The position numbers were made by a program, and so were the translations under genes. The notes under the pieces were generated by a model. The model did not search any database and was not told where the DNA came from. It worked only from the letters and a program-made list of their open reading frames with translations. This document shows, in pieces, positions 1 to 64,000 of a stretch of 64,000 bases of DNA. Each line of letters opens with the position of its first letter. The stretch's first letter is position 1. Source of the DNA: Candidatus Methylacidiphilum fumarolicum (lineage in GTDB: Bacteria; Verrucomicrobiota; Verrucomicrobiia; Methylacidiphilales; Methylacidiphilaceae). The stretch covers positions 310,001 through 374,000 of the forward strand of contig NZ_OX458932.1 in assembly GCF_949774925.1 (NCBI RefSeq), written 5' to 3'.

Positions 1-669
1 GATGGAACCATTATCAGAATAGCCCATGAAATCTTTCCATCTCCTGTGCCTATTCTAGGAGTGAATACTGGTAGTTTAGGATTCCTTACGGCTGTTTCCA
101 GAGAAGAAATTCTGCCGCAGCTACCCAATATCTTGCAAGGCCGTTTCAGAAAAAGCCCTAGAATGGTGCTTAAGGCCGTCGGCTGTGCTTACGGAAATAA
201 TTTTGAAATTCCTTGTTCTTTGAACGATATTGTCCTTTTTAGAGGAGCTTTTTCCCATATGGCGACAATTGATGTTTTTGCCCAGGGAAACCTCGTGACC
301 GAATTTCAATCCGACGGTCTTGTTGTTTCCACTCCTACCGGTTCCACAGCCTATGCTTTGTCGACGGGAGGTCCAATTATTATGCCTGAATCTGAAGTTT
401 TCACTCTTAATCCTATTTGTCCTCATACGTTGACAAATCGGTCATTGGTGTTTCCTGAAGAGGTCACTTTGCGTTTTTCTATACCACTGGGCGGAGGGCC
501 AGTACGACTTGAATATGATGGGATTGCCTATGGAGATCTCCATCCTGGGGATTGGCTTGAAATTGAGGCAAGCCCCAAGAAAGTAATTCTGGGATTTCTT
601 GAGGAGAGGAATTTTTTTGAAATTTTAAGAAGAAAACTGCGTTGGAGCGGAGCAACCGTGGAGGAATGA
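1..669 (+). CDS. nadK: NAD kinase, 3' part (5' end outside window)
   Basis: NAD kinase phosphorylates NAD to NADP in the cytoplasm. The frame is open from base 1 and begins with DGT, the end of the GGDGT nucleotide-binding motif, so the N-terminal domain lies before the window. NTGSLGF follows at about residue 22 of the fragment, then the second family signature DGLVVSTPTGSTAY at about 104-118. The C-terminal beta-sandwich domain appears complete and ends at TGA 667-669. A TnpB-type element begins almost on the stop codon. Identification is secure; only the start is missing. Confidence 0.93.
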   Translation, partial: DGTIIRIAHEIFPSPVPILGVNTGSLGFLTAVSREEILPQLPNILQGRFRKSPRMVLKAVGCAYGNNFEIPCSLNDIVLFRGAFSHMATIDVFAQGNLVTEFQSDGLVVSTPTGSTAYALSTGGPIIMPESEVFTLNPICPHTLTNRSLVFPEEVTLRFSIPLGGGPVRLEYDGIAYGDLHPGDWLEIEASPKKVILGFLEERNFFEILRRKLRWSGATVEE

Positions 670-2020
670 ATGATTAATGCTATTGCCATGTCAATCTAGT
701 TATAAACAGGCATGGCGAAAGCTTTTCGCTAAAGAAGTTTGACGTGCTGATCGGTCGGAGCGTAAACACACTGCAATGAAAGGCAGTGGGAAAAACAATT
801 GATGATTAAAATTTCATATTTCTTAAGAAAGGCAAAACGCAATTCTTTTTTGATTATGTAAGGATTTACAAAAGGCAGTCGGGAATCTTCGAGGAGTGAA
901 GTTGAGATATTCTATAAGCTTTGATGAATGTATGTATCAGAATTTTGAAAAGAAGGGGAGGCAGTATATCCCTCTCATGATTCTTGAAGGTGGCAAAAGG
1001 ATTGTCATACCTTTGTCAGCGAACTCAAAAATTCAGGGCATGATTTGCCTTGTTTTAAAGGAAAAAAAGGCGACAATTCCCTACGCAGCGCTACTAAAAG
1101 TTCCGAAGCGATTATATGGGGAAGCGGTCGGGATAAATGCTAGACTTTCTGAATTTTTTACAGATGACCACGGAAAGAAATATGGGAGGGGTTTTGGGGA
1201 ACTGCTAGCTAATTTATCTAAATTTCATAAGGAGAAAGGAAAGAAGCGGCAGAACCTTCAGGTGATTGATAAGAATCCAGGGAAGGCAGCTAAAGCAAGA
1301 CGCATCCGCAAGCACAACTTAGAGAAGAAAAAGCGACTGCCTCGTTTATGCAAGGCTTGGGTAGAAATAGAGAGACGGATACACACAAGCCTACAACAAC
1401 TTTTTAAACTACGAATCCCTTCTGTAATCGCTTCTGAATCCTTAGTTTTCCGCCTGAATGTTCCAAGCAAAGATCTTTCCAGGCGCATTATACAACTGCG
1501 CAGCTATGTGCTTCCAGAGCGAATCGAATTGCTGGCGCCTGTGGGAGGTTCTCGTCGCGAGAAGGTCTATCCGGCCTGTAGCTCTGAGCTTTGTCCGCGG
1601 TGTGGGTATGTCCATTCTAAGAATCGCTCTGGGGATAAGTTTATGTGCCGGCATCGCGGGGATGCGAGCTATGCGGAATCGGTTGGCGCATACCACCTCA
1701 AAAAAAGGATTGGAGATCGAGAGATTTTTTCGTGGAGGCCGCAGAACCGGCTGCATGCGATGCTTTTGGAGAGGTTTGCCCGTAATAGCGGGCTGCCGCC
1801 TGATTGGAATCCCGAGGAGGGGGACTGTACTGGAATGGACGACTCAAGGCAGCGGGAAGATGTCCTCTTTGATTGTCAAGATGACAGGCTAATTCTATCC
1901 CGCTTTTCCGAAGAACGAAATGGCCATGGCGATACCCGGGCATCCCAGTTCAAAACCATGGCGAAAAAAAACGGACTTGGATCAAGCGTAAGCAAATCCC
2001 AAGCATGCTTTTAGGAACAG
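663..2020 (+). mobile_element. IS200/IS605-type (TnpB) element, copy A
   Basis: The left end (about 663-790) and right end (about 1895-2020, ending TTTTAGGAACAG) recur at 18188-18649, 32593-33132 (inverted) and 49034-49898. I set the boundaries by comparing these four copies by eye. Shared left-end landmarks are CAATCTAGTTAT and CTGATCGGTCGGAGC. The element carries one ORF (896-2014) and no TnpA, so it would depend on a transposase elsewhere. No terminal inverted repeats were seen, as expected for this class. The left end abuts the nadK stop codon. Boundaries are uncertain by about 10 bases. Confidence 0.7.
896..2014 (+). CDS. TnpB-like RuvC/zinc-ribbon protein, probably catalytically inactive
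   Basis: This 372-aa protein has the layout of IS605 OrfB/TnpB: an N-terminal beta-rich part, RuvC-I near residue 79, a basic helical region (110-170), RuvC-II near 175-185, a zinc ribbon (CPRCGY at 233-238) and RuvC-III near 259-268. In the family RuvC-I reads VGIDAG; here it is VGINAR, with Asn81 in place of Asp. RuvC-II Glu181 (ASESL) is kept. RuvC-III, normally with ADxV, reads YAESVGA, so Asp is Glu261; the decayed copy D still encodes YAD. The fourth zinc ligand is also lost (CRHR instead of CxxC). The roughly 95 residues after RuvC-III overlap the conserved right end of the element. It starts at GTG 896 behind GAGG. It is either a dead TnpB or a repurposed one. Confidence 0.75.
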   Translation: MKLRYSISFDECMYQNFEKKGRQYIPLMILEGGKRIVIPLSANSKIQGMICLVLKEKKATIPYAALLKVPKRLYGEAVGINARLSEFFTDDHGKKYGRGFGELLANLSKFHKEKGKKRQNLQVIDKNPGKAAKARRIRKHNLEKKKRLPRLCKAWVEIERRIHTSLQQLFKLRIPSVIASESLVFRLNVPSKDLSRRIIQLRSYVLPERIELLAPVGGSRREKVYPACSSELCPRCGYVHSKNRSGDKFMCRHRGDASYAESVGAYHLKKRIGDREIFSWRPQNRLHAMLLERFARNSGLPPDWNPEEGDCTGMDDSRQREDVLFDCQDDRLILSRFSEERNGHGDTRASQFKTMAKKNGLGSSVSKSQACF

Positions 2021-2086
2021 GATTAACGCATGAAGAAGCCCTGCTCTTGACTGGACCAACGGTGATAAATTAAGAATGAGTGAACG

Positions 2087-2542
2087 ATGAATCTCTCTGA
2101 TGTATTGACCCAGGATCGAGTTCTCGTAAATTTAGCCGCCAGAGATAAATTTGAAGCAATAACGAAGGTTGCCAAAATTCTCGAACATAGTCCAATGCTT
2201 GAATCTTTTGATACTTTCTTAGAGGCAGTCTTAGAAGCTGAAAAATTGGGAATGACCTGGTTTGAACAAGAAGTCGCTTTTCCGCATATCCGCAGTCAAG
2301 TAGTCAAAGAGTTAGTCATAGCCGCTGGTTTTTTCCCTTCAGGCGTGATTTTTAGAGAGGCTGCTCCTTTAGTGCAATTGATTTTTGTAATCGGTGCTCC
2401 TAAGAAACTGAACACCAACGATATTATTGTGGTTGGGTCATTAGCAAGGATTGTAGCGACCAATAGAAAGAAATTGTTAAAAGCAAAAAGCGCTGAAGAA
2501 TTTGTTAGTCTCATTGCTACTCTTGAAAAACAACTCCAATGA
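2087..2542 (+). CDS. PTS EIIA-like (PtsN/fructose family) protein
   Basis: This 151-aa protein matches a single PTS EIIA domain of the PtsN (nitrogen)/fructose type, a cytoplasmic phosphocarrier. The active-site context AFPHIRS places the phosphorylatable histidine at His67, as in the family's PH(A/T)R motif. The C-terminal half (LIFVIGAPKKLN...) also fits the EIIA fold. No HPr, EI or sugar-specific EIIBC gene is next to it, so a regulatory role is more likely than sugar uptake. It starts at ATG 2087 and ends about 110 bases before tRNA-Ser. Family assignment is firm; the physiological partner is unknown. Confidence 0.8.
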   Translation: MNLSDVLTQDRVLVNLAARDKFEAITKVAKILEHSPMLESFDTFLEAVLEAEKLGMTWFEQEVAFPHIRSQVVKELVIAAGFFPSGVIFREAAPLVQLIFVIGAPKKLNTNDIIVVGSLARIVATNRKKLLKAKSAEEFVSLIATLEKQLQ

Positions 2543-2652
2543 AAAGTAGCATAGGCCAGGGAAAGATTAGGAATGGGGCTTTAGCTCAGAGGAAATTTCT
2601 TTTTGTTTAGCTGATTTTAGGTTAAAGTGATCTTATATCAGTTAACCCGCTA

Positions 2653-2741
2653 GGACAGGTGGCTGAGCGGATGAAGGCGCTCGACTCGAAATCGAGAATG
2701 GGGACAAAACCCCATCGCGGGTTCGAATCCCGCCCTGTCCG
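2653..2741 (+). tRNA. tRNA-Ser (anticodon CGA)
   Basis: The acceptor arms GGACAGG (2653-2659) and CCTGTCC (2734-2740) pair, followed by discriminator G. The anticodon stem CTCGA/TCGAG encloses the loop CTCGAAA with anticodon CGA. There is a long variable arm (GGGG...CCCC) as in class II serine tRNAs, and a T arm GCGGGTTCGAATCCCGC. CCA is not encoded. Confidence 0.96.
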
Positions 2742-2905
2742 TTGCTCTTTAGGATGAAAGAGCGCAATACAGAATCGTCTTGTTTTATTAATGATTCATG
2801 CATTCACAAGAAAGATCCTATCCGTTCTGTATCCATAGGTGAGGGCACTATTCCAAGGGAATTTAGACAAAGGATAGGAAAAAGAAATGGTACTTTAAGC
2901 CAGAA

Positions 2906-3490
2906 TTATCGACTGTTTTCAGAAGAATAGAGATGGTTTTTGGGTTGGCTAGAAAACACAGCCTTAACAAGGTTTTCATTTTCACCACTTTTAGGGATGA
3001 TTCTCAAAACATAGGCTGGGTGTCTTGGGGAAATATAAAAACAATCTCCAGGTTCCAGTCTTGCTAAGGTCCGTTGTTCCTGTGGATTTATAAAAATAAA
3101 TCGGGTTTTAGGGGTTACGATGGTTTGAATTAAAGGTAAAAATCCTTTGATATCAGGTTTTGCTATCAGGGCTTTATTTTTTTTATTAAAACCAACAACC
3201 TTAAAATGCCCATAGACCCAGAGATTTTTCACTTTATGCTCTTTGATGTAGGTAGCAAAGTTTTGAGTGGAGACAAGATGACTTTTTTTAGGTGAATAAA
3301 CGGGTAAAGCAGAACCGGTCGATCCTCTTTCTGTTGGCTGAAGACCATCTGTTTTTTTATTCTGGTGTGTTTCCAATTGCTTTTGGGCTTGTTCAATGGC
3401 CTTATCAAGCTCTTCGGTTTCAGACCCGATAGCTTCTAGTGGCAAGACGAACAGTAGAGTACAGAAAAGGAGCAAAGGAAATTGTTTCAT
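2906..3490 (-). CDS. secreted protein of unknown function
   Basis: This 194-aa protein begins with a clear signal peptide (residues 1-22; hydrophobic FPLLLFCTLLFVLPL, likely cleavage after AIGS). A charged, Gln/Lys-rich segment (25-55) follows, then a compact domain (about 75-175) that I do not recognise. It lies 3 bases downstream of the larger membrane protein on the same strand, so the two are very probably co-transcribed and may act together in the envelope. No catalytic motif is visible. Confidence 0.65.
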   Translation of the reverse strand: MKQFPLLLFCTLLFVLPLEAIGSETEELDKAIEQAQKQLETHQNKKTDGLQPTERGSTGSALPVYSPKKSHLVSTQNFATYIKEHKVKNLWVYGHFKVVGFNKKNKALIAKPDIKGFLPLIQTIVTPKTRFIFINPQEQRTLARLEPGDCFYISPRHPAYVLRIIPKSGENENLVKAVFSSQPKNHLYSSENSR

Positions 3491-3493
3491 TTA

Positions 3494-4957
3494 TTATTTA
3501 TTATTGAGTTCAACAAGTTTTGTTTTTAGAAGTGCTGCTTCTTTCTTAATTTCTTCAAGCTTTTCTTTGGTCAGCGGGCCATTCTTTAGTTCTGCCAATA
3601 GCTCCCTCTGTCTTTTGATAATATACTCTTTTATTTTTTGTCCCTGCTTTTGATATTCGTTCAGGCTGTAATAAGGTTGAGGAGATTGGGATACAGTACA
3701 ACCAGCGATTTCTAAGCTACAAGAAAATGGAATGACGCAGTGGAAAATCATTGTATTATTTGTAGTGGTGACATCGAAAAGATAGGCTTTAAGCTCTTTT
3801 CCAAACACAACGGTTGGTGCAAATTGCTTAGAAAAAGCTTGGGAAAGCTTTTGGTAAAGAGATGCAGGAGTTTCTAAGTAAGTCCAGAGCTCAACTGTTT
3901 GTCCTTCTTTTTTCGTTGCTTCTGTTGGAACCCATACAATCATTATTCCAGTGAATGGAGCCCATACTGGTTCTATGCGATTTGCCGTAAACTGTCCGCA
4001 AACAATCTGCGCTGTTTCATCTTTCCAATAATTCCACAGTTGCTGAATGAAGGAAGAGGGATGCTCTTTATATTTTTGTAGGAGCTGAGAATAATCAAAG
4101 AAAAGTTCTTCTTTGCTTAAAGCTGTCTTTAGTGTCCAACCATAAGGCATGGAACTGGAAAGTTTTGCTTCTTCTTTTTCTAGTACCTTCGATATCTCTA
4201 CTTTCGGTTGGAATAGAGAAAGGAAGGTATCTCTTTTATAGAAGATAAGCATGCCAAGAGCTAAAAAGCCTAGAACCACTAAGGAAAGAGATCTAGGATT
4301 GAGTCTTAAGTCTAATTTCTCTGCCCACTGGATAATCTCTGATCGATCCTGGCTAACAGTTGGTTCTTCCTGTCCACAAGAAATGTCGGTCCATGGAGGC
4401 TGGGTGTCTTTGCCTTTATAAAACCAGAATGAGAGGCTTCGGAAAAGCCAAAGTAAAGGAGCTGAGAGCAAAAAATAGTAGAAAAGGGTCTTAGAAAAAA
4501 ACGAGGCAAGAAAAGCAAAGCCTAAAATAATAGCCGGCTGGATAAGAAACCAGAACCATTGGTTTTGCGGTAGCCCAAAAAGGGGCTCGCCCCAAAATAA
4601 GGGATTGCGTTGGATCTTTTTCTTTTCTTCTTCATAGTAGACAAGAAACACTTGGTAAAAATAGATCAGAGATAAGAGCCCAGAAAAGAGAAGAAAGACG
4701 GTGAGTTCAGAATGGATGCTATGCTTATTTAGCCAGGCTAACACCAGAAGAATACCTAAGGAAGTTAAGAATCGTTTGGGATGGGCATAGTTTTTCCCTA
4801 GTCTGCGGACAGTCAAAAGCTCACAGGGCAAAAACCAGGAGATAAAAAAGAAAAAAAGTTTTTTCAGTAGAATGACCCGGATAGCAAGCGGCCTATCTTT
4901 TTCTGTTTGTTTCATAGTAAGATAAAAACTAAAAAACAAATGGCATGATATTACCAA
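3494..4957 (-). CDS. membrane protein of unknown function
   Basis: This 487-aa protein has about five hydrophobic segments in its first half (around residues 25-45, 65-85, 90-110, 135-175) and another near 220-245. A soluble part (250-430) and a Lys/Glu-rich helical C-terminus follow. I recognise no family. A second possible start is Met15 (position 4915), which would remove a Cys/Phe-rich stretch; neither start has a convincing ribosome site. The gene for the secreted protein follows after 3 bases, suggesting an operon of envelope components. Confidence 0.65.
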   Translation of the reverse strand: MVISCHLFFSFYLTMKQTEKDRPLAIRVILLKKLFFFFISWFLPCELLTVRRLGKNYAHPKRFLTSLGILLVLAWLNKHSIHSELTVFLLFSGLLSLIYFYQVFLVYYEEEKKKIQRNPLFWGEPLFGLPQNQWFWFLIQPAIILGFAFLASFFSKTLFYYFLLSAPLLWLFRSLSFWFYKGKDTQPPWTDISCGQEEPTVSQDRSEIIQWAEKLDLRLNPRSLSLVVLGFLALGMLIFYKRDTFLSLFQPKVEISKVLEKEEAKLSSSMPYGWTLKTALSKEELFFDYSQLLQKYKEHPSSFIQQLWNYWKDETAQIVCGQFTANRIEPVWAPFTGIMIVWVPTEATKKEGQTVELWTYLETPASLYQKLSQAFSKQFAPTVVFGKELKAYLFDVTTTNNTMIFHCVIPFSCSLEIAGCTVSQSPQPYYSLNEYQKQGQKIKEYIIKRQRELLAELKNGPLTKEKLEEIKKEAALLKTKLVELNNK

Positions 4958-5217
4958 ACATTGCTACCAGTTTTTTAAAGAATTTTACCTTCAGCCTTTT
5001 CGCTTTCATCCTCTGATCAGGAATATACAAGCATAGATTTTTTAAAACAAAAAATCAAGCATTCCTTTTTGGGGGTGTGAGCTAGGATGATGGAAAGTCA
5101 ACATAAAAGAGGGTATTTTTGAAAATCTTCTTTCGTAGGGAAATCAGCTATGTCAATTTGGTAGCGAGTTTTTTGTCCCTTTTTTAAGCTAGAAAAGCTA
5201 TTTTGTAGCTAAGAAAC

Positions 5218-8200
5218 ATGTTAGAAAAATTCGCTACTTCTTTGCTTTCTCATAAGCCTTTTGTCTACCTCGTGTTGTTTTTATATCTCTCTGCTGGTCT
5301 TTATACGGCAACACATCTGTCTATCGACGCCGTTCCAGATATTTCCAATGTGCAGGTGCAGATTATTACCCCTGTAAGGGATTTTGCTCCAGAAGAAATC
5401 GAAAAGCTTGTTACTTTTCCATTGGAAAGGGAATGTTCAGGGATACCTGGCCTTGAAGAAATGCGTTCTGTAAGCAAGTTTGGCATTTCTCAGATCACTT
5501 TAGTATTCAAAGATGGTACGGATATTTACAGGGCTAGGCAGCTTACGGGCGAAAGACTCATTACAGCGATGGATAAAATTCCGCAAGGACTTGTACCAAG
5601 ACTTGGCCCGATCAGTACAGGTCTCGGAGAGGTTTTTGTGTACGCCCTTGATTGGGAAAAGGACCATCCCAATAAGCCCAAAAACCGTATGGAAGAGCTG
5701 ATGGAATTGAAGCTCATTCAGGAATATCAGATTAAGCCGCAGCTTAGGATGGTCCCTGGAGTGGCAGAGGTGAACACGCTAGGGGGTTATGATAAGGAAA
5801 TTCTGATAATGCCTGATCCTGAAAAATTGATGAACCTAGGGCTGACGGTTAAGGACCTTAGTGAGATCATTGGGAAGAATGTGGAGAATGTTGGGGGAGC
5901 TTATATAAAAAGGGCTGGAGAGCAAATGACAGTGAGAGCCTTAGGTAGAGTAGTAGATCTGCCTCAGATAGAAATCTTACCTATAAAATATTCGGGTTGG
6001 ACAAAGCCGCTCTTAGTTAAAGATGTAGCGGAGGTGGCGGTAGGAGCCAAAATTAGGGTAGGGGCAGCTTTGGTCAACGGAAAGGAAATGGTCCTTGGGA
6101 CTGTGCTCATGCGGGTCGGAGCTAATGGAAGAACGGTTTCTCAGAAGGTGTTTCAAAAAATCCAGCAGATCGAGCGGCAGCTACCAGAAGGGGTCAAAAT
6201 AGAAGTGCTCTACAACCGCTCAGAACTTATTGACCAAGTGATTCACACCGCTTTTTCTAATCTTCTGGAAGGGGCCATTCTTGTGGCCCTAATCCTCTTT
6301 ATGATTTTGGCCGATTGGAAGGCTTCTTTAATTGTTTCTTTCATCATCCCTCTTTCCTTTCTTTTTGCTATCTACGGAATGAGGCTTTTTCATTTGTCTG
6401 GTAATTTGATGAGTCTGGGAGCCATCGATTTTGGTCTCATTGTCGATGGAGCGGTCATCATGGTAGAAAACATTCTTAGGAAACTTGCTGAAAGCCAATC
6501 GAAGCTAGGCAGCTCTCTTTCTAAAAAAGACAAAGAGTTAATAGTCAAAGAAACCATTTCTGAAGTAGGCCAATCGGTGCTCATCGGGGTTTTAATCATT
6601 ACTTTTGTGTACGTTCCCATTCTTAGTTTAAGCGGGGTGGCAGGTAAGACTTTTAGGCCCATGGCCATCACCGTTATCTTTGCGTTGATTGGCTCCATTT
6701 TATTTAGTTTCACTTTCATCCCTGTCATTTCAGCGGCTGTCTTGGGAAGAACAAAAGATTTTCAGAATCATGGAAGAGACTTCAACCTAATAAAAAAAAT
6801 CTATCGGCCTTTCCTTAGGTTTACCCTGAACCATGGCTGGCTTTTTGTAGGGATGGCTCTCTTGTTCTTTCTCATTGCGATTTTAAAGTTTGGTTCTTTG
6901 GGAGCGGATTTTGTCCCTAAGCTTGATGAGGGCTCCTATGATATCAATATTTTTAGGGAAAATACTATAGGGATAGAAGCTTGTGTAGGAATGGAAAAGA
7001 AAACCGAAGAGGTGCTACTCCAATCTTTTCCTGAAATCCGATATGTCTATTCGCGTATCGGCATGGCGGATATAGCCACCGATCCTGCAAGTCCAAATGA
7101 ACCTGAGCTTTACGTTATCTTAAAACCCAAATCGGAATGGAGAAAGATTAATGGCAAACCGATTTCTAAGGAGGATCTGGAAGATCTGATGGAAGAAGAA
7201 ATCAAGCTTAAAGTTCCAGGCCAAGCCATGATTTTCTCTCAACCTATTGAAAACCGGTTCAATGACATGCTCCAAGGCGTTAAGGCGGATGTGGCTTTTA
7301 AGGTTTTTGGTTCCGATTATTTGACCATTTATTCGCTGACAGAACAAATTAAAAAGCTACTAGGAAATGTCCGTGGCGTGGTAGGCCTTGCCTTTGAAAC
7401 CTCCGGTGTTGCCCCATCTCTGGAAATCATCCCTGATCGCCTGGCCTTGGCAAAATATGTCATCCAATCCAGTGAGATTAATGAAGCTGTCTCTGGAGCC
7501 ATAGGAGGGAAGACAGTTGGGCAACTCATCGATGGAGTCAGACGCTATGATATTGTAGTCAGATTTTCGGATGCAAAAAGAACCAATATCAATGCTTTAC
7601 TTTCTCTGCCAATACGCTCAGGTACTGGAGGCATCGTTTCTTTATCACAGGTTGCTTCTGCAAGCTACGAAAATCGACTCCGATCTATTTCTAGGGAAAA
7701 TGGTATCCGTCGGATCGCCTTGCTTGTAGACCTCGAAAGAAGGGATTTAGAAAGCTTTGTTAAGGAAGCCACAGAGAAGATCAATCGGTTGGTGCATTTT
7801 CCCCCAGGCTATTTTTATGAAGTCGGTGGACTCTACAGGAATTTTATCGAAGCCAAAGAAACATTGAAAGTGGTGGTTCCTATGTCCTCTTTGGCCATTA
7901 TGATGCTCCTGTATTTCCTCTTCAAAAACTTCAGGCATTGCTTTATTGTCTTTTTCTCAATTCCGCTAGCGATTACAGGAGGCATATTTTCCCTTATATT
8001 GGCAGCTCTTCCTTTCAGTATTTCAGCATGGATAGGGTTTATTGCTGTATCCGGAGTGGCTATTCTAGAAGGATTAGTATTGATAGGAGCCATTAACCGC
8101 CTTCGGCTTTGTGGATACCCGCTTGAACAAGCGATCGAAGAAGGAGCGCTTATTCGGCTGCGGCCAGTATTAGCTACTGCGCTTGTGGCAAGTTTAGGAT

Positions 8201-8445
8201 TCTTCCCCATGGCCTTTGCTCATGGTCCTGGAGCTGAAGTACAAAGGCCTTTAGCGATTGTTGTTATTGGAGGGATTGTTTCTTCAACAATTTTAGATCT
8301 TGTGGTTCTTCCAGTGTTTTATTTGTGGATTGAAAGCGTACGGGATTGGTGGCAGAAAGACAAACTAATCCCTGTCCGGGATACGGACAGAAGGAAGCAC
8401 AAAGTAGGCCCATACAAGACAGGCTCCGATCCAAAGAATGGATGA
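5218..8445 (+). CDS. heavy-metal efflux RND transporter (CzcA/CusA family)
   Basis: This 1075-aa protein is a full-length inner-membrane RND pump of the heavy-metal efflux class, which expels divalent or monovalent metal ions using the proton gradient. Its N-terminal helix is followed by PDISNVQVQI and the first porter domain. TM4 carries DFGLIVDGAVIMVEN, with Asp404, Asp410 and Glu417 in the positions used for proton relay in HME pumps. A second porter domain and TM7-12 follow. No membrane-fusion (CzcB) or outer-membrane channel (CzcC) gene lies next to it, which is unusual. Its 3' end overlaps the convergent nnrS gene by 81 bases. The metal cannot be told from sequence alone. Confidence 0.9.
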   Translation: MLEKFATSLLSHKPFVYLVLFLYLSAGLYTATHLSIDAVPDISNVQVQIITPVRDFAPEEIEKLVTFPLERECSGIPGLEEMRSVSKFGISQITLVFKDGTDIYRARQLTGERLITAMDKIPQGLVPRLGPISTGLGEVFVYALDWEKDHPNKPKNRMEELMELKLIQEYQIKPQLRMVPGVAEVNTLGGYDKEILIMPDPEKLMNLGLTVKDLSEIIGKNVENVGGAYIKRAGEQMTVRALGRVVDLPQIEILPIKYSGWTKPLLVKDVAEVAVGAKIRVGAALVNGKEMVLGTVLMRVGANGRTVSQKVFQKIQQIERQLPEGVKIEVLYNRSELIDQVIHTAFSNLLEGAILVALILFMILADWKASLIVSFIIPLSFLFAIYGMRLFHLSGNLMSLGAIDFGLIVDGAVIMVENILRKLAESQSKLGSSLSKKDKELIVKETISEVGQSVLIGVLIITFVYVPILSLSGVAGKTFRPMAITVIFALIGSILFSFTFIPVISAAVLGRTKDFQNHGRDFNLIKKIYRPFLRFTLNHGWLFVGMALLFFLIAILKFGSLGADFVPKLDEGSYDINIFRENTIGIEACVGMEKKTEEVLLQSFPEIRYVYSRIGMADIATDPASPNEPELYVILKPKSEWRKINGKPISKEDLEDLMEEEIKLKVPGQAMIFSQPIENRFNDMLQGVKADVAFKVFGSDYLTIYSLTEQIKKLLGNVRGVVGLAFETSGVAPSLEIIPDRLALAKYVIQSSEINEAVSGAIGGKTVGQLIDGVRRYDIVVRFSDAKRTNINALLSLPIRSGTGGIVSLSQVASASYENRLRSISRENGIRRIALLVDLERRDLESFVKEATEKINRLVHFPPGYFYEVGGLYRNFIEAKETLKVVVPMSSLAIMMLLYFLFKNFRHCFIVFFSIPLAITGGIFSLILAALPFSISAWIGFIAVSGVAILEGLVLIGAINRLRLCGYPLEQAIEEGALIRLRPVLATALVASLGFFPMAFAHGPGAEVQRPLAIVVIGGIVSSTILDLVVLPVFYLWIESVRDWWQKDKLIPVRDTDRRKHKVGPYKTGSDPKNG

Positions 8446-9573
8446 AAGCGAAAGAAACGTTGACCGGTTTTGGAAGGTGAAATCGGCAGCTATCCTCAAT
8501 ATAGCGGCAATCGAAAGGGAGAGAGCAGCAAAAGTAAGAAACCATAATTTTTCAGAAAACTTTTCTGGCTGTCCACTATGCCCATAGATGACTCGGGTGG
8601 CAACAACCAAGATTAAAAGTCCAATCCCTAGAAGAAAAAGGATATGCAGCCAGCTTAAGGAATGGAGTGGGTCTATAAGCAAGAAGCTATATGCTAGTGG
8701 AAAAGCAAGAATCGAAACTCTTGTCCAAAGAGCCATGGTGTTTTTTTGAGGCATCGCATTTGGTTCCCCCAAGAGAGGAAATACGAGGTAGCCAAGAAAA
8801 AGTGAAAATTTTAGAAAGGAAGCGATTCTAGAAAACTGAAAAGATTCTAAGAGAAAGCTTCCAATGAAACTGATCCCGACGACAAAAGCAAGGAATGCTT
8901 TCTGCCTCCACTGCTTAATGCTTCGAACCGATTGGAGGAAGTCTTCTTCTCTCTGGAATTTGAGGAATCGGACCAAAAGAAAAGAGCCAACACCCAATAT
9001 AGGTAAAAGAGGGAAACCTTCGAAAAGCAATCTTCTGCCAAATAAAATCAATGGTGGTGGAAGAACGGCACCAAAAGAAATAAGTTCGATCAATCCTCCG
9101 CTTAATCCGGATAAAATACCTAAGGCCACAAGGACAAAATTAGGGGGAGGATTATCTTTTCTTGTAACAAACCTCCTGGAAAGACAAAACACAAAAGTGA
9201 CCAAACAGATGACAAAGAGCAGATCACCAGCTATGAAGTGACCAGAACTATGGGCTATCGAAAGCATTAGAAGGAGAAAAGCCAACAGGTAAGTTTCCTT
9301 AATTGTTAGTGGCTTGGATTCGAGGAGCCTGGGGAACGCTGTTCCTAAAAATCCCAGGATAAAGGCATGAACAAACCCTTGAATCATAATTCTTGGGTGA
9401 GCGATCGATGGAGAAAGAGGATAAATGAATAGCTGGTTTAAAGGCCAGAGGCTTACGCCAAAGATGCCTAAAGCTAAGCCTAAAGGAAAAAGAATCCGAT
9501 AAGGTTCATGGCCTGCTAAGGCCAAGTAATCAGAAAATCCTATCTTTCTATTTATAGGTTCTAAAGGAATCAT
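8365..9573 (-). CDS. nnrS: NnrS family membrane protein
   Basis: This 402-aa protein has about twelve hydrophobic segments and family landmarks: EPYRILFPLGLA near the N-terminus, HAFILGFLGTAFPRLLE around residues 69-85, and a late TRVIYGHSGQ. NnrS proteins are heme- and copper-containing membrane proteins linked to nitric-oxide stress and denitrification. An exact TTGAT-N4-ATCAA palindrome lies about 70 bases upstream, which suggests control by an FNR/NNR/DNR-type regulator, as known for nnrS elsewhere. No denitrification reductase is adjacent. The gene overlaps the end of the RND pump gene on the other strand. Confidence 0.82.
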   Translation of the reverse strand: MIPLEPINRKIGFSDYLALAGHEPYRILFPLGLALGIFGVSLWPLNQLFIYPLSPSIAHPRIMIQGFVHAFILGFLGTAFPRLLESKPLTIKETYLLAFLLLMLSIAHSSGHFIAGDLLFVICLVTFVFCLSRRFVTRKDNPPPNFVLVALGILSGLSGGLIELISFGAVLPPPLILFGRRLLFEGFPLLPILGVGSFLLVRFLKFQREEDFLQSVRSIKQWRQKAFLAFVVGISFIGSFLLESFQFSRIASFLKFSLFLGYLVFPLLGEPNAMPQKNTMALWTRVSILAFPLAYSFLLIDPLHSLSWLHILFLLGIGLLILVVATRVIYGHSGQPEKFSEKLWFLTFAALSLSIAAILRIAADFTFQNRSTFLSLSSILWIGACLVWAYFVLPSVRIPDRD

Positions 9574-9960
9574 GTTTCTATTTTAAAAGGAATAGAGAAA
9601 CGGGCCCGATGCAATACATAGTAAGGAAAAAAAAGAAAAAAGATTGATCTTAATCAATTTTGAAGTTGCTGTTCAGGGATAGTTGGTCTTTAGCAATTAT
9701 CTCTACGGTGCTTCTGACAGTTACAAATGCCTGCTCAAAGCCTTTCCTTCCAGCGCTTCTTTGCAACGGTTAGAACTTACTCTAATACTTAAATCAAGAC
9801 AATTTATCTACAGCCAGCACTGCCTCTAAGCAGGTGTTGAACCGTAAGAGGCAGACAGAGGATCAATCCAACCCTCGCATCTAGCTTTCACGGTAAAAGG
9901 AACTAACCAACCGCCTTGGTCTTTCTTTAGAAGCCCATTCTTTTGGAGGTATGAATACTG
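9574..9960. other. intergenic region between nnrS and MFS gene
   Basis: This 387-base region lies behind the MFS gene's stop and in front of nnrS, both on the minus strand. It holds the FNR-type box at 9644-9657. The rest (about 9700-9955) has no ORF or RNA motif that I recognise. Confidence 0.5.
9644..9657 (-). promoter_or_regulatory. FNR/NNR-type operator upstream of nnrS
   Basis: TTGAT CTTA ATCAA is an exact match to the FNR/NNR/DNR half-site consensus, a perfect 5+4+5 palindrome. Its centre is about 77 bases upstream of the nnrS start codon. Members of the FNR/CRP family are known to regulate nnrS in denitrifiers. The regulator itself is not in this window, so the binding protein is inferred. 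Confidence 0.6.
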
Positions 9961-11262
9961 TCATGATGGGGGTTGGGTCTTTTCATGCTGCTTTTGTGGG
10001 AGGAATGAAACAAGAATAAAACTACCTATGAAGTAAAACAGGGGGAGAAGCATCGGGGTTTTAAAGGAGTTTGTGGCAATAAAAAGATAGCTAAAAGACA
10101 AGGGGCCAATACCAGTTGCAATCCGGCAAATCAGACCCCAAAGACCAAAATGCTTGCCGATTTTGTCTTCCTCAGACAAAAGACTCATAACGGCTCGGGC
10201 AAGGGAAAGAAGAGAACCGTTTCCAATACCAATGAGAAAGGAAGCGACGTAGAAGGAGGTTTTTGTTTCAGCAAAAACAAGGCTGCTAACACAACCGATC
10301 CAAAGCAAAAGATCTAGTTGAAGGGATTTTCGGGATCCTAATTTGTCTTGGAAAAACCCAAAAATAAAAGAACCAAGAGTCCCACCTGCTTGAATCAACA
10401 GGAAGATGCCTACCTGTTGGGCTCCCGTAATGCCGTATTCCATCTGCGCATAGACCGCTAGTATAATCATGAGGATAGTGGCTGCAGAAAAGAAAAGGAA
10501 AGAAGCAGCAAAATAAAGAAGCAGGGGTTTATTATGCGCAATGAGAAGAGCCGTTTCTTTAAGGTCAGTGAGGATTTTTAGAAGCGCTTGAGCAAAACTT
10601 TTGGTATGAGTGGATTTTTTTTGAAGTTCCAGATTAAAGAAAAGTGGAAAACCGCACATCATATAGATAGCTGCAACGATAGGGAAACAGAGTCGAAGAA
10701 GTTCAGTATTCGACACCGTAAAGCCTGGAGATAAAAGAGGATAAACAAGTAATAAGCTAAAAATGCCGCCTATGTTCCCAAAAGCTCTTGTCCAGCCTGA
10801 AAATCTACCGACAGAAGGGGGGGGAATCAGTTCGGGTAGAAAACTTGAAAAAATATTTTCGGTAAAAGAAAAGGAAATATTCGCTAAGGAATAACACAAG
10901 AGGCTTTTCCAGACATCTCCTTCGTGAGTCGTTCCTAAAAGAGCTGTTGCAAGGATACAGATTACAAAAAAGAACCCAAGAAGAAATTTTCTTTTAGCGA
11001 TGCAATCGGATAAGGCGCCGATAAAAGGGAGAAAGATCGCTACAAAAATTTGAGTGAAAAATGCCGCCATTCCCAACAGAAACGTCCCATCAGTTCTCCG
11101 GGCACAGATGATTTGGACGAAATAAAGACTGAAAACCAGATCCACAAGAACGATGCTAAAAGAGACATTTCCTAGATCAAATATGCCCCAAGACAATTTT
11201 TCTCTAAGCCCAACAGTTGTAGTTGGCTTTAAGATGATCTCTTTGGTATGGGCTTCATTCAT
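9961..11262 (-). CDS. UMF1-type MFS transporter (paralogue 1)
   Basis: This 433-aa protein has twelve predicted membrane segments and the N-terminal signature SWGIFDLGNVSFSIVLVDLVF typical of UMF1 (Atg22-like) MFS proteins, plus an MFS loop GALSDCIAKRK. The substrate is unknown; in bacteria such proteins are only tentatively linked to efflux or amino-acid movement. It is clearly homologous along its length to the gene at 11377-12690, which lies 114 bases upstream on the same strand, so the pair looks like a tandem duplication. Confidence 0.78.
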   Translation of the reverse strand: MNEAHTKEIILKPTTTVGLREKLSWGIFDLGNVSFSIVLVDLVFSLYFVQIICARRTDGTFLLGMAAFFTQIFVAIFLPFIGALSDCIAKRKFLLGFFFVICILATALLGTTHEGDVWKSLLCYSLANISFSFTENIFSSFLPELIPPPSVGRFSGWTRAFGNIGGIFSLLLVYPLLSPGFTVSNTELLRLCFPIVAAIYMMCGFPLFFNLELQKKSTHTKSFAQALLKILTDLKETALLIAHNKPLLLYFAASFLFFSAATILMIILAVYAQMEYGITGAQQVGIFLLIQAGGTLGSFIFGFFQDKLGSRKSLQLDLLLWIGCVSSLVFAETKTSFYVASFLIGIGNGSLLSLARAVMSLLSEEDKIGKHFGLWGLICRIATGIGPLSFSYLFIATNSFKTPMLLPLFYFIGSFILVSFLPQKQHEKTQPPS

Positions 11263-11376
11263 GGGATCTTTTTGCTAGAGGAGATGAGTGACAACAACCT
11301 AGACATACACGTAAAGGCAAAGCCATCCGATTGCCATTGAGACTCCAAGCTTTAAATAAAAAAAACATTCCTATTC

Positions 11377-12690
11377 TCAAGAACCATGAGCAGGCAGTTT
11401 GCTTTCAATTTTTGTGGGTTTTTGGTTAGGGAGAAATATCAGGCCAAAGAGCCCCAACCCAAAAAAGATGAGAGGAGCAAAAAGTGGTGTCTGGAACGAT
11501 TTGTTGATTTCAAAAAGTAACCCGAAAACCAAAGGACCAATGCCTGAAGCCAATCGGCCTACAAGCCCCCAAAGTCCGAAGTATTCCCCCACCTGTTCGG
11601 GAGGGGATATCAAGCCCATCAGAGCCCTGCTAACCGAATAAAGGGAGCCGTTTGCCATTCCAATAAGAAAAGTGATTAAAAAGAAAAGCCATTTTTGATC
11701 TAAAAAGAGGGTCAAGGCCACACATACAAACCAAAGGCTGACATTAAGCTGAAGCGTTCTTTTGGGACCAAATGTATCTTCTAAAAATCCGAAAATAAAG
11801 GCACCAATAGCACTACCTATTTGAAGAGATAAGAAAAGCCAGATTTGTTCAGCACCACTGACTCCAAGCTGCATTTGAGAATAGACAGCAATGACCACCA
11901 TGATGACTGTGGCGCCACTGCTATAGAGAAAAAAAGCAAGGAAAAAAAGGAGCACGTATTTCTGTTTGAGTAAAGAAGGGATCATTTGAGCTGTCCGGCT
12001 ATAAAAGTTTTTTAAGGCGATGGAAAAGTTTGCTTGGGAGCCTGGTGTTCTTTGGTGCGTGTTAAGAAAAAAAGGAAGGCCTGCAAGCGCATAGATGAGA
12101 GCAACCAAAGGAAAACATAATCGGATACGATCAACATTGGATTGGATGAACCCACCAGAGAGCAACGGATAGATTGTCATAAGACTAATGAAGGCTCCTA
12201 GATTACCTGCAGCCCTACTCCAACCGGATATTCTCCCGAGCATTGACTCCGGAGCAATTTCTGGGAGAAAACTGGCAACTAGGCTTTCTGAAAAAGAAAA
12301 ACTGATATGCGCAATCGCATAAGTGATTAATCCTTTCCATACATCCCCTTCAACAGTTGTTCCTAAATACGCCGTAGTCAGTGTGCAAAGGATAAAGGAA
12401 ACAAGAACGATCTCCTTTCTTTTTCCTGTCACATCCGAAAAGGTCCCCACAAGAGGCAAAAGCAAACCAACGAGGAGTTGATTAAGGAAAGTTGTAAAGG
12501 TGATCAGAAAGGTTGCGTCCGTTCGGTGGGCGCAAATGATCCGTATGAAATAAAGGCTGAACACCAGGTCTACAACAACGGTGCTAAAAGCGGAGTTAGA
12601 AAAATCAAAAGCACACCAAGAAATTCTTTCCAAAAGTCCCGCTTCTTCTGGAACCTGTCGACTGTTCCCCTTTTTTTTAAATGCAATCAT
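11377..12690 (-). CDS. UMF1-type MFS transporter (paralogue 2)
   Basis: This 437-aa protein shows twelve membrane segments, the UMF1 signature SWCAFDFSNSAFSTVVVDLVF near the N-terminus and the MFS loop GTFSDVTGKRK. Segments such as EGDVWK, FSFSE, GRxSGW and FGLWGL are shared with the downstream paralogue, so both arose by duplication. The unusual N-terminal WCAFDF also matches the family. The substrate cannot be deduced and no neighbour gives a pathway clue. Confidence 0.78.
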   Translation of the reverse strand: MIAFKKKGNSRQVPEEAGLLERISWCAFDFSNSAFSTVVVDLVFSLYFIRIICAHRTDATFLITFTTFLNQLLVGLLLPLVGTFSDVTGKRKEIVLVSFILCTLTTAYLGTTVEGDVWKGLITYAIAHISFSFSESLVASFLPEIAPESMLGRISGWSRAAGNLGAFISLMTIYPLLSGGFIQSNVDRIRLCFPLVALIYALAGLPFFLNTHQRTPGSQANFSIALKNFYSRTAQMIPSLLKQKYVLLFFLAFFLYSSGATVIMVVIAVYSQMQLGVSGAEQIWLFLSLQIGSAIGAFIFGFLEDTFGPKRTLQLNVSLWFVCVALTLFLDQKWLFFLITFLIGMANGSLYSVSRALMGLISPPEQVGEYFGLWGLVGRLASGIGPLVFGLLFEINKSFQTPLFAPLIFFGLGLFGLIFLPNQKPTKIESKLPAHGS

Positions 12691-13250
12691 CTTTTGCTAT
12701 AGTGAATTTGTCTCTTTGAAGAAAGCAATAGGTTTTTCTAGCCGCCTCTTACCCTCTCTCTGGTTTTTTTTCCCAGAAAGGCATCTGCAGTACTTCTAGA
12801 GTGGTGCTTAACACCTGCAACCTGGCTAGATAACTTGGGCCTGTTTCCAAGCCATCACTATCCCAGCAATCTTAGGCTTCTTGCGGACTGACTGTAGCGT
12901 CACCTCCAATGCCAATAATACTATATAACCACTTTGAGCGTGCAGTCGAATTTGTCTTCTTTAGCAGCTTTATAAAACTTGTGCTTCCTAGGCCAAGGTT
13001 GGTTTTTCCTCTGGTTCCAAGGCGTCTGTGCCGGGACTGAATCCAAACTCTCATAGCCTTTCCCAACATCCTCTTTGGAGTGAAGGAATCCCAGGCAATT
13101 CCATTAAGAGAGAGGATAGGTGCTCCTTCCATTTCTGAAATTCTAGCTTTAAGCCTAATACATTCAATTCAAAAAACTAGATGGAATCAGTGGAGGCATT
13201 TGCATCCTATAGAAAGAGATGGGTATACCAGCGCTAAAAGTTTGGAAACT
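12691..13250. other. intergenic region, no gene recognised
   Basis: About 560 bases separate the MFS pair from the TPR gene. Small open frames occur on both strands, for example an 86-codon minus-strand frame at 12872-13132. None has a recognisable domain or ribosome site, and they overlap one another. I see no RNA gene. Decayed coding DNA is possible. Confidence 0.4.
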
Positions 13251-15179
13251 CTATTCAAGAAATTTTTCCAAGCTTGGATCCTTGGGGATACCAAGACTAA
13301 GGGCATCCTGATAATGCCTTTTGGCAAGCTCCTTAGCTGGAGGTCGTTGGGTGGCATAGATGACAGCAAGGTTAAAATGAGCATCCCCATAGTTAGGATC
13401 CAATTCAAGCGCTTTTCTTAGCTCTTTTTCTGCTGCTTCCTGCCATCCTTTCTTTGAACAGGCTATTCCAAGATAATTCCTGGTTTTGGGATCGTTAGGG
13501 TTGATAACTATTGCTCGAGTCAGTTCGGTGACAGCATTATCAAAAAGCCCTTCCTGGTAATATACAATTCCTAAGATTGAATGAGAAAAGGCGTCGTTGG
13601 GGTTAAGTTTTAGAGCCTGTGCTAAGGCGTTTTCGGCTTCTTTGAGTTGTCCTTGCTGATAATAAATTACCCCTAAATTAGCCCAAGCAGTTACACTGTT
13701 AGGGAATTTCTCCAGGATTTGATGATACTTTTCTGCTGCCTCTTGATAATGTTGCTCAGAAAAAAGAGTGGAAGCTTCGTCAACAAGCTTTTGAATGTCT
13801 GCAGGCAGAGAAGCTTGTAGCTCATTGCTTCCAGCTGAATGGGGTGGATCGGTTTGTGGTTTTGGATCAGACTGAATCGCACTCCCCTCATGGGGAGCCT
13901 GATAGGCGACCTGTTGAGTTGCTGGAGGAACAATTGTAGCTGTGTTCTGAACATGATCGCTTGAGGACCCGTCTGGAGATTCAGTCTTAGGCATAGCGTT
14001 TGACTGGGCGGTGGGAAGGGACTCCTCTGGAGGTTTGGTGAGCTGGGCTTCAAAAGTAGATTGTTGGATTTCACTTAGATTTGGATTTATAGGCGCTTTG
14101 AGTAAAGCTTGTTCTTCTGGAGAAAGGGTGACCACTGGGGAAGACAAAAATTCAAGCTGTTTTTGTAGAAATTTTGAATCGATTTTGAGATTCTGTAGTT
14201 CTTCCACAACAAGTCTTTTAGCCGAATCTCTTCGAGCTTGTTCCTGAAGCTGTCTGTTGATAATCCCTCTTAAAATTTCGTTTTCTTTTCTTAAAGACTC
14301 GGTATTGGGAGCGTTTGCTAAGTCCCGGGCTGATTCAGCAAGTTTCTGTTGGGCAATCTCTAACTGTGCCTTTAGGGTGCTTGCTGTGTTTCTGAAAACT
14401 TCGTTTTCTCTTTCCAAAATAGAAAGTTGTTCCTGTACTCCCTTCAGCTGATCTCGAAGGGCGGCAATCCCCGCCTCGCTATTGCCCGCCTGCAGCGTTC
14501 TTATTTTGGCTTCAGCTTGAGCTAGTTTCGCTTTCAAGGAATTGTTTTCCTGGAGAACGGCAGTGATTTTGCTTTCGATGTTGGTTGATTTAAACATCGC
14601 CAGCTCTTTTTGTGTAGCTGCAAGCCTATTCCTGAGCATATTAGCTTCGGAAACCGCTTCCTCAAGCTTCATTTTTGTCTGGGATAATTCAGCTTCTAAT
14701 TGACTAATGCGGTATTTGAGTTTGGGAACCTCTTCATCGGACTTTGAACTTTTGTCGTGTTTAGAAAGAAGACTTTTAATGACATCGTTATTTGATTCCA
14801 AAGAGGGTGGCTCGGTTCTGGAAGCATTGAGAGCAGTTAAAACATTTTTTTGAACTTCATCAGGCGTTTTCCCTAGTTTCTGGCCAAGAAGACTCAGTTT
14901 GTCTTTAACAAAATTAATACGGAAATTCAGAATCCCAGGTTCCCATTCTGGAAAATTTTTTTTCAACAATTCTAGCCGCTTACAACATTCGGTATACCTT
15001 TGGAAGGCTCCGGCTATCTCTCCTTTTTTTTCCATCTGCTCCGCTTCTTGTAAGGCAAGATAGATGTTCAAAAACTCATCTTGGGGAGGAACAACAGCTA
15101 AGCTTCTTGGGCTGAAGATATAGGATGATAGCAGTAAAAATAGCCAAAGAACCAGTCTGTCAAGCCGCATGGTTGCCAA
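13251..15179 (-). CDS. secreted coiled-coil and TPR-repeat protein
   Basis: This 642-aa protein has an N-terminal signal segment (about residues 8-28), a helical region resembling a tetratricopeptide start, a long coiled coil (about 150-345), a Pro/Ser/Gln-rich linker (370-460) and about four TPR units (about 465-640, with motifs such as WANLGVIYYQQGQLKEAE). TPR arrays bind proteins and coiled coils oligomerise, so a scaffold role in the periplasm or envelope is likely. The start could be Met4 (position 15170) instead of Met1. It is transcribed alone, divergently from trpC. Confidence 0.75.
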   Translation of the reverse strand: MATMRLDRLVLWLFLLLSSYIFSPRSLAVVPPQDEFLNIYLALQEAEQMEKKGEIAGAFQRYTECCKRLELLKKNFPEWEPGILNFRINFVKDKLSLLGQKLGKTPDEVQKNVLTALNASRTEPPSLESNNDVIKSLLSKHDKSSKSDEEVPKLKYRISQLEAELSQTKMKLEEAVSEANMLRNRLAATQKELAMFKSTNIESKITAVLQENNSLKAKLAQAEAKIRTLQAGNSEAGIAALRDQLKGVQEQLSILERENEVFRNTASTLKAQLEIAQQKLAESARDLANAPNTESLRKENEILRGIINRQLQEQARRDSAKRLVVEELQNLKIDSKFLQKQLEFLSSPVVTLSPEEQALLKAPINPNLSEIQQSTFEAQLTKPPEESLPTAQSNAMPKTESPDGSSSDHVQNTATIVPPATQQVAYQAPHEGSAIQSDPKPQTDPPHSAGSNELQASLPADIQKLVDEASTLFSEQHYQEAAEKYHQILEKFPNSVTAWANLGVIYYQQGQLKEAENALAQALKLNPNDAFSHSILGIVYYQEGLFDNAVTELTRAIVINPNDPKTRNYLGIACSKKGWQEAAEKELRKALELDPNYGDAHFNLAVIYATQRPPAKELAKRHYQDALSLGIPKDPSLEKFLE

Positions 15180-15363
15180 TTTATTTTCGCTTTTCGTTTA
15201 AAAGTCAATACGTTTTGATTGGAATTCAGGTCATAAGGTTTTACTCTATAAAAAGTAAAAATGTTTAAAAAAATATCGTTTTTCTTTGGATTAATACATT
15301 TTTTTTACATAATAAGGCCTTAAAACATGGATAGTTTTGTTAAAACTAGCGAAAAGAGTTTTT

Positions 15364-16191
15364 ATGGATTATCCAAGGAATAGGTTAGAAACGATTATTG
15401 CTTCTAAAAAAGAAGAAATAAAGAAGCTATTGCCTTTGCAGGCGAAGATGGAAAAAGAGCTAGCCAATCGGCCTTTCTCCAAACCCACTTTTTCCTCCGC
15501 TTTGGTCCATAGGAAAAGGTTAGGATTGATCGCTGAATTTAAAAGGGCTTCCCCATCAGCAGGACCAATCGCTCCAACCAAAGATCCTGTGACGCAAGCC
15601 ATAAAGTATCGTAAAGGCGGGGCCGACTGTCTAAGCGTGCTTACTGATTCAAAATTTTTTAATGGCTCTTTGGAAGATTTTAAGAAGATTAGACAAAAGG
15701 TGACTCTTCCAATGCTGCGTAAAGATTTTATCATTCATGAAGTGCAGGTTCTAGAGAGCCTACTTATCGGGGCTGATGCATTGCTGCTGATCGTTGCTGC
15801 CCTACCGTGGAAGCATTTTTTAAGACTCTATAGCTTTTGCCGGAAGCTTGGAATGGAAGTTTTGGTAGAAGTACATGACGAAGAGGAGATAGATAAAGCT
15901 CTTGAAGCCGGAGCAGAGATTATTGGAATTAATAATAGAGATTTAAGAACATTCTCTGTGGATTTGAGGACTACCAGAAGATTGCTTCCCAGGATTCCAG
16001 AAAATAAAATTGTAGTTAGCGAAAGTGGGATAGAAACCAGTGATGATCTTTCTGACTTAAGGATAAGGGGAGTCGATGCGGTGCTGATTGGAGAATTTCT
16101 CATGCGACAAGAAAATCCTGAGACTGTCATTCCAGAATTTTTTGCTCCTTCTTCTTTCCCAAAAGGCACAAGGAAAAGCACGTTTTTTTAG
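15364..16191 (+). CDS. trpC: indole-3-glycerol-phosphate synthase
   Basis: TrpC closes the ring of CdRP to indole-3-glycerol phosphate in tryptophan synthesis. The 275-aa protein shows the TIM-barrel landmarks LIAEFKRASPS, LRKDFI, LVEVHDEEE, GINNRDL and VVSESGI in order. I chose ATG 15364; an upstream in-frame TTG (15337) would add nine residues that the family does not have. An overlapping 18-codon frame at 15327 has no Trp codons and is not an attenuation leader. It is the first gene of trpC-trpF-trpB. Confidence 0.93.
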   Translation: MDYPRNRLETIIASKKEEIKKLLPLQAKMEKELANRPFSKPTFSSALVHRKRLGLIAEFKRASPSAGPIAPTKDPVTQAIKYRKGGADCLSVLTDSKFFNGSLEDFKKIRQKVTLPMLRKDFIIHEVQVLESLLIGADALLLIVAALPWKHFLRLYSFCRKLGMEVLVEVHDEEEIDKALEAGAEIIGINNRDLRTFSVDLRTTRRLLPRIPENKIVVSESGIETSDDLSDLRIRGVDAVLIGEFLMRQENPETVIPEFFAPSSFPKGTRKSTFF

Positions 16192-16210
16192 GTCCGGCAA
16201 CTGGGCATCT

Positions 16211-16864
16211 ATGAGCTTGAGTTTCTTTGGGGATTCTTCGAAAGTCTGGATTAAAATATGCGGTATAACTTCTCTAGAAGATGCGCTTATGGCGGTGGAG
16301 TTTGGCGCAGATGCTCTAGGTTTTGTCTTTTATCCCAAAAGCCCTAGATATCTAACAGTTGCCTCAGCTGCCAAAGTGATGCTTCGGCTTCCCCCTAGGA
16401 TTGTGAAAGTGGCTGTCGTTGTTAATCCAAGCCAAGAACAAATAGAAGCCCTTGAAAAAGAACTGCCCATCGATCTTTGGCAGCTGCATGGAGAGGAAGA
16501 CAGCAAGGCGGATTGCTGGCAATGTAGAAACATCATTAAGGCTCTAAGACCTCCCTTCGAAAGGAAAATGGATCTATGGGAGGAAATCGTTCATGCTTTT
16601 CTTTTGGATTCCAAATCTGAACAATGGGGTGGGTCCGGTATCCCTTTTGACTGGAAAGAGGCTGCAGCACTACAACGGCATTCTCAAAAACCTTTTATAC
16701 TTGCCGGAGGCCTGAATCCGGAGAATATTCAAAAAGCACTCTTAGAAGTCAAGCCTTTTGGAGTGGATGTTTCCAGTGGAGTGGAAAGCTATCCAGGGAA
16801 AAAAGACAAAAAGAAACTGTCAGAATTTATAGAAATATGCAAAAAAGAGAGACTTTTTCATTAA
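16211..16864 (+). CDS. trpF: phosphoribosylanthranilate isomerase
   Basis: TrpF converts PRA to CdRP. The 217-aa protein begins the family fold at KICGIT and has [28 protein letters not shown] and VDVSSGVE. The frame is open further upstream, but ATG 16211 starts 19 bases after trpC and gives the normal length. The gene overlaps trpB by 28 bases, so translation is probably coupled. Confidence 0.93.
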
Positions 16865-18057
16865 AGCTTCCAGATTCTTTGGGCTATTTTGGTCCGTATG
16901 GCGGACGCTTTGCTCCGGAATCCTTGATGGAAGCCTTGCTCGAGCTTGAAGACGCTTATAAAAAGGCCCAAACAGATCCTCATTTCAAGGAAGAACTCGA
17001 TGAGCTTTTAAAAAATTATGCCGGTAGACCCACTCCCTTATATTATGCCAAAAGGCTTTCTTCGATGCTTGGGGATAAAAAAGTCTACCTCAAAAGAGAA
17101 GATCTGCTGCATACTGGAGCTCATAAAATCAACAATACACTAGGGCAGGTCCTTCTAGCTAAACGGATGGGGAAGAAACGGATTGTGGCAGAGACAGGAG
17201 CTGGTCAACATGGTGTAGCTACAGCCACTGCTTGTGCACTCTTTGGGATGGAATGCCGTATTTACATGGGTGAGGTGGATATGGAAAGGCAAGCTCTGAA
17301 TGTTACCCGCATGCAAATGCTTGGAGCAGAAGTCTATCCTGTTAGAGTTGGGCAAAAGACTTTGAAAGAAGCTATTAATGAAGGGATGAGGGATTGGGTG
17401 ATCAATTTGCGTACTACCCATTATGTCCTTGGATCGGCTTTGGGGCCGCATCCTTTTCCAATGATCGTAAGGGATTTCCAAAAAGTGATTGGGGAAGAGT
17501 GTCGGGCGCAGTTTTTTAAGCAAGAGGGGAGGCTTCCAGATGTGGCCATTGCCTGTGTGGGAGGAGGGAGTAATGCCATAGGCTTTTTTTATGGTTTTTT
17601 GTCTGATCCGCAGGTTCGGCTTATTGGGGTAGAAGCGGGAGGCAATGGAGAAGCCCTAGGCGAGCATGCTGCCCGTTTTGCTTCTGGAAAACTAGGCATA
17701 TTCCATGGGACAAAAACTTTTGTGCTACAAGATGAAAATGGGCAGATCGCCTCCACGCATTCAGTGTCCGCCGGGCTGGATTATCCAGCAGTGGGTCCAG
17801 AGCATGCTTTTTTAAGAGATCATTTGAGAGTTGAATACACGAAGGTTTCGGATGCAGAGGCTTTGGAGGGTTTTTTCTTGTTGTCTCAGACCGAAGGAAT
17901 ATTGCCAGCACTGGAAAGTGCGCATGCGGTAGCCTACTGCTTGAAACTCTGCCGTGAGCTTCCCAAAGGAGCCATCGTGGCCGTTAATCTTTCTGGAAGA
18001 GGAGATAAAGACGTCAATCAAATCGCAGCCCTCCAAAATAAAGGCCAAAAAGGCTGA
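16837..18057 (+). CDS. trpB: tryptophan synthase beta subunit
   Basis: TrpB joins indole and serine to tryptophan with PLP. The 406-aa protein has [11 protein letters not shown], the PLP-lysine context [23 protein letters not shown] and the glycine-rich [10 protein letters not shown]. It is of the standard TrpB1 type. The start lies inside trpF. The usual partner trpA does not follow; a decayed mobile element lies about 130 bases downstream, so trpA must be elsewhere if present. Confidence 0.95.
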
Positions 18058-18187
18058 AACTAAGCATTTGGAGAAATTTCCCATCCTTCTTAGGCAACTG
18101 TGTGTTTTAACAAGCATAGAAGGCTATAGGTTCTACGGTTAAATTCCATCGAAAAGAAGCTTTTGAATACGTCTCTTTGATGAGAGT

Positions 18188-18649
18188 AAAGAATAGTGAT
18201 TATTATTGCGATGCCAATCTAGTTATGAATAGACCTGGCGAACATCTATTCGCCAAAGAAGTTTGCCATGCTGATCGGTCGGAGCGTAAGCACGCAGTAG
18301 CAAAAAGTGATGAGGCCACCGCATAAGCGCCGACACAAAAGTCTCTAGTGCCAGGCAAAAGGAAGGATCTAAGGGCTCAGTGGGAAGCTCTGGCAAGATT
18401 TTGTCTGGCCCAGGATAAAACGGTAACCGAACGGCTGGGGGATTGAAAGCAAGCAGACGAAACTACAAGAGAAAGAATTTTCTTGCGTTTAGGGGAGATA
18501 ATTAAGAGATCAGACTAATACTGTCCAGCTCCTCTGGAGAATGAAACGGTCTTGTTAATCCTGAATCATCCCGGTACAAAACCAAGGCGGAAAGAACGTA
18601 CCTGGGGCAGGCGTGAGCAAGTCCCTAGGATGTATGTTTTTAGGAACAG
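18188..18649 (+). mobile_element. deleted TnpB-element copy B (non-autonomous)
   Basis: Both ends match copy A (left end with CAATCTAGTTATGAA and CTGATCGGTCGGAGC, right end TTTTTAGGAACAG), but the ORF is absent and only about 460 bases remain. Its internal part (about 18350-18520) matches that of inverted copy C base for base over long stretches, which means the same deleted form has spread. It fills most of the 786-base gap between trpB and gmk. The remaining 190 bases before gmk are AT-rich, with no gene seen. Confidence 0.7.
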
Positions 18650-18843
18650 TAAAGAAACCGGTCTTTATGTGGCGCTAAGCTATCCTGACTATCAAAAATA
18701 AAAGGCAGGGGATCTGATGGATAGGAAATATAAAATTTAGCAGTAAAAAATTTTAATTCGTTCCGCTCTTTGTTGTAAGAAAAAAAACAGTGTATGCTGA
18801 AGATTTTCTTTATTTTGCGATTGAATTTTGAATATTTTTTTTA

Positions 18844-19467
18844 ATGCAAAAGTTTTTTCGAAGAGAAGGAATTTTATTTGTAATATCAGCTCCTTCTGGA
18901 GCAGGGAAAAGCACTCTTTGTACTAATTTAAGGAAAAGCCCAGACTTCATCTTTTCCATATCCTGTACGACTAGGCCGCCTCGGGTAGGAGAAGTGAATG
19001 GAGAAGATTATTTTTTTTTAACTGAGGAAGAGTTTTTGCAAAAGCTATCGGCTCAGGAATTCCTTGAGCATGCTAAGGTTCACGGTCATTACTATGGAAC
19101 GTTGAAGAGCACCGTAATCGATGCATTGAAAAACGGTACAGATGTCCTATTGGACATAGATGTTCAGGGTGCCAGGCAGATCCGGCAAAGTAATGATCCC
19201 CTATTAAGAAATGCATTAGTCGATGTCTTTATCATGCCTCCGACTATTGAAGAGCTGGAAAGAAGGTTAAGGAAGAGAGGAACAGAAACCGAAGAGGAGC
19301 TGGCCATTCGGTTGAAAGCAGCCAGGGAAGAAATGAAACTTTGGCCTGAATTTAAATACACCATTCTTAGTGGTTCGATGGAAGAAGATTTAACAAAATT
19401 TAGAGCGATCATGCGTGCTGAGCGTTATCTGAGCCGTAGACTCACATTGATTGAAGCACCTTTTTGA
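18844..19467 (+). CDS. gmk: guanylate kinase
   Basis: Gmk phosphorylates GMP to GDP. The 207-aa protein has the P-loop SAPSGAGKST (residues 15-24), the GMP-binding CTTRPPRVGEVNGEDYFF and the lid RLRKRGTE. The length is normal for the family. It starts at ATG 18844 with a weak ribosome site after an AT-rich stretch. In many bacteria gmk is followed by rpoZ and coaBC; here a coaC-like gene follows after about 240 bases and no intact rpoZ is visible. Confidence 0.95.
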   Translation: MQKFFRREGILFVISAPSGAGKSTLCTNLRKSPDFIFSISCTTRPPRVGEVNGEDYFFLTEEEFLQKLSAQEFLEHAKVHGHYYGTLKSTVIDALKNGTDVLLDIDVQGARQIRQSNDPLLRNALVDVFIMPPTIEELERRLRKRGTETEEELAIRLKAAREEMKLWPEFKYTILSGSMEEDLTKFRAIMRAERYLSRRLTLIEAPF

Positions 19468-19547
19468 GATTTACTATTAAGAATAAAAGGCGTTTTTTTC
19501 ATTTGAAACACTCCGTTTCTACGAAGCGTACAGGCAGCAGCTAGGTC

Positions 19548-19573
19548 AATAATTAGATGCAATAATTAGATGC
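19548..19573. repeat. 13-base tandem duplication
   Basis: AATAATTAGATGC occurs twice head to tail (19548-19560 and 19561-19573) in the gmk-coaC gap. A second short repeat, ATTTTAGTGGTT, occurs twice about 50-90 bases further on. No function is apparent. Confidence 0.6.
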
Positions 19574-19705
19574 TATAAAAAGCGTAGTTAATGAAGAACA
19601 TAAAAGATTCACAAAAATTTTAGTGGTTCTCTTTTATTATGCTTTGATTTTAGTGGTTATGTCCTACTATACAGAAAAAGTCCACCGCGTAAGATAGTTC
19701 TTTCT

Positions 19706-20299
19706 ATGAGCCAAGAGAAAACCATGGATTCTTTTTCAATAGTTCTTGGTGTGAGTGGATCGATTGCGGCTTTTAGGGCTGTGGAGCTAGCAAGTGTTCT
19801 CTCTAAGGAAGGCTATATGGTGGATGCTGTTCTTACTCCAGCAGCCACTCAATTCATTAAACCGCTTTCTTTTGAGTGCCTGACACACCGGAAAGCGTAT
19901 ACAGATGAGATGCAGGAAAACTTACTCAATGGCAGACCACTTCATATCGAACTAGCTCAGAAGGCAGGACTCATTCTTCTTGCTCCAGCTACTGCCAATA
20001 TTATCGCAGAGTATGCCCTAGGGCTAGCGCCCAATCTGTTGACCTCCCTCTTGCTTGCAACCGTTGCCCCCGTATGGATTGCTCCAGCTATGAACGTTCA
20101 GATGTGGCGGCATCCTGCTGTACAGCAAAATGTGCAGACATTGAAGCAAAGGGGGGTGGAATTCATTGGTCCAGAGGAGGGAGAGCTTGCCTGTGGGGAT
20201 TATGGTATGGGTAGGTTATGGCCTGTGGAGGAGATCTGCCTGAAAATTATGAAAAAGTTTCCTTTGAAAAGCATGAATAGAAAGGCTTTGAATAGATGA
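19706..20299 (+). CDS. coaC: stand-alone phosphopantothenoylcysteine decarboxylase (CoaC-type flavoprotein)
   Basis: This FMN protein would decarboxylate phosphopantothenoylcysteine in coenzyme A synthesis. The 197-aa chain contains GVSGSIAAF, the catalytic histidine His80 (LHIELAQ), PAMN at 127-130 and the active-site cysteine Cys163 in [12 protein letters not shown]. It ends where the CoaB (ligase) domain begins in the usual bifunctional CoaBC, so the fusion partner is missing. Its stop overlaps the purE start by 4 bases (ATGA). A different member of the flavoprotein family is possible, but all the CoaC residues I checked are present. Confidence 0.82.
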
Positions 20300-20799
20300 A
20301 CCAAGGACAAAACAATGAATCCTTTCCTCTTGTAGGAGTCGTTATGGGCAGTCGATCCGACTGGCAGACAATGAAGGCGGCTGTCGATATCCTGGAAGAG
20401 TTTTCCGTTAGGTGTGAAAAAAAAATTGTATCGGCCCATAGAACACCTGAGCTTCTCAGGACCTACGGACTGAGCGCGGCCAAGAGAGGGATTCGAGTAA
20501 TAATTGCAGGAGCCGGAGGGGCTGCGCACCTGCCTGGTATGATTGCTTCTTATACGAGGTTGCCTGTCCTTGGGGTACCCATTGAGAGTAAAGTGCTTCG
20601 TGGAGTGGATTCGCTCCTTTCAATCGTTCAAATGCCATTTGGGATACCGGTAGGCTGTTTAGCGATTGGAGAAAGTGGGGCAAAAAATGCGGCTTTATTG
20701 GCCGTTTCTATTTTGGCCTTAGAGGATAAGCAGTTAGCTGAAAAGCTAGAGGCATTCCGGGCAGAACAAACTAGAAAAGTCCTTGAGGAATCTTTGTGA
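20296..20799 (+). CDS. purE: N5-carboxyaminoimidazole ribonucleotide mutase
   Basis: PurE moves the carboxyl group of N5-CAIR to give CAIR in purine synthesis. The 167-aa protein has [22 protein letters not shown] with the catalytic histidine, [12 protein letters not shown] and the C-terminal [12 protein letters not shown]. It overlaps the coaC-like gene by 4 bases and is followed 6 bases later by purK, so the three genes form one transcription unit. Confidence 0.95.
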
Positions 20800-20805
20800 T
20801 GGTTT

Positions 20806-21960
20806 ATGAAAGAAATTTTGCCAGGAGCAGTGATTGGTATTCTTGGAGGCGGCCAGTTAGGAAGAATGGCCGCGATGGAGGCTAGAAGGCTTGGCTATGG
20901 AGTGGTGATCTATGATCCTGATCCTTTTTGTCCAGCGGCAGCTATTGCTGATAAGCATTGGATTGGGGGATACGATGACATCGATAAATTAATGGATTTT
21001 GCTGCTGCTGCCGATGTGCTTACCTACGAATTTGAAAATATTTCTTCTTTAGCCCTAAGAAAACTCGAAGAAGAATCGCTTCTTTTCCCATCTGCAGCTG
21101 TGCTTGAAATATGCCAACATAGGGTTCGTGAAAAAGAGTTTTTATCCAAACGCGGCTTCCCTACGGTTTCTTACAAGGTGGTGAATAGACCCGAGGAATT
21201 AGGTTCTGTAGCAGCTGAACTTGGTTTCCCGTCGATTCTAAAGACCGCGCAGCTTGGCTATGATGGAAAAGGACAGGTTTCTTTGTCATCCATTGAAGAT
21301 TGTTTTTTAGCATGGGAGAATATAGGAAAACCAGATGTAGCCTTGCTTGAAAAAAGGGTTGAGCTTCTTGCTGAGTTTTCTGTTATTATTGGCCGGGATC
21401 ATAAAAAGAATGTTTCTTTTTTCCCAATTCCACGGAATTTCCATAAGAAAGGAATTTTAGACTTTACAATTATTCCTTCGGGCTTAGGAAAAAGGTTGGA
21501 AAAGGAAGCCATGGAGATTGCTTTCGAAATAGCTTCTGCTTTGGACTTAATCGGGCTTTTGGCTGTGGAATTCTTTTTGACTGAGAACGAGGATATTCTA
21601 GTCAATGAATTGGCGCCTAGACCTCATAATTCAGGGCACTTTAGCCTGGATGTCTGCATAACAAGCCAATTTGAACAGCTGCTAAGAATCATCTGTAATC
21701 TTCCTTTGGGTGAAACCACTGCCAGATGTAATGGGTGCATGCGTAATCTATTGGGAGACTTATGGCGGGGAGACAATCAGCCGAATTGGGCAGAATTGTT
21801 AAAACTGCCCGGTTTAAAACTGCATCTTTATGGGAAGAAACAGCCTCGAGTGGGAAGAAAGATGGGCCATTACTGTATAGTTGGAGAGAAGGTTGAGGAT
21901 ATTTTAGCTTTGGATAAACAAGCTTTACAAATTCTGGAAAACAATTTGGCTCAAGACTAG
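20806..21960 (+). CDS. purK: N5-carboxyaminoimidazole ribonucleotide synthase
   Basis: PurK makes N5-CAIR from AIR, bicarbonate and ATP, feeding PurE next to it. The 384-aa ATP-grasp protein starts with IGILGGGQLGRM and has LTYEFENI, LKTAQLGYDGKGQ, AVEFFLTE and NELAPRPHNSGH. Length and domain order are normal. It is the last gene of the coaC-purE-purK unit and is convergent with thiS. Confidence 0.95.
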   Translation: MKEILPGAVIGILGGGQLGRMAAMEARRLGYGVVIYDPDPFCPAAAIADKHWIGGYDDIDKLMDFAAAADVLTYEFENISSLALRKLEEESLLFPSAAVLEICQHRVREKEFLSKRGFPTVSYKVVNRPEELGSVAAELGFPSILKTAQLGYDGKGQVSLSSIEDCFLAWENIGKPDVALLEKRVELLAEFSVIIGRDHKKNVSFFPIPRNFHKKGILDFTIIPSGLGKRLEKEAMEIAFEIASALDLIGLLAVEFFLTENEDILVNELAPRPHNSGHFSLDVCITSQFEQLLRIICNLPLGETTARCNGCMRNLLGDLWRGDNQPNWAELLKLPGLKLHLYGKKQPRVGRKMGHYCIVGEKVEDILALDKQALQILENNLAQD

Positions 21961-21985
21961 TGGATGCTTAGAGCTTAACAGGAAA

Positions 21986-22198
21986 CTATCCTCCGGCTGT
22001 TACGCGGACAAGCTCAAGCCTATCATTTGGTTGGAGAATAGTCTGCTCATATTCTTTTTTTAATAGAGCGTTTTTATTTAACTCAACAAAAACAATGTTC
22101 TGATCGAGATTCAATTGTTTGAGAAGCAGTAGAACGGAGGTGTTTTTTGGCACAGAAATAAGCTGACCATTCACTGTAATTTGGATTTGTTCAGGCAT
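21986..22198 (-). CDS. thiS: sulfur carrier protein ThiS
   Basis: ThiS carries sulfur as a C-terminal thiocarboxylate for thiazole formation in thiamine synthesis. The 70-aa ubiquitin-like protein ends in the required Gly-Gly (RVTAGG) and shows VNGQ near the start. The frame is open six codons further upstream, but Met at 22198 gives the usual N-terminus. It overlaps the 3' end of thiH, so the two are translationally coupled. thiG and thiF are not in the window. Confidence 0.9.
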   Translation of the reverse strand: MPEQIQITVNGQLISVPKNTSVLLLLKQLNLDQNIVFVELNKNALLKKEYEQTILQPNDRLELVRVTAGG

Positions 22199-23310
22199 GA
22201 TTCCCAATCCTTCCATACAGGCTCATAGCCCATTTTTTTGAGAACGGTAGCAATTTCTTTAGCATCTCTTCTATCACTTATTTCGAATTGTTCGGTGGCT
22301 TTAGCCACTTTTTTTTCTTCTTCACAGAGTGCTATTACTTTTCCTTTAGAACCTCTGTGTAGAGCGTGGATTCCGGCCAAAGTATAGCCTCCTGGTTCTG
22401 TTCTGGAACCAGCACTCATCGCCGTGATTCCAAATGGGATCAATCTTTCTCTAAATGCGGGCTCTTCCCTAGTAGAAAGAACAATGCCAACTTGAGGGAA
22501 GCAGACACGGAAGGCGCACATAAAATGGAAAATATCCCGATCACCCAATGGATAAGGAGGGGTGAACCCGCCGGCTGCGGGCCGAAGCCGAGGCAAAGAA
22601 ATGGTAAGATAGGCACGCCAACATTTTTTCAAAAGATAAGAGCAGTGTGCAGCCAGACAAAGTGCTTCTTCTTTCCATGGAGCCAGCCCAAAGAGTGCTC
22701 CTATGCCTAATCTTCGTGCACCGGCAGCATACGCTCTTTCCACTGATTCGAGTCTCCAGAAAAAATCTTTTTTGGGACCAAAACGATGGTATAGGCTATA
22801 GAGTTCAGGATTATAAGTTTCTTGATAAACAACTACCCCTTCTACTCCTGCTTCTATCATTCTTTCGTACTCAGCAGTCTCTAAAGGCGCAACTTCTATA
22901 GCGATTGACGGAAAGAGAGGACGAATTTTGGTTACACACTCTTCTAGATAACTTAAAGAGACAAATTTTGGATGTTCTCCAGCCACAAGGAGGATCGAAC
23001 GAAAGCCTTCGTTCCAAAGATACGTAGCCTCTTGAAGAACTTCTGATGGAGTAAGGGTAAGCCTCAAAATCGAGTTGTCCCTGGAAAAACCACAATAGGA
23101 ACAGCTATTAATGCATTCGTTGGAAAGATAAAGAGGGGCATAAAGCCGCAAGGTCTTCCCGAAATAAAGTTGAGTAATTCTTTTGGCTTCCAGAGCAAGC
23201 GCCTGCAGTTCATCATCGGTTTTTGGTAAAAGAAGCTTCCAGAATTTCGATAAAAGCCGATCGTTGGCTTGTGAATAAAAGGGGAGTTTACGCAAACTAG
23301 GAAAAGTCAT
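22171..23310 (-). CDS. thiH: 2-iminoacetate synthase (tyrosine lyase) ThiH
   Basis: ThiH is a radical SAM enzyme that splits tyrosine to give dehydroglycine for the thiazole ring. The 379-aa protein has the cluster motif CINSCSYC (Cys66, 70, 73 from the chosen start), followed by GFSRDN. It also has the long ThiH C-terminal part with LPRLRPAAGG. I chose ATG 23310 because the extra 18 codons upstream encode an atypical Cys/Phe-rich stretch. thiS follows with overlap. Confidence 0.9.
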   Translation of the reverse strand: MTFPSLRKLPFYSQANDRLLSKFWKLLLPKTDDELQALALEAKRITQLYFGKTLRLYAPLYLSNECINSCSYCGFSRDNSILRLTLTPSEVLQEATYLWNEGFRSILLVAGEHPKFVSLSYLEECVTKIRPLFPSIAIEVAPLETAEYERMIEAGVEGVVVYQETYNPELYSLYHRFGPKKDFFWRLESVERAYAAGARRLGIGALFGLAPWKEEALCLAAHCSYLLKKCWRAYLTISLPRLRPAAGGFTPPYPLGDRDIFHFMCAFRVCFPQVGIVLSTREEPAFRERLIPFGITAMSAGSRTEPGGYTLAGIHALHRGSKGKVIALCEEEKKVAKATEQFEISDRRDAKEIATVLKKMGYEPVWKDWESCLNKSKLQ

Positions 23311-23705
23311 GGATATAAATCTAATAAAATAAAAATGGAAACAAAAGCAAGGTCTATAACGCACACTCCTAGCGCCATCACTACGGGTTATGGTTTGAGT
23401 GTTGGATAGCTACTCCATGAGCAACTTTTGCCATAGTCCATTTCGGATAATTTCTTTTTGGAACTGGAGGCACCGGTGAATCTTCTGGCTAACTATCTCA
23501 AAAGCACAAAAGCGGCATCGACTAATATTAAGGCTACCCCAGATCATTCCATAATGGGTAGGCGATGACGTATGCAACCGCCGAGTATTTTTCTTTCATT
23601 AGGCAGCTAGAGTAAAGGTACTCCCCCTAGCTTTCTAGCATCGTAGGATTCTTGGCTAGCAGACTTAGCTAAAACGTTGGCATAGAAAATAAGCTTGTCG
23701 TTTTG
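23311..23705. other. intergenic region upstream of thiH
   Basis: About 395 bases lie between thiH and the next minus-strand gene. I looked for a TPP riboswitch on the minus strand and did not find its CUGAGA core or pairing partners. No ORF of interest was seen. Confidence 0.4.
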
Positions 23706-26171
23706 TTAAACACTCTTCTTTACCATGACGATTACTCTAGGAAGAGGGAGGTCAGGATTCACTTCGCTAGGTTTGATCAACTGAAAGCCACTTTCTTTTA
23801 GTTTTTCTAAAATTTGAAAGGCGATTGGAGTAGGTTTGGTTTCATTAGTGAGAGCCTGAGACAAAGTCATGTTGGCTTGCTCGGCTGCTTCTTTTTCTTT
23901 CTCTGTTAAGGGAATGCTAGCGTAAAGAGGCAAAGAAAAAATAAATTTGGCAGCTGGTTTCAAAGCCATAAAGATTTGATCGAAGATTGGGTTATTATCA
24001 TAGCTAAAAGTTTCAGGAAGCGCTCCAACCCCAATGTCAAAAGATTCACTAGGTAGTGGCTCATGACTTTGCAGTTGTAGAGTTGGACTAGAAAAGGCTT
24101 CTTTACAACCTGACAAAATCTCTTGCATTGGTTTAGATAAGCCAAGGAGGAGAAGTTTTGTTTGTTGTAGGCTTTCGGTTGCTTCTTTTAAAGATTTGGC
24201 GGGAAGATTCAGTTCTTCAATTAATTTATTACTTAATTCAAAATCTAATTCTTTTGAATGGCAATAGGGACAAAGGATCTGATCATGGCTGGGCGTGGAA
24301 GAGATTTTGATTGGCAACTCTTTGCCACAGACTGGACAGGGAGGGTTGTTTGAAGCTTCTCTAAGCAGCAAATTCGGGCGCATCCGAGATCCAATTTTGA
24401 GAATGGGTCGAGAGAGCCTTCCTTCTTTTCTTCCTTGAATCAAAAAATGGGAAAGGGGATTTAATTGTTGTTCAGCTACTTCTGGATACTGTTCTAAGTA
24501 ATATTGGGTATCAAAGTAAGGGCTAGGATTTTTCCTGTTGATCGCCCCTTCTTCTATATAATGAATGAGTGGATTGATATTTTGCTGTGTCACCTCTGGG
24601 TTTTGTTTGATGTAGAAAGCTGTGTCGAAATAGGGATTGGGATTGAGATCGGCCATATAGCCTTCCCTGATATAATGCCGTAAAGCCTCTTCTTTAGGGA
24701 CATCAGGAGCCTGGAGAACATAAAAATCAGGGTCAAAAAGATTGAGTTGAAGCACCTTTTCAAACAGCTTGTTTTCTTCTCTTGCTTTTGGATTAAAAAG
24801 ACAGGCAAAAAAAGAGTTCTTCTTGGCTGTTTTTCGATACATTTTACATTGTTGCTCTAATCTTTTAGCATCCAAGCAGTTTATTCTACGAATTTCTTCA
24901 ATCAATCGATTCTGATAGGTATGAAATTCTTTTTCTAGGTTGGATAAATGGAGTTGTGTCTTTTTTAGGCTTTCTGCAGAATCGAATGGAGTCGGCTCTT
25001 TTTCAATAACGACTTTGAGTTGTTCGATAGTAGAACTTGTTTTTGGAGTCTTGATTGGGCTTTGTATACTACTGACTGTTTTTTCTTGGGCACTCAGTTG
25101 TTTTATTTTGTTGAGCTCTTCTTCTTTTTGTTGTAAGGCTTCTTTTTCTTTTTGCAGGAGCTGTAGTTGCTCATTCAGAATCTTGAGCTGATGATCCTGT
25201 TCAGAAAGAAATTCCTTTAATGAGTTGAAAGTAAGGGATAGATCCAGTGGTTCTTCTAAGGGGAGCTTTGTGAGAACAGAAAGATTGCGGCAGAACTCTT
25301 TTTCTTTTTCTTCCAAGTCTTTTATTTTTTCAGCAAGCTCAGTAGCTTCTTTTTCTTTTTCTTTAAATTGAATTCTTAGGATTGCACTTTCCTGAATATT
25401 GGTCTCCAGCTCCTTTATTTTTCTAGAAAGATTTTCTTTTTCTTTTCTTAATTTTTCATTTCTTACAATGGCTTCGATTCCTTCTCCAAGTCGCATAAAA
25501 AAAGAACGAACGACATCGATCTCTTCTTTTTTAAGATCGAACAAAGGTTTTAAAGGCTCAGCTATTTCTTTGCCTACGGCCAGGACACCAAGTCCATAGC
25601 CATGCAGAAAATGGAAGTAGGGATAGGATTCTTTTATTTCTTCCCAATACAACCAGCTTCCATAGTCTTTTCCCCGGGCATTGGTGCCATGGAGGAGAAC
25701 AATGCCTCGGTCACTCATCTTCGGCAGCCATTTTTCGAAATTATGACGAACGGAAGGATAGGTTGAAGATCCATCGATATGCAGGAGGTCTATGGAGCCA
25801 TCTTTGAAAAAGTCCAGTGCGTCATCGAAGCTAGTGGACAGGAGTTTTGAAAAAGAACCGTAGCGAGGATAATGATAAGCTTCGAGCAGTTCTTGCTCTT
25901 CTTTTTCTACCGGAGGCGTATTTTCATCCCCATTCCAGTGATCAATGCCATAACAGGCGGTGGGATAGTGTAAATATTTAACGGCCTGACAAAAAGCACA
26001 GTATGAGTCAAGTTTATAGAGACCAATTTCAACGAAGAGCTGGGGTGCAGCAGCGGCTGTCACCCAAAATGCAAAAGGGATGTGGCTATGCCAGGCCGAA
26101 TCAGGGGTGAGTCTTTCAGGATAAAGAGAAAGGATAGGATGACAAAATGGGTTTAAAGTATTCGCAGTCAT
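23706..26171 (-). CDS. methyltransferase / coiled-coil / repeat multidomain protein
   Basis: This 821-aa protein combines several parts. Residues about 40-215 resemble a class I methyltransferase of the Methyltransf_24 type (FVEIGLYK, IDLLHIDGSSTY, GIVLLHGTNARG). Residues 225-440 form a long coiled coil. Around 490-600 are three copies of a repeat with NPxPYFDTxxYxxQxPEV and NPLxHYxxEG, often attached to surface-polysaccharide glycosyltransferases. A CPVC...CPYC zinc-finger-like module lies near 620-650, and a second, degenerate methyltransferase-like domain fills the C-terminus. Polysaccharide or glycoprotein modification is the likely role. No glycan genes are adjacent. Confidence 0.6.
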   Translation of the reverse strand: MTANTLNPFCHPILSLYPERLTPDSAWHSHIPFAFWVTAAAAPQLFVEIGLYKLDSYCAFCQAVKYLHYPTACYGIDHWNGDENTPPVEKEEQELLEAYHYPRYGSFSKLLSTSFDDALDFFKDGSIDLLHIDGSSTYPSVRHNFEKWLPKMSDRGIVLLHGTNARGKDYGSWLYWEEIKESYPYFHFLHGYGLGVLAVGKEIAEPLKPLFDLKKEEIDVVRSFFMRLGEGIEAIVRNEKLRKEKENLSRKIKELETNIQESAILRIQFKEKEKEATELAEKIKDLEEKEKEFCRNLSVLTKLPLEEPLDLSLTFNSLKEFLSEQDHQLKILNEQLQLLQKEKEALQQKEEELNKIKQLSAQEKTVSSIQSPIKTPKTSSTIEQLKVVIEKEPTPFDSAESLKKTQLHLSNLEKEFHTYQNRLIEEIRRINCLDAKRLEQQCKMYRKTAKKNSFFACLFNPKAREENKLFEKVLQLNLFDPDFYVLQAPDVPKEEALRHYIREGYMADLNPNPYFDTAFYIKQNPEVTQQNINPLIHYIEEGAINRKNPSPYFDTQYYLEQYPEVAEQQLNPLSHFLIQGRKEGRLSRPILKIGSRMRPNLLLREASNNPPCPVCGKELPIKISSTPSHDQILCPYCHSKELDFELSNKLIEELNLPAKSLKEATESLQQTKLLLLGLSKPMQEILSGCKEAFSSPTLQLQSHEPLPSESFDIGVGALPETFSYDNNPIFDQIFMALKPAAKFIFSLPLYASIPLTEKEKEAAEQANMTLSQALTNETKPTPIAFQILEKLKESGFQLIKPSEVNPDLPLPRVIVMVKKSV

Positions 26172-26278
26172 GAAAGCAACACCGCTATTTTTTTAATTCA
26201 TAATAATCGGGTGAGGCAAGTCTATATGCGAATTTTTTTAAATCAACAAAGTGTGCAAAACTGAATTTTGACAAAGGC

Positions 26279-27082
26279 TTATGGAGATAACAATACTGGA
26301 CAGTGGAGCTTCCGCAGTAAGGACTTCAAAGTGACTTTTTTCAAGCCGATTCCAGTCATAGAAAAAATCAGCAAACCTATTTTTTCTTCAGCAATAGTAG
26401 AGACAAGAGCCATTGGATCTTTCCCTAAGCCTTCAATAACGGAAAGTTGAGCCATGTCGCTAGCCAGCTCTTCGATGTAATTTTTTTGGGTAGAGGACAG
26501 GCTCCCATTGAAGACAAAGAGTGTCAGCGCGCCGTTAAACTTTTTTGCGAGGTTTGCGGCAAAAGTAAGAATGGGAAGGAAATCTTTGGAAGGATTGATC
26601 AATACTCCAAAGGGTGGTTCCAGGGGTTTGTCGGATGGAAGGAAAAGCACGGGTTTTTTGGCTTCTTCTAGCAATTGAAAAAGGGGGTCTTCATAAAAAG
26701 ATAGAAAATTAGAAAAGGGTCCTTTTTGAGAGACGATGATGAGATCACAGTTTTTTGCTGCTTCGATGAGTTCCATCCAGAGGAAACCTCGAGCGGTCTG
26801 AAAGGACCAGGGAATGTTGAGTTCTTTGGCAATGGCTGCTATTTGTTGTTCCATTTGGTTTGCCATTGTTCGAAATCTTCTAAGAAGGGATTCAGGTTCT
26901 AAGGATCTTGTTAGAGCTGAATGGATCTCTGTTTCAAAGGCAAAAGGCAGAGAGCTAAGTCTTAGAAGATTGAGATCCTCAATGAATAGACCTAAAAGTT
27001 CTGCTCTAAACTTTGAGGCCAGCAAGGCTGCCATTCTAAGTGAAAACGGCACATTTTCGAAAAGAAGGATTTTACTTATCAT
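26279..27082 (-). CDS. UspA-like tandem universal-stress protein
   Basis: This 267-aa protein looks like two UspA-type halves: residues 1-150 (KILLFENVPFS..., CDLIIVSQKG, KPVLFLP) and 155-267 (FGVLINPSKD, IGLLIFSMTG, LHCPVLLSP). Universal stress proteins bind nucleotides and respond to stress; the exact role is not readable. The canonical ATP-binding GxxG(x9)G(S/T) motif is not intact in either half, so it may not bind ATP. It overlaps the end of the Lon-type protease gene by 11 bases and is probably co-transcribed with it. Confidence 0.7.
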   Translation of the reverse strand: MISKILLFENVPFSLRMAALLASKFRAELLGLFIEDLNLLRLSSLPFAFETEIHSALTRSLEPESLLRRFRTMANQMEQQIAAIAKELNIPWSFQTARGFLWMELIEAAKNCDLIIVSQKGPFSNFLSFYEDPLFQLLEEAKKPVLFLPSDKPLEPPFGVLINPSKDFLPILTFAANLAKKFNGALTLFVFNGSLSSTQKNYIEELASDMAQLSVIEGLGKDPMALVSTIAEEKIGLLIFSMTGIGLKKVTLKSLLRKLHCPVLLSP

Positions 27083-29519
27083 TTTTTTCTTCTGCAGCTA
27101 TGCTCGCAGCTTTTTGGTCTGGAGAAGTAAATTTTTGAGCCCGTTTCGCAAATTGGGATAGCTTTGCTTCAACCTTTCCATTGATACTTTCTGGCGGATA
27201 TTTTCCTTGAGCGTCCCTCTCTCCGGCCGGTATTCCAGTAAGAATTTCCATCGCCTCATCAATTGTTTTCACCGCATATATCTTAAAGAGTCCTTTTTCC
27301 ACAGCTTCCAGTACCTCCTCTTTCAAAACGAGGTGTTGAAGGTTGGACGAGGGGATAATGACCCCATTGTTCCCATCGAATCCCCTGACAGAGCAGGTGT
27401 CAAAGAACCCTTCAATTTTTTCATTCACCCCTCCAATGGCTTGGATTTCTCCAAGCTGATTGATTGACCCGGTAATAGCAATGGATTGATAAATGGGATA
27501 CTCGGAAAGGGCAGAAAGAAGAGCACATAGTTCCGCTGCTGAAGCACTATCCCCTTCTACAAGGGAGTAGGATTGTTCGAAAGCAAGTGTGGCACTTAGC
27601 GATAGAGGTTCCTCTGGCAAATACCTGCCTGCCAGAAGACCAGAAAGAATAAGAACTCCTTTCGAATGGATAGGACCACTTAATTTGACTTCTCTTTCTA
27701 TATCAATGACATGCCCGTTGCCAAATCTAACTCTGGCGGTGATTTTTGTTGGATAGCCAAACATAAAATTCCCCATATCTATTACGGCTAGCCCATTGAC
27801 TTGCCCTACCTTCCTTCCTTTGGTCTCAACGAGTAGGATTTGGCGCTGGATCGACTCTTTTAATTGTTCCTCTACCCGGTTGATCCTTTTATAAGAAGAT
27901 ATAATAGCGGATTGCACATGTCCTGCAGAAATTAATGGAGCATTTTCTTTTTTTCTCCAGTACTCACTTTCTTCTAAAAGATCGAGGATTTTTCGTATAT
28001 TTAGGGAAAATTTCTTTGCATCCTGAGAAAATCTCAAGCTCTGCTTAACAATCAGCCGTAGTGCCGACTTTTCGAGTGGAGCTATGCCCTGGCTTTGGCA
28101 GAGGGAAGCAATTAGTTGACAGTAGGGAAGAAGATTTTGAGGAGAGGCATCGAATTCTTCGCTGAAATCAGCGGTGATTTTGAAGAGGTCTTTGAACTCA
28201 GGGTCAAATTGATAGAGCAGGTAATAGATCAACCGATCACCGATCAGGATAACCTTTAGATTTAAAGGAATAGGTTGTGGTTCTAAGGATACCGTGCTCA
28301 ATAATCCCAAAGCTTCTCCTAAAGGCTCTATTTTAATCTGTTGGCTGCGTAAGGCCCGTTTTAGTCCTTCCCAAGAATAGGGATGAGAAAGAACCCGTAA
28401 AGCATCCACAATAAGATAGCCTCCATTGGAACGGTGTAAGGCTCCCGGACGTATCAGTGTGAAATCAGTGAGGAGGGCGCCCATTTGAGCGATATGTTCA
28501 ATTCGGCCGGTGAGGTTTACAAAGGTAGGATTATCTTCGAAGACGATGGGGATGCCTTTGGATTTAGAATGATCAATGATAACGTTGACCTTATAGCGCC
28601 TAAGAAAATATTCCATCGATTGGCTTGGTCCAGACATACCAGGAATGGGAGGGCCCTCAGATTCCCGAGGCAGACGGAAATTTTCAGCGTTTTTTAAGAC
28701 ATCTTTTTGGATTTCCTCCAGATGAAGTAACACCGCCTCCATTTTTTTGTATTTAGCTTTCAGCTCCTCAAACAAACTGGAAACTAACCCCTGAATATAA
28801 CTCCGGTTGAGTTCTCGCAATTTGTTCTGAGCTTCTTTCCTCCACTTTGGAATCTGTCTGAGAATAGCCGTGAGTTCTTCTTGCAGCTTTCGAATGGCTG
28901 CTTCTATCCTTCTTTTTTCTTCTTCAGGCAACGCGTTGTATTTCTCTGGATCAAGAACTTCTCCCCCCTTAAAAGGAGCAAAAGCAATGCCAGCTGGTGT
29001 CTGCAGAAGGGCGATCCCTTCTTTTTGAGCCCTTTCCCTAAGTTGATTAAGGGCTTCTTCCCGCCGATCAAGAAATTCTTGTTCAATTTCTTGAGCTCTC
29101 GTTCTATATTCGTCGCTTTCAAAGATAGAGGGAATTCCTATCTTCAGATCGTCGACAACTCTAGCCATATCTTCAGCAAATTCTGAAGCTTTCCCAGCTG
29201 CAAACGCTAAGGCTTTGGGCTTGTTTTCCTCTTCAAAATTAAACACGTAACACCAATCAGAAGGCAAAGGCCCCGTTGCAGCGCGTTCTTGCAAAATCTT
29301 TTCTAAAAAAGCTTTTTTACCTATTCCAGGAGGTCCCATGACAAAAATGTTATAACCCGGTTTAGAAACGGATAAGCCAAAGTCAAAGGCATCATAGGCC
29401 CTTTGTTGTCCAATGAAATGGATCCCAACAGGAATCTCTGCGGTTGACTCATAGGGAATGTGTTGAAAATCTAACTGTATGTCTATTTGTTCTCTAGTAA
29501 GGGGGGCTGGTGAAGACAT
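27072..29519 (-). CDS. Lon-type (S16) ATP-dependent protease
   Basis: This 815-aa protein has an AAA part with Walker A GPPGIGKKA (62-70) split by a long helical insertion (about 140-280), then LVDAL-type Walker B near 370. Its C-terminal S16 domain has Ser658 in EGDSASAAEL and Lys701 in GGVNEKIEGFF, the Ser-Lys dyad. The order and insertion match the Lon-like AAA_32/LonB class, not classical LonA, as there is no N-terminal LAN domain. It would degrade proteins in the cytoplasm. A UspA-like gene follows with an 11-base overlap. Confidence 0.88.
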   Translation of the reverse strand: MSSPAPLTREQIDIQLDFQHIPYESTAEIPVGIHFIGQQRAYDAFDFGLSVSKPGYNIFVMGPPGIGKKAFLEKILQERAATGPLPSDWCYVFNFEEENKPKALAFAAGKASEFAEDMARVVDDLKIGIPSIFESDEYRTRAQEIEQEFLDRREEALNQLRERAQKEGIALLQTPAGIAFAPFKGGEVLDPEKYNALPEEEKRRIEAAIRKLQEELTAILRQIPKWRKEAQNKLRELNRSYIQGLVSSLFEELKAKYKKMEAVLLHLEEIQKDVLKNAENFRLPRESEGPPIPGMSGPSQSMEYFLRRYKVNVIIDHSKSKGIPIVFEDNPTFVNLTGRIEHIAQMGALLTDFTLIRPGALHRSNGGYLIVDALRVLSHPYSWEGLKRALRSQQIKIEPLGEALGLLSTVSLEPQPIPLNLKVILIGDRLIYYLLYQFDPEFKDLFKITADFSEEFDASPQNLLPYCQLIASLCQSQGIAPLEKSALRLIVKQSLRFSQDAKKFSLNIRKILDLLEESEYWRKKENAPLISAGHVQSAIISSYKRINRVEEQLKESIQRQILLVETKGRKVGQVNGLAVIDMGNFMFGYPTKITARVRFGNGHVIDIEREVKLSGPIHSKGVLILSGLLAGRYLPEEPLSLSATLAFEQSYSLVEGDSASAAELCALLSALSEYPIYQSIAITGSINQLGEIQAIGGVNEKIEGFFDTCSVRGFDGNNGVIIPSSNLQHLVLKEEVLEAVEKGLFKIYAVKTIDEAMEILTGIPAGERDAQGKYPPESINGKVEAKLSQFAKRAQKFTSPDQKAASIAAEEKNDK

Positions 29520-29623
29520 AATGGCTATTCAATAGATTCAATGCGTGTAAAAGAAAGACAAAAATCATAAAAATTTTTTGCTTTTTACCTTTTCTCGATT
29601 GGTTTTTTTCATTATTAAGTATC

Positions 29624-30034
29624 ATGCTTAAATCAAGAGAAATACAAAAGCTTAGTTTTATCTTTTTTAGTCTTCTTCTTTTGAGCTCGCCGGTTCTAGC
29701 CAAAACGAGTTTTTTTCCTGCTCCGAAGCCGGAACGGCATGGCCCCGGGAGTGTTCGATCAAAACCTCAAATCCTCTCCCTTGTGATAGATGGGAAAACA
29801 GTCCCTGTTGATGTCTGGGTTGACTCTCAGCCTAATTATCCTTACCGGGTTTTGGGATTGATTGAAACCAATAGGCAACGGAAGCATGCGGCCAGGGTGG
29901 CCGTTGAACATGGAGCCGATGGGATCATTTTGCTAAAACGCCAAGAACTCCCTTATGTTCCTAGATGGGTTGGTAGACATCGGGGAACCCTGAGGTTCAG
30001 CGAGTTTCGCTATTGGTGGGCTATAAAAAAATAA
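29624..30034 (+). CDS. small secreted protein of unknown function
   Basis: This 136-aa protein begins with a signal peptide (about residues 1-26, hydrophobic LSFIFFSLLLLSSPVLA). A short basic domain follows with PYRVLGLIETNRQRKHAARVAVEHGADGIIL, which looks like a small alpha/beta fold seen in secreted proteins of unknown role. It is transcribed divergently from the Lon-type gene. No catalytic motif is visible. Confidence 0.6.
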   Translation: MLKSREIQKLSFIFFSLLLLSSPVLAKTSFFPAPKPERHGPGSVRSKPQILSLVIDGKTVPVDVWVDSQPNYPYRVLGLIETNRQRKHAARVAVEHGADGIILLKRQELPYVPRWVGRHRGTLRFSEFRYWWAIKK

Positions 30035-30489
30035 GAAAATCCATTTTGGATCCTGAAAAACACTGTCACCTAAAAAGGCAATAAAGCCAGCAAGCAACCT
30101 CCCTCTATAATTCTTCTTTTTGCTTCATTCTTAACGATAGGTAGCCAAGCTCATCACCAGAGAGGCAAGCTACCCATTCTATTTAAGAAAGAATATAGGC
30201 GTCCCCTTTCGCATCGGAAGCAAGCATTCAAAGCCTTTTTCTTTTTAGAAAATTTTGTTCTTTTGCAACTGCTAGATCAGCTTCTGCTCTGTCTCATTGA
30301 CACCAATTGAGTCTACCTGTCTCTGGGCCTTGAACCTACTGTTAATTATAGGTTCAAAGACTAAAGAGTTTCTTATTTTTTGAAGAATATTAGAAAAAAA
30401 TTAATAATTTTATTTTTATATAAACTTTTTTACAAAATCTATTGATAAAATTTATTGACTTTTATTTTAAAAAAAAAAATTATATTATC
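30035..30489. other. intergenic region upstream of LysR gene
   Basis: About 455 bases with no gene seen. It contains a 9-base inverted repeat at 30330-30357 and becomes very AT-rich from 30360 on, as expected for a promoter region. Confidence 0.45.
30330..30357. promoter_or_regulatory. inverted repeat, possible operator or hairpin
   Basis: TTGAACCTA (30330-30338) and TAGGTTCAA (30349-30357) form a perfect 9-base inverted repeat with a 10-base spacer, about 135 bases upstream of the LysR-type regulator start. No T-run follows, so a terminator is less likely than an operator. Binding is not shown. Confidence 0.35.
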
Positions 30490-31506
30490 ATGGAAAATGA
30501 TAATGACTTTATTTTTCAGAAAATCCAGGGAGCAGATACAGTAGAACTCAATCCGAATCACTTACTGACGCTCTTAAAAGTCATACGAGAAAAAAGTGTT
30601 ACACGGGTAGCGGAGCTCTTAAATCTTGGCCAACCAGCGATTTCTGCTAGGCTTCGGCAACTTAATATGGCTGTCGGCGAGCCTTTATACCGTAGAAAAG
30701 GGCATGAAGTGGTTCTTACTCCTGCTGGCGAAGGGTTAATGGTATTTGCCGTTGCCCTTGAAGAGAATATGAAAAAAGCCGAAGGATATATCCGAAGGTT
30801 AAGAGGATTGTACGCTGGTACCTTGCGTATTGGGGCTACGGTGACTGCGTCTAATTATTATATTCCACTTTCTTTGGTAGAATTTCAAAAAAAGTTCCCA
30901 GGTATTCGTATTTCTGTTGAAACTGCGCCAACGCATGAGCTTTTCCGTAGAATGAGTGATTTGGATTTGGGTTTTGTAGAAGATCCTATTGAGGAGGAAG
31001 TCCCTGAGACTTTTCAAATTAAAAGATGGTGGAAGGATCAGATTGTGTTGATTTACTGGAAGGATCATCCAAAGGCGGACCGGTGGAAAAATGGGGTAAT
31101 GCTAGAAGAACTGATTGATTATCCAATTATATGGAGGGAACCTGAATCGGGAGTAAGGAAAACGATTGAAAGAGAAATAGAAAAAAAGGGATTACGATTT
31201 AAGTTGTGTTTTGAAGTTAGCGGAGCGGATGCGGTAAAGGAAGCGGTCAGAGCAAAGATGGGTATTGGATTTGTAGCTCGGCGTGTACTTGAACATAGCA
31301 ATTCAGATCTTCTCTTTAGTGAGATCAATCCTCCACACGGAGTAGAATGGTGGATAAACATCATTGAGCCTAACGACAAAATGAAAAGTCGTGCCACTCA
31401 AGCGCTTGTGGATCTTTGCATGAAGATGTCCAATAGGATTTCTGAAACTTCCGAGCAGAAAACGAAGAATCATTCACTAAAAAATGCTGTTGGCAAGACT
31501 GCTTAA
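30490..31506 (+). CDS. LysR-type transcriptional regulator
   Basis: The 338-aa protein has the LysR N-terminal helix-turn-helix (LLTLLKVIREKSVTRVAELL... LGQPAISARLRQLN) and a periplasmic-binding-protein-like effector domain starting near residue 90 (GTLRIGATVTAS). I chose ATG 30490; the open frame extends 16 codons upstream through AT-rich DNA. Genes of this class usually regulate a neighbouring operon, but the next gene is an unlinked radical SAM protein, so the target is unknown. Confidence 0.85.
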   Translation: MENDNDFIFQKIQGADTVELNPNHLLTLLKVIREKSVTRVAELLNLGQPAISARLRQLNMAVGEPLYRRKGHEVVLTPAGEGLMVFAVALEENMKKAEGYIRRLRGLYAGTLRIGATVTASNYYIPLSLVEFQKKFPGIRISVETAPTHELFRRMSDLDLGFVEDPIEEEVPETFQIKRWWKDQIVLIYWKDHPKADRWKNGVMLEELIDYPIIWREPESGVRKTIEREIEKKGLRFKLCFEVSGADAVKEAVRAKMGIGFVARRVLEHSNSDLLFSEINPPHGVEWWINIIEPNDKMKSRATQALVDLCMKMSNRISETSEQKTKNHSLKNAVGKTA

Positions 31507-31523
31507 ATGCTAAATAGTAGGAT

Positions 31524-32588
31524 GTGAAAGATACTCCTCTAAAAGTTGAGCGTGGATGGCATGGGAGAGCAGCTCTTTCGAATCCCTCAAACCGATTTGA
31601 TTCGCTCAAGTTAGTCTGGGAAGAGGAATATACAGTAGGTCGGAAGGTACAAAAGACCCTCTTTTATGAAGATCCCACTTCTGAAATTTTATCGTATAAC
31701 AAAAGCCCAGACTTAGGATTTGAAATTAGCCTTAATCCGTATAGAGGCTGTGAACATGGCTGCATTTATTGTTATGCACGACCGACTCATGAGTATTTGG
31801 GTTTTTCTCTAGGGGTAGATTTTGAAAGCAGGATCCTTGTTAAAACACAAGCCCCATTGCTATTGGAAAAAACTCTGCGCTCTCCTAAATGGAAGCCAAG
31901 AGTGGTTATGGTCAGTGGGGTCACCGATTGTTATCAACCTTGCGAGGCCCATTTTAAGTTAACCCGAAGTTGCCTAGAGATATTTCTTAAATATCACAAT
32001 CCAGTCACTCTCATCTCTAAAAGTAGGCTTGTGTGCAGAGATCTGGACATACTGAAAGCTTTAGCAAAAGAAAATCTTCTAAGTGTTTTTCTTTCTATAA
32101 CAACTCTTGATCCAAAATTAGCAGCTATACTGGAGCCGCGAGCAAGCTCTCCTGCTTTGAGACTTGAAACAATCTCCTCTCTGGCTGCCGCGGGCATCCC
32201 CGTGGGGGTAATGGTTGCACCGATTATTCCCGGATTAAATGACTTTGAAATGCCTAAGATTTTGAAGTCAGCTTCCGAAGCTGGAGCTTCCTATGCCGGC
32301 TATTCCCTATTGAGGTTGCCATGGGGGGTGCGTGATCTCTTTTTGGAGTGGCTTGCTTACCATTATCCTGAAAAAAAGGAAAAAATCCTCTGTCGAATCA
32401 AAGAGTTTAGAGAAGGCAAGCTAACAGATAGCCATTTTGGAACAAGGTTTTCTGGGAGCGGTAAAATAGCCGCTGAATTTAGCCAATGGTTTAGTTGTTT
32501 TTTACGCAAAAATAGATTGAACGAAAAACCCATGGCCATTCAACAGCAAAAGCCTGATGCAGAGATGGATTTATTTGAATCCTTATAA
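31524..32588 (+). CDS. radical SAM protein (PA0069/SplB-like family)
   Basis: The 354-aa protein has the radical SAM cluster motif CEHGCIYC (Cys76, 80, 83) in the context NPYRGCEHGCIYCYARPTHE. This is typical of the widespread PA0069/Rv2578c family, related to spore photoproduct lyase. Its reaction is not known. It starts at GTG 31524, 18 bases after the LysR gene. The C-terminal tail (QQKPDAEMDLFESL) is like that of other family members. It may repair DNA, but that is only an inference from distant relatives. Confidence 0.82.
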   Translation: MKDTPLKVERGWHGRAALSNPSNRFDSLKLVWEEEYTVGRKVQKTLFYEDPTSEILSYNKSPDLGFEISLNPYRGCEHGCIYCYARPTHEYLGFSLGVDFESRILVKTQAPLLLEKTLRSPKWKPRVVMVSGVTDCYQPCEAHFKLTRSCLEIFLKYHNPVTLISKSRLVCRDLDILKALAKENLLSVFLSITTLDPKLAAILEPRASSPALRLETISSLAAAGIPVGVMVAPIIPGLNDFEMPKILKSASEAGASYAGYSLLRLPWGVRDLFLEWLAYHYPEKKEKILCRIKEFREGKLTDSHFGTRFSGSGKIAAEFSQWFSCFLRKNRLNEKPMAIQQQKPDAEMDLFESL

Positions 32589-32592
32589 TTTG

Positions 32593-33132
32593 CTGTTCCT
32601 AAAAACCTACTTGGAGACTTGCTTAGGCCTGTCCCAAGTTCGTTCTCTTCGCCTTGTTTTGGACTGGGATCCTCTGGGATTGCCAAGACCGTTACGTTCT
32701 TTGGGGAAGCGGGATAGAATTAGCCTGACCTCTTAACTATCTCCCTCATACGTAAGAAAATTCTTTTTCTTGTAGTTTAGTCCGCTATATTCAAGCCCTC
32801 AGTTGTTCGGCGACCGTTTTGCCAGACAAAACCTTTCCAGCGCTTCCCGCTGATTCTTGAGAACCTCCTTTTGCATGGCGCTGAAGACTTTTGTGTAGAC
32901 GTATGTACGGCGTTCTCATCACATTTTGGCCGATCATACACAGAGAGTCCTTGTGGGGGTATCCCGCCAGTTTGTCTGGGTCCGTTTAGCGAGCAATACT
33001 CCTTCCCACTGCCTTGCGCTACTGCCTGCTTAGGCTCCGACTGATCAGTGCGCCCAACTCCTTCGGCAAATAGATGTTCGCCATGCCTCTTTATGACTAG
33101 ATGGGCATGGCAATAGCAATAACTATCCTTTA
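32593..33132 (-). mobile_element. deleted TnpB-element copy C (inverted, non-autonomous)
   Basis: Read on the minus strand, this matches copies A and B from the left end (near 33132, with CATCTAGTCATAAAGAGGC) to the right end (CTGTTCCTAAAAA at 32593 on the plus strand). The inner part equals that of copy B and lacks the ORF, but carries extra sequence (about 32940-33000) beside the left end. It fills the gap between the radical SAM gene and the Slp gene, starting about 10 bases after the Slp stop. Confidence 0.7.
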
Positions 33133-33142
33133 TTCCGTCTGG

Positions 33143-33697
33143 TTACCACCACCAACCTGGACCCCAGCCCCATCCCCAGCCCCAGCCAGGGCCCCAACCC
33201 CAACCCCAGCCTGGACCCCAGAAATAGCCTGGAGGATAATAATATCCTGGATAATAATAGGATTCTGACCAAAGATGAATCTGAGTGGCTTCAATGACTG
33301 GATAGTTATACGATCTTTTACCGATCACTCCTGGCTGTACGCCACGAACTTTCCCTACAACGGTAATGGCTCTATCTTTGCTGTAGATGGAAGGATCGAG
33401 AAATTTGGATGTAGCTACTAGGAATCTTCCCCCACTACGATCTGTGTCCAGAGGCCTATCAGAGGAACTATCCAAGGGTTTTTGAATGACTTCAATGAGC
33501 GTTATGTTTTTCATGTTTTTTGTTTGAGCGATAGTGCCGCCAAACATAACGACTCGGCCTTTATAGGCCTGAGGATTCCTTAAAAGCTGAGAGAAAGAGG
33601 GCTGACCGCGAGTTTCTTTTTTGACTGTACTTGAAAAGGGACTGCAAGAAATTAAGAAGGCTATGGGAAAAAAAATGAGGAATTTAAGATACTTCAT
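33143..33697 (-). CDS. Slp-family outer-membrane lipoprotein with Gly/Trp-rich tail
   Basis: The 184-aa protein has a lipoprotein signal ending LISC (Cys18) and a Slp-type domain (about 30-145; LLRNPQAYKGRVVMFGGTI, VVGKVRGVQPGVIG). Slp proteins are outer-membrane lipoproteins induced by starvation or acid in enterics. Unusually, the last 40 residues are almost only Tyr, Pro, Gly and Trp, in short GW and GP repeats ending in WWW. Element C starts directly after the stop codon. Confidence 0.78.
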   Translation of the reverse strand: MKYLKFLIFFPIAFLISCSPFSSTVKKETRGQPSFSQLLRNPQAYKGRVVMFGGTIAQTKNMKNITLIEVIQKPLDSSSDRPLDTDRSGGRFLVATSKFLDPSIYSKDRAITVVGKVRGVQPGVIGKRSYNYPVIEATQIHLWSESYYYPGYYYPPGYFWGPGWGWGWGPGWGWGWGWGPGWWW

Positions 33698-33905
33698 TTT
33701 TAATAAAGGATGAACCTTTTTTGAACAAAATTGTTCTACACATCTTTCAAGCGAATGCGCAAGGAAAAAGATCTATAAGCAGAAAAATCTAAAGCTATAG
33801 TCATCCTATCCCCTAGATCATCTCCCTACTCCTAACACATGCTTTGTAAATTTTTAGCAATGGGATTTGTTCTTGGGCTAACTAGCCATTATTATAAAGA
33901 AAAGA

Positions 33906-34292
33906 ATGAAAAAAGTGGGATATTTTCTGATCTTTTTTGCCTTAGTGTGGATTGGTGGAGGTCATTTATTGATTCTTCAGTCCATAGCTTGGAGCAAAAT
34001 GTTTTGTTATTATTCCCAAAAAGATTCTTGGCCTAAAGCCATACAAAAGACATTAGCAGGAAAAGGAAATTGCCAGATATGTGAAAAAATTCCTAGATCT
34101 TTTCATAAGTGGCCTTTTCAGTCTAATCCCACGTCTTCTTTCGAAAAAGAAGTTCTTTTTGTGTCTTCTCTGCTTGTCCTTTTTGGAAAGCATCACTCGT
34201 TGGATTCTTATCTGCCTTATTTAGATTTTTCCTACTTTTCTTCCTATAAGGACTCTCCCCCAACTCCCCCTCCAAAATACCTGTTTGTATAA
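33906..34292 (+). CDS. small membrane-anchored protein of unknown function
   Basis: This 128-aa protein has an N-terminal hydrophobic segment (about 4-24), then a periplasmic part with CQIC (residues 56-59), a pattern seen in small secreted proteins that precede TonB genes. It ends in a Pro-rich tail. An overlapping frame on the same strand (from 33839) is a less likely alternative. It lies about 90 bases before tonB on the same strand. The function is unknown. Confidence 0.5.
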   Translation: MKKVGYFLIFFALVWIGGGHLLILQSIAWSKMFCYYSQKDSWPKAIQKTLAGKGNCQICEKIPRSFHKWPFQSNPTSSFEKEVLFVSSLLVLFGKHHSLDSYLPYLDFSYFSSYKDSPPTPPPKYLFV

Positions 34293-34380
34293 ATATTATT
34301 GAGCATCCACCGCTGCAATGAAACCTTGCAGTTGTCTTCTTTTTTATTTCTTAACAAAAAAAAATAAATGAATCAGTTTT

Positions 34381-35073
34381 ATGATCGCACAGAGGGGCAA
34401 TGAAATTATGGAAATTAGGAAAAAGGGGATTATTGGATTTATTTTCTCGGTTCTGTTGCATGCATTGGTTTTGTTTGGATTTGGATCATTCTTCTATCAG
34501 AAAGCACAGTATGCTATGGGCGGGGCTGTTGGTTATTCACAGGTAGAGCTGGTAGAAGGGGCCTCTGGAAAACCTGAAGAAAAAACGGAACATCCTCAAG
34601 AACCAGTGCAGGATAAAGTGGAAGAAGTGCAGAAGAGAGAAGATTTTTCGTTGCTAGAAAAGAAAAAAGAAGAGACAAAGGCTGCTAGCCCACTTGCTAA
34701 AGCCGCTCCAAATTATGGGAAAGGTACTGTAGGAAAAGGGAAAAACGCAAGAAATCTGGTTCGTGGGAATATAAGTGGAGGAGGGGGGAGTAGTTGTTCT
34801 GCTTCTCCAGATTATCTGCATAATCCTATTCCACCTTATCCTGAAGAATGTCGCTGTCGAGGACAAGAAGGGGTCGTTGTTTTAAAAGTTTGTGTCTCTC
34901 CAGAAGGTAGACCAGTGAGTGTCCAATTGACCAAAAGCTCAGGTTTCCTTCCCATGGATAAATCAGCGTTAGAAACCGTTCAAAGGTGGAAGTTTAATCC
35001 TGCAAAGATGGGAGGCATACCCGTTACTTCTTATGTGATCGTTCCTATAAGATTCAAGCTTGTAAACGATTGA
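34381..35073 (+). CDS. energy transducer TonB
   Basis: The 230-aa protein has one N-terminal membrane helix (about 14-35), a Glu/Lys/Pro-rich linker that spans the periplasm, and a C-terminal TonB domain (about 145-230; NPIPPYPEECR, GVVVLKVCVSPEGRPVSVQL, ALETVQRWKFNPA). TonB passes inner-membrane energy to outer-membrane receptors. Four cysteines in or near the domain (SSCSAS, EECRC, KVCV) are unusual. ExbB/ExbD and a receptor are not adjacent. Met10 (34408) is an alternative start. Confidence 0.86.
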   Translation: MIAQRGNEIMEIRKKGIIGFIFSVLLHALVLFGFGSFFYQKAQYAMGGAVGYSQVELVEGASGKPEEKTEHPQEPVQDKVEEVQKREDFSLLEKKKEETKAASPLAKAAPNYGKGTVGKGKNARNLVRGNISGGGGSSCSASPDYLHNPIPPYPEECRCRGQEGVVVLKVCVSPEGRPVSVQLTKSSGFLPMDKSALETVQRWKFNPAKMGGIPVTSYVIVPIRFKLVND

Positions 35074-35127
35074 TTGCAGCGCATCAAAAAAGCTTTCTCC
35101 GTTTTTTATTCTTTCGTATTGTAAAGT

Positions 35128-36141
35128 ATGAATTTAGAAAAGCTCTTGACGCAATGGAATGATCTTATCCCCACTCTCCAAGCTTTAAACGTTGCCTACC
35201 TTGGGGTAACGACTGGTATTTTTGAAACTTTACATACTCAAGGAAAGCTCTCCATAGAAAGCCTAGAAGAAAAAACCGGAATCGAATCTGAATATTTAAA
35301 GAGATTTTGTATGGCTGCTTATGCTTTTGATTTTCTCGATAAAACAGAAGCTCTCTATTCTCTTGCTCCGCTGGGTCAGCTCTTTGTCGATGAAAATACC
35401 AAGCAGAAGGCGCTTCCGGCTGCTTTTCAATCCGTTTTCTATCCTTTGATGACTTCTCAGATTTTGAAATTTGCCAAAACAGGAGGGCATCTCCATACCT
35501 TTCCGCCATTTGAAGATCCAGGGGTTTTCCCATGGATGTGGGCCATGATGGAACATAAGTTTTCTTCTCTCTTCCTGAATGAAGTGCTTCCCAAGATTCC
35601 TTTCATTGAAGAGATTGATCGGCAGGGAGGGGTTGTGGTGGATATTGGGTGTGGCAATGGTTGGCTTTTAAGAAACCTTGCCAAAAGATTTACAAAACTC
35701 AAAGGGATTGGTATCGATGTAAGCAGAGAGGGAGTGGAGCAAGCACAGGCACTTTCTATAGGGCAAAAAGAAAGGCTACAATTTATTTTTGCAGACTTTT
35801 TTGCATGTTCTTTACCTCCAAAAGTTTCTTTGTTTACTTTTAGCCGTACCCTGCACCACTTGTGGTCAGAGAAAAGTAGGCTCGTTGAAAAATTAGCTGC
35901 CCATCTAGAATCAGATTCGAAGGTTTTGGTTTGGGAACCTCTTTGGCCAGAAAAACTGGATTACCTTAAGCAAGACAAATTGAAACCCATTGCTTTTCAA
36001 AATTTGCATGAAAATGTAGAAGGGAATCGATTGCTTGGAGCCAACGAAATTGAAGGATTTCTTGAAGCATGCGGTTTGTCTGTTCAAAAATTCCAGCTAG
36101 AAAATGGCCTTGATGCAATCTTCGTTGGGACTAAGGGTTGA
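35128..36141 (+). CDS. SAM-dependent O-methyltransferase-like protein
   Basis: The 337-aa protein has a winged-helix dimerisation region (about 1-100; GIFETLHTQGKLSIESLEEKTG) and a class I methyltransferase domain with motif I VVVDIGCGNGWLL (about 168-180). This is the layout of O-methyltransferases acting on small aromatic compounds or tetrapyrrole-like substrates. The substrate is unknown. The gene ends 3 bases before glk, which suggests co-transcription without a clear functional link. Confidence 0.8.
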   Translation: MNLEKLLTQWNDLIPTLQALNVAYLGVTTGIFETLHTQGKLSIESLEEKTGIESEYLKRFCMAAYAFDFLDKTEALYSLAPLGQLFVDENTKQKALPAAFQSVFYPLMTSQILKFAKTGGHLHTFPPFEDPGVFPWMWAMMEHKFSSLFLNEVLPKIPFIEEIDRQGGVVVDIGCGNGWLLRNLAKRFTKLKGIGIDVSREGVEQAQALSIGQKERLQFIFADFFACSLPPKVSLFTFSRTLHHLWSEKSRLVEKLAAHLESDSKVLVWEPLWPEKLDYLKQDKLKPIAFQNLHENVEGNRLLGANEIEGFLEACGLSVQKFQLENGLDAIFVGTKG

Positions 36142-36144
36142 ATC

Positions 36145-37143
36145 ATGATACTTGTTGGCGATATAGGAGGGACGCACGTACGGCTTGCTCTTTTTGAGTC
36201 AGTCGATTCAAAAGATTCCCTTTGGCATGTGGAATATTTTAAGAGTAAAGAGGTAGCCGATTTTCAACAGCTTGTAGGTGAGTATTTAAAAAAGACGAAG
36301 GCGGTACCGCAAGCGGCCTGTTTTGGTTTTCCTGGTCCTGTTATCAATGGGAAAGTCCAGTTGACGAATTTGCCCTGGTCGATCGAAATCGAAAAGCTCC
36401 GTGAAGTTTGTGGAACAAAGCATACTTTTCTAATAAATGACCTAGAAGCTGCTGCTTATGGAGTAACTGTTTTAGGGGCAAAAGATAGTGTTATTATTCA
36501 AGATGGAAAAGCCTCGAGCACAGGTTGTAAAGCACTGATTGCACCCGGAACAGGCCTTGGAGAAGCAGGCTTAAGATGGGAAAATGGCCGGTATGTCCCT
36601 TTCCCATCCGAAGGTGCGCATGTTGATTTTGCTCCAAGGAATGAATTGGAAATTGGCTTGTTTAGATATTTGCATAGTCTCTTTGGACATGTGAGTTATG
36701 AAAGGGTGCTTTCAGGACCTGGTCTTTTAAATATTTACCGCTATTTGCAATCAACTGGGAGAGGAGGTTTGGAAAAGAACTCTATAGATGAAGAGATAGA
36801 ACAGAGTGAAGATCCTTCCCAATCCATCACTTCTCATGGTTTGGCCAAGGACTCTTCTTTGTGCGTGCAATCTCTTGATCTCTTTGTATCCTTACTTGGG
36901 GCGGAGGCTGGAAATTTAGCTCTGAAATTTTTAGCCTCTGGGGGGGTGTATATTGCTGGGGGCATAGTCCCTCATATCATAGAAAAATTAAAAGAACCTT
37001 TTTTTAAGGAATCATTCTGTGATAAAGGAAGACTTTCTTATTTTCTGAAGACAATACCAATCATTGTGGTAGTTACGCCCTTTTTAGGAATCTATGGGGC
37101 CTTACGTTATCTGCAAGAAACGGCTCTTTTAAAATCTATCTAA
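36145..37143 (+). CDS. glk: glucokinase
   Basis: Glk phosphorylates glucose to glucose 6-phosphate. The 332-aa protein has the phosphate-binding GDIGGTHVRLAL, LINDLEAAAYG with the catalytic Asp, APGTGLGEAGL and EGAHVDFAPR, typical of the bacterial Glk family rather than ROK kinases. It follows the methyltransferase after 3 bases. Glucose 6-phosphate would feed glycogen/trehalose metabolism, of which GlgE and maltokinase lie 3-6 kb away. Confidence 0.9.
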   Translation: MILVGDIGGTHVRLALFESVDSKDSLWHVEYFKSKEVADFQQLVGEYLKKTKAVPQAACFGFPGPVINGKVQLTNLPWSIEIEKLREVCGTKHTFLINDLEAAAYGVTVLGAKDSVIIQDGKASSTGCKALIAPGTGLGEAGLRWENGRYVPFPSEGAHVDFAPRNELEIGLFRYLHSLFGHVSYERVLSGPGLLNIYRYLQSTGRGGLEKNSIDEEIEQSEDPSQSITSHGLAKDSSLCVQSLDLFVSLLGAEAGNLALKFLASGGVYIAGGIVPHIIEKLKEPFFKESFCDKGRLSYFLKTIPIIVVVTPFLGIYGALRYLQETALLKSI

Positions 37144-37214
37144 CACTTTATAATCCCTAAGCAAAAGGCCATATTTGAATTTTGCTTTTATAGAATTTTT
37201 TTAATAGAAAAAAA

Positions 37215-38657
37215 TTGCCCTTGGTTATACCTTGCACAAATATCAATCCACCTTTCTTGTGTGCCCTTTCTTTCTTTAGGACTTATAGAACGATTATCCT
37301 TTTGATTTCTATTTTTGTTGGATCCAATCCCTTCGCCTTTTCTGAGGATCTGCAGCCAGGCAGTGTGGCTGAATTACAAAAAGCTCTTGAGGAAGGAGGC
37401 ATTGCTGTAGAAACAAAGCCTCCGGTCCTTTCTCTTACTGGTTACTTGGACACAAGCTATACCTATAATTTTATTTCTGCTCATTCAGGAGCCAACAGAG
37501 CCATGACGGCTCAAATTCCTACCCGTATGGAAAGCGATGGTATTGCGGGAGGCGGATGGAATTTGAATCAGGTGTATCTGGTAGCTGAAAAACCAATGTC
37601 TGAATTGAATGAGTGGCAGGCTGGTTTCAGGACGGATCTTATGATTGGACAGGATGCTGCATCCATGGGGATGCCAGACAATATAACTGGTTTAGGCACT
37701 GCTAATAATTCTGGTCTTGTCTTTAACACTGGTTCTTTTCTTTTAGCTCAAGCCTATGCCCAGTTCAGAGTACCAGTAGGCAATGGGTTGGATATAAAAA
37801 TGGGGAAGTTTATGTCGCCTTTTGCCTTTGAGCTAATGGAAAGACCCGCAAACCTCAACTTTTCTTATGGGTTAATATTTTCAAATTTGATTCCCGAAAT
37901 TTTAGTTGGGATCGAGGCTATCTATCCTTTGTCAAGTGCTTTTGAACTAACCTTGGGGATAACCGATGGAGGATTCAACACATCTAGAGGCGGTTATCCT
38001 TTTTTCGGTTTCGTGAACAATGAACCTTTTTCTTCGCTATTTATTACTTCTTTAAAATATGAAACTCCAAAAAAGAATGCCCAATTGACTGCCTCTTTGC
38101 TCTTTGGTCCGGATGGAGCAAATCCTCCCGGCTTTGGCTTCTACCCAGATTTTCCAGGAACTGGCGTATTCAGAGAAAGCCCATTTAATCGCTCAGCGCC
38201 TTTTTTCCTTGGAGACATTTATGGGGCATGGATCCCTCAGATAACCAAGGATAGACTCCTTCTGGCTATGGAGTATACCGGAGGCTTCTATAATGGGGGA
38301 GTAAGCCTGCCTAACGATCCTTTCCTTCAACCTGCTTCTTCGGATTGGTTCGGAGCAAGTTTTTGGATGAAATACCAACTGACAGCATTTCTAAGTATTG
38401 CCTTTAGACAGGATTGGATACAAGGAAGCAATAACGAAATACTCTACCAGCATATTGGCAGAACAGATATCTGGAGTTCGACCCTTACCTTCCGATTTGA
38501 CCTATGGGAGAACTTAATGATGCGAGCAGAAGGAAGAATGGACTGGGGCAAAGATGTTGCTGGAGTTATCCTGGAACCTTTGGGACTTCCTGGTGTGCCT
38601 ATTTCCAACGGCCCCGCTTTCTTTGCCGCCGTTGAAGTGGCCTATCTGTTTTGGTAA
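37215..38657 (+). CDS. outer-membrane beta-barrel (porin-like) protein
   Basis: The 480-aa protein has an N-terminal signal segment (hydrophobic TIILLISIFVGSNPFAFS, cleavage near residue 43), then alternating strands rich in aromatic residues and a C-terminal VEVAYLFW ending in an aromatic residue, typical of outer-membrane barrels. It resembles the BBP2-type porins (LSGYLDTSY-like start: LTGYLDTSYTYNF). It starts at TTG 37215; a later start is possible because the pre-signal part is long. The transported solute is unknown. Confidence 0.75.
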   Translation: MPLVIPCTNINPPFLCALSFFRTYRTIILLISIFVGSNPFAFSEDLQPGSVAELQKALEEGGIAVETKPPVLSLTGYLDTSYTYNFISAHSGANRAMTAQIPTRMESDGIAGGGWNLNQVYLVAEKPMSELNEWQAGFRTDLMIGQDAASMGMPDNITGLGTANNSGLVFNTGSFLLAQAYAQFRVPVGNGLDIKMGKFMSPFAFELMERPANLNFSYGLIFSNLIPEILVGIEAIYPLSSAFELTLGITDGGFNTSRGGYPFFGFVNNEPFSSLFITSLKYETPKKNAQLTASLLFGPDGANPPGFGFYPDFPGTGVFRESPFNRSAPFFLGDIYGAWIPQITKDRLLLAMEYTGGFYNGGVSLPNDPFLQPASSDWFGASFWMKYQLTAFLSIAFRQDWIQGSNNEILYQHIGRTDIWSSTLTFRFDLWENLMMRAEGRMDWGKDVAGVILEPLGLPGVPISNGPAFFAAVEVAYLFW

Positions 38658-38711
38658 AAAGTTAAAATTTCTGCTTCTTGTTCTTCTTCTTGCATGCAGT
38701 AGGTTTACATT

Positions 38712-39704
38712 ATGAAAAACAAACAGGTAATCCTTGTAAAAAAACCAGAAGGCCTCATCAATGAGTCCCATTTTTCCATCGTATCTACCGACATCCCCAC
38801 TCCCAAAGAGGGTGAGGTCTTGGTTAAAAATCGCTATGTTTCGATTGACCCTTATTTGAGGCTTCTTACCGAAGAACCAACCACCTTTAGTAGAGGAGTA
38901 AAACCAGGAAGCCGCATGGAAAGTTGGTCTGTCGGAGAAGTGGTGGAGTCCAAGAGTCCAGTTTTCCAATCTGGTCAATACGTATTGGGATATCTAGGAT
39001 GGCAGGAATATGGTCTGTCGAATGAAAGGGAGCTGAGGCCAATTGATCCATCGATTGCCTCTTTACCAGCTTTTTTAGGAGTGCTAGGGATGCCTGGAAT
39101 AACGGCTTACCTTGGCATGTTTGATTACGGAAAGCCGCAAGCTGGACAAACCGTGTTGATATCAGCCGCCGCTGGAACGGTCGGAATGACTGCAGGACAA
39201 TTTGCAAAGATGCATAGCTGTAAAGTTGTTGGAATAACAGATTCAGAAGAAAAGTGTCGGTTTCTCCTTGAGGAATTGAATTTTGATTCTGCAATTAATG
39301 AAAAAAGGGAAAATTTAGAGGAAAAACTTAAGCAATACGTTCCTGAAGGTATTGATCTCTATTATGATAATGTTGGAGGAGAGACGTTGGATACAGCGCT
39401 ACTTTTTCTTAGAAAAAATAGTCGAGTAGTCATCTGTGGGATGATTTCCCAGTATAATGTAAAAACTCCGTATGCTATAAAAAATTTTGAACGGTTACAT
39501 TCCGCTCGTGCTACTCTCAAAGGATTCATTGTGGGCGATCGGACAGATAGATGGCCAGAAGCTATTAGAAGATTGGAAGTTTGGGTCAAAGAAAAGAAAC
39601 TAAAGCATAGAGAAAATGTCTTTCATGGGCTAGAGAATGCTCCAAAGGCCCTTCACTCCATTTTTACTAATGCTCCCATAGGAAAGACAGTGGTCGAAGT
39701 CTGA
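38712..39704 (+). CDS. NADP-dependent MDR oxidoreductase (leukotriene B4 dehydrogenase type)
   Basis: The 330-aa protein is a zinc-free medium-chain reductase, with SIDPYLRLL near the start, AGTVGMTAGQFAKM for NADP binding (about 155-170) and YDNVGGETLDTAL. Its relatives reduce alkenals, alkenones or quinones. The length is normal. It is transcribed alone after the porin gene, and its substrate cannot be told from context. Confidence 0.85.
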   Translation: MKNKQVILVKKPEGLINESHFSIVSTDIPTPKEGEVLVKNRYVSIDPYLRLLTEEPTTFSRGVKPGSRMESWSVGEVVESKSPVFQSGQYVLGYLGWQEYGLSNERELRPIDPSIASLPAFLGVLGMPGITAYLGMFDYGKPQAGQTVLISAAAGTVGMTAGQFAKMHSCKVVGITDSEEKCRFLLEELNFDSAINEKRENLEEKLKQYVPEGIDLYYDNVGGETLDTALLFLRKNSRVVICGMISQYNVKTPYAIKNFERLHSARATLKGFIVGDRTDRWPEAIRRLEVWVKEKKLKHRENVFHGLENAPKALHSIFTNAPIGKTVVEV

Positions 39705-39779
39705 TTTCTATTTTTAATCCTCTTAGCTTGAGCCAGAGAAAGAGGGATACTTGGTCTGGATACAGGAAGAAAAAGAAAC

Positions 39780-41315
39780 TCATTCAATAAGATCTAAAAG
39801 AGCCAGTAAAGGAATTGGCACCCATGCTGGTCGACTACCCAACTCATAGCCTACCTCATATACTGCTTTTTCAATTAAAAAGAAATCAAGTAAGGCAAAG
39901 AAACTTTCCTCCGTTGAGGGTAGTATTGGGGCAGATCGAACCTTCTTTCTATAAGCGTCTAAATAAATTTTGACGATTTTCGAATACCAGAAGGCTGCCA
40001 AGATCCTCTTAGAAGGGTCATCCATTGGACTAAAAAAAGAGTAAGCAGCATAATGGAAAGATCTGAGCATACCTGCGACATCTTTTAATGCAGGCCAGAG
40101 CATTCTCCTTTTGTCAATTGACCGGTTGGGCTCTCCTTCAAAATCGATGATAAAATAATCTGATCCAGTCCACAAGACTTGTCCGAGATGAAAATCCCCA
40201 TGGATCCTTATTTTATCTGGGTTCTCCTCTTCAAGATCAGTTATTTTTTCTTTCAGTTTTTGGGAAATTCTCTCCGTTAAGGATTGGAACGTAAAATTCC
40301 GTTGAGACAGGATCCTCTGAAACCAGGGATTCGCTGACGCATTGATCCATTTTTTATCGATCTGTTGGATGGCTTCTTCAAAAAGCAGTTTTAGATCCGT
40401 TTTTTGTAGTGGTTCTGGCTCGAATCCCTCAATGCCTTGAGCACTGCTTAAAGCAAGGTGTAACTCGGCGGTTCTTTCCCCAAGATAAATGGCATCCAGA
40501 CCAAAACAATCATGATGGAATGTTTCTTGAGGAAAATGAGACAAGGCACTACTGCTAAGGAGTTCTTGGGCAACTTTATGGTATCTTTCTAAACAACTTA
40601 AAGCTCTTTTCCAACCATTGCCTTCGTTAGGTACATATTTTGTCAACAAGCCAATGACATATTTGCTACCATTGAGGAACAATTCCATTTTTCCCAAATA
40701 GCTGGGAATATTGCCAAAAGGAGTCTTTTCCGTTAGATAAGAAAGGATTTCAGATTCTGGATTCTCTCCTGCTTCCAGCTTCCTGTAGAGTTTGAAGAAG
40801 AATTTCTGATCGAAAATATAGGAACTATTAGATTGTTCAGTCCCTAAAAATTGTCCTTTTTCCTTAAAGGAAATATCCTTTTCATTAAAGAAAAAAAGCT
40901 GCGAGCAACTTCCTCGAATACTGCCACGACGTCCTTTGCTTTCTTTTTTATGCACAATCAATTCCAAAAATAACTGGCCAATATTGTTATTGGATGTCGC
41001 TTCAATCCAGCAAAGAGCAAGGTCCTCACAAGAAAACAATATTTCCCTGTCACTGTGCTGAGCTTCAGGAAGACTTTTTCTTTGGAGAGGCAAAAGAAAA
41101 AGATCTTGAGCTTCAGGTCCTTTGTCATAGGTTACCCTAAAAAAAAGCAGGCTAAATTCCTGCTTAAAAGGATCTAAAAAAATCTCTTCTTCAAATTCCA
41201 ACTGGACAATTGACTGTGATTTGGAAGAAAACCAGCGACAATGCGGTAAGTAGTCCTGTAGAGCTTTTATTGCAGCCTCTTTTTGTTGGGGAGTCTGACA
41301 AAAAAGCAGATCCAT
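39780..41315 (-). CDS. mak: maltokinase
   Basis: Maltokinase makes maltose 1-phosphate from maltose and ATP. The 511-aa protein (from Met at 41315) has the kinase-like motifs RIHGDFHLGQVLW (catalytic loop) and IIDFEGEP (metal-binding), typical of Mak/Pep2. The frame is open for 39 codons upstream, overlapping glgE, but that part is hydrophobic and not family-like. The start chosen gives a 40-base gap to glgE. Together Mak and GlgE make alpha-glucan from maltose 1-phosphate; TreS, which supplies maltose from trehalose, is not in the window. Confidence 0.88.
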   Translation of the reverse strand: MDLLFCQTPQQKEAAIKALQDYLPHCRWFSSKSQSIVQLEFEEEIFLDPFKQEFSLLFFRVTYDKGPEAQDLFLLPLQRKSLPEAQHSDREILFSCEDLALCWIEATSNNNIGQLFLELIVHKKESKGRRGSIRGSCSQLFFFNEKDISFKEKGQFLGTEQSNSSYIFDQKFFFKLYRKLEAGENPESEILSYLTEKTPFGNIPSYLGKMELFLNGSKYVIGLLTKYVPNEGNGWKRALSCLERYHKVAQELLSSSALSHFPQETFHHDCFGLDAIYLGERTAELHLALSSAQGIEGFEPEPLQKTDLKLLFEEAIQQIDKKWINASANPWFQRILSQRNFTFQSLTERISQKLKEKITDLEEENPDKIRIHGDFHLGQVLWTGSDYFIIDFEGEPNRSIDKRRMLWPALKDVAGMLRSFHYAAYSFFSPMDDPSKRILAAFWYSKIVKIYLDAYRKKVRSAPILPSTEESFFALLDFFLIEKAVYEVGYELGSRPAWVPIPLLALLDLIE

Positions 41316-41355
41316 TTTTTTTACTTGTGGGTTTTTGGTTTTGTCAATAAAGCCA

Positions 41356-43350
41356 CTACCCATATTGGGAAAGCCGAAAAATATGAGCAGGACATATTTC
41401 AGGATCAAGTTTAACGAAATTCCAATCCCCATGCCATGTATAAGTCACATCAGCAAGAAGGTCCATGAGTTCATAAGGTTTTGAAGCCTCTAATCCAACC
41501 AAAGAAGGAGAAAAATTAACCCAGCCCATCTCTACGTTCTTGCTCATGTTAACAACGATGAGCAGCGGATCAGCATGCGCGGGGCCGTCTTTCACATAAG
41601 CAAGAAGTCTTGGATTATCCGTCTGCACAAACCGAATATTATCCGTTCGCTGAAGAGCCACATTATTTTTTCGAATATGATTTACCTTTCTAATAAAATC
41701 TTTGATGTTCCCAGAAGCGTCCCAATCCCATTTTTTGATCTCGTATTTCTCAGAATCTAGATATTCTTCCTTTCCTGGTTCAAGAGGAGTATTGATACAA
41801 AGCTCGTAAGCAGGACCATAAATGCCATAATTAGAACTCAGCGTGGCAGCTAAAACAAGGCGCATTTTAAACATGGAAGGGGGCGCATATTGAAGATAAC
41901 AGGGTAAAATATCTGGAGTATTAGGCCAAAAATTAGGCCTAAAAAATTCGATAATAGGATAAGAAGTCAACTCTTCCATATAAGCCCTTAATTCAGCGGG
42001 AGTCGATCTCCAGGTAAAATAAGTATAACTTTGAGAGAAGCCTCTCTTTGCCAGTCCATAAAGCAACTTCGGTCTGGTGAAGGCTTCAGAAAGAAAAATT
42101 GTTTCAGGATACTCTTTTTTGAGCTCCCAAATGACCCATCGCCAGAATTCCAAAGGCTTAGTATGCGGATTATCCACTCGGAAGATCTTGACTCCTTGAT
42201 TAATCCAGAAAACAAATATGCTCTTTAACTCTTCCCACAAAGCTTCCCAATCGCTTGTTTCGAAATCAAAGGGAATAATGTCCTGGTATTTTTTGGGCGG
42301 GTTTTCCGCATATTGCACCGTTCCGTCTGGTCGCCATTTGAACCAAGAAGGATGTTCGGTAACATAAGGATGGTCTGGAGAGCATTGGAATGCAATATCC
42401 AAGGCAACCTCTATACCATACTGCGCTGCTTTTTCTACAAAATGCCTGAAGTCTTCTAAAGTTCCTAGAGCAGGATGAACCGCTTTATGTCCTCCTTCCT
42501 CTGATCCAATCGCCCAAGGACTACCAACATCCTCAGGGGTCGGTTCAAGAGAATTGTTTTTGCCTTTTCTTGCTTTTTTCCCAATAGGATGAATGGGAGG
42601 CAAATAGACAACATCAAAACCCATGGAAGCAATTTCTGGGAGTAGTCTTTCGCATTCTTTGAATGTCCCATGTCTTCCCGCTACAATGCTCCAAGACCTA
42701 GGAAAAAATTCATACCAACTGCTAAATTGGGCTTTTGGGCGTTCCACAAAAATCAAAAAAGGTTCCGTTGATTCCGAACCCAAACTTCTATCTGGACATT
42801 TCTGAACCAGTTGCTGCAGAGCAGGATTTTTGGCTAAATGTACTCGCTGTAGAATAGAAAGCCGTTCATTCTTAAGCTCCTCGATCCACCATTTCAACTC
42901 CTCATTGTGCGATAGCTCTAGGAAATTTTTTTCCAAAAGCTGTACGCCAATCAATAATTCTACGCCAAGCTCCTTATCGTCTTCAGGAAGTTTATAGAGT
43001 TTTTCCAGCCAGTTTTGAAAATGATCAATCCACCCAATGACCTTCCCTTCATAAATTCCAAGCTTATTCAGAGGAAAGGATGCCTCCCACTCGTCATTTC
43101 CACAGTCCACCATGGGGATTTCATTCCATTTTTCCTCATTGATATGTTTGAAGGCAAAATGAATGGAAATCTTTTCATGCCCATCAGCAAAAACATGGGC
43201 TCTGACAGTCATCCTCTCACCGACAATTCTTTTGAGAGGAAAACCACCACAATCCACCCTTGGGAAAATGTGATCGATGACGATCCTTCTTCTACCATCA
43301 GAAGGAATAAGTGCTCTGTCCAGCAAATAGCTAGAGAGATTTTTCTTCAT
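41356..43350 (-). CDS. glgE: alpha-1,4-glucan:maltose-1-phosphate maltosyltransferase
   Basis: GlgE extends alpha-glucan using maltose 1-phosphate. The 664-aa GH13_3 protein has an N-terminal beta domain (to about 200), then YEFFPRSW and the catalytic barrel with nucleophile Asp393 in FRVDNPHTKP and acid/base Glu422 in LSEAFTRP. These are almost the same positions as in the Streptomyces enzyme (Asp394, Glu423 from memory). The maltokinase gene follows on the same strand. The pair indicates the GlgE glycogen route. Confidence 0.93.
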   Translation of the reverse strand: MKKNLSSYLLDRALIPSDGRRRIVIDHIFPRVDCGGFPLKRIVGERMTVRAHVFADGHEKISIHFAFKHINEEKWNEIPMVDCGNDEWEASFPLNKLGIYEGKVIGWIDHFQNWLEKLYKLPEDDKELGVELLIGVQLLEKNFLELSHNEELKWWIEELKNERLSILQRVHLAKNPALQQLVQKCPDRSLGSESTEPFLIFVERPKAQFSSWYEFFPRSWSIVAGRHGTFKECERLLPEIASMGFDVVYLPPIHPIGKKARKGKNNSLEPTPEDVGSPWAIGSEEGGHKAVHPALGTLEDFRHFVEKAAQYGIEVALDIAFQCSPDHPYVTEHPSWFKWRPDGTVQYAENPPKKYQDIIPFDFETSDWEALWEELKSIFVFWINQGVKIFRVDNPHTKPLEFWRWVIWELKKEYPETIFLSEAFTRPKLLYGLAKRGFSQSYTYFTWRSTPAELRAYMEELTSYPIIEFFRPNFWPNTPDILPCYLQYAPPSMFKMRLVLAATLSSNYGIYGPAYELCINTPLEPGKEEYLDSEKYEIKKWDWDASGNIKDFIRKVNHIRKNNVALQRTDNIRFVQTDNPRLLAYVKDGPAHADPLLIVVNMSKNVEMGWVNFSPSLVGLEASKPYELMDLLADVTYTWHGDWNFVKLDPEICPAHIFRLSQYG

Positions 43351-43528
43351 CTTTCCAAGTGCTATATAAATTGAAGCGCTTTTTGCTTCGTCGGCTGGTA
43401 TCTGATAGCAATATCTAAAGCCAAAAATCTATCTCTTAAAAAATGACACTCTTGCTAATTAAAAAATGTTATAAAGGGAGAAGGCCTCATCTTTTATCCA
43501 GTAGTCTGCTTTCCTAAAAAAAAGAGTT

Positions 43529-43969
43529 TTAAGAAAGACCAAAGGGGAAAAGACCATCCTCGCCACGAAACCGGTATTTTTTTGTGTCCTTTTCAAAATC
43601 TTCGCTTGCCGTATTGGAGTTTTCTTCAAAAAAATCTTCTTCTTCTTCTGCTTGAATAAGTTGAATGGCAGACAGCTTTCTGTCGATTTGTTCTAATTTC
43701 TGCTCGATTCTATCAAACCGCTCATTAAGGTGGAGATCAAGCTGGTCAATACGCTCAAGCACTAATTTCATAAGATACTGAATCTCATCCTGAGAACTCT
43801 CAGATTTAAGATTTTCAGTCCATGTTCGGTTTAAAAAATCGATTTGTTTTTTAAAAGACCCAAGCCTATGTTCCACATACCACCTAACCCCCAAGAAGAG
43901 AACAGCACAGCTAATAATGCCTATACAAATAAATTCGATGCTATATGAATCAATTAAAAACGATTTCAT
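43529..43969 (-). CDS. small membrane-anchored coiled-coil protein
   Basis: The 146-aa protein has one N-terminal membrane helix (about 10-30), then a helical heptad-rich region (about 35-105; RIDQLDLHLNERFDRIEQKLEQI) and an acidic tail. It would sit in the inner membrane with a cytoplasmic or periplasmic coiled coil. No family is recognised. It lies between glgE and a lipoprotein gene on the opposite strand. Confidence 0.6.
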   Translation of the reverse strand: MKSFLIDSYSIEFICIGIISCAVLFLGVRWYVEHRLGSFKKQIDFLNRTWTENLKSESSQDEIQYLMKLVLERIDQLDLHLNERFDRIEQKLEQIDRKLSAIQLIQAEEEEDFFEENSNTASEDFEKDTKKYRFRGEDGLFPFGLS

Positions 43970-44103
43970 AATTTGTTCCTTACTTTCATAATATTAAATA
44001 AAATTATAATTAAAAGCGTCTTTTAATTTTTTTTCTAAAATCGATACTTCCTGTTGCTCTTTCTTCCTTGATATAGTAAACCCAAAAACACTATATAAGT
44101 TCG

Positions 44104-44487
44104 ATGCCCTTCTTTTGGAAAATATTTCTCTTCCTTGTATTGCCCTTCCTTTCTTTAGGCGGATGCACTGGAGAGCAACAAGCTTCTTTTGCAAAAAATA
44201 AAATTGAAGAATACAAGCAAAATCCGACAAAAGAAAACAGAGAAGAAGCACAAGCCGCTCTTTCCGAACTCGATGCTGCCATCCACAAGCTTGAAGCTCA
44301 AATTTCAAAAGAAGAGGGAGAAACAAAAAAAGAAGATCAGAGGCGATTAAACGATTTGAAAAAGAAAAGAGCAGAATTAAGTTCAGATTTTACAAAAGCC
44401 AAAGCTGACGCATTGCTAAAAGATATAAAAGATTTTTTTCAAAATCCTCCCTTTTTCAATAAAACAAAAGATAATAAAAATCAGTAG
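44104..44487 (+). CDS. small lipoprotein
   Basis: The 127-aa protein has a signal peptide with lipobox LGGC (Cys21), then an almost fully helical, Lys/Glu-rich chain (residues 25-115). This is a small lipid-anchored helical protein as in many envelope lipoproteins. The function is unknown. A minus-strand frame over the same bases is less likely because it lacks such features. Confidence 0.65.
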   Translation: MPFFWKIFLFLVLPFLSLGGCTGEQQASFAKNKIEEYKQNPTKENREEAQAALSELDAAIHKLEAQISKEEGETKKEDQRRLNDLKKKRAELSSDFTKAKADALLKDIKDFFQNPPFFNKTKDNKNQ

Positions 44488-44536
44488 TTTATTGTGGTTT
44501 TAGCAGGTCAAAGAAGCAAGCTTGAACCCACACAAA

Positions 44537-45130
44537 TTAGTACACAGGAGATTGTGCGAGTCGAGTCGAAGGCTTGCTTCTTTTATGCGAGGGGGGGGTC
44601 TGTGGTGGGATAACCACTCTCTCATAGGCAAGCCGGTAAAGCTTCACCTTCGAATATTCCTTTGGCCAAAGTTGCCAAAGGGAAGCTTGCTGATAAAAAT
44701 CTGAATACCATTTTCCCTTGTAATAGATTTCCATATGTCCGTAATGACTTTTTTTCCTAGGATAAAGAATATGGACATCGAAATCCCTTGGCTGTGAATT
44801 TGGAGACTGCTCTCTATATAACCCTGTTTTGACCAATGCCTCCCCATATTCCTTGGCATAATCCTTTCGATCTAATGGTCTGCCAATAAGTTTTTCAATA
44901 CAAGTGCGGACTACCCGAGCACACATTCCCCCTGATGTTTTCCTTCTTTTTGGTAAAGACGATTCAAATTCTTTTTTATTAATAATGACGCCATTTGGAC
45001 CTAGAGGAGTAAAACATTTAATTTTTTTGCAAGGCTCCTTTGATGCTTTTGCTAAAAGCGACTCTGTTCTACCGAAAGAAAGAAAAACGGTAGCACCAAC
45101 AAGGATATAAACCGAGAATCTAGAACCCAT
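44537..45130 (-). CDS. secreted NlpC/CHAP-like putative cysteine hydrolase
   Basis: The 197-aa protein has a signal peptide (about 1-27) and a domain with GGMCARVVRTCIEKLIG (Cys70) and HYGHMEIYYKGKWYSDF (His132). This Cys/His spacing recalls NlpC/P60 or CHAP amidases that cut peptidoglycan peptides. The third catalytic residue is not obvious. It lies upstream of, and divergent from, the amine-dehydrogenase operon. A periplasmic cell-wall role is inferred. Confidence 0.5.
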   Translation of the reverse strand: MGSRFSVYILVGATVFLSFGRTESLLAKASKEPCKKIKCFTPLGPNGVIINKKEFESSLPKRRKTSGGMCARVVRTCIEKLIGRPLDRKDYAKEYGEALVKTGLYREQSPNSQPRDFDVHILYPRKKSHYGHMEIYYKGKWYSDFYQQASLWQLWPKEYSKVKLYRLAYERVVIPPQTPPSHKRSKPSTRLAQSPVY

Positions 45131-45284
45131 ACTGGGTTTGATTATTTGCCAAATATTTTAATGGAATGCAATCTTTTTCTATTCGCTTAGCTGGAGTGAA
45201 GCTAGCCTTAGGATAGGATGTGCATCTAGATCTGAGCTAGCTCAGGAAGTAGAAAGCAAGCATTGATTTTCCGATAAGATATTT

Positions 45285-45313
45285 TTGACATAACGAAAAA
45301 TTGTTTTAAGAAT
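45285..45313 (+). promoter_or_regulatory. candidate sigma-70 promoter of the amine-dehydrogenase operon
   Basis: TTGACA (45285-45290) is an exact -35 match. After a 17-base spacer, AAGAAT (45308-45313) matches four of six -10 bases. A transcript would have a leader of about 200 bases, with a small hairpin (AGGATGG at 45318-45324 with CCATCCT at 45337-45343). The 393 bases from 45131 to 45523 contain no other recognisable gene. Confidence 0.35.
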
Positions 45314-45523
45314 ATGGAGGATGGCTTCGATTGAAACCATCCTATATCAGGAAGGCAGCTAGTAGTTTTAGATAAAGCATTAAAGAACGAAACATGCCTC
45401 ACAGATTCCTAGGTATTGAGAAAGGGGTCCATTACGTAGCCTAGGAGTATATTAGGGATCTTATACAGGAGAAAGGATTTTGCTATAGAAACCTTCACCA
45501 CTGTTTCTCTTCCTCAACCTTCA

Positions 45524-46519
45524 GTGGATCAGCTCTTTACTGTAGCCAATCGGAAGGCTTTTTTAATCGATGTCCCAAAGAAAAAAGTTCTTGGAATGAT
45601 CGATCTTGGCTACATGGGCAATATAGTCCTTAGTTCCGACCGTAAGTTTCTCTACGCTGTAGAAACATTTTATAGTAGAGGAACAAGAGGCATTAGAACC
45701 GACGTCATCACTGTCTATGATACGAAAAATCTTTCGGTCCTCCACGAAATAGAAATCCCCCCAAAACGCTTCCTTTGTGTGATTAAAAAAAATACTCAAG
45801 CATTGAGTGGGGATAACCGTTTTCTTCTTGTATGCAATATTAGCCCAGCTAGTTCGGTTAGTGTTGTCGATCTTCACCAACAAAGACTCGTTAAGGAAAT
45901 TCCCACCCCCGGTTATGTTTTGCTTTATCCTTATGAAACCAGACGTTTTGCAATGATTGGACAGGATGGAGGCCTACTACTTCTTTCATTAAACAAAGCA
46001 GGCCAGGTAGAAGAAAAAAAACGTATTTTCCCCGGTTTTTCCTTGGCAGATCCTATATTCGAGCATGGGGTATATCTCAAAAGCGCAAACCAATACTATT
46101 TCGTTTCCTATGAAGGGATGCTTTGGTCTTTGAGTCTTTCTGGATTAAGCGCAACGTGGGAACAAAAATGGAATATAGCTTCTGGTAGTGGTTGGAGGCC
46201 CTGTGGCTGGCAGCTTTTGAGTTGCGATCCAGAAGAAAGACATTTTTATATTCTTATGCACAAAGCACCTAAGGGAAAGCATAAGGATAGTGGCACCGAA
46301 GTTTGGGAAATTGGAAGGGATGATGGGGTAGTCAAAAGAAAAATAGCTTTAGATCGACCGGTAGATTCCATTCGCATTGTAGCCAAAGAAGAAACTTTAC
46401 TCTGCGGTCTATGTCGCAAAGCCTATCTGGATATTTATGATCTTCGTAATGGAACTAAAACTGCAGAGATAGAAGAATTAGGAGAAGAAGCGCTTCTACT
46501 TATAGGATATGATGGCTGA
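45524..46519 (+). CDS. TTQ amine dehydrogenase heavy (beta-propeller) chain, N-terminus unclear
   Basis: The 331-aa chain matches the seven-bladed propeller heavy subunit of methylamine/aromatic amine dehydrogenase (MauB/AauB), for example VETFYSRGTRGIRTDVITVYD, IPPKRF and SPASSVSVVDL. The PPKR and SPA(T/S)S features look closer to AauB than MauB, by memory of those sequences. The heavy chain should be periplasmic, yet I find no signal peptide. The frame stays open upstream to TAG 45437, and homology-like residues (TFTTVSLPQP) lie before GTG 45524, but no ATG, GTG or TTG start exists there. An AGGAG at 45467-45471 has no start in frame at normal distance except ATA 45485. mauE follows after 5 bases. 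Confidence 0.8.
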   Translation: MDQLFTVANRKAFLIDVPKKKVLGMIDLGYMGNIVLSSDRKFLYAVETFYSRGTRGIRTDVITVYDTKNLSVLHEIEIPPKRFLCVIKKNTQALSGDNRFLLVCNISPASSVSVVDLHQQRLVKEIPTPGYVLLYPYETRRFAMIGQDGGLLLLSLNKAGQVEEKKRIFPGFSLADPIFEHGVYLKSANQYYFVSYEGMLWSLSLSGLSATWEQKWNIASGSGWRPCGWQLLSCDPEERHFYILMHKAPKGKHKDSGTEVWEIGRDDGVVKRKIALDRPVDSIRIVAKEETLLCGLCRKAYLDIYDLRNGTKTAEIEELGEEALLLIGYDG

Positions 46520-46524
46520 AGAAA

Positions 46525-47067
46525 ATGAACACTCCCATATTCCAAAATACCATTGAGTATTTTTTCTTTGACCTTTTTCTGTATTCTGCCATCCAAAAGA
46601 TCCTCCATTTTTCTCCTTTTACTCGATCCGTGGAAAGCTACAGGCTGCTGCCAACATACCTTGTGGTTCCTTTATCGATCCTCATTATCCTCTCTGAAAT
46701 TGGAGTGGCTGGCTCTTTTCTTTCTATCCCCACACAAGCTAGTGCATCTTTTGCACTGATCCTTTTAATAAGCTTCTCAATAGCTATTTTGGTTAATCTT
46801 CTTAGAGGAAACAAAAAGATCGATTGCGGCTGTTTTGGCCATTCCAAAGAGGTCTCCTCATGGATGATTCTTGTTAGAAATATCATTTTGTGCGGTATCT
46901 TGGTCCTTCTCTATCTTCTTCCTTCAGCTCTGCGGTTCCCCACATTCTGGGAGCGAGTATTTTCTTTCTGGATGGGCACTATTTTTTTCGTCATTTTTTC
47001 AGGTTGGAACCAAATCATTACCAATGCTTCTCTACCTTTATTGAAAAAAAAGATGCTTTATGACTGA
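46525..47067 (+). CDS. mauE: MauE-like membrane protein for amine dehydrogenase maturation
   Basis: The 180-aa protein has about four membrane helices (near 15-30, 45-65, 75-93, 115-130, with one more at the end) and CGCFG (Cys101, Cys103) in the loop KKIDCGCFGHS, the MauE signature. MauE works with MauD in forming or handling the disulfides of the light chain. It lies between the heavy-chain gene and mauD, overlapping mauD by 8 bases, the same order as in mau and aau operons. Confidence 0.87.
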   Translation: MNTPIFQNTIEYFFFDLFLYSAIQKILHFSPFTRSVESYRLLPTYLVVPLSILIILSEIGVAGSFLSIPTQASASFALILLISFSIAILVNLLRGNKKIDCGCFGHSKEVSSWMILVRNIILCGILVLLYLLPSALRFPTFWERVFSFWMGTIFFVIFSGWNQIITNASLPLLKKKMLYD

Positions 47068-47716
47068 ACTGCTTATTGCTTCCCTTATTCTGTCGTGGGT
47101 GGCGATCGGCTTTCTAGCCCTCGTTCTTCTTGCACTTGCTCGACAGATCGGCATCCTTCACGAAAGGATCGCCCCGCTAGGAGCCTTGTCATTTCAGGGG
47201 GGAATCAAGGTTGGAGAAAAATCTCCATTGTTTGAATTAAAAGACCTGGATCAGAATCGGCCGCCAGTACGAATCGGAGGGGAACATCCTTTGAAAAAAA
47301 ATAGCCTTCTTTTATTTGTTTCTCCTTCTTGTCCAATTTGTAAGAAGCTTCTACCTGGAGTCGCTTCTTTGAGTCGGTCACTCAACAATCTAGATATAAT
47401 CTTTGCCAGTGATGGAGAAAATCTTGCTGCCCATCAACAGTACAGAGCCTCCACATTCTTATCCCCATTCCCCTATGTCCTTTCAAGAGAGCTTGGGGTT
47501 GCCTTTGGAGTGAGCGCTCTTCCCTACGCGATTTATCTTGACGCAGAAGGAAAAGTTATGGCAAAAGGACTTGTGAACAATTTAGAGCAGCTAGAAGGAT
47601 TGCTCCATCCTGTTCAAAAACAGGGAGAAGAATCAAAGGAAAACCTAAAGCTCTCCCTTTCCAAAAAAGACTTTTCGAGATCCCAAGACTTCAAAAACAC
47701 CAATCAACCAGCATGA
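47060..47716 (+). CDS. mauD: MauD-like thioredoxin-fold protein
   Basis: The 218-aa protein has one N-terminal membrane helix (about 5-28) and a periplasmic thioredoxin-like domain with the CxxC motif SPSCPICKKLLPG (Cys91, Cys94). MauD is required to make the many disulfides of the light chain, probably as an isomerase or oxidase. A charged tail follows the domain. It overlaps mauE by 8 bases and the light-chain gene by 4 bases (ATGA). Confidence 0.9.
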   Translation: MTELLIASLILSWVAIGFLALVLLALARQIGILHERIAPLGALSFQGGIKVGEKSPLFELKDLDQNRPPVRIGGEHPLKKNSLLLFVSPSCPICKKLLPGVASLSRSLNNLDIIFASDGENLAAHQQYRASTFLSPFPYVLSRELGVAFGVSALPYAIYLDAEGKVMAKGLVNNLEQLEGLLHPVQKQGEESKENLKLSLSKKDFSRSQDFKNTNQPA

Positions 47717-48255
47717 ATTGGATCGATCGGCTAGTCGAGTTCTGGTCTCGTCGCCTTGCCCTACGTGGTTCCAGGCGTGGGTTTCTGACTTCTTTGGCTT
47801 TATTTTTGGGAGCAGCCTGCAAACTCTTGCCTGCTCCCATAGAACGCACCCAAAGCCAAAGCACAGCTCCAGAAGAGAAGGAGCTGACAGAGAAGACAAA
47901 CAATGAGTCTTCCTGCGCCTACTGGAGGTATTGCAGCATCGATGGGTTTCTTTGCAGCTGTTGCGGTGGAGGAGTCACGGCGTGCCCACCGGGAACATTC
48001 CCTTCTCCAACCCACTGGGTCGGAAGCTGCAGAAATCCGCTGGATGGCAAGCAGTATCTGATTTCGTATAGGGATTGCTGTGGAAAGGGAGCCTGCGGTA
48101 GGTGCTACTGTCAGCAAACCAATGAAACAGAAATGCCTGTTTATCAAATCAACCGGAATAACGATACGATCTGGTGTTTTGGAGCACCGAATATGATGTA
48201 TCATTGTACAGGAGCCTCCATCTTAGGATTAGCTCAGGATTTTCATAAAGAATGA
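47713..48255 (+). CDS. mauA: TTQ amine dehydrogenase light chain (MauA/AauA)
   Basis: The 180-aa precursor carries the catalytic cofactor tryptophan tryptophylquinone. The leader has a twin-arginine-type stretch (SRRGFLTSLALFLGAA, 20-35). The mature part has Trp102 (HWVGSC) and Trp154 (NDTIWCFG), which align with the two tryptophans cross-linked in TTQ, and Asp121 (SYRDCCGK), the family's catalytic aspartate. Fourteen cysteines (68, 74, 81, 83, 84, 91, 106, 122, 123, 128, 131, 133, 155, 165) fit the six-disulfide chain plus two more. Methylamine and aromatic amine substrates cannot be told apart from this chain alone. Confidence 0.94.
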   Translation: MNWIDRLVEFWSRRLALRGSRRGFLTSLALFLGAACKLLPAPIERTQSQSTAPEEKELTEKTNNESSCAYWRYCSIDGFLCSCCGGGVTACPPGTFPSPTHWVGSCRNPLDGKQYLISYRDCCGKGACGRCYCQQTNETEMPVYQINRNNDTIWCFGAPNMMYHCTGASILGLAQDFHKE

Positions 48256-48264
48256 ATAGGAAAA

Positions 48265-48807
48265 ATGTCTTCTTTTTTGCTATTTCGATCATGCCCTGCT
48301 AAATGGCATCGAATCTTCCATAGGAATATGGCTAGAAGTTTATTGCCAGTGGTATTTTTATCTGCTTTAGCTCTTTTTCTCATTTCCTCAGAAATGTTGT
48401 TAGCTATGCCACAAGAACAGGCATTATATTTCCTTCACTGTGCAGGCTGTCATGGCTTAAAAGGAGAAGGAATCGCTGGAGTCGCTCCTCAAATTGCTCA
48501 AACGATCGACTTTTTCCTTCTAAGCCCTGAGGGCAGAAAATATGTAATCCAAGTGCCTGGGGTTGCTTTTTCTTCCATACCCGATGAGGCACTTGCAGAG
48601 CTGTTAAACTGGCTTATTCTGAATTTTGGTCAGACGAAAAGAAAATTTCAAAAATACACGACTCAAGAAGTTGCGGTTGCAAGAAAAGAACCCTTGCTCG
48701 ATATTGACGAGGCAAGAAAAAGGATTTTGCAAACACTTCCAGAAAAAATCATCTTAATCAAGTCCTGGCAACGCTACGCTACATTCAATACAAAAAGTAT
48801 CAAATAG
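48265..48807 (+). CDS. monoheme cytochrome c of the amine-dehydrogenase operon
   Basis: The 180-aa protein has a signal/anchor segment (about 23-47) and one heme-binding CAGCH (Cys59, Cys62, His63). The following YVIQVPGVAFSSIPDEALAELLNW stretch is shared, as I recall, with small cytochromes encoded next to amine dehydrogenase genes. There is no Met after the heme site, so the usual distal ligand is missing. It lies 9 bases after the light-chain stop, so it is probably the electron acceptor or a helper. No amicyanin/azurin or MauG gene is seen. Confidence 0.82.
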   Translation: MSSFLLFRSCPAKWHRIFHRNMARSLLPVVFLSALALFLISSEMLLAMPQEQALYFLHCAGCHGLKGEGIAGVAPQIAQTIDFFLLSPEGRKYVIQVPGVAFSSIPDEALAELLNWLILNFGQTKRKFQKYTTQEVAVARKEPLLDIDEARKRILQTLPEKIILIKSWQRYATFNTKSIK

Positions 48808-48929
48808 AAAGAGATAGATTTTGGAAAAACTAGTTTTGATACATGAACAAAGCCTTTTGTAGAAATTTTGGTTGTAATCGATTGGGTATAAAAGCAAAAT
48901 AAATAGCCTCAGAGAAGAACTTCTTCATA

Positions 48930-49015
48930 GCCCTCGTGGCGGAATGGCAGACGCACAGGACTTAAAATCCTGTGAACCGAATAGGTTCGTGCGGGTTCGA
49001 GTCCCGCCGAGGGCA
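48930..49015 (+). tRNA. tRNA-Leu (anticodon TAA)
   Basis: The acceptor GCCCTCG (48930-48936) pairs with CGAGGGC (49008-49014), followed by discriminator A. The anticodon stem ACAGGA/TCCTGT holds the loop CTTAAAA with anticodon TAA. The variable arm is long (GAACC...GGTTC) and the T arm is GCGGGTTCGAGTCCCGC, as in class II leucine tRNAs. Element copy D begins about 20 bases downstream. Confidence 0.96.
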
Positions 49016-49033
49016 GTTTTTTCTACGATAAGA

Positions 49034-49898
49034 GTAAGGAATGGTTATTAATATTGGTATGCCAATCTAGTTAAATGCCTGCATGGCAAACCTATCTTCG
49101 CCGAAGAGGTTAGGCGCGCTGATCGGTCTGAGCCTACACAGGCAGTAGCGAAGGGTGATGAGAACACCGCACACGCGCCGACACAAAAGTCTCCAGCGCT
49201 GGGCAGAAGGGGAAGAAAAAGCAGCCGGCCTCGTTTGTGCAAGGGGCAGGCGGACATAGAGCGGCCAATAAATACAAACCTAAGCTCTCTTCTTATTCTA
49301 CGAAGAGCTTCTGTACTTGTTTCTTGAGGATCTCCACATATATATGAGAATGCTCCAAGTAAAGAGCATTCCAGGCGCACCCTACCAATGCGCAGCGGCG
49401 TGTTTTAAGAGCGCATAGAATTTCTGGTGCCTTTGAGAGGGTCCATCCAGCCTATAGCTCTCTGGCTTTGTCTGCGATGTGGGTAGGTCTATCTGAAGAA
49501 TTGCCTGGGGGGACAAGTTTGTAGGCCGGTATGGTAGGCATATGAGCTATGCGGATAGGGTTAGTGCATACCACCTCAAAAAAAAGATTGGAGATCGGGA
49601 GAATATGCCTGTGGAAGCCGCGGGAACGGCTGCATGCGATGCTTTTGAAGAGGTTTATCCCTAATAGCGGGCTACTGCCGGATTGAGAAATCGATGAGAA
49701 GAACTATTCCGGGACGGATGGCTCTAGGCACAGGAAAGATACCCTCTTTGATTGCCAAGATGACTCCCTAATACTATCCCGATTGCCCAGAGAATGCAAC
49801 GGGCTTGGCAATCCCCGAAGCATCCCAGTTCAAAACCAAGGCGAAAGGAAAGAATATGGAGCAGACGTAAGTAAGTCTAGAGTATGTTTTAGGAAGAG
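49034..49898 (+). mobile_element. decayed TnpB-element copy D with broken tnpB
   Basis: Left end (CCAATCTAGTTAAATGCC, CTGATCGGTCTGAGC) and right end (TGTTTTAGGAAGAG) match copy A. Between them the coding part is shortened and interrupted by stops and frame changes. Recognisable pieces include the zinc-ribbon part (from about 49460) and a RuvC-III stretch reading SYADRVSAYHLKKKIGD, with the catalytic Asp that copy A has lost. The right-end frame is still close to copy A. About 220 AT-rich bases with no gene follow before the glycosyltransferase cluster. Confidence 0.68.
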
Positions 49899-50121
49899 CT
49901 TTAGATTAGGAGGATATAGAATAAAGTCATAAAAACTATTCAAAAAAAAACAATATATATAGGATGGAAAAATTTTTTTATCAGACTATTATTCTATGGA
50001 TTTGTAATGGACTTTCTTCCTATTACGGACATTATATGACTCTCATTTAGAGAGGTGGAAAAGCAAATTTCTATTGGGAGAAGGTGTAATGAGTATCGGA
50101 TAGGAAGAAAAAAATAAATAG

Positions 50122-51354
50122 ATGAAAATATGCGATATAACGCAGTTTTATTCGCCTCGCAGTGGGGGAGTAAAACGATATCTTTCTGAAAAACAGGATT
50201 ATATTCGACGCTTTGGGAAAGACGAGCATTTTTTAATTGTTCCTGGAGAAAAAGACTCTCATTATTCAGAACAGTTGGTCCATATCATTACCATTAAGTC
50301 TCCCAGGTTAGATAAGACCTCCAGATACAGAGCGATGCTCAACCTGCAGGCCCTATCCTTGCTTCTTGAACAGATAAAACCGGATATTATCGAAGTTGGG
50401 GATCCCTACCAATTAGCATGGTTTGTCTTAAGAAAGGCAAAAAGGCTTAAAATTCCTGTGATTGGCTTTTATCATAGCCATTTCCCAGAAGCCTATCTTA
50501 GAACTTTTTCTCGCTACGGGGGAAGGCTGTTGGAGCAAATGTTTAGAAGTTTTTCAAAAAGCTATATCCTCGAACTTTTTTCAAAATTTAAATTGACCAT
50601 TGTCCCTTCTTATAAACTCTGTGGGCTTCTTAGAAGTTGGGGATTAGCTAATTCTGTTCCTCTGCCCTTAGGGGTAGATACAGATATTTTCTGTCCTGGT
50701 CCAAAGGATGAAAGCTGGCGAGAGCACTTGGGCATTCCTTCTGATGCTTTCCTTCTCCTTTATGTTGGGAGACTTTCCAAAGAAAAAAATCTTGTTTTAC
50801 TTCTTGAAACTTTTCGTTGTCTTCTTGAAGAGAAAGCTGGGAGCAATTATTGGCTATTAATTGTTGGAGATGGCCCTCTTAGAAGCCTTGTGTTAGAGGT
50901 TAAGCGGAGGAACCAAAGGATAACATGGATTCCTTATATTGATTCAAAATACGATCTTTGCCGTAGTTATCGCTGTGCAGATCTATTTGTCCATCCTGGC
51001 ATCGTCGAAACATTTGGTCTGGTTACTATCGAAAGCCAATCCTGTGGGTGTCCTGTCATCGGGATTCAAGGGACGAATATGGAGGAGCAGATTGAAGGAG
51101 GGCTAGAATACTGGCCGAAAAAAAATTGTCCAAAAGCTTTTGCTGCTGCCATAAAAGCTTTTCAGGCAATAGACTTAAGAAAGCTAGGACTCGAATTATC
51201 CAGGAAAACTAGAGAAAAGTATGGATGGCCTCAGGTCTTTGACAAGTTATGGGGGTATTATCAGAAAGCGATTGATGGAGAAATTCCTGAGCCCGAAAAG
51301 CCGAGTATTATAGAATGTTTGCAAAGCCAAGTCGTCGATGAATCTCACCACTAA
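50122..51354 (+). CDS. glycosyltransferase family 4 protein
   Basis: The 410-aa protein has the GT-B layout of GT4 enzymes: an acceptor-side N-terminus with YSPRSGGVKRYL, then LLYVGRLSKEKNL and GDGPLR for the donor side, and HPGIVETFGLVTIESQSCG with the conserved glutamates. It would transfer a nucleotide-linked sugar to a lipid or glycan. It is first in a close-packed set with GNAT, DUF2334 and PHP-GT4 genes, overlapping the GNAT gene by 17 bases. Donor and acceptor are unknown. Confidence 0.87.
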   Translation: MKICDITQFYSPRSGGVKRYLSEKQDYIRRFGKDEHFLIVPGEKDSHYSEQLVHIITIKSPRLDKTSRYRAMLNLQALSLLLEQIKPDIIEVGDPYQLAWFVLRKAKRLKIPVIGFYHSHFPEAYLRTFSRYGGRLLEQMFRSFSKSYILELFSKFKLTIVPSYKLCGLLRSWGLANSVPLPLGVDTDIFCPGPKDESWREHLGIPSDAFLLLYVGRLSKEKNLVLLLETFRCLLEEKAGSNYWLLIVGDGPLRSLVLEVKRRNQRITWIPYIDSKYDLCRSYRCADLFVHPGIVETFGLVTIESQSCGCPVIGIQGTNMEEQIEGGLEYWPKKNCPKAFAAAIKAFQAIDLRKLGLELSRKTREKYGWPQVFDKLWGYYQKAIDGEIPEPEKPSIIECLQSQVVDESHH

Positions 51355-52063
51355 AAAAGTAGCTACCGACAACATCGAGCCTTCTGATCCAACAGACAAA
51401 GTGATCATTCGCAAATATTGTTGCAAAGATAGGGAAGCACTTAGAACTATCTGTGCGGATACTGGCTTCCTAGGGAAGCCTATTGACCCAGTATTTGAGG
51501 ATAGAGAATTGTTCGCCGATTTTCTTACCCGTTACTATACAGACATGGAACCGGAGTCGGCCTTTGTGTGCGAAAGGAATGGAAAAGTGGTTGGGTATCT
51601 TATCGGCTGTTGCAAGCCTAGATTGAAATTTTGGTATCATCTGTTGTATGATCCTTTGCTGTTCTTTAAGGCTTTCTACCGTTATTTCTTTAAGCCCTAT
51701 AATGCTGCAACCAAAAAATATATCCAGTGGGTGCTCACTAGAGGATGGAGGGAGACCCCACCAGCTCCAAAAGATTGTCCCCATTTTCATATTAACCTGT
51801 TAGAGTCAGTCAAAAGCCCGAACACGACACGCAGACTGATAGATAGTTTTTTGGCTTATTTAGTTTCTAAAGGGCATCGAAAAGTCTATGGCCAGATTGT
51901 TGTCTTTGGGGATAGACGAAAGCCGGCTCTTTTTCGTCGGTTCGGATTTGAGGTGATCAATAGCATGGAAGTCACAAAATATAAAGAGCATTATCCTTCG
52001 AAGATTTTTCTTTTTACAGTGGTAAAAGACTTAGAGAAAAGGCCTTTGCTCTATTCGAAGTAA
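51338..52063 (+). CDS. GNAT-type acetyltransferase
   Basis: The 241-aa protein begins a GNAT fold at about residue 22 (VIIRKYCCKDREALRTICADTG), with SAFVCERNGKVVGYLIG in the middle strands and HINLL...GHRKVYGQIV near the end. The canonical acetyl-CoA loop (RGxGxG) is poorly kept, so activity is uncertain. Gene overlap with the GT4 gene upstream and a 32-base gap to the deacetylase gene downstream suggest it modifies a sugar intermediate of the same pathway. Confidence 0.7.
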   Translation: MNLTTKKVATDNIEPSDPTDKVIIRKYCCKDREALRTICADTGFLGKPIDPVFEDRELFADFLTRYYTDMEPESAFVCERNGKVVGYLIGCCKPRLKFWYHLLYDPLLFFKAFYRYFFKPYNAATKKYIQWVLTRGWRETPPAPKDCPHFHINLLESVKSPNTTRRLIDSFLAYLVSKGHRKVYGQIVVFGDRRKPALFRRFGFEVINSMEVTKYKEHYPSKIFLFTVVKDLEKRPLLYSK

Positions 52064-52095
52064 AGAGGAAAGCCCTCTATTATTGATTTAGTGAT

Positions 52096-52845
52096 ATGGC
52101 TGAGAACCTACTTTTTGTCACTCTTCATGATGTATATCCCATGAACAGAAAAAAAATTGAGAAACAAAGAGAGGCTCTTGCTGCATGGGGAATCGAAAAA
52201 GTAGGGCTACTCATCGTTCCCTTTTATCATCATAAAAAATCGATTGTCGAAGATCCCAGTTTTTGTTCGTGGATAAGTACCTGTGCTAGCTTAGGAGACG
52301 AAACGATCGTCCATGGTTTTTATCACGACAGGATGGGTAGAACAGATAAATTTTCTGAGTTATTCTGGACACGAATTTATACACAGCAAGAAGCTGAGTT
52401 CTTAGGTATTGAAAAAAAAGTGGCTTTCAGGCGGCTAGAGGAAGCAAAAAAAATGTTTATGAGCCTTGGATGGTCCACTAGAGGATTCATTGCCCCAGGA
52501 TGGCTTTTTGATTCTCCCTTGCTAAAGTGGCTTCCGGAAGTAGGTTATGCGTATACGGTAGCGATTGATCGCATTATTTTATTTGAAAATCCATCAACTT
52601 CTTCTATTTTTTCATTTTCTCATTGCTGGTCCAATAGATCGGCCTGGCGCCGGGCTACTTCCATTGTGTGGAACAGCTGGCTAAAACAGAGAAATATTTT
52701 AAGTAAAAAACGCTATGTACGTGTAGGGCTGCATCCAGAAGATAGTGATTATCCAGCAATCTGGAAGCAGGTTGAAAAAATAATCAAGGATTTTCTTGAA
52801 GTTGGAATGCATCCGGAGACCTATGGAAGCCTGGTCAAAAGTTGA
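52096..52845 (+). CDS. DUF2334 polysaccharide-deacetylase-like protein
   Basis: The 249-aa protein matches the DUF2334 branch of the NodB-like deacetylase fold, with LFVTLHDVYP near the start (metal-binding Asp), DETIVHGFYH (His pair) and RGFIAPGWLF. It would remove acetyl groups from a sugar or polysaccharide, with a metal ion. It shares a 23-base overlap with the start of the PHP-GT4 gene. No signal peptide is seen, so it likely acts in the cytoplasm on a lipid-linked or small intermediate. Confidence 0.8.
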   Translation: MAENLLFVTLHDVYPMNRKKIEKQREALAAWGIEKVGLLIVPFYHHKKSIVEDPSFCSWISTCASLGDETIVHGFYHDRMGRTDKFSELFWTRIYTQQEAEFLGIEKKVAFRRLEEAKKMFMSLGWSTRGFIAPGWLFDSPLLKWLPEVGYAYTVAIDRIILFENPSTSSIFSFSHCWSNRSAWRRATSIVWNSWLKQRNILSKKRYVRVGLHPEDSDYPAIWKQVEKIIKDFLEVGMHPETYGSLVKS

Positions 52846-55237
52846 TCTGCATCTTCATTCAAAGTATTCAGATAGGCCTTCAGAATGGATTTTAAGAAGG
52901 ATAGGTTTTCCTCAAAGCTGTACGTCTCCTCAAGAACTTCATGGGAAGCTGCAAAAGGAAGGCATGCGTTGGAAAACTATTACCGATCATAATCGGATTG
53001 AGGGATGTCTTGAGCTGATGGAAAGGCATTTGGATGTATTTATGGGGGTAGAATTATCCACCTTTTTCCCTGATGGTTGTGAGATCCATCTATTGATTTG
53101 GCACTTTCCACCGAGTGATTTCAAGATTTTTAAAGAACTAGCCTCGAATGTCTACGAGCTTTCCAGCTATCTTCTTAAAAGGAATATTCCCCATGCGGTA
53201 GCGCATCCTTTAAAAAGTGTCAATGGCAAACTTACCGTGGACCATTTTGAAAAAATGGTCCTTCTTTTTAAAGGATTTGAAGTCTGTAACGGATCATTAG
53301 AACCTCTTTCTCAGAAAATCCTCACCCTCTGTTTAAACGCATTGACTCCTGAACGCATCGAAGAACTCTCCAGGCGGCATTGCCTTATGCCCTTAGTTCC
53401 TAACGCGCATGAAAAGATTTTTATTGGCGGCTCCAATGACCATGGAGGGCTTTCGGTTGGGTCAGCCTGGACGGAAGTACAAGGAGCTGAAAGTGTTGAC
53501 ACTTTCTTCAACTCCCTTTTTTCTGGAAAGGGAAGGGTCCAGGGGGAGCCAGGGGATCCATTAAAGGTCTCCACCGGATTTTACAATACTTTCTTTAAAT
53601 TCGCTCAGAGCCGTCTTAAGCAGACGGCTCCCTTAACTGCTGAGCTAATTGGAAAGATTGCCGAAAGATTTGTCAAAGGACAGAATCCAACCGCCTTTTC
53701 TTTTGCAGAAAAAATTGGACACCTTGCTGAGGCAATTCGTACTGGCCAGGCCTTTAATTATGTTAGGATAACGGATGGGCTGACCCTAACCAAGCAGTTC
53801 ATTGATTTTTTGACTGATTCGAAAACCAAAGACATGCTCGATGCTATTGTTCATTCTAAGGAAAGCCCTATTAGTCGTTCGTTTCGCATAGCTTCTACAA
53901 TAGTAAACGAGCTTTCTTATAGATTCTTCCTTCAATTCGTCACAAGGCTAGAAAAAGGGGATTTTCTGGATGCTTTCCAGTCCCTAGCTGGCTTTTTCCC
54001 GCTAGGTTTAGCCGTGCTTCCTTATTTCTGGGCTTTTAACGAACAGTCCACCGACAAAGCTTTCTTAAGAAAATTGGCAAAGGACTATCTGGATCATCTA
54101 CCAGCGGAGCTTTCGGAGGTCAAAGTAGGTTGGTTTACTGATACGATCGATGATGTCAATGGGGTGGCTCGAACCATACAAGCTATGGCCAAAACAGCTT
54201 TCCAAGCGAAAGCACAACTGAAGCTGGTCATTTCAAGAAGCAACCTCAAAGAGTTGGAGATTCCTGTACAAAATTTTGAGCCGATAGGCGAGTTCGAAAT
54301 TCCAGAATATAAACTTCAAAAATTAAGTTTTCCCCCCATTCTTGAAATAATCGATTATATAAAGAAAGAGGATTTTTCTCATCTGCTCATTAGTACCCCT
54401 GGTCCCGTCGGCTTATGCGCCCTCTTAGCTGGAAAACTGCTTAAGATTCCAATGATAGGTATCTATCATACCGATTTCCCTCAGTATGCCCGTTTTCTCA
54501 GTGATGATTCATGGATGGAGACGCTGACTTGGAAATATATGGAATGGTTCTACGGTCAGTTGAATAAAATTCTGGTTAACACCGAATTTTATAAGAAATG
54601 CTGGATTCAAAGAGGTGTTCCTGCTGAAAAACTTTCTCTTTTCCCTCGAGGCATTGATGTGGATATGTTTAGTCCTTCCTTTTATGATCCAGCGTTCTGG
54701 AAAAAATATAAGGCTAAAGAGCCAGTGATTCTTTATGTAGGAAGGATTTCAAAAGAAAAGGAACTTGCCTTTCTCGCCGACGTAGCCCATCATTTGTGGA
54801 ACAAAGGAAAACAATTTACTCTAGCTTTTGTCGGCGAGGGGCCATTTAGACAGGAGCTCCAAAAGTTGCTGCCACACGCTGTGTTTACTGGGGTGTTGAC
54901 AGGCCTAGAGTTGAGTAAAGCTTATGCCTCTTCTTTTCTGTTTGTCTTTCCGAGTACCACGGATACCTTTGGAAATGTGGTGCTTGAAGCGATGGCTTCG
55001 GGTGTGCCCGCCATCGTTTCAGATGTTGGGGGGCCTTCAGAGCTAGTCGGTGCGCTGAATATTGGGAAAGTCTGTAAAGGAAAGGATCTTAAGGCGTGGG
55101 CTGAAGCCATTGAATTTTACTTGGATAATCCACTCTCATGGAAGGTAAAGCTAGAAATGGCAGAGAAGATAAAACAAGAAAGAAACTGGAACACAGCTTT
55201 TCAAAATTTTTGGAAAATATTTAAAATCGAAGATTAA
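52823..55237 (+). CDS. PHP metal hydrolase fused to GT4 glycosyltransferase
   Basis: The 804-aa protein has an N-terminal PHP domain (about 1-240) with the metal-binding series DLHLHSKYSD, TITDHN, GVELST, AVAHPLK, EVCNGS and GGSNDHGG, all present. A helical middle part (240-420) follows. The C-terminal GT4 domain (about 430-804) has GIYHTDFPQYA, FPRGIDVDMFS, ILYVGRISKEKEL, GEGPFR and FPSTTDTFGNVVLEAMASG. The phosphoesterase-like and sugar-transfer parts may handle the same glycan. ATG 52823 overlaps the deacetylase gene; TTG 52796 is an alternative. Confidence 0.85.
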   Translation: MEAWSKVDLHLHSKYSDRPSEWILRRIGFPQSCTSPQELHGKLQKEGMRWKTITDHNRIEGCLELMERHLDVFMGVELSTFFPDGCEIHLLIWHFPPSDFKIFKELASNVYELSSYLLKRNIPHAVAHPLKSVNGKLTVDHFEKMVLLFKGFEVCNGSLEPLSQKILTLCLNALTPERIEELSRRHCLMPLVPNAHEKIFIGGSNDHGGLSVGSAWTEVQGAESVDTFFNSLFSGKGRVQGEPGDPLKVSTGFYNTFFKFAQSRLKQTAPLTAELIGKIAERFVKGQNPTAFSFAEKIGHLAEAIRTGQAFNYVRITDGLTLTKQFIDFLTDSKTKDMLDAIVHSKESPISRSFRIASTIVNELSYRFFLQFVTRLEKGDFLDAFQSLAGFFPLGLAVLPYFWAFNEQSTDKAFLRKLAKDYLDHLPAELSEVKVGWFTDTIDDVNGVARTIQAMAKTAFQAKAQLKLVISRSNLKELEIPVQNFEPIGEFEIPEYKLQKLSFPPILEIIDYIKKEDFSHLLISTPGPVGLCALLAGKLLKIPMIGIYHTDFPQYARFLSDDSWMETLTWKYMEWFYGQLNKILVNTEFYKKCWIQRGVPAEKLSLFPRGIDVDMFSPSFYDPAFWKKYKAKEPVILYVGRISKEKELAFLADVAHHLWNKGKQFTLAFVGEGPFRQELQKLLPHAVFTGVLTGLELSKAYASSFLFVFPSTTDTFGNVVLEAMASGVPAIVSDVGGPSELVGALNIGKVCKGKDLKAWAEAIEFYLDNPLSWKVKLEMAEKIKQERNWNTAFQNFWKIFKIED

Positions 55238-55250
55238 AAAGAAGCTCACT

Positions 55251-56981
55251 ATGAACGGTACAACGGCTTTGAATCTTTCTCCTTACAAATCCTTGGGTTT
55301 TCTTGAACCTGGCCAAGATATACTCGAAGAGAACACTCTCCACCAGCTATTCGATAGGCTTGAGAACGAACTTAAAAATGTAAAGAGCTTGGAAGAACTT
55401 AAGCGGTGGATTGGTTATTATGATGAACTGAGGGAAGCACTCGATGAGCAAAGGGCCATTCGGTATATCTCGATGACTTGTCAGACGGATGATGAAGAAA
55501 GAGAAAAAAAATATCTCTATATCATCACCGTGGTTGATCCATTAAGAAAACCGCGCCAGATTGCGATTTTAAAGAAATTAGTTGAAAACCCTTTTTTTAA
55601 AGAACTGGAGGAGTCTTACAACGTTTTTAAAAGATCGGTATTAAGCCAGCTTTCCATATATAGAGAAGAGAACGTAGCCAGAGAAATCGAAGAGGAAAAG
55701 CTCTGCCAGCAATATCAGAAGATTTCTGCAAGCCTGACAGCTTCGTATGAAGGTAAAGAATATACGCTAGTTCAATTGAGCCGGTATCTTGAAGAGCAGG
55801 ATAGGGAGAAAAGAAAAAGGGTATGGGAAACCATAGCTCATAAGAGGTTAGAGAAAAAAGAGCTTTTTGATGAAATTTTTGATAAGTTATTATCTATCCG
55901 CTCACAGATTGCTGCCTCGGCGGGTTTTGAGAACTATAGAGATTATATTTTTCAAAAATATCAACGCTTTGATTATACACCAGAAGACTGTTTAAAATTA
56001 GGTAAAGCGATAGAAGAGGTTGTACTGCCTCTGCAAAAAGAGATCGAAGAGTGGAGAAAAAACGCCTTGAATTTGGACCAATTAAGACCTTGGGATTTAT
56101 CGGTCGATCCAGAAGGAGCTCCTCCTTTAAGGCCTTTTCATAATGGGAAGGAACTGTTTGAAAAGGTAGGAAATATTTTCAAGAGGATAGATAACCGCCT
56201 CTGGAATTTTTACAAGACATTGGGAGAAAAAAACCTGATTGATTTAGAAAATAGAAAAGGGAAAGCCCCAGGCGGCTATCAGAGCACGCTTCCTTTGGCT
56301 CGGCTCCCCTTTATTTTTATGAATGCGGTGGGGACTCATAGGGATTTAGAAACCCTTCTCCATGAATCTGGACATGCATTTCATTCCCTAGCCTGCAGGG
56401 ATCAGTTTCTCTATGATTACCGCTCAGCTCCTCTAGAGTTTTGTGAAGTGGCTTCCATGTCCATGGAACTCTTTGCTGCATCGTATCTGGATGAATTCTA
56501 TTCCAGTTCCGAACTAAAAAGAGCGAATCGCAAACTTTTTGAAGGCATTATTCTTTTCTTCCCATGGATGGCGACTGTGGATGGTTTCCAACAGGAGCTG
56601 TATGTAAGTCCAGACAAGAGTAGGGAAAAGCGAGGAAGAATCTGGGAGCAGCTGATGGATAGGTTCGGTGGTACGGTGGATTGGAGGGGATATGAGGAAG
56701 CCCGTCGGTATTTGTGGCAGAGGCAACTCCATATTTTCGAGGTGCCTTTCTATTATGTCGAGTATGGAATTGCCCAAATCGGGGCTTTGGCGTTTTGGCT
56801 GGCAGCCAAAAAGGATTTAAAAGCCACTCTTGATCGCTACCTTTATGCTTTGTCTCTAGGAGGCTCAAGACCCCTGAAGGAACTGTTCCAGGCGGCTGGA
56901 CTGCCTTTTGATTTTAGCGCTCCCACACTAAAACCATTAGTAGAGGCGGCTAGAGAGGAATGGTTGCGGTTGAGGGAATAA
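55251..56981 (+). CDS. pepF: M3 family oligoendopeptidase (PepF type)
   Basis: The 576-aa protein is a zinc peptidase with HESGH at residues 371-375 (context LLHESGHAFHSLAC) and the third ligand Glu399 in EFCEVASMSME, typical of M3B oligoendopeptidases that cut short peptides in the cytoplasm. The helical N-terminal half is normal for the family. It starts 13 bases after the PHP-GT4 gene and may share its transcript, but no functional link is apparent. Confidence 0.9.
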   Translation: MNGTTALNLSPYKSLGFLEPGQDILEENTLHQLFDRLENELKNVKSLEELKRWIGYYDELREALDEQRAIRYISMTCQTDDEEREKKYLYIITVVDPLRKPRQIAILKKLVENPFFKELEESYNVFKRSVLSQLSIYREENVAREIEEEKLCQQYQKISASLTASYEGKEYTLVQLSRYLEEQDREKRKRVWETIAHKRLEKKELFDEIFDKLLSIRSQIAASAGFENYRDYIFQKYQRFDYTPEDCLKLGKAIEEVVLPLQKEIEEWRKNALNLDQLRPWDLSVDPEGAPPLRPFHNGKELFEKVGNIFKRIDNRLWNFYKTLGEKNLIDLENRKGKAPGGYQSTLPLARLPFIFMNAVGTHRDLETLLHESGHAFHSLACRDQFLYDYRSAPLEFCEVASMSMELFAASYLDEFYSSSELKRANRKLFEGIILFFPWMATVDGFQQELYVSPDKSREKRGRIWEQLMDRFGGTVDWRGYEEARRYLWQRQLHIFEVPFYYVEYGIAQIGALAFWLAAKKDLKATLDRYLYALSLGGSRPLKELFQAAGLPFDFSAPTLKPLVEAAREEWLRLRE

Positions 56982-57044
56982 AATTGCCAATCCCTCCCAG
57001 AACAATTCCTGCTTTGCTTGTTTTTGAGGTTTGGCTCGTTGCCA

Positions 57045-57085
57045 TGAGTAGTAGTGAGCAACTTACTGCTACTCACTACTACTCA
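57045..57085. terminator. inverted repeat, likely bidirectional terminator
   Basis: TGAGTAGTAGTGAG (57045-57058) and CTCACTACTACTCA (57072-57085) form a perfect 14-base hairpin with a 13-base loop in the gap between the convergent pepF and hpf genes. The position fits a shared transcription end. T-runs beside it are modest. Confidence 0.5.
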
Positions 57086-57130
57086 CTGCGTTCTCTGCCT
57101 TTGTCGCTGAGCTCGTTTGCTCAAGAAGGG

Positions 57131-57478
57131 TTATTTTTCTTTTTCTTTAAACTCTCTGGTTGTGTTCCTCGATTTGTCCGTTAAATCAGTTTTCCTTTTA
57201 CGGAGCTGTCTAGCTAGCCGATCGACTATAAGATCGACCGCTTGATACAGATCATGCCCCCGATCTTCTGCGACAATATCCTTACCAGGAATGTATAATC
57301 TAGCTTTTATACAAAAAGCTTGATGGCTAATGTCGGCCTTAGAAGGTTCATGATGGATATTCAATTGGGCAGACAGAATCCGATCGTTGATTCGGGTTAA
57401 TTTTTCAAATTTCGATTCGATATGATTGTGGAGTGCATCGGTCAACTTTAAGGTTGGTGATGAAATCATAATTTGCAT
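57131..57478 (-). CDS. hpf: ribosome hibernation promoting factor (short HPF/RaiA type)
   Basis: This 115-aa protein binds the 30S subunit and idles ribosomes in stationary phase or stress. It has the family start MQIMISSPTLKLTDALHNHIESKFEKL and the middle EDRGHDLYQAVDLIVDRLARQLRKRK. It lacks the long C-terminal dimerisation domain, so it is the short form. It is convergent with pepF and divergent from cimA. Confidence 0.9.
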   Translation of the reverse strand: MQIMISSPTLKLTDALHNHIESKFEKLTRINDRILSAQLNIHHEPSKADISHQAFCIKARLYIPGKDIVAEDRGHDLYQAVDLIVDRLARQLRKRKTDLTDKSRNTTREFKEKEK

Positions 57479-57567
57479 TCTGATAATTTATCTTTTTTTT
57501 TGACATATTGTCCAGATCAAATCCTATTTGCTTTCTCTCCAATTTGTGAGAAGATTATTTTTCTACT

Positions 57568-59157
57568 ATGCATACGGCTGCAACAAATCAATTGGTGCTT
57601 TATGACACGACCTTAAGAGATGGAGCACAAGGAGAAGATATTCACTTTTCTCTTTCTGATAAGCTTCGAATTGCTAAAAGGTTGGATGAGTTTGGCATAG
57701 CCTATATAGAAGGAGGATGGCCAGGCAGTAATCCTAAGGATTTTTCTTTTTTTAGTCAGGTAAAAAGTTTGAACTTAAAACAAGCAAAGATTGCTGCTTT
57801 TGGTAGCACCAGAAAGGCCATGCTTGCTGTAGAAGAAGACCAACAGATAAGGCTTTTGTTGGAAGCGCAAAGCCCTGTGGTAACGATCGTTGGGAAAAGT
57901 TGGCTGCTGCATGTTTTAGAAGTGTTGAGGACCTCTGAAAAAGAAAATCTTGCGATGATCCGAGACTCTGTCCAATTTTTAAAATCCCACGGCCGAGAGG
58001 TTATCTTTGATGCCGAACATTTTTTTGACGGTTATAAATCGAATAAGGAGTATGCCCTCCAATGCATTAAAGCGGCCGAGGAGGCGGGGGCGGATTTCAT
58101 CGTGCTTTGTGATACCAATGGGGGCAGCTTGCCATGGGAAATTGGACAAATTACCTCTGAGGTCTGTTCGAGTTGTAAGGTGCCTATTGGGATTCATACG
58201 CATAACGATGGAGAGCTGGCCGTTGCTAACGCCCTTTGGGCAATAAAATCTGGAGCACGTCAAGTCCAAGGGACAATCAATGGTTATGGGGAAAGAACTG
58301 GGAACTGTAATCTTATATCTGTTATCGCGAATCTTGAACTGAAAATGGGACAAAAAGTTCTTCCAGATGGAAAACTCAAAGAACTAAGAGAACTGTCTTT
58401 ATTTGTCGATGAAATTGCGAATGTGCGCCCCAATCCGAAGGCGCCTTTTGTTGGTAGATCTGCATTTGCCCATAAGGGGGGGACGCATGTCAATGCCTTG
58501 CAGAAACTACTAAGAAGCTATGAACATATTGATCCAGCTCTTGTTGGAAATCATCGGAGGATTCTGGTTGGAGAACTTTCTGGTAAATCCAACATTGTTC
58601 TTAAGGCAAAGGAGCTTGGAATTGCTTTAGAAGAGAATAATCCTAATATCCAACGGGTGCTTAATAAAATTAAGGAGTTGGAAGCCAAAGGATATGAATT
58701 TGAATCAGCGGAAGCCTCTTTTGCCTTGCTTCTGCGTAAACTCCTTTCTCCTTATCCATCCTTTTTCCATTTACTAGAATATCATGTGTCGATCCGACAA
58801 CTGCCTTCAAAGAATTACAAAGTCTGCGAGGCGACCATAAAGATATCCATCCATGGAGAAAGGGTCTACACGGTCGCTGAGGGGGATGGGCCTGTGCATG
58901 CCCTCGATAGAGCTTTGCGTGAGGCATTGGTAAAATTTTATCCTGCTATCGGTCAGCTCCGGCTGGAAGACTATAAAGTACGGATTATTGATTCAACGGA
59001 AGGAACGGCTTCTTCGATTCGCGTATGGGTTGAATCAACTGATGGCAAAGAGATTTGGTCAACCGTAGGCGTTTCTCATGATATTGTTGAGGCTTCCTGG
59101 CTGGCGCTCTTCGATAGTATAGAATACTGGTTATTGAAAAAAACTGAAAATGGATAA
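57568..59157 (+). CDS. cimA: (R)-citramalate synthase
   Basis: CimA condenses pyruvate and acetyl-CoA to citramalate for threonine-independent isoleucine synthesis. The 529-aa protein has the catalytic DTTLRDGAQGED, EGGWPGSNPKD, GIHTHNDGELAVAN with metal-binding histidines and NGYGERTGNCNL. The C-terminal regulatory domain (about 390-525) is present. EGGWPGSNPKD and the length favour CimA over 2-isopropylmalate or homocitrate synthase. Confidence 0.9.
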   Translation: MHTAATNQLVLYDTTLRDGAQGEDIHFSLSDKLRIAKRLDEFGIAYIEGGWPGSNPKDFSFFSQVKSLNLKQAKIAAFGSTRKAMLAVEEDQQIRLLLEAQSPVVTIVGKSWLLHVLEVLRTSEKENLAMIRDSVQFLKSHGREVIFDAEHFFDGYKSNKEYALQCIKAAEEAGADFIVLCDTNGGSLPWEIGQITSEVCSSCKVPIGIHTHNDGELAVANALWAIKSGARQVQGTINGYGERTGNCNLISVIANLELKMGQKVLPDGKLKELRELSLFVDEIANVRPNPKAPFVGRSAFAHKGGTHVNALQKLLRSYEHIDPALVGNHRRILVGELSGKSNIVLKAKELGIALEENNPNIQRVLNKIKELEAKGYEFESAEASFALLLRKLLSPYPSFFHLLEYHVSIRQLPSKNYKVCEATIKISIHGERVYTVAEGDGPVHALDRALREALVKFYPAIGQLRLEDYKVRIIDSTEGTASSIRVWVESTDGKEIWSTVGVSHDIVEASWLALFDSIEYWLLKKTENG

Positions 59158-59315
59158 TAGCCATTTTTCGTGCTTAAATTGTAGGGCAAGGCACGATAGT
59201 AGGCTGTGGCAGAGCCTGTGGGACCAAATGCTTAAATGGCGAAGGGTAAAATCTATACAGTGGGGAAAAAGCTAAGCTGCAACTCCACAACGGGGTGGGT
59301 TTAAAAAGAGTTAAA

Positions 59316-59492
59316 TCACTTTTTCTCTTCTTTTTTCTCTTCTTTCTTTTCTTTTTTATGTTTCTTTGTTTTCTTCTCAGGTTTCGATTCGTCTTGAACT
59401 TGTTCGGCTTTGGGCTTTGCAATGCCGCAAATGGGACCAAAGGCAAGACTCAAAGACATGACTACAAACAATATTTTAGTGATATTTTTCAT
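59316..59492 (-). CDS. small secreted Lys/Glu-rich protein
   Basis: A 58-codon gene reads on the minus strand from ATG 59492 to TGA 59316. It is preceded at 8 bases by a near-perfect ribosome site (AAGGAGG; plus-strand CCTCCTT 59501-59507). The product has a signal peptide (KNITKILFVVMSLSLAFG, likely cut near GIA) and a mature part almost wholly of Lys and Glu with some Thr and His. The overlapping frames on the plus strand are hydrophobic and lack such a site. The surrounding gap (59158-59690) has no other gene. Function unknown. Confidence 0.65.
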   Translation of the reverse strand: MKNITKILFVVMSLSLAFGPICGIAKPKAEQVQDESKPEKKTKKHKKEKKEEKKEEKK

Positions 59493-59690
59493 TTCAATAA
59501 CCTCCTTGTTAACATTTCAATCATTTTCCACCGTTTAGATTCCCTACCCTTCGCTAAATTTAAGCATATATATTGCAAGCACTTTATAGATTGCTAATTT
59601 GCAGTGATCTTAGTAATAAATACAATGGAAGTCAAAGTCTTTTCTATAAAATGTTATTCATGTTTTAGTTCGTTCTACCTATAAAAACGA

Positions 59691-60530
59691 ATGATTGCTT
59701 ATTACATTCATCATTTAAGCCCTTTTCTTGTTCAATTCTCTGAGGGGATCGGTATTCGATATTATGGACTAGCTTATGCCCTTGGTTTTTTATTTCTATG
59801 GATAGGATTAAGATGGCAGAGAAAAAGGGGTTGGCTAAAGCTTTCTATCCGTCAAGTGGATGATTTGGTGTTTTGGATTGCCCTTGGAGGCGTATTAATT
59901 GGTGGTCGGCTTGGGTACTGCCTGCTTTACGATTTTACTCACATCATCCATGAGCCCTGGTCGATTTTTGAAATATGGAAAGGGGGGATGTCAAGCCATG
60001 GTGGTATCATAGGGGTGCTGATCGTCCTTAGCATAGCTGCCTACAAATGGAACATTCCTTTTTTCCAAATCGCTGATGCTGCCACATGGTGTGCGCCTAT
60101 AGGCATCTTTTTTGGAAGACTGGCTAATTTTATAAATGGAGAACTGTGGGGAAGGCCGACGACCCTTCCATGGGCAGTGATATTTCCAGAGGCACCTTTG
60201 GTCAATGGACAGGCTGTTCCTCGGCATCCTTCGCAGCTCTATGAAGCCTTCCTAGAAGGGGTTGTGCTCTTTGGCGTCTTAACTTATATCCGCTTGCATG
60301 TAAAAACCACGGGCTTGGTTTCGATTGGGTTTCTTTTCTTTTATAGTTTGCTACGGATCCTTGGCGAATGTTTTAGAGAACCCGATGCGCACATTGGCTA
60401 CTATTTTGGTTTTCTCACACAGGGTCAACTTCTCTCTTTGCTGACTCTGCTGCTTTCTTTTATTCTTTTCTATATGAGAAAAAAGTGGTTAGTAGAGACA
60501 GAGAAAGAATCGATCGTAAGCAAACAGTAA
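59691..60530 (+). CDS. lgt: prolipoprotein diacylglyceryl transferase
   Basis: Lgt attaches diacylglycerol to the lipobox cysteine of prolipoproteins in the inner membrane. The 279-aa protein has about seven membrane helices, RYYGLAYALGF near the start, SHGGIIGV, and the signature FGRLANFINGELWGRPT. The length is normal. Likely substrates in this window include the Slp-like and the small helical lipoproteins. Confidence 0.94.
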   Translation: MIAYYIHHLSPFLVQFSEGIGIRYYGLAYALGFLFLWIGLRWQRKRGWLKLSIRQVDDLVFWIALGGVLIGGRLGYCLLYDFTHIIHEPWSIFEIWKGGMSSHGGIIGVLIVLSIAAYKWNIPFFQIADAATWCAPIGIFFGRLANFINGELWGRPTTLPWAVIFPEAPLVNGQAVPRHPSQLYEAFLEGVVLFGVLTYIRLHVKTTGLVSIGFLFFYSLLRILGECFREPDAHIGYYFGFLTQGQLLSLLTLLLSFILFYMRKKWLVETEKESIVSKQ

Positions 60531-60635
60531 TTATGTTAATTAATTATGCTAGAGAATGCTGCTGGCAAATATTAGTCCTGAAGCCAGGATTGTTTGTGTA
60601 TTGGAGTGTATCAAAAAAGCAGTAAGAAAGAACAA

Positions 60636-62483
60636 ATGACACAAAAGATGAATCCATTGGAAAAGTTGCGTCATTCTGCTGCCCACGTATTAGCAACGGC
60701 CATTTTAGAAATATGGCCAGAAGCACAATTGGCAGCGGGACCTCCTGTGGAAGGAGGATTCTATTATGATGTGGAATTAGGCCACCGGATTAGCCCAGAG
60801 GATTTTCCACTGATAGAAGAAAAGATGCGTCGTATTATTGCAGAAAGACAGCCCTTCAAAAGAATTGAAGTCTCAAGAGAAGAGGCTAGAGAATTAGCTT
60901 TAAAGGGCAGGTTGGGGGCCTTATCTGAAAGAGCTACTCCAAGCCGTTATAAACTGGATATCCTTGCCTCGATTCCGGAAGATGAGCCAATTACACTCTA
61001 TCAAAATGATCATTTTATCGATCTCTGCGCAGGTCCGCATGTTGAAAATACGGGGTTGATAAAGGGATTTAAACTAACCCATGTTTCTAGTGCTTATTAC
61101 AAAGGGGATGAAAAAAACCCACAACTCCAACGTATCTATGGAACGGCCTTTTATTCAGAAAAAGAACTAGAAGCTTATCTGAAGCAACTGGAAGCCGCTA
61201 AACAAAGGGATCATCGTAAGCTTGGCAAAGAACTGGAACTTTTCCTCATAGACGAGGAGGTGGGACCAGGTCTTCCTCTGTGGCTTCCTAAAGGAGCAAT
61301 CATACGGGCTGAACTTCAAGTCTTTCTGACTGAAGAGTTGCAAAGGCGAGGGTATCAGCTGGTTCATACCCCTCACATTGGCTCATTAGATCTCTTTAGG
61401 ATTTCTGGCCACTATCCTTATTACCGAGACTCTCAATTTCCTCCGATCCTCGAGCCTGCTGAGCTTAAGGAATATGAGCAAAAACAGATGAGTTGTGCAG
61501 AATTGGCCAATCGGCTAGAAAAAGGTGAGGTTAGTGGCTATCTTTTAAAACCAATGAATTGTCCCATGCATATCCGGATTTTTTCTTCTAAGCCACGGTC
61601 CTATAAAGATTTGCCCATACGTCTTGCTGAATTTGGCACTGTCTATAGATTTGAAAAGTCTGGAGAGCTTTCAGGGCTGACTCGGGTTCGGGGATTTACT
61701 CAGGATGATGCGCATATTTTTTGTATGGAAAGTCAGGTGGAAGCAGAACTTTTAAGCTGTTTGGAGCTTGTAAAAGTCGTTGTGGAAAAACTGGGGCTGA
61801 CGGATGCCAAAGCAAGATTGGGATTAAGGGGAGAAGATAAAGAAAAGTATGTGGGAAGTGCAGAAAGTTGGCAGAAAGCTGAAAGGGATCTACGGAAAGC
61901 TGCCGAAGATTCGGGTATCAACTTTGTTGAGGAACTAGGAGAAGCCGCTTTCTATGGGCCGAAAGTCGATTTTCTTGTCAAAGATGCTATTGGAAGATTA
62001 TGGCAACTGGGAACTGTGCAATTGGATTACAACTTGCCTTTGCGCTTTTCTCTTTCCTATGTTGGAGAAGATGGCAATAAAGAGCGTCCTGTAATGATTC
62101 ATAGGGCTCCCTTTGGATCGATGGAAAGATTTCTTGCCATTTTGATCGAACATTTCGAAGGGCATTTTCCGCTTTGGTTGGCTCCCGAACAGGTGCGGGT
62201 TATTCCTCTTTCCGATGCATTTGTCCCCTATGGCCAAAAGGTGACTGAGCTTTTGCAACAGCATAAATTTCGGGTTACTTTAGATAGAAAAAATGAAACA
62301 CTTGGAGCAAAAATTCGTATTGCACAACTTGAAAAAGTGCCTTATATGCTAATCGTTGGGAAAAAAGAAGAACAAATGTCTACAGTTTCGGTAAGAACCG
62401 CAAAGAAAGGGAATCTTGGAGAGATGGAACTAGAGGCATTTCTTTCTCTCCTCTTAACTGAGTATAAAGAGCGAAGAATCTAA
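60636..62483 (+). CDS. thrS: threonyl-tRNA synthetase without TGS domain
   Basis: ThrRS charges tRNA-Thr. The protein (615 aa from ATG 60636) starts directly at the editing domain, with His13 and His17 in RHSAAHVLA and the CAGPHV pair, so the usual 60-residue N-terminal TGS domain is absent. Catalytic motifs include MNCPMHIRIF (zinc Cys), RVRGFTQDDAHIF and MIHRAPFGSMERF. GTG 60594 would add 14 residues, not a TGS domain. It heads the thrS-infC-rpmI-rplT cluster. Confidence 0.93.
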   Translation: MTQKMNPLEKLRHSAAHVLATAILEIWPEAQLAAGPPVEGGFYYDVELGHRISPEDFPLIEEKMRRIIAERQPFKRIEVSREEARELALKGRLGALSERATPSRYKLDILASIPEDEPITLYQNDHFIDLCAGPHVENTGLIKGFKLTHVSSAYYKGDEKNPQLQRIYGTAFYSEKELEAYLKQLEAAKQRDHRKLGKELELFLIDEEVGPGLPLWLPKGAIIRAELQVFLTEELQRRGYQLVHTPHIGSLDLFRISGHYPYYRDSQFPPILEPAELKEYEQKQMSCAELANRLEKGEVSGYLLKPMNCPMHIRIFSSKPRSYKDLPIRLAEFGTVYRFEKSGELSGLTRVRGFTQDDAHIFCMESQVEAELLSCLELVKVVVEKLGLTDAKARLGLRGEDKEKYVGSAESWQKAERDLRKAAEDSGINFVEELGEAAFYGPKVDFLVKDAIGRLWQLGTVQLDYNLPLRFSLSYVGEDGNKERPVMIHRAPFGSMERFLAILIEHFEGHFPLWLAPEQVRVIPLSDAFVPYGQKVTELLQQHKFRVTLDRKNETLGAKIRIAQLEKVPYMLIVGKKEEQMSTVSVRTAKKGNLGEMELEAFLSLLLTEYKERRI

Positions 62484-62499
62484 GAAGACTATATATACT

Positions 62500-63117
62500 G
62501 TGCATCCTTCATCTCGTTTTCAACATAACAGCAAAAAACCATTCGTTAGGATAAACAATGCTATTCGGGCAAGGGAAGTGCTCGTGATCGATTCGACGGG
62601 GAAATCTTTAGGTGTCCTTCCCATTCATGAAGCGCAGCAAAGGGCTCAACAGCAAGGGTTGGACCTTGTTGAGGTTTCGCCTCATGCCAATCCCCCTGTC
62701 TGTAAGATCCTGGATTATGGGAAATATAAATATTCACTTTCCAAAAAAGAGAAAGATTCAAAAAAAGGGGCGACAAAACTCAAAGAAATCCAGCTCCATG
62801 TGAATATCAATGAGCATGATTTTCTCATAAAATTAAAACAGGCTGAAGCTTTCATGGCGAAGGGAATGAAAGTAAAGTTCAATCTTTTTTTAAGAGGCAG
62901 AGAAATTACACACCAGGATCTAGCATTGAATTTGATGAAAAGATTGATTCAAGACTTAGCACACGTCGGCCAGACGGATCAGGAGCCGAAACTGGCGGGA
63001 AGAAATATTTCCCTTACTTTTATTCCTTTACCAGCGAACAAAAGACTGCTAAAGTATAACCTCTCTGAGGTTGAAACAAGTAAGCAAAAACCACAAGAAG
63101 AAAAGGATAAAACTTAA
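62500..63117 (+). CDS. infC: translation initiation factor IF-3
   Basis: IF-3 keeps the 30S subunit free and proofreads start codons. The 205-aa protein has RINNAIRAREVLVIDSTGKSLGVLP and VSPHANPPVCKILDYGKYKY in the N-domain, and the C-domain KLKEIQLHVNINEHD, FNLFLRGREITHQ. It begins with GTG at 62500; IF-3 genes often use rare starts for self-control, but GTG is not one of the rarest. It lies 16 bases after thrS and is followed by rpmI. Confidence 0.95.
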   Translation: MHPSSRFQHNSKKPFVRINNAIRAREVLVIDSTGKSLGVLPIHEAQQRAQQQGLDLVEVSPHANPPVCKILDYGKYKYSLSKKEKDSKKGATKLKEIQLHVNINEHDFLIKLKQAEAFMAKGMKVKFNLFLRGREITHQDLALNLMKRLIQDLAHVGQTDQEPKLAGRNISLTFIPLPANKRLLKYNLSEVETSKQKPQEEKDKT

Positions 63118-63156
63118 AAAGTCCTAAAGGGGATTAAAGTGTGGAGGTAAATAAAA

Positions 63157-63372
63157 ATGCCCAAACCTATAGCTCGAAGAAAAACAAAAAAATCTGTCGC
63201 AAAAAGATTCAAAGTATCGGCAAACGGTAAAATTCTTTATCATGGTGCAGGGAGGCGGCATCTGGCATCCTCGAAAAATAGGAAAAGAATGAGAAGAATT
63301 GGCTCAGTAAAACTAGTAGACAGTTCGGATCGAACAAAAATTGAGGAAAGCCTCCCCTTTTCTAATCGCTAA
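63157..63372 (+). CDS. rpmI: ribosomal protein L35
   Basis: L35 is a small basic protein of the large ribosomal subunit. The 71-aa protein has RRKTKKSVAKRFKVSANGKI and HLASSKNRKRMRRI. A strong ribosome site (GGAGGT) precedes ATG 63157 by about 8 bases. It is in the standard infC-rpmI-rplT order. Confidence 0.96.
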   Translation: MPKPIARRKTKKSVAKRFKVSANGKILYHGAGRRHLASSKNRKRMRRIGSVKLVDSSDRTKIEESLPFSNR

Positions 63373-63407
63373 AAGGATTGTGCTAAGAGACGAAGGGAGG
63401 AAAGCAT

Positions 63408-63770
63408 ATGGCAAGAGCAACAAATTCAGTAGCATCTCGTAAACGACGCAAAAGACTGTTACGGAGTGCGCGTGGGTTTCGTGGGAGAAGGAGTAAACTT
63501 TTTCGATATGCCAAGGATGCCCTCTATAAAGCTAGGTATTGGGCTTATAGGGATAGGAAAACCAGAAAAAGAGAGTTTCGTGCTCTGTGGATTCAACGCA
63601 TTAATGCTGCCTGCAGAAACAGTGGATTAACTTATAGTCGGTTTATGGAGGCTTTAAAGAAGGCTGGAATTATAATGAATAGAAAAATGCTGGCAGAACT
63701 GGCTGTTCGATCTAGTGAAGATTTCAACAGGTTTTTAGAGGTGGCTAAGGAAGGGAAATCTGCTAGTTAA
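63408..63770 (+). CDS. rplT: ribosomal protein L20
   Basis: L20 is an assembly protein of the large subunit and in many bacteria represses its own operon. The 120-aa protein has RKRRKRLLRSARGFRGRRSKL, RDRKTRKREFRALWIQRIN and GLTYSRFMEALKKAGI. GGGAGGA lies before ATG 63408. It is the last gene of the cluster; dxr follows after 32 bases. Confidence 0.97.
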   Translation: MARATNSVASRKRRKRLLRSARGFRGRRSKLFRYAKDALYKARYWAYRDRKTRKREFRALWIQRINAACRNSGLTYSRFMEALKKAGIIMNRKMLAELAVRSSEDFNRFLEVAKEGKSAS

Positions 63771-63802
63771 AAATATTAAGGAATTGCTCTTTCCTTCCTT
63801 TC

Positions 63803-64000
63803 ATGAGGAAAAAAGTCGTCATTCTAGGTTCGACTGGTTCGATTGGGCGGAGTGCTCTGGAAGTAGCCAGAAAGCTTTCGGAACGTATTGAAATAGTTGG
63901 TCTTGCGGCAGGGACTCAATCAGAATTACTCCGAAGGCAGTGTCATGAGTTTAAACCCAAAGCCTTTGCTTTGTGGAAAGCTTCTTCAAAACCGGAATGG
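63803..64000 (+). CDS. dxr: 1-deoxy-D-xylulose 5-phosphate reductoisomerase, 5' part
   Basis: Dxr makes 2-C-methylerythritol 4-phosphate in the non-mevalonate isoprenoid route. The first 66 codons are present, beginning MRKKVVILGSTGSIGRSAL with the NADPH-binding GSTGSIG, then VVGLAAG-like VGLAAGTQ. The remainder, with the metal-binding and catalytic parts, is outside the window. Confidence 0.9.
   Translation, partial: MRKKVVILGSTGSIGRSALEVARKLSERIEIVGLAAGTQSELLRRQCHEFKPKAFALWKASSKPEW

Follow-up and report, generated by a model that had tools for sequence, protein, structure and literature searches.

How would a TTQ-dependent amine dehydrogenase be matured, and brought to the periplasm, when its operon contains no mauG and its heavy chain carries no signal peptide? 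The question is raised by five compact genes, all on one strand, at positions 45485-48807 of the window, a 64,000-nucleotide stretch (310001-374000) of the single-contig genome (2,476,671 bases) of a hot-spring methane-eating bacterium, a verrucomicrobial methanotroph of the genus Methylacidiphilum. Such a host had been suspected in the first-pass annotation of this DNA, and the nearest named relative, Methylacidiphilum sp. Yel (93% light-chain identity), bears this out. Our overall reading, to which we give a probability of roughly two in three, is that of a functional, vertically inherited, mauG-less TTQ operon of the BEDA-cytochrome type, with a leaderless heavy chain and predicted co-export through Tat.

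A TTQ operon of aau-type layout

Family matches confirmed the heavy chain, mauE, mauD, light chain and monoheme cytochrome c genes where the first-pass annotation had placed them:

45472-45477, + strand: AAAGGA, a Shine-Dalgarno-like motif 7 nt ahead of an ATA codon, kept in 5/5 Methylacidiphilum genomes
45485-46519, + strand: heavy chain of a TTQ amine dehydrogenase, of mauB/aauB type (PF06433); it runs over 344 codons from a putative AUA start and lacks a signal peptide
46525-47067, + strand: MauE, membrane protein for light-chain maturation (PF07291, 97.7 bits)
47060-47716, + strand: MauD, membrane-anchored, thioredoxin-like, with CPIC (TIGR02661, 166.9 bits, under the 188.6 cut-off)
47713-48255, + strand: TTQ light chain with a twin-arginine SRRGFL signal (PF02975); residues compared in 112 light chains
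48265-48807, + strand: small cytochrome c with a single heme; CAGCH lies at 48439-48453, and the Met-ligand loop is lost

The heavy and light chains, each encoded once genome-wide, match Me-amine-dh_H at 151.8 bits (cut-off 21) and Me-amine-dh_L at 159.2 bits (cut-off 25), respectively, and the small cytochrome matches the cytochrome c family at 23.6 bits (cut-off 21.3). The light chain has 14 Cys in its mature part and keeps Trp102 and Trp154 of TTQ (precursor numbering) and the catalytic Asp121, all three being invariant in 112/112 light chains compared. This cofactor Trp pair and Asp in a Cys-rich light chain place the operon in the TTQ-dependent amine dehydrogenase superfamily.

The operon does not match the mau-type methylamine dehydrogenases (MADH): mauG and a cupredoxin acceptor are lacking, the heavy chain lies outside the MADH clade, and the NCBIfam MADH equivalog cut-offs are missed (TIGR02658, 164.6 vs. 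454; TIGR02659, 167.5 vs. 197; TIGR02661, 166.9 vs. 188.6). Heavy and light chains, MauE, MauD, TTQ residues and propeller fold are shared with the mauFBEDACJGMN system of Paracoccus denitrificans, but mauF, mauC (amicyanin), mauJ, mauG, mauM and mauN are all absent from the locus. Phe55, which shapes the active site of MADH, sits on a loop that is missing here, and methylamine specificity is therefore not to be assumed.

The layout is of the aau type known from Alcaligenes, with the BEDA order followed by a cytochrome gene and no mau accessory genes. The aromatic (aralkylamine) amine dehydrogenase (AADH) of Alcaligenes faecalis is encoded by aauBEDA and cytochrome genes, and an aauBEDA-type operon on the P. 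aeruginosa RW109 plasmid LT969519 was used as comparison. Shared with the aau system are the order heavy chain-MauE-MauD-light chain-cytochrome, the lack of mauG, mauF, mauJ and amicyanin, a 14-Cys light chain and the closest heavy chain by sequence (123 bits vs. 106 for MADH). The Methylacidiphilum heavy chain differs from that of AADH, however, in forming its own deep clade and in having neither leader nor disulfide; its substrate-channel loop is shorter, and the genome contains no azurin-like gene.

The operon is present in 5/5 Methylacidiphilum genomes and in 0/8 other genomes of the family. We take two of the five to be M. infernorum V4 and M. kamchatkense Kam1, and the present one to be M. 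fumariolicum SolV. Since all five carry the operon next to the same upstream neighbour genes, i.e. at a shared locus, it goes back to the common ancestor of Methylacidiphilum, and the five genomes represent a single evolutionary event. The first-pass annotation considered a periplasmic amine oxidation system in such a methanotroph noteworthy, but the orthologous operon at the same locus of V4 (mauBEDA-moxG, Minf_1997-2001) was already described in the 2008 genome paper, where it is labelled methylamine dehydrogenase and where a reviewer preferred to leave the substrate of the amine dehydrogenase unspecified (PMC2474590).

TTQ maturation and the small cytochrome

The lack of mauG, amicyanin and further mau genes first noted in the window extends to the whole genome, in which there is no complete mau set and no PF00127 match (cupredoxins: amicyanin, azurin). 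A genome-wide search for MauG-like diheme proteins gave one strong CCP_MauG-type gene (C1:514084-514530), far from the operon and outside the window. It leaves room for a true mau-type MADH matured by a distant diheme protein, as implied for V4, whose authors placed a 'MauG homolog', Minf_1905, away from the operon (PMC2474590). The diheme protein, however, matches solved cytochrome c peroxidases at 336 bits vs. 99 for MauG, and scores 181 bits against a MauG cut-off of 444. The TIGR03791 cut-off was rejected as a MauG detector, because even the MauG of P. denitrificans reaches no more than 94.6 bits; the criteria used in its place were a complete lack of matches and the identity, Tyr or Met, of the ligand residue. 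Where MauG has its Tyr axial ligand (Tyr294) the protein has Met, and the Tyr-bearing MauG segment is missing. Nor does the gene track the operon: most sister genomes without TTQ genes have it, and a search of the operon-bearing Yel assembly did not turn it up. Its peroxidase-type matches and Met ligand identify the diheme protein as a CcpA-type bacterial cytochrome c peroxidase and not as MauG. With six mau genes missing at the locus, no cupredoxin genome-wide and a heavy chain outside the mauG-type clade, we see very little chance of a mau-type enzyme matured in this way, and neither the methylamine dehydrogenase nor the 'MauG homolog' label of V4 is supported here.

The first-pass annotation stressed the missing mauG, an emphasis that comparison with other genomes did not bear out. 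Among 398 evenly drawn Pseudomonadota genomes, TTQ light chains were present in 11, and all of their 13 loci were mauG-less and of the BEDA-cytochrome kind. About 100 loci of the order heavy chain-MauE-MauD-light chain outside Methylacidiphilum (a few counted twice) have no nearby mauG and all have the small cytochrome, sometimes placed after a normal cytochrome. No MauG-family match at E 1e-10 was obtained in 14/35 genomes with mauG-less TTQ loci, in a search that does recover the divergent P. denitrificans MauG. Judged by gene content, a missing mauG is the rule for BEDA-cytochrome TTQ operons, and hence ordinary. To our knowledge, TTQ formation in MauG-less enzymes, apparently the majority, is an unsolved problem.

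Five mauG-type loci (Paracoccus, Methylobacterium, Indioceanicola) are without the small cytochrome. In a heavy-chain tree, four mauG-type loci formed one clade and Methylacidiphilum a separate deep clade (100/100 in both cases). The comparison with known Mau and Aau chains proposed in the first-pass annotation thus sets the heavy chain outside the mauG-type clade, in a tree whose deep splits are unresolved and which does not include the A. faecalis AADH sequence. At none of the loci compared do mauG and the small cytochrome occur together, an exclusion that amounts to a single evolutionary event, since the mauG-type loci fall into one clade.

The small cytochrome has the same fold as Thermus cytochrome c552 (Z 11.0, 3.1 A over 107 residues) but is about 20 residues shorter, the Met-ligand loop being among those lost. 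Beyond CxxCH, the aligned small cytochromes have no other conserved His, Lys or Met, and a Tyr four residues ahead of CxxCH is near-invariant. Closest to the place of the Met ligand stands a Met in 66/104 cytochromes, all from Pseudomonas or close kin, and V, I, A or S in the others; with a Met adjoining that place in so many, Met-ligand loss was rejected as a fixed trait. In the Methylacidiphilum protein, which has no Met loop and no conserved sixth-ligand candidate, the distal heme site is likely open. An open site would fit a peroxide-activated heme, making the small cytochrome a candidate for the TTQ step. That it is the TTQ-forming enzyme replacing MauG nevertheless seems improbable to us; its alternative role would be that of a plain electron carrier.

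A heavy chain without leader or disulfide

The start of the operon at 45440 given by the first-pass annotation is merely the first codon past an in-frame TAG (45437-45439), and the five genomes share no ATG, GTG or TTG there or anywhere upstream of codon 38, the first common ATG. The stretch ahead of codon 38 reads as coding, with third-position changes dominating and a pN/pS of 0.11-0.44 for codons 2-37. An ATA GAA, with AAAGGA 6-7 nt upstream, is common to 5/5 genomes, and in one of them (L089) an in-frame TAG lies eight codons ahead of the ATA, which confines the start to within a few codons of it. Conservation of the ATA is by itself modest evidence, since AUA accounts for 14-22% of the Ile codons in the operon genes. 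A GTG at 45524 was rejected as start: it is GTA in the genome taken as Kam1, and coding constraint reaches upstream of it. Mapped AUA starts in S. aureus yield roughly 10-30% of AUG (PMC13009471). Initiation at AUA (ATA 45485) is the probable reading of these alignments.

The heavy-chain alignment begins at the mature N-terminus of its relatives, i.e. past their signal peptide, and a hydrophobic leader is found in every relative with an intact 5′ end. A heavy-chain signal peptide, usual in the TTQ superfamily (if perhaps inessential), is thus absent in 5/5 Methylacidiphilum genomes, and there is no second heavy chain with a leader genome-wide. A leader might be hidden upstream, or reached by frameshifting, as hinted at by a hydrophobic in-frame upstream ORF in L089, MKFEFLPNFFSVCNLFLFSLSLTS, though this is closed by two stops. 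It is not conserved in the other four genomes, which share no hidden leader in other frames either; stops occur in every frame, the upstream DNA has no coding pattern, and the loss of the disulfide would be left unexplained. We give this explanation hardly any credit and consider the heavy chain very likely to be leaderless. Where 99/99 relatives have the Cys pair of a disulfide, all Methylacidiphilum have Tyr and Gly, and five further heavy-chain Cys are conserved solely within the genus.

The loss of a canonical start, leader and disulfide could also mean that the operon is decaying and the enzyme dead. MauE evolves fast (w 0.33-0.44), and V4 did not grow on methylamine (PMC2474590). All five heavy chains, however, run through 344 codons with zero stops and zero frameshifts, at a dN/dS of 0.05-0.16 that is on average the lowest in the operon. 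Between V4 and SolV, about 80% of synonymous sites have changed while protein identity is still 65%, and the codons ahead of the first ATG are constrained as well. Both mauA and mauB are transcribed in SolV (24-450 RPKM; PMC3404531, PMC5623727), so that the objection of a silent operon, raised in the first-pass annotation, does not apply. Decay is thus most improbable, and we hold with high confidence that the operon specifies a working TTQ amine dehydrogenase made without mauG. In an AF2 model built from the AUA start the propeller is complete, with a TM-score of 0.91 against 2BBK, the heavy chain of MADH. A heavy chain that has neither leader nor disulfide, probably starts at AUA and is kept under strong purifying selection throughout the genus is surprising and seems to be unreported; the part of the V4 genome paper used here makes no mention of it (PMC2474590).

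Export and proposed mechanism

Loss of the leader and the disulfide, together with the gain of free Cys, suggests that the heavy chain folds in the cytoplasm. It might then stay there in a separate role, with the light chain exported alone, which would account for the missing leader, the lost disulfide and the unpaired Cys. Its retention in one operon with light chain, MauE and MauD in 5/5 genomes argues against this, as does the overall fold, which the model predicts to be retained. We know of no TTQ heavy chain with a cytoplasmic use, which also counts against such a role, and we regard it as unlikely.

Hydrogenases provide a precedent for export of a folded partner: a subunit without its own signal is carried through Tat with a signalled one. 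The RR motif is present in 5/5 Methylacidiphilum light chains, and the genome encodes TatC. The Tat signal is by itself no proof of co-export, since 106/107 relatives pair a twin-arginine light chain with a Sec-leadered heavy chain, and a 14-Cys light chain would be hard to fold before export, which counts against it. Tat co-export of heavy and light chain would explain how a periplasmic enzyme can have a heavy chain with no leader; we propose it tentatively, at somewhat less than even odds. The heavy chain would then be a natural Tat hitchhiker, having dropped its own leader and disulfide and leaving the cell bound to a Tat-signalled partner.

The mechanism we propose starts from a mauG-less operon of BEDA-cytochrome layout that would be ancestral to Methylacidiphilum. 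The AUA start may keep heavy-chain synthesis low; the heavy chain would fold in the reducing cytoplasm and, once folded, leave through the Tat pore with the twin-arginine light chain. Outside, MauE and MauD would make the light-chain disulfides, and TTQ would be finished without MauG. The enzyme would convert a primary amine to aldehyde and ammonium and pass the electrons to a c-type cytochrome, an acceptor suggested by the lack of any cupredoxin in the genome. That at least one of the two, a Tat-hitchhiking heavy chain or a MauG-replacing cytochrome, holds and brings clear experimental novelty we rate as unlikely, if less so than the MauG replacement taken singly.

Globally, our data correct the claim of a 'MauG homolog' in V4, and the survey narrows MauG-less TTQ formation to operons whose only constant addition is the gene for a small, putatively open-heme cytochrome. 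In Methylacidiphilum, the heavy chain would provide a clean natural case of an exported-type subunit that has lost its leader and disulfide under selection, in which co-export can be tested.

The diheme protein and the published 'MauG homolog'

The genome paper for M. infernorum V4 names a 'MauG homolog', Minf_1905 (PMC2474590), whose putative counterpart is L103 in G009, the genome that we take as V4. The Met motif of L002, the SolV gene for a diheme CCP_MauG-type protein outside the window, is also present in L103. Judged by sequence, the 'MauG homolog' of the V4 paper is most likely a Met-ligated peroxidase of the CcpA type.

The operon and its flanks within the genus

The operon is bordered by the following features:

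44537-45130, gene upstream of the operon, divergent from it
48930-49015, tRNA-Leu (TAA anticodon), immediately 3' of the operon

The upstream gene looks frameshifted in the strain of L091 (taken as M. kamchatkense Kam1), because the match to its counterpart there (~9994-10586) breaks into two parts that lie in different reading frames. Beyond the tRNA, no gene is convincing for about 1 kb.

In L089, a locus of another Methylacidiphilum genome, a hydrophobic ORF of 24 codons with an ATG start lies 5' of position 4446 in the frame of the heavy chain, two TAG codons separating it from the heavy-chain ATA (the putative start codon). It is possibly the relic of a lost heavy-chain leader, or else due to chance.

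Within the genus, MauE (46525-47067) changes far quicker than the other membrane gene and the dehydrogenase genes (dN/dS 0.33-0.44 vs. 0.05-0.22 for heavy chain, MauD and light chain).

TTQ loci without mauG

The Halieaceae locus L009 is a duplicated TTQ locus; a second heavy chain gene and a second light chain gene precede its E-D-L-cytochrome set. Some mauG-less TTQ operons outside Methylacidiphilum (L128, L129, L130, L134, L183 and L184) encode a pair of cytochromes of which just one has the Met-ligand loop, which suggests that labour is split between an electron carrier and another function.
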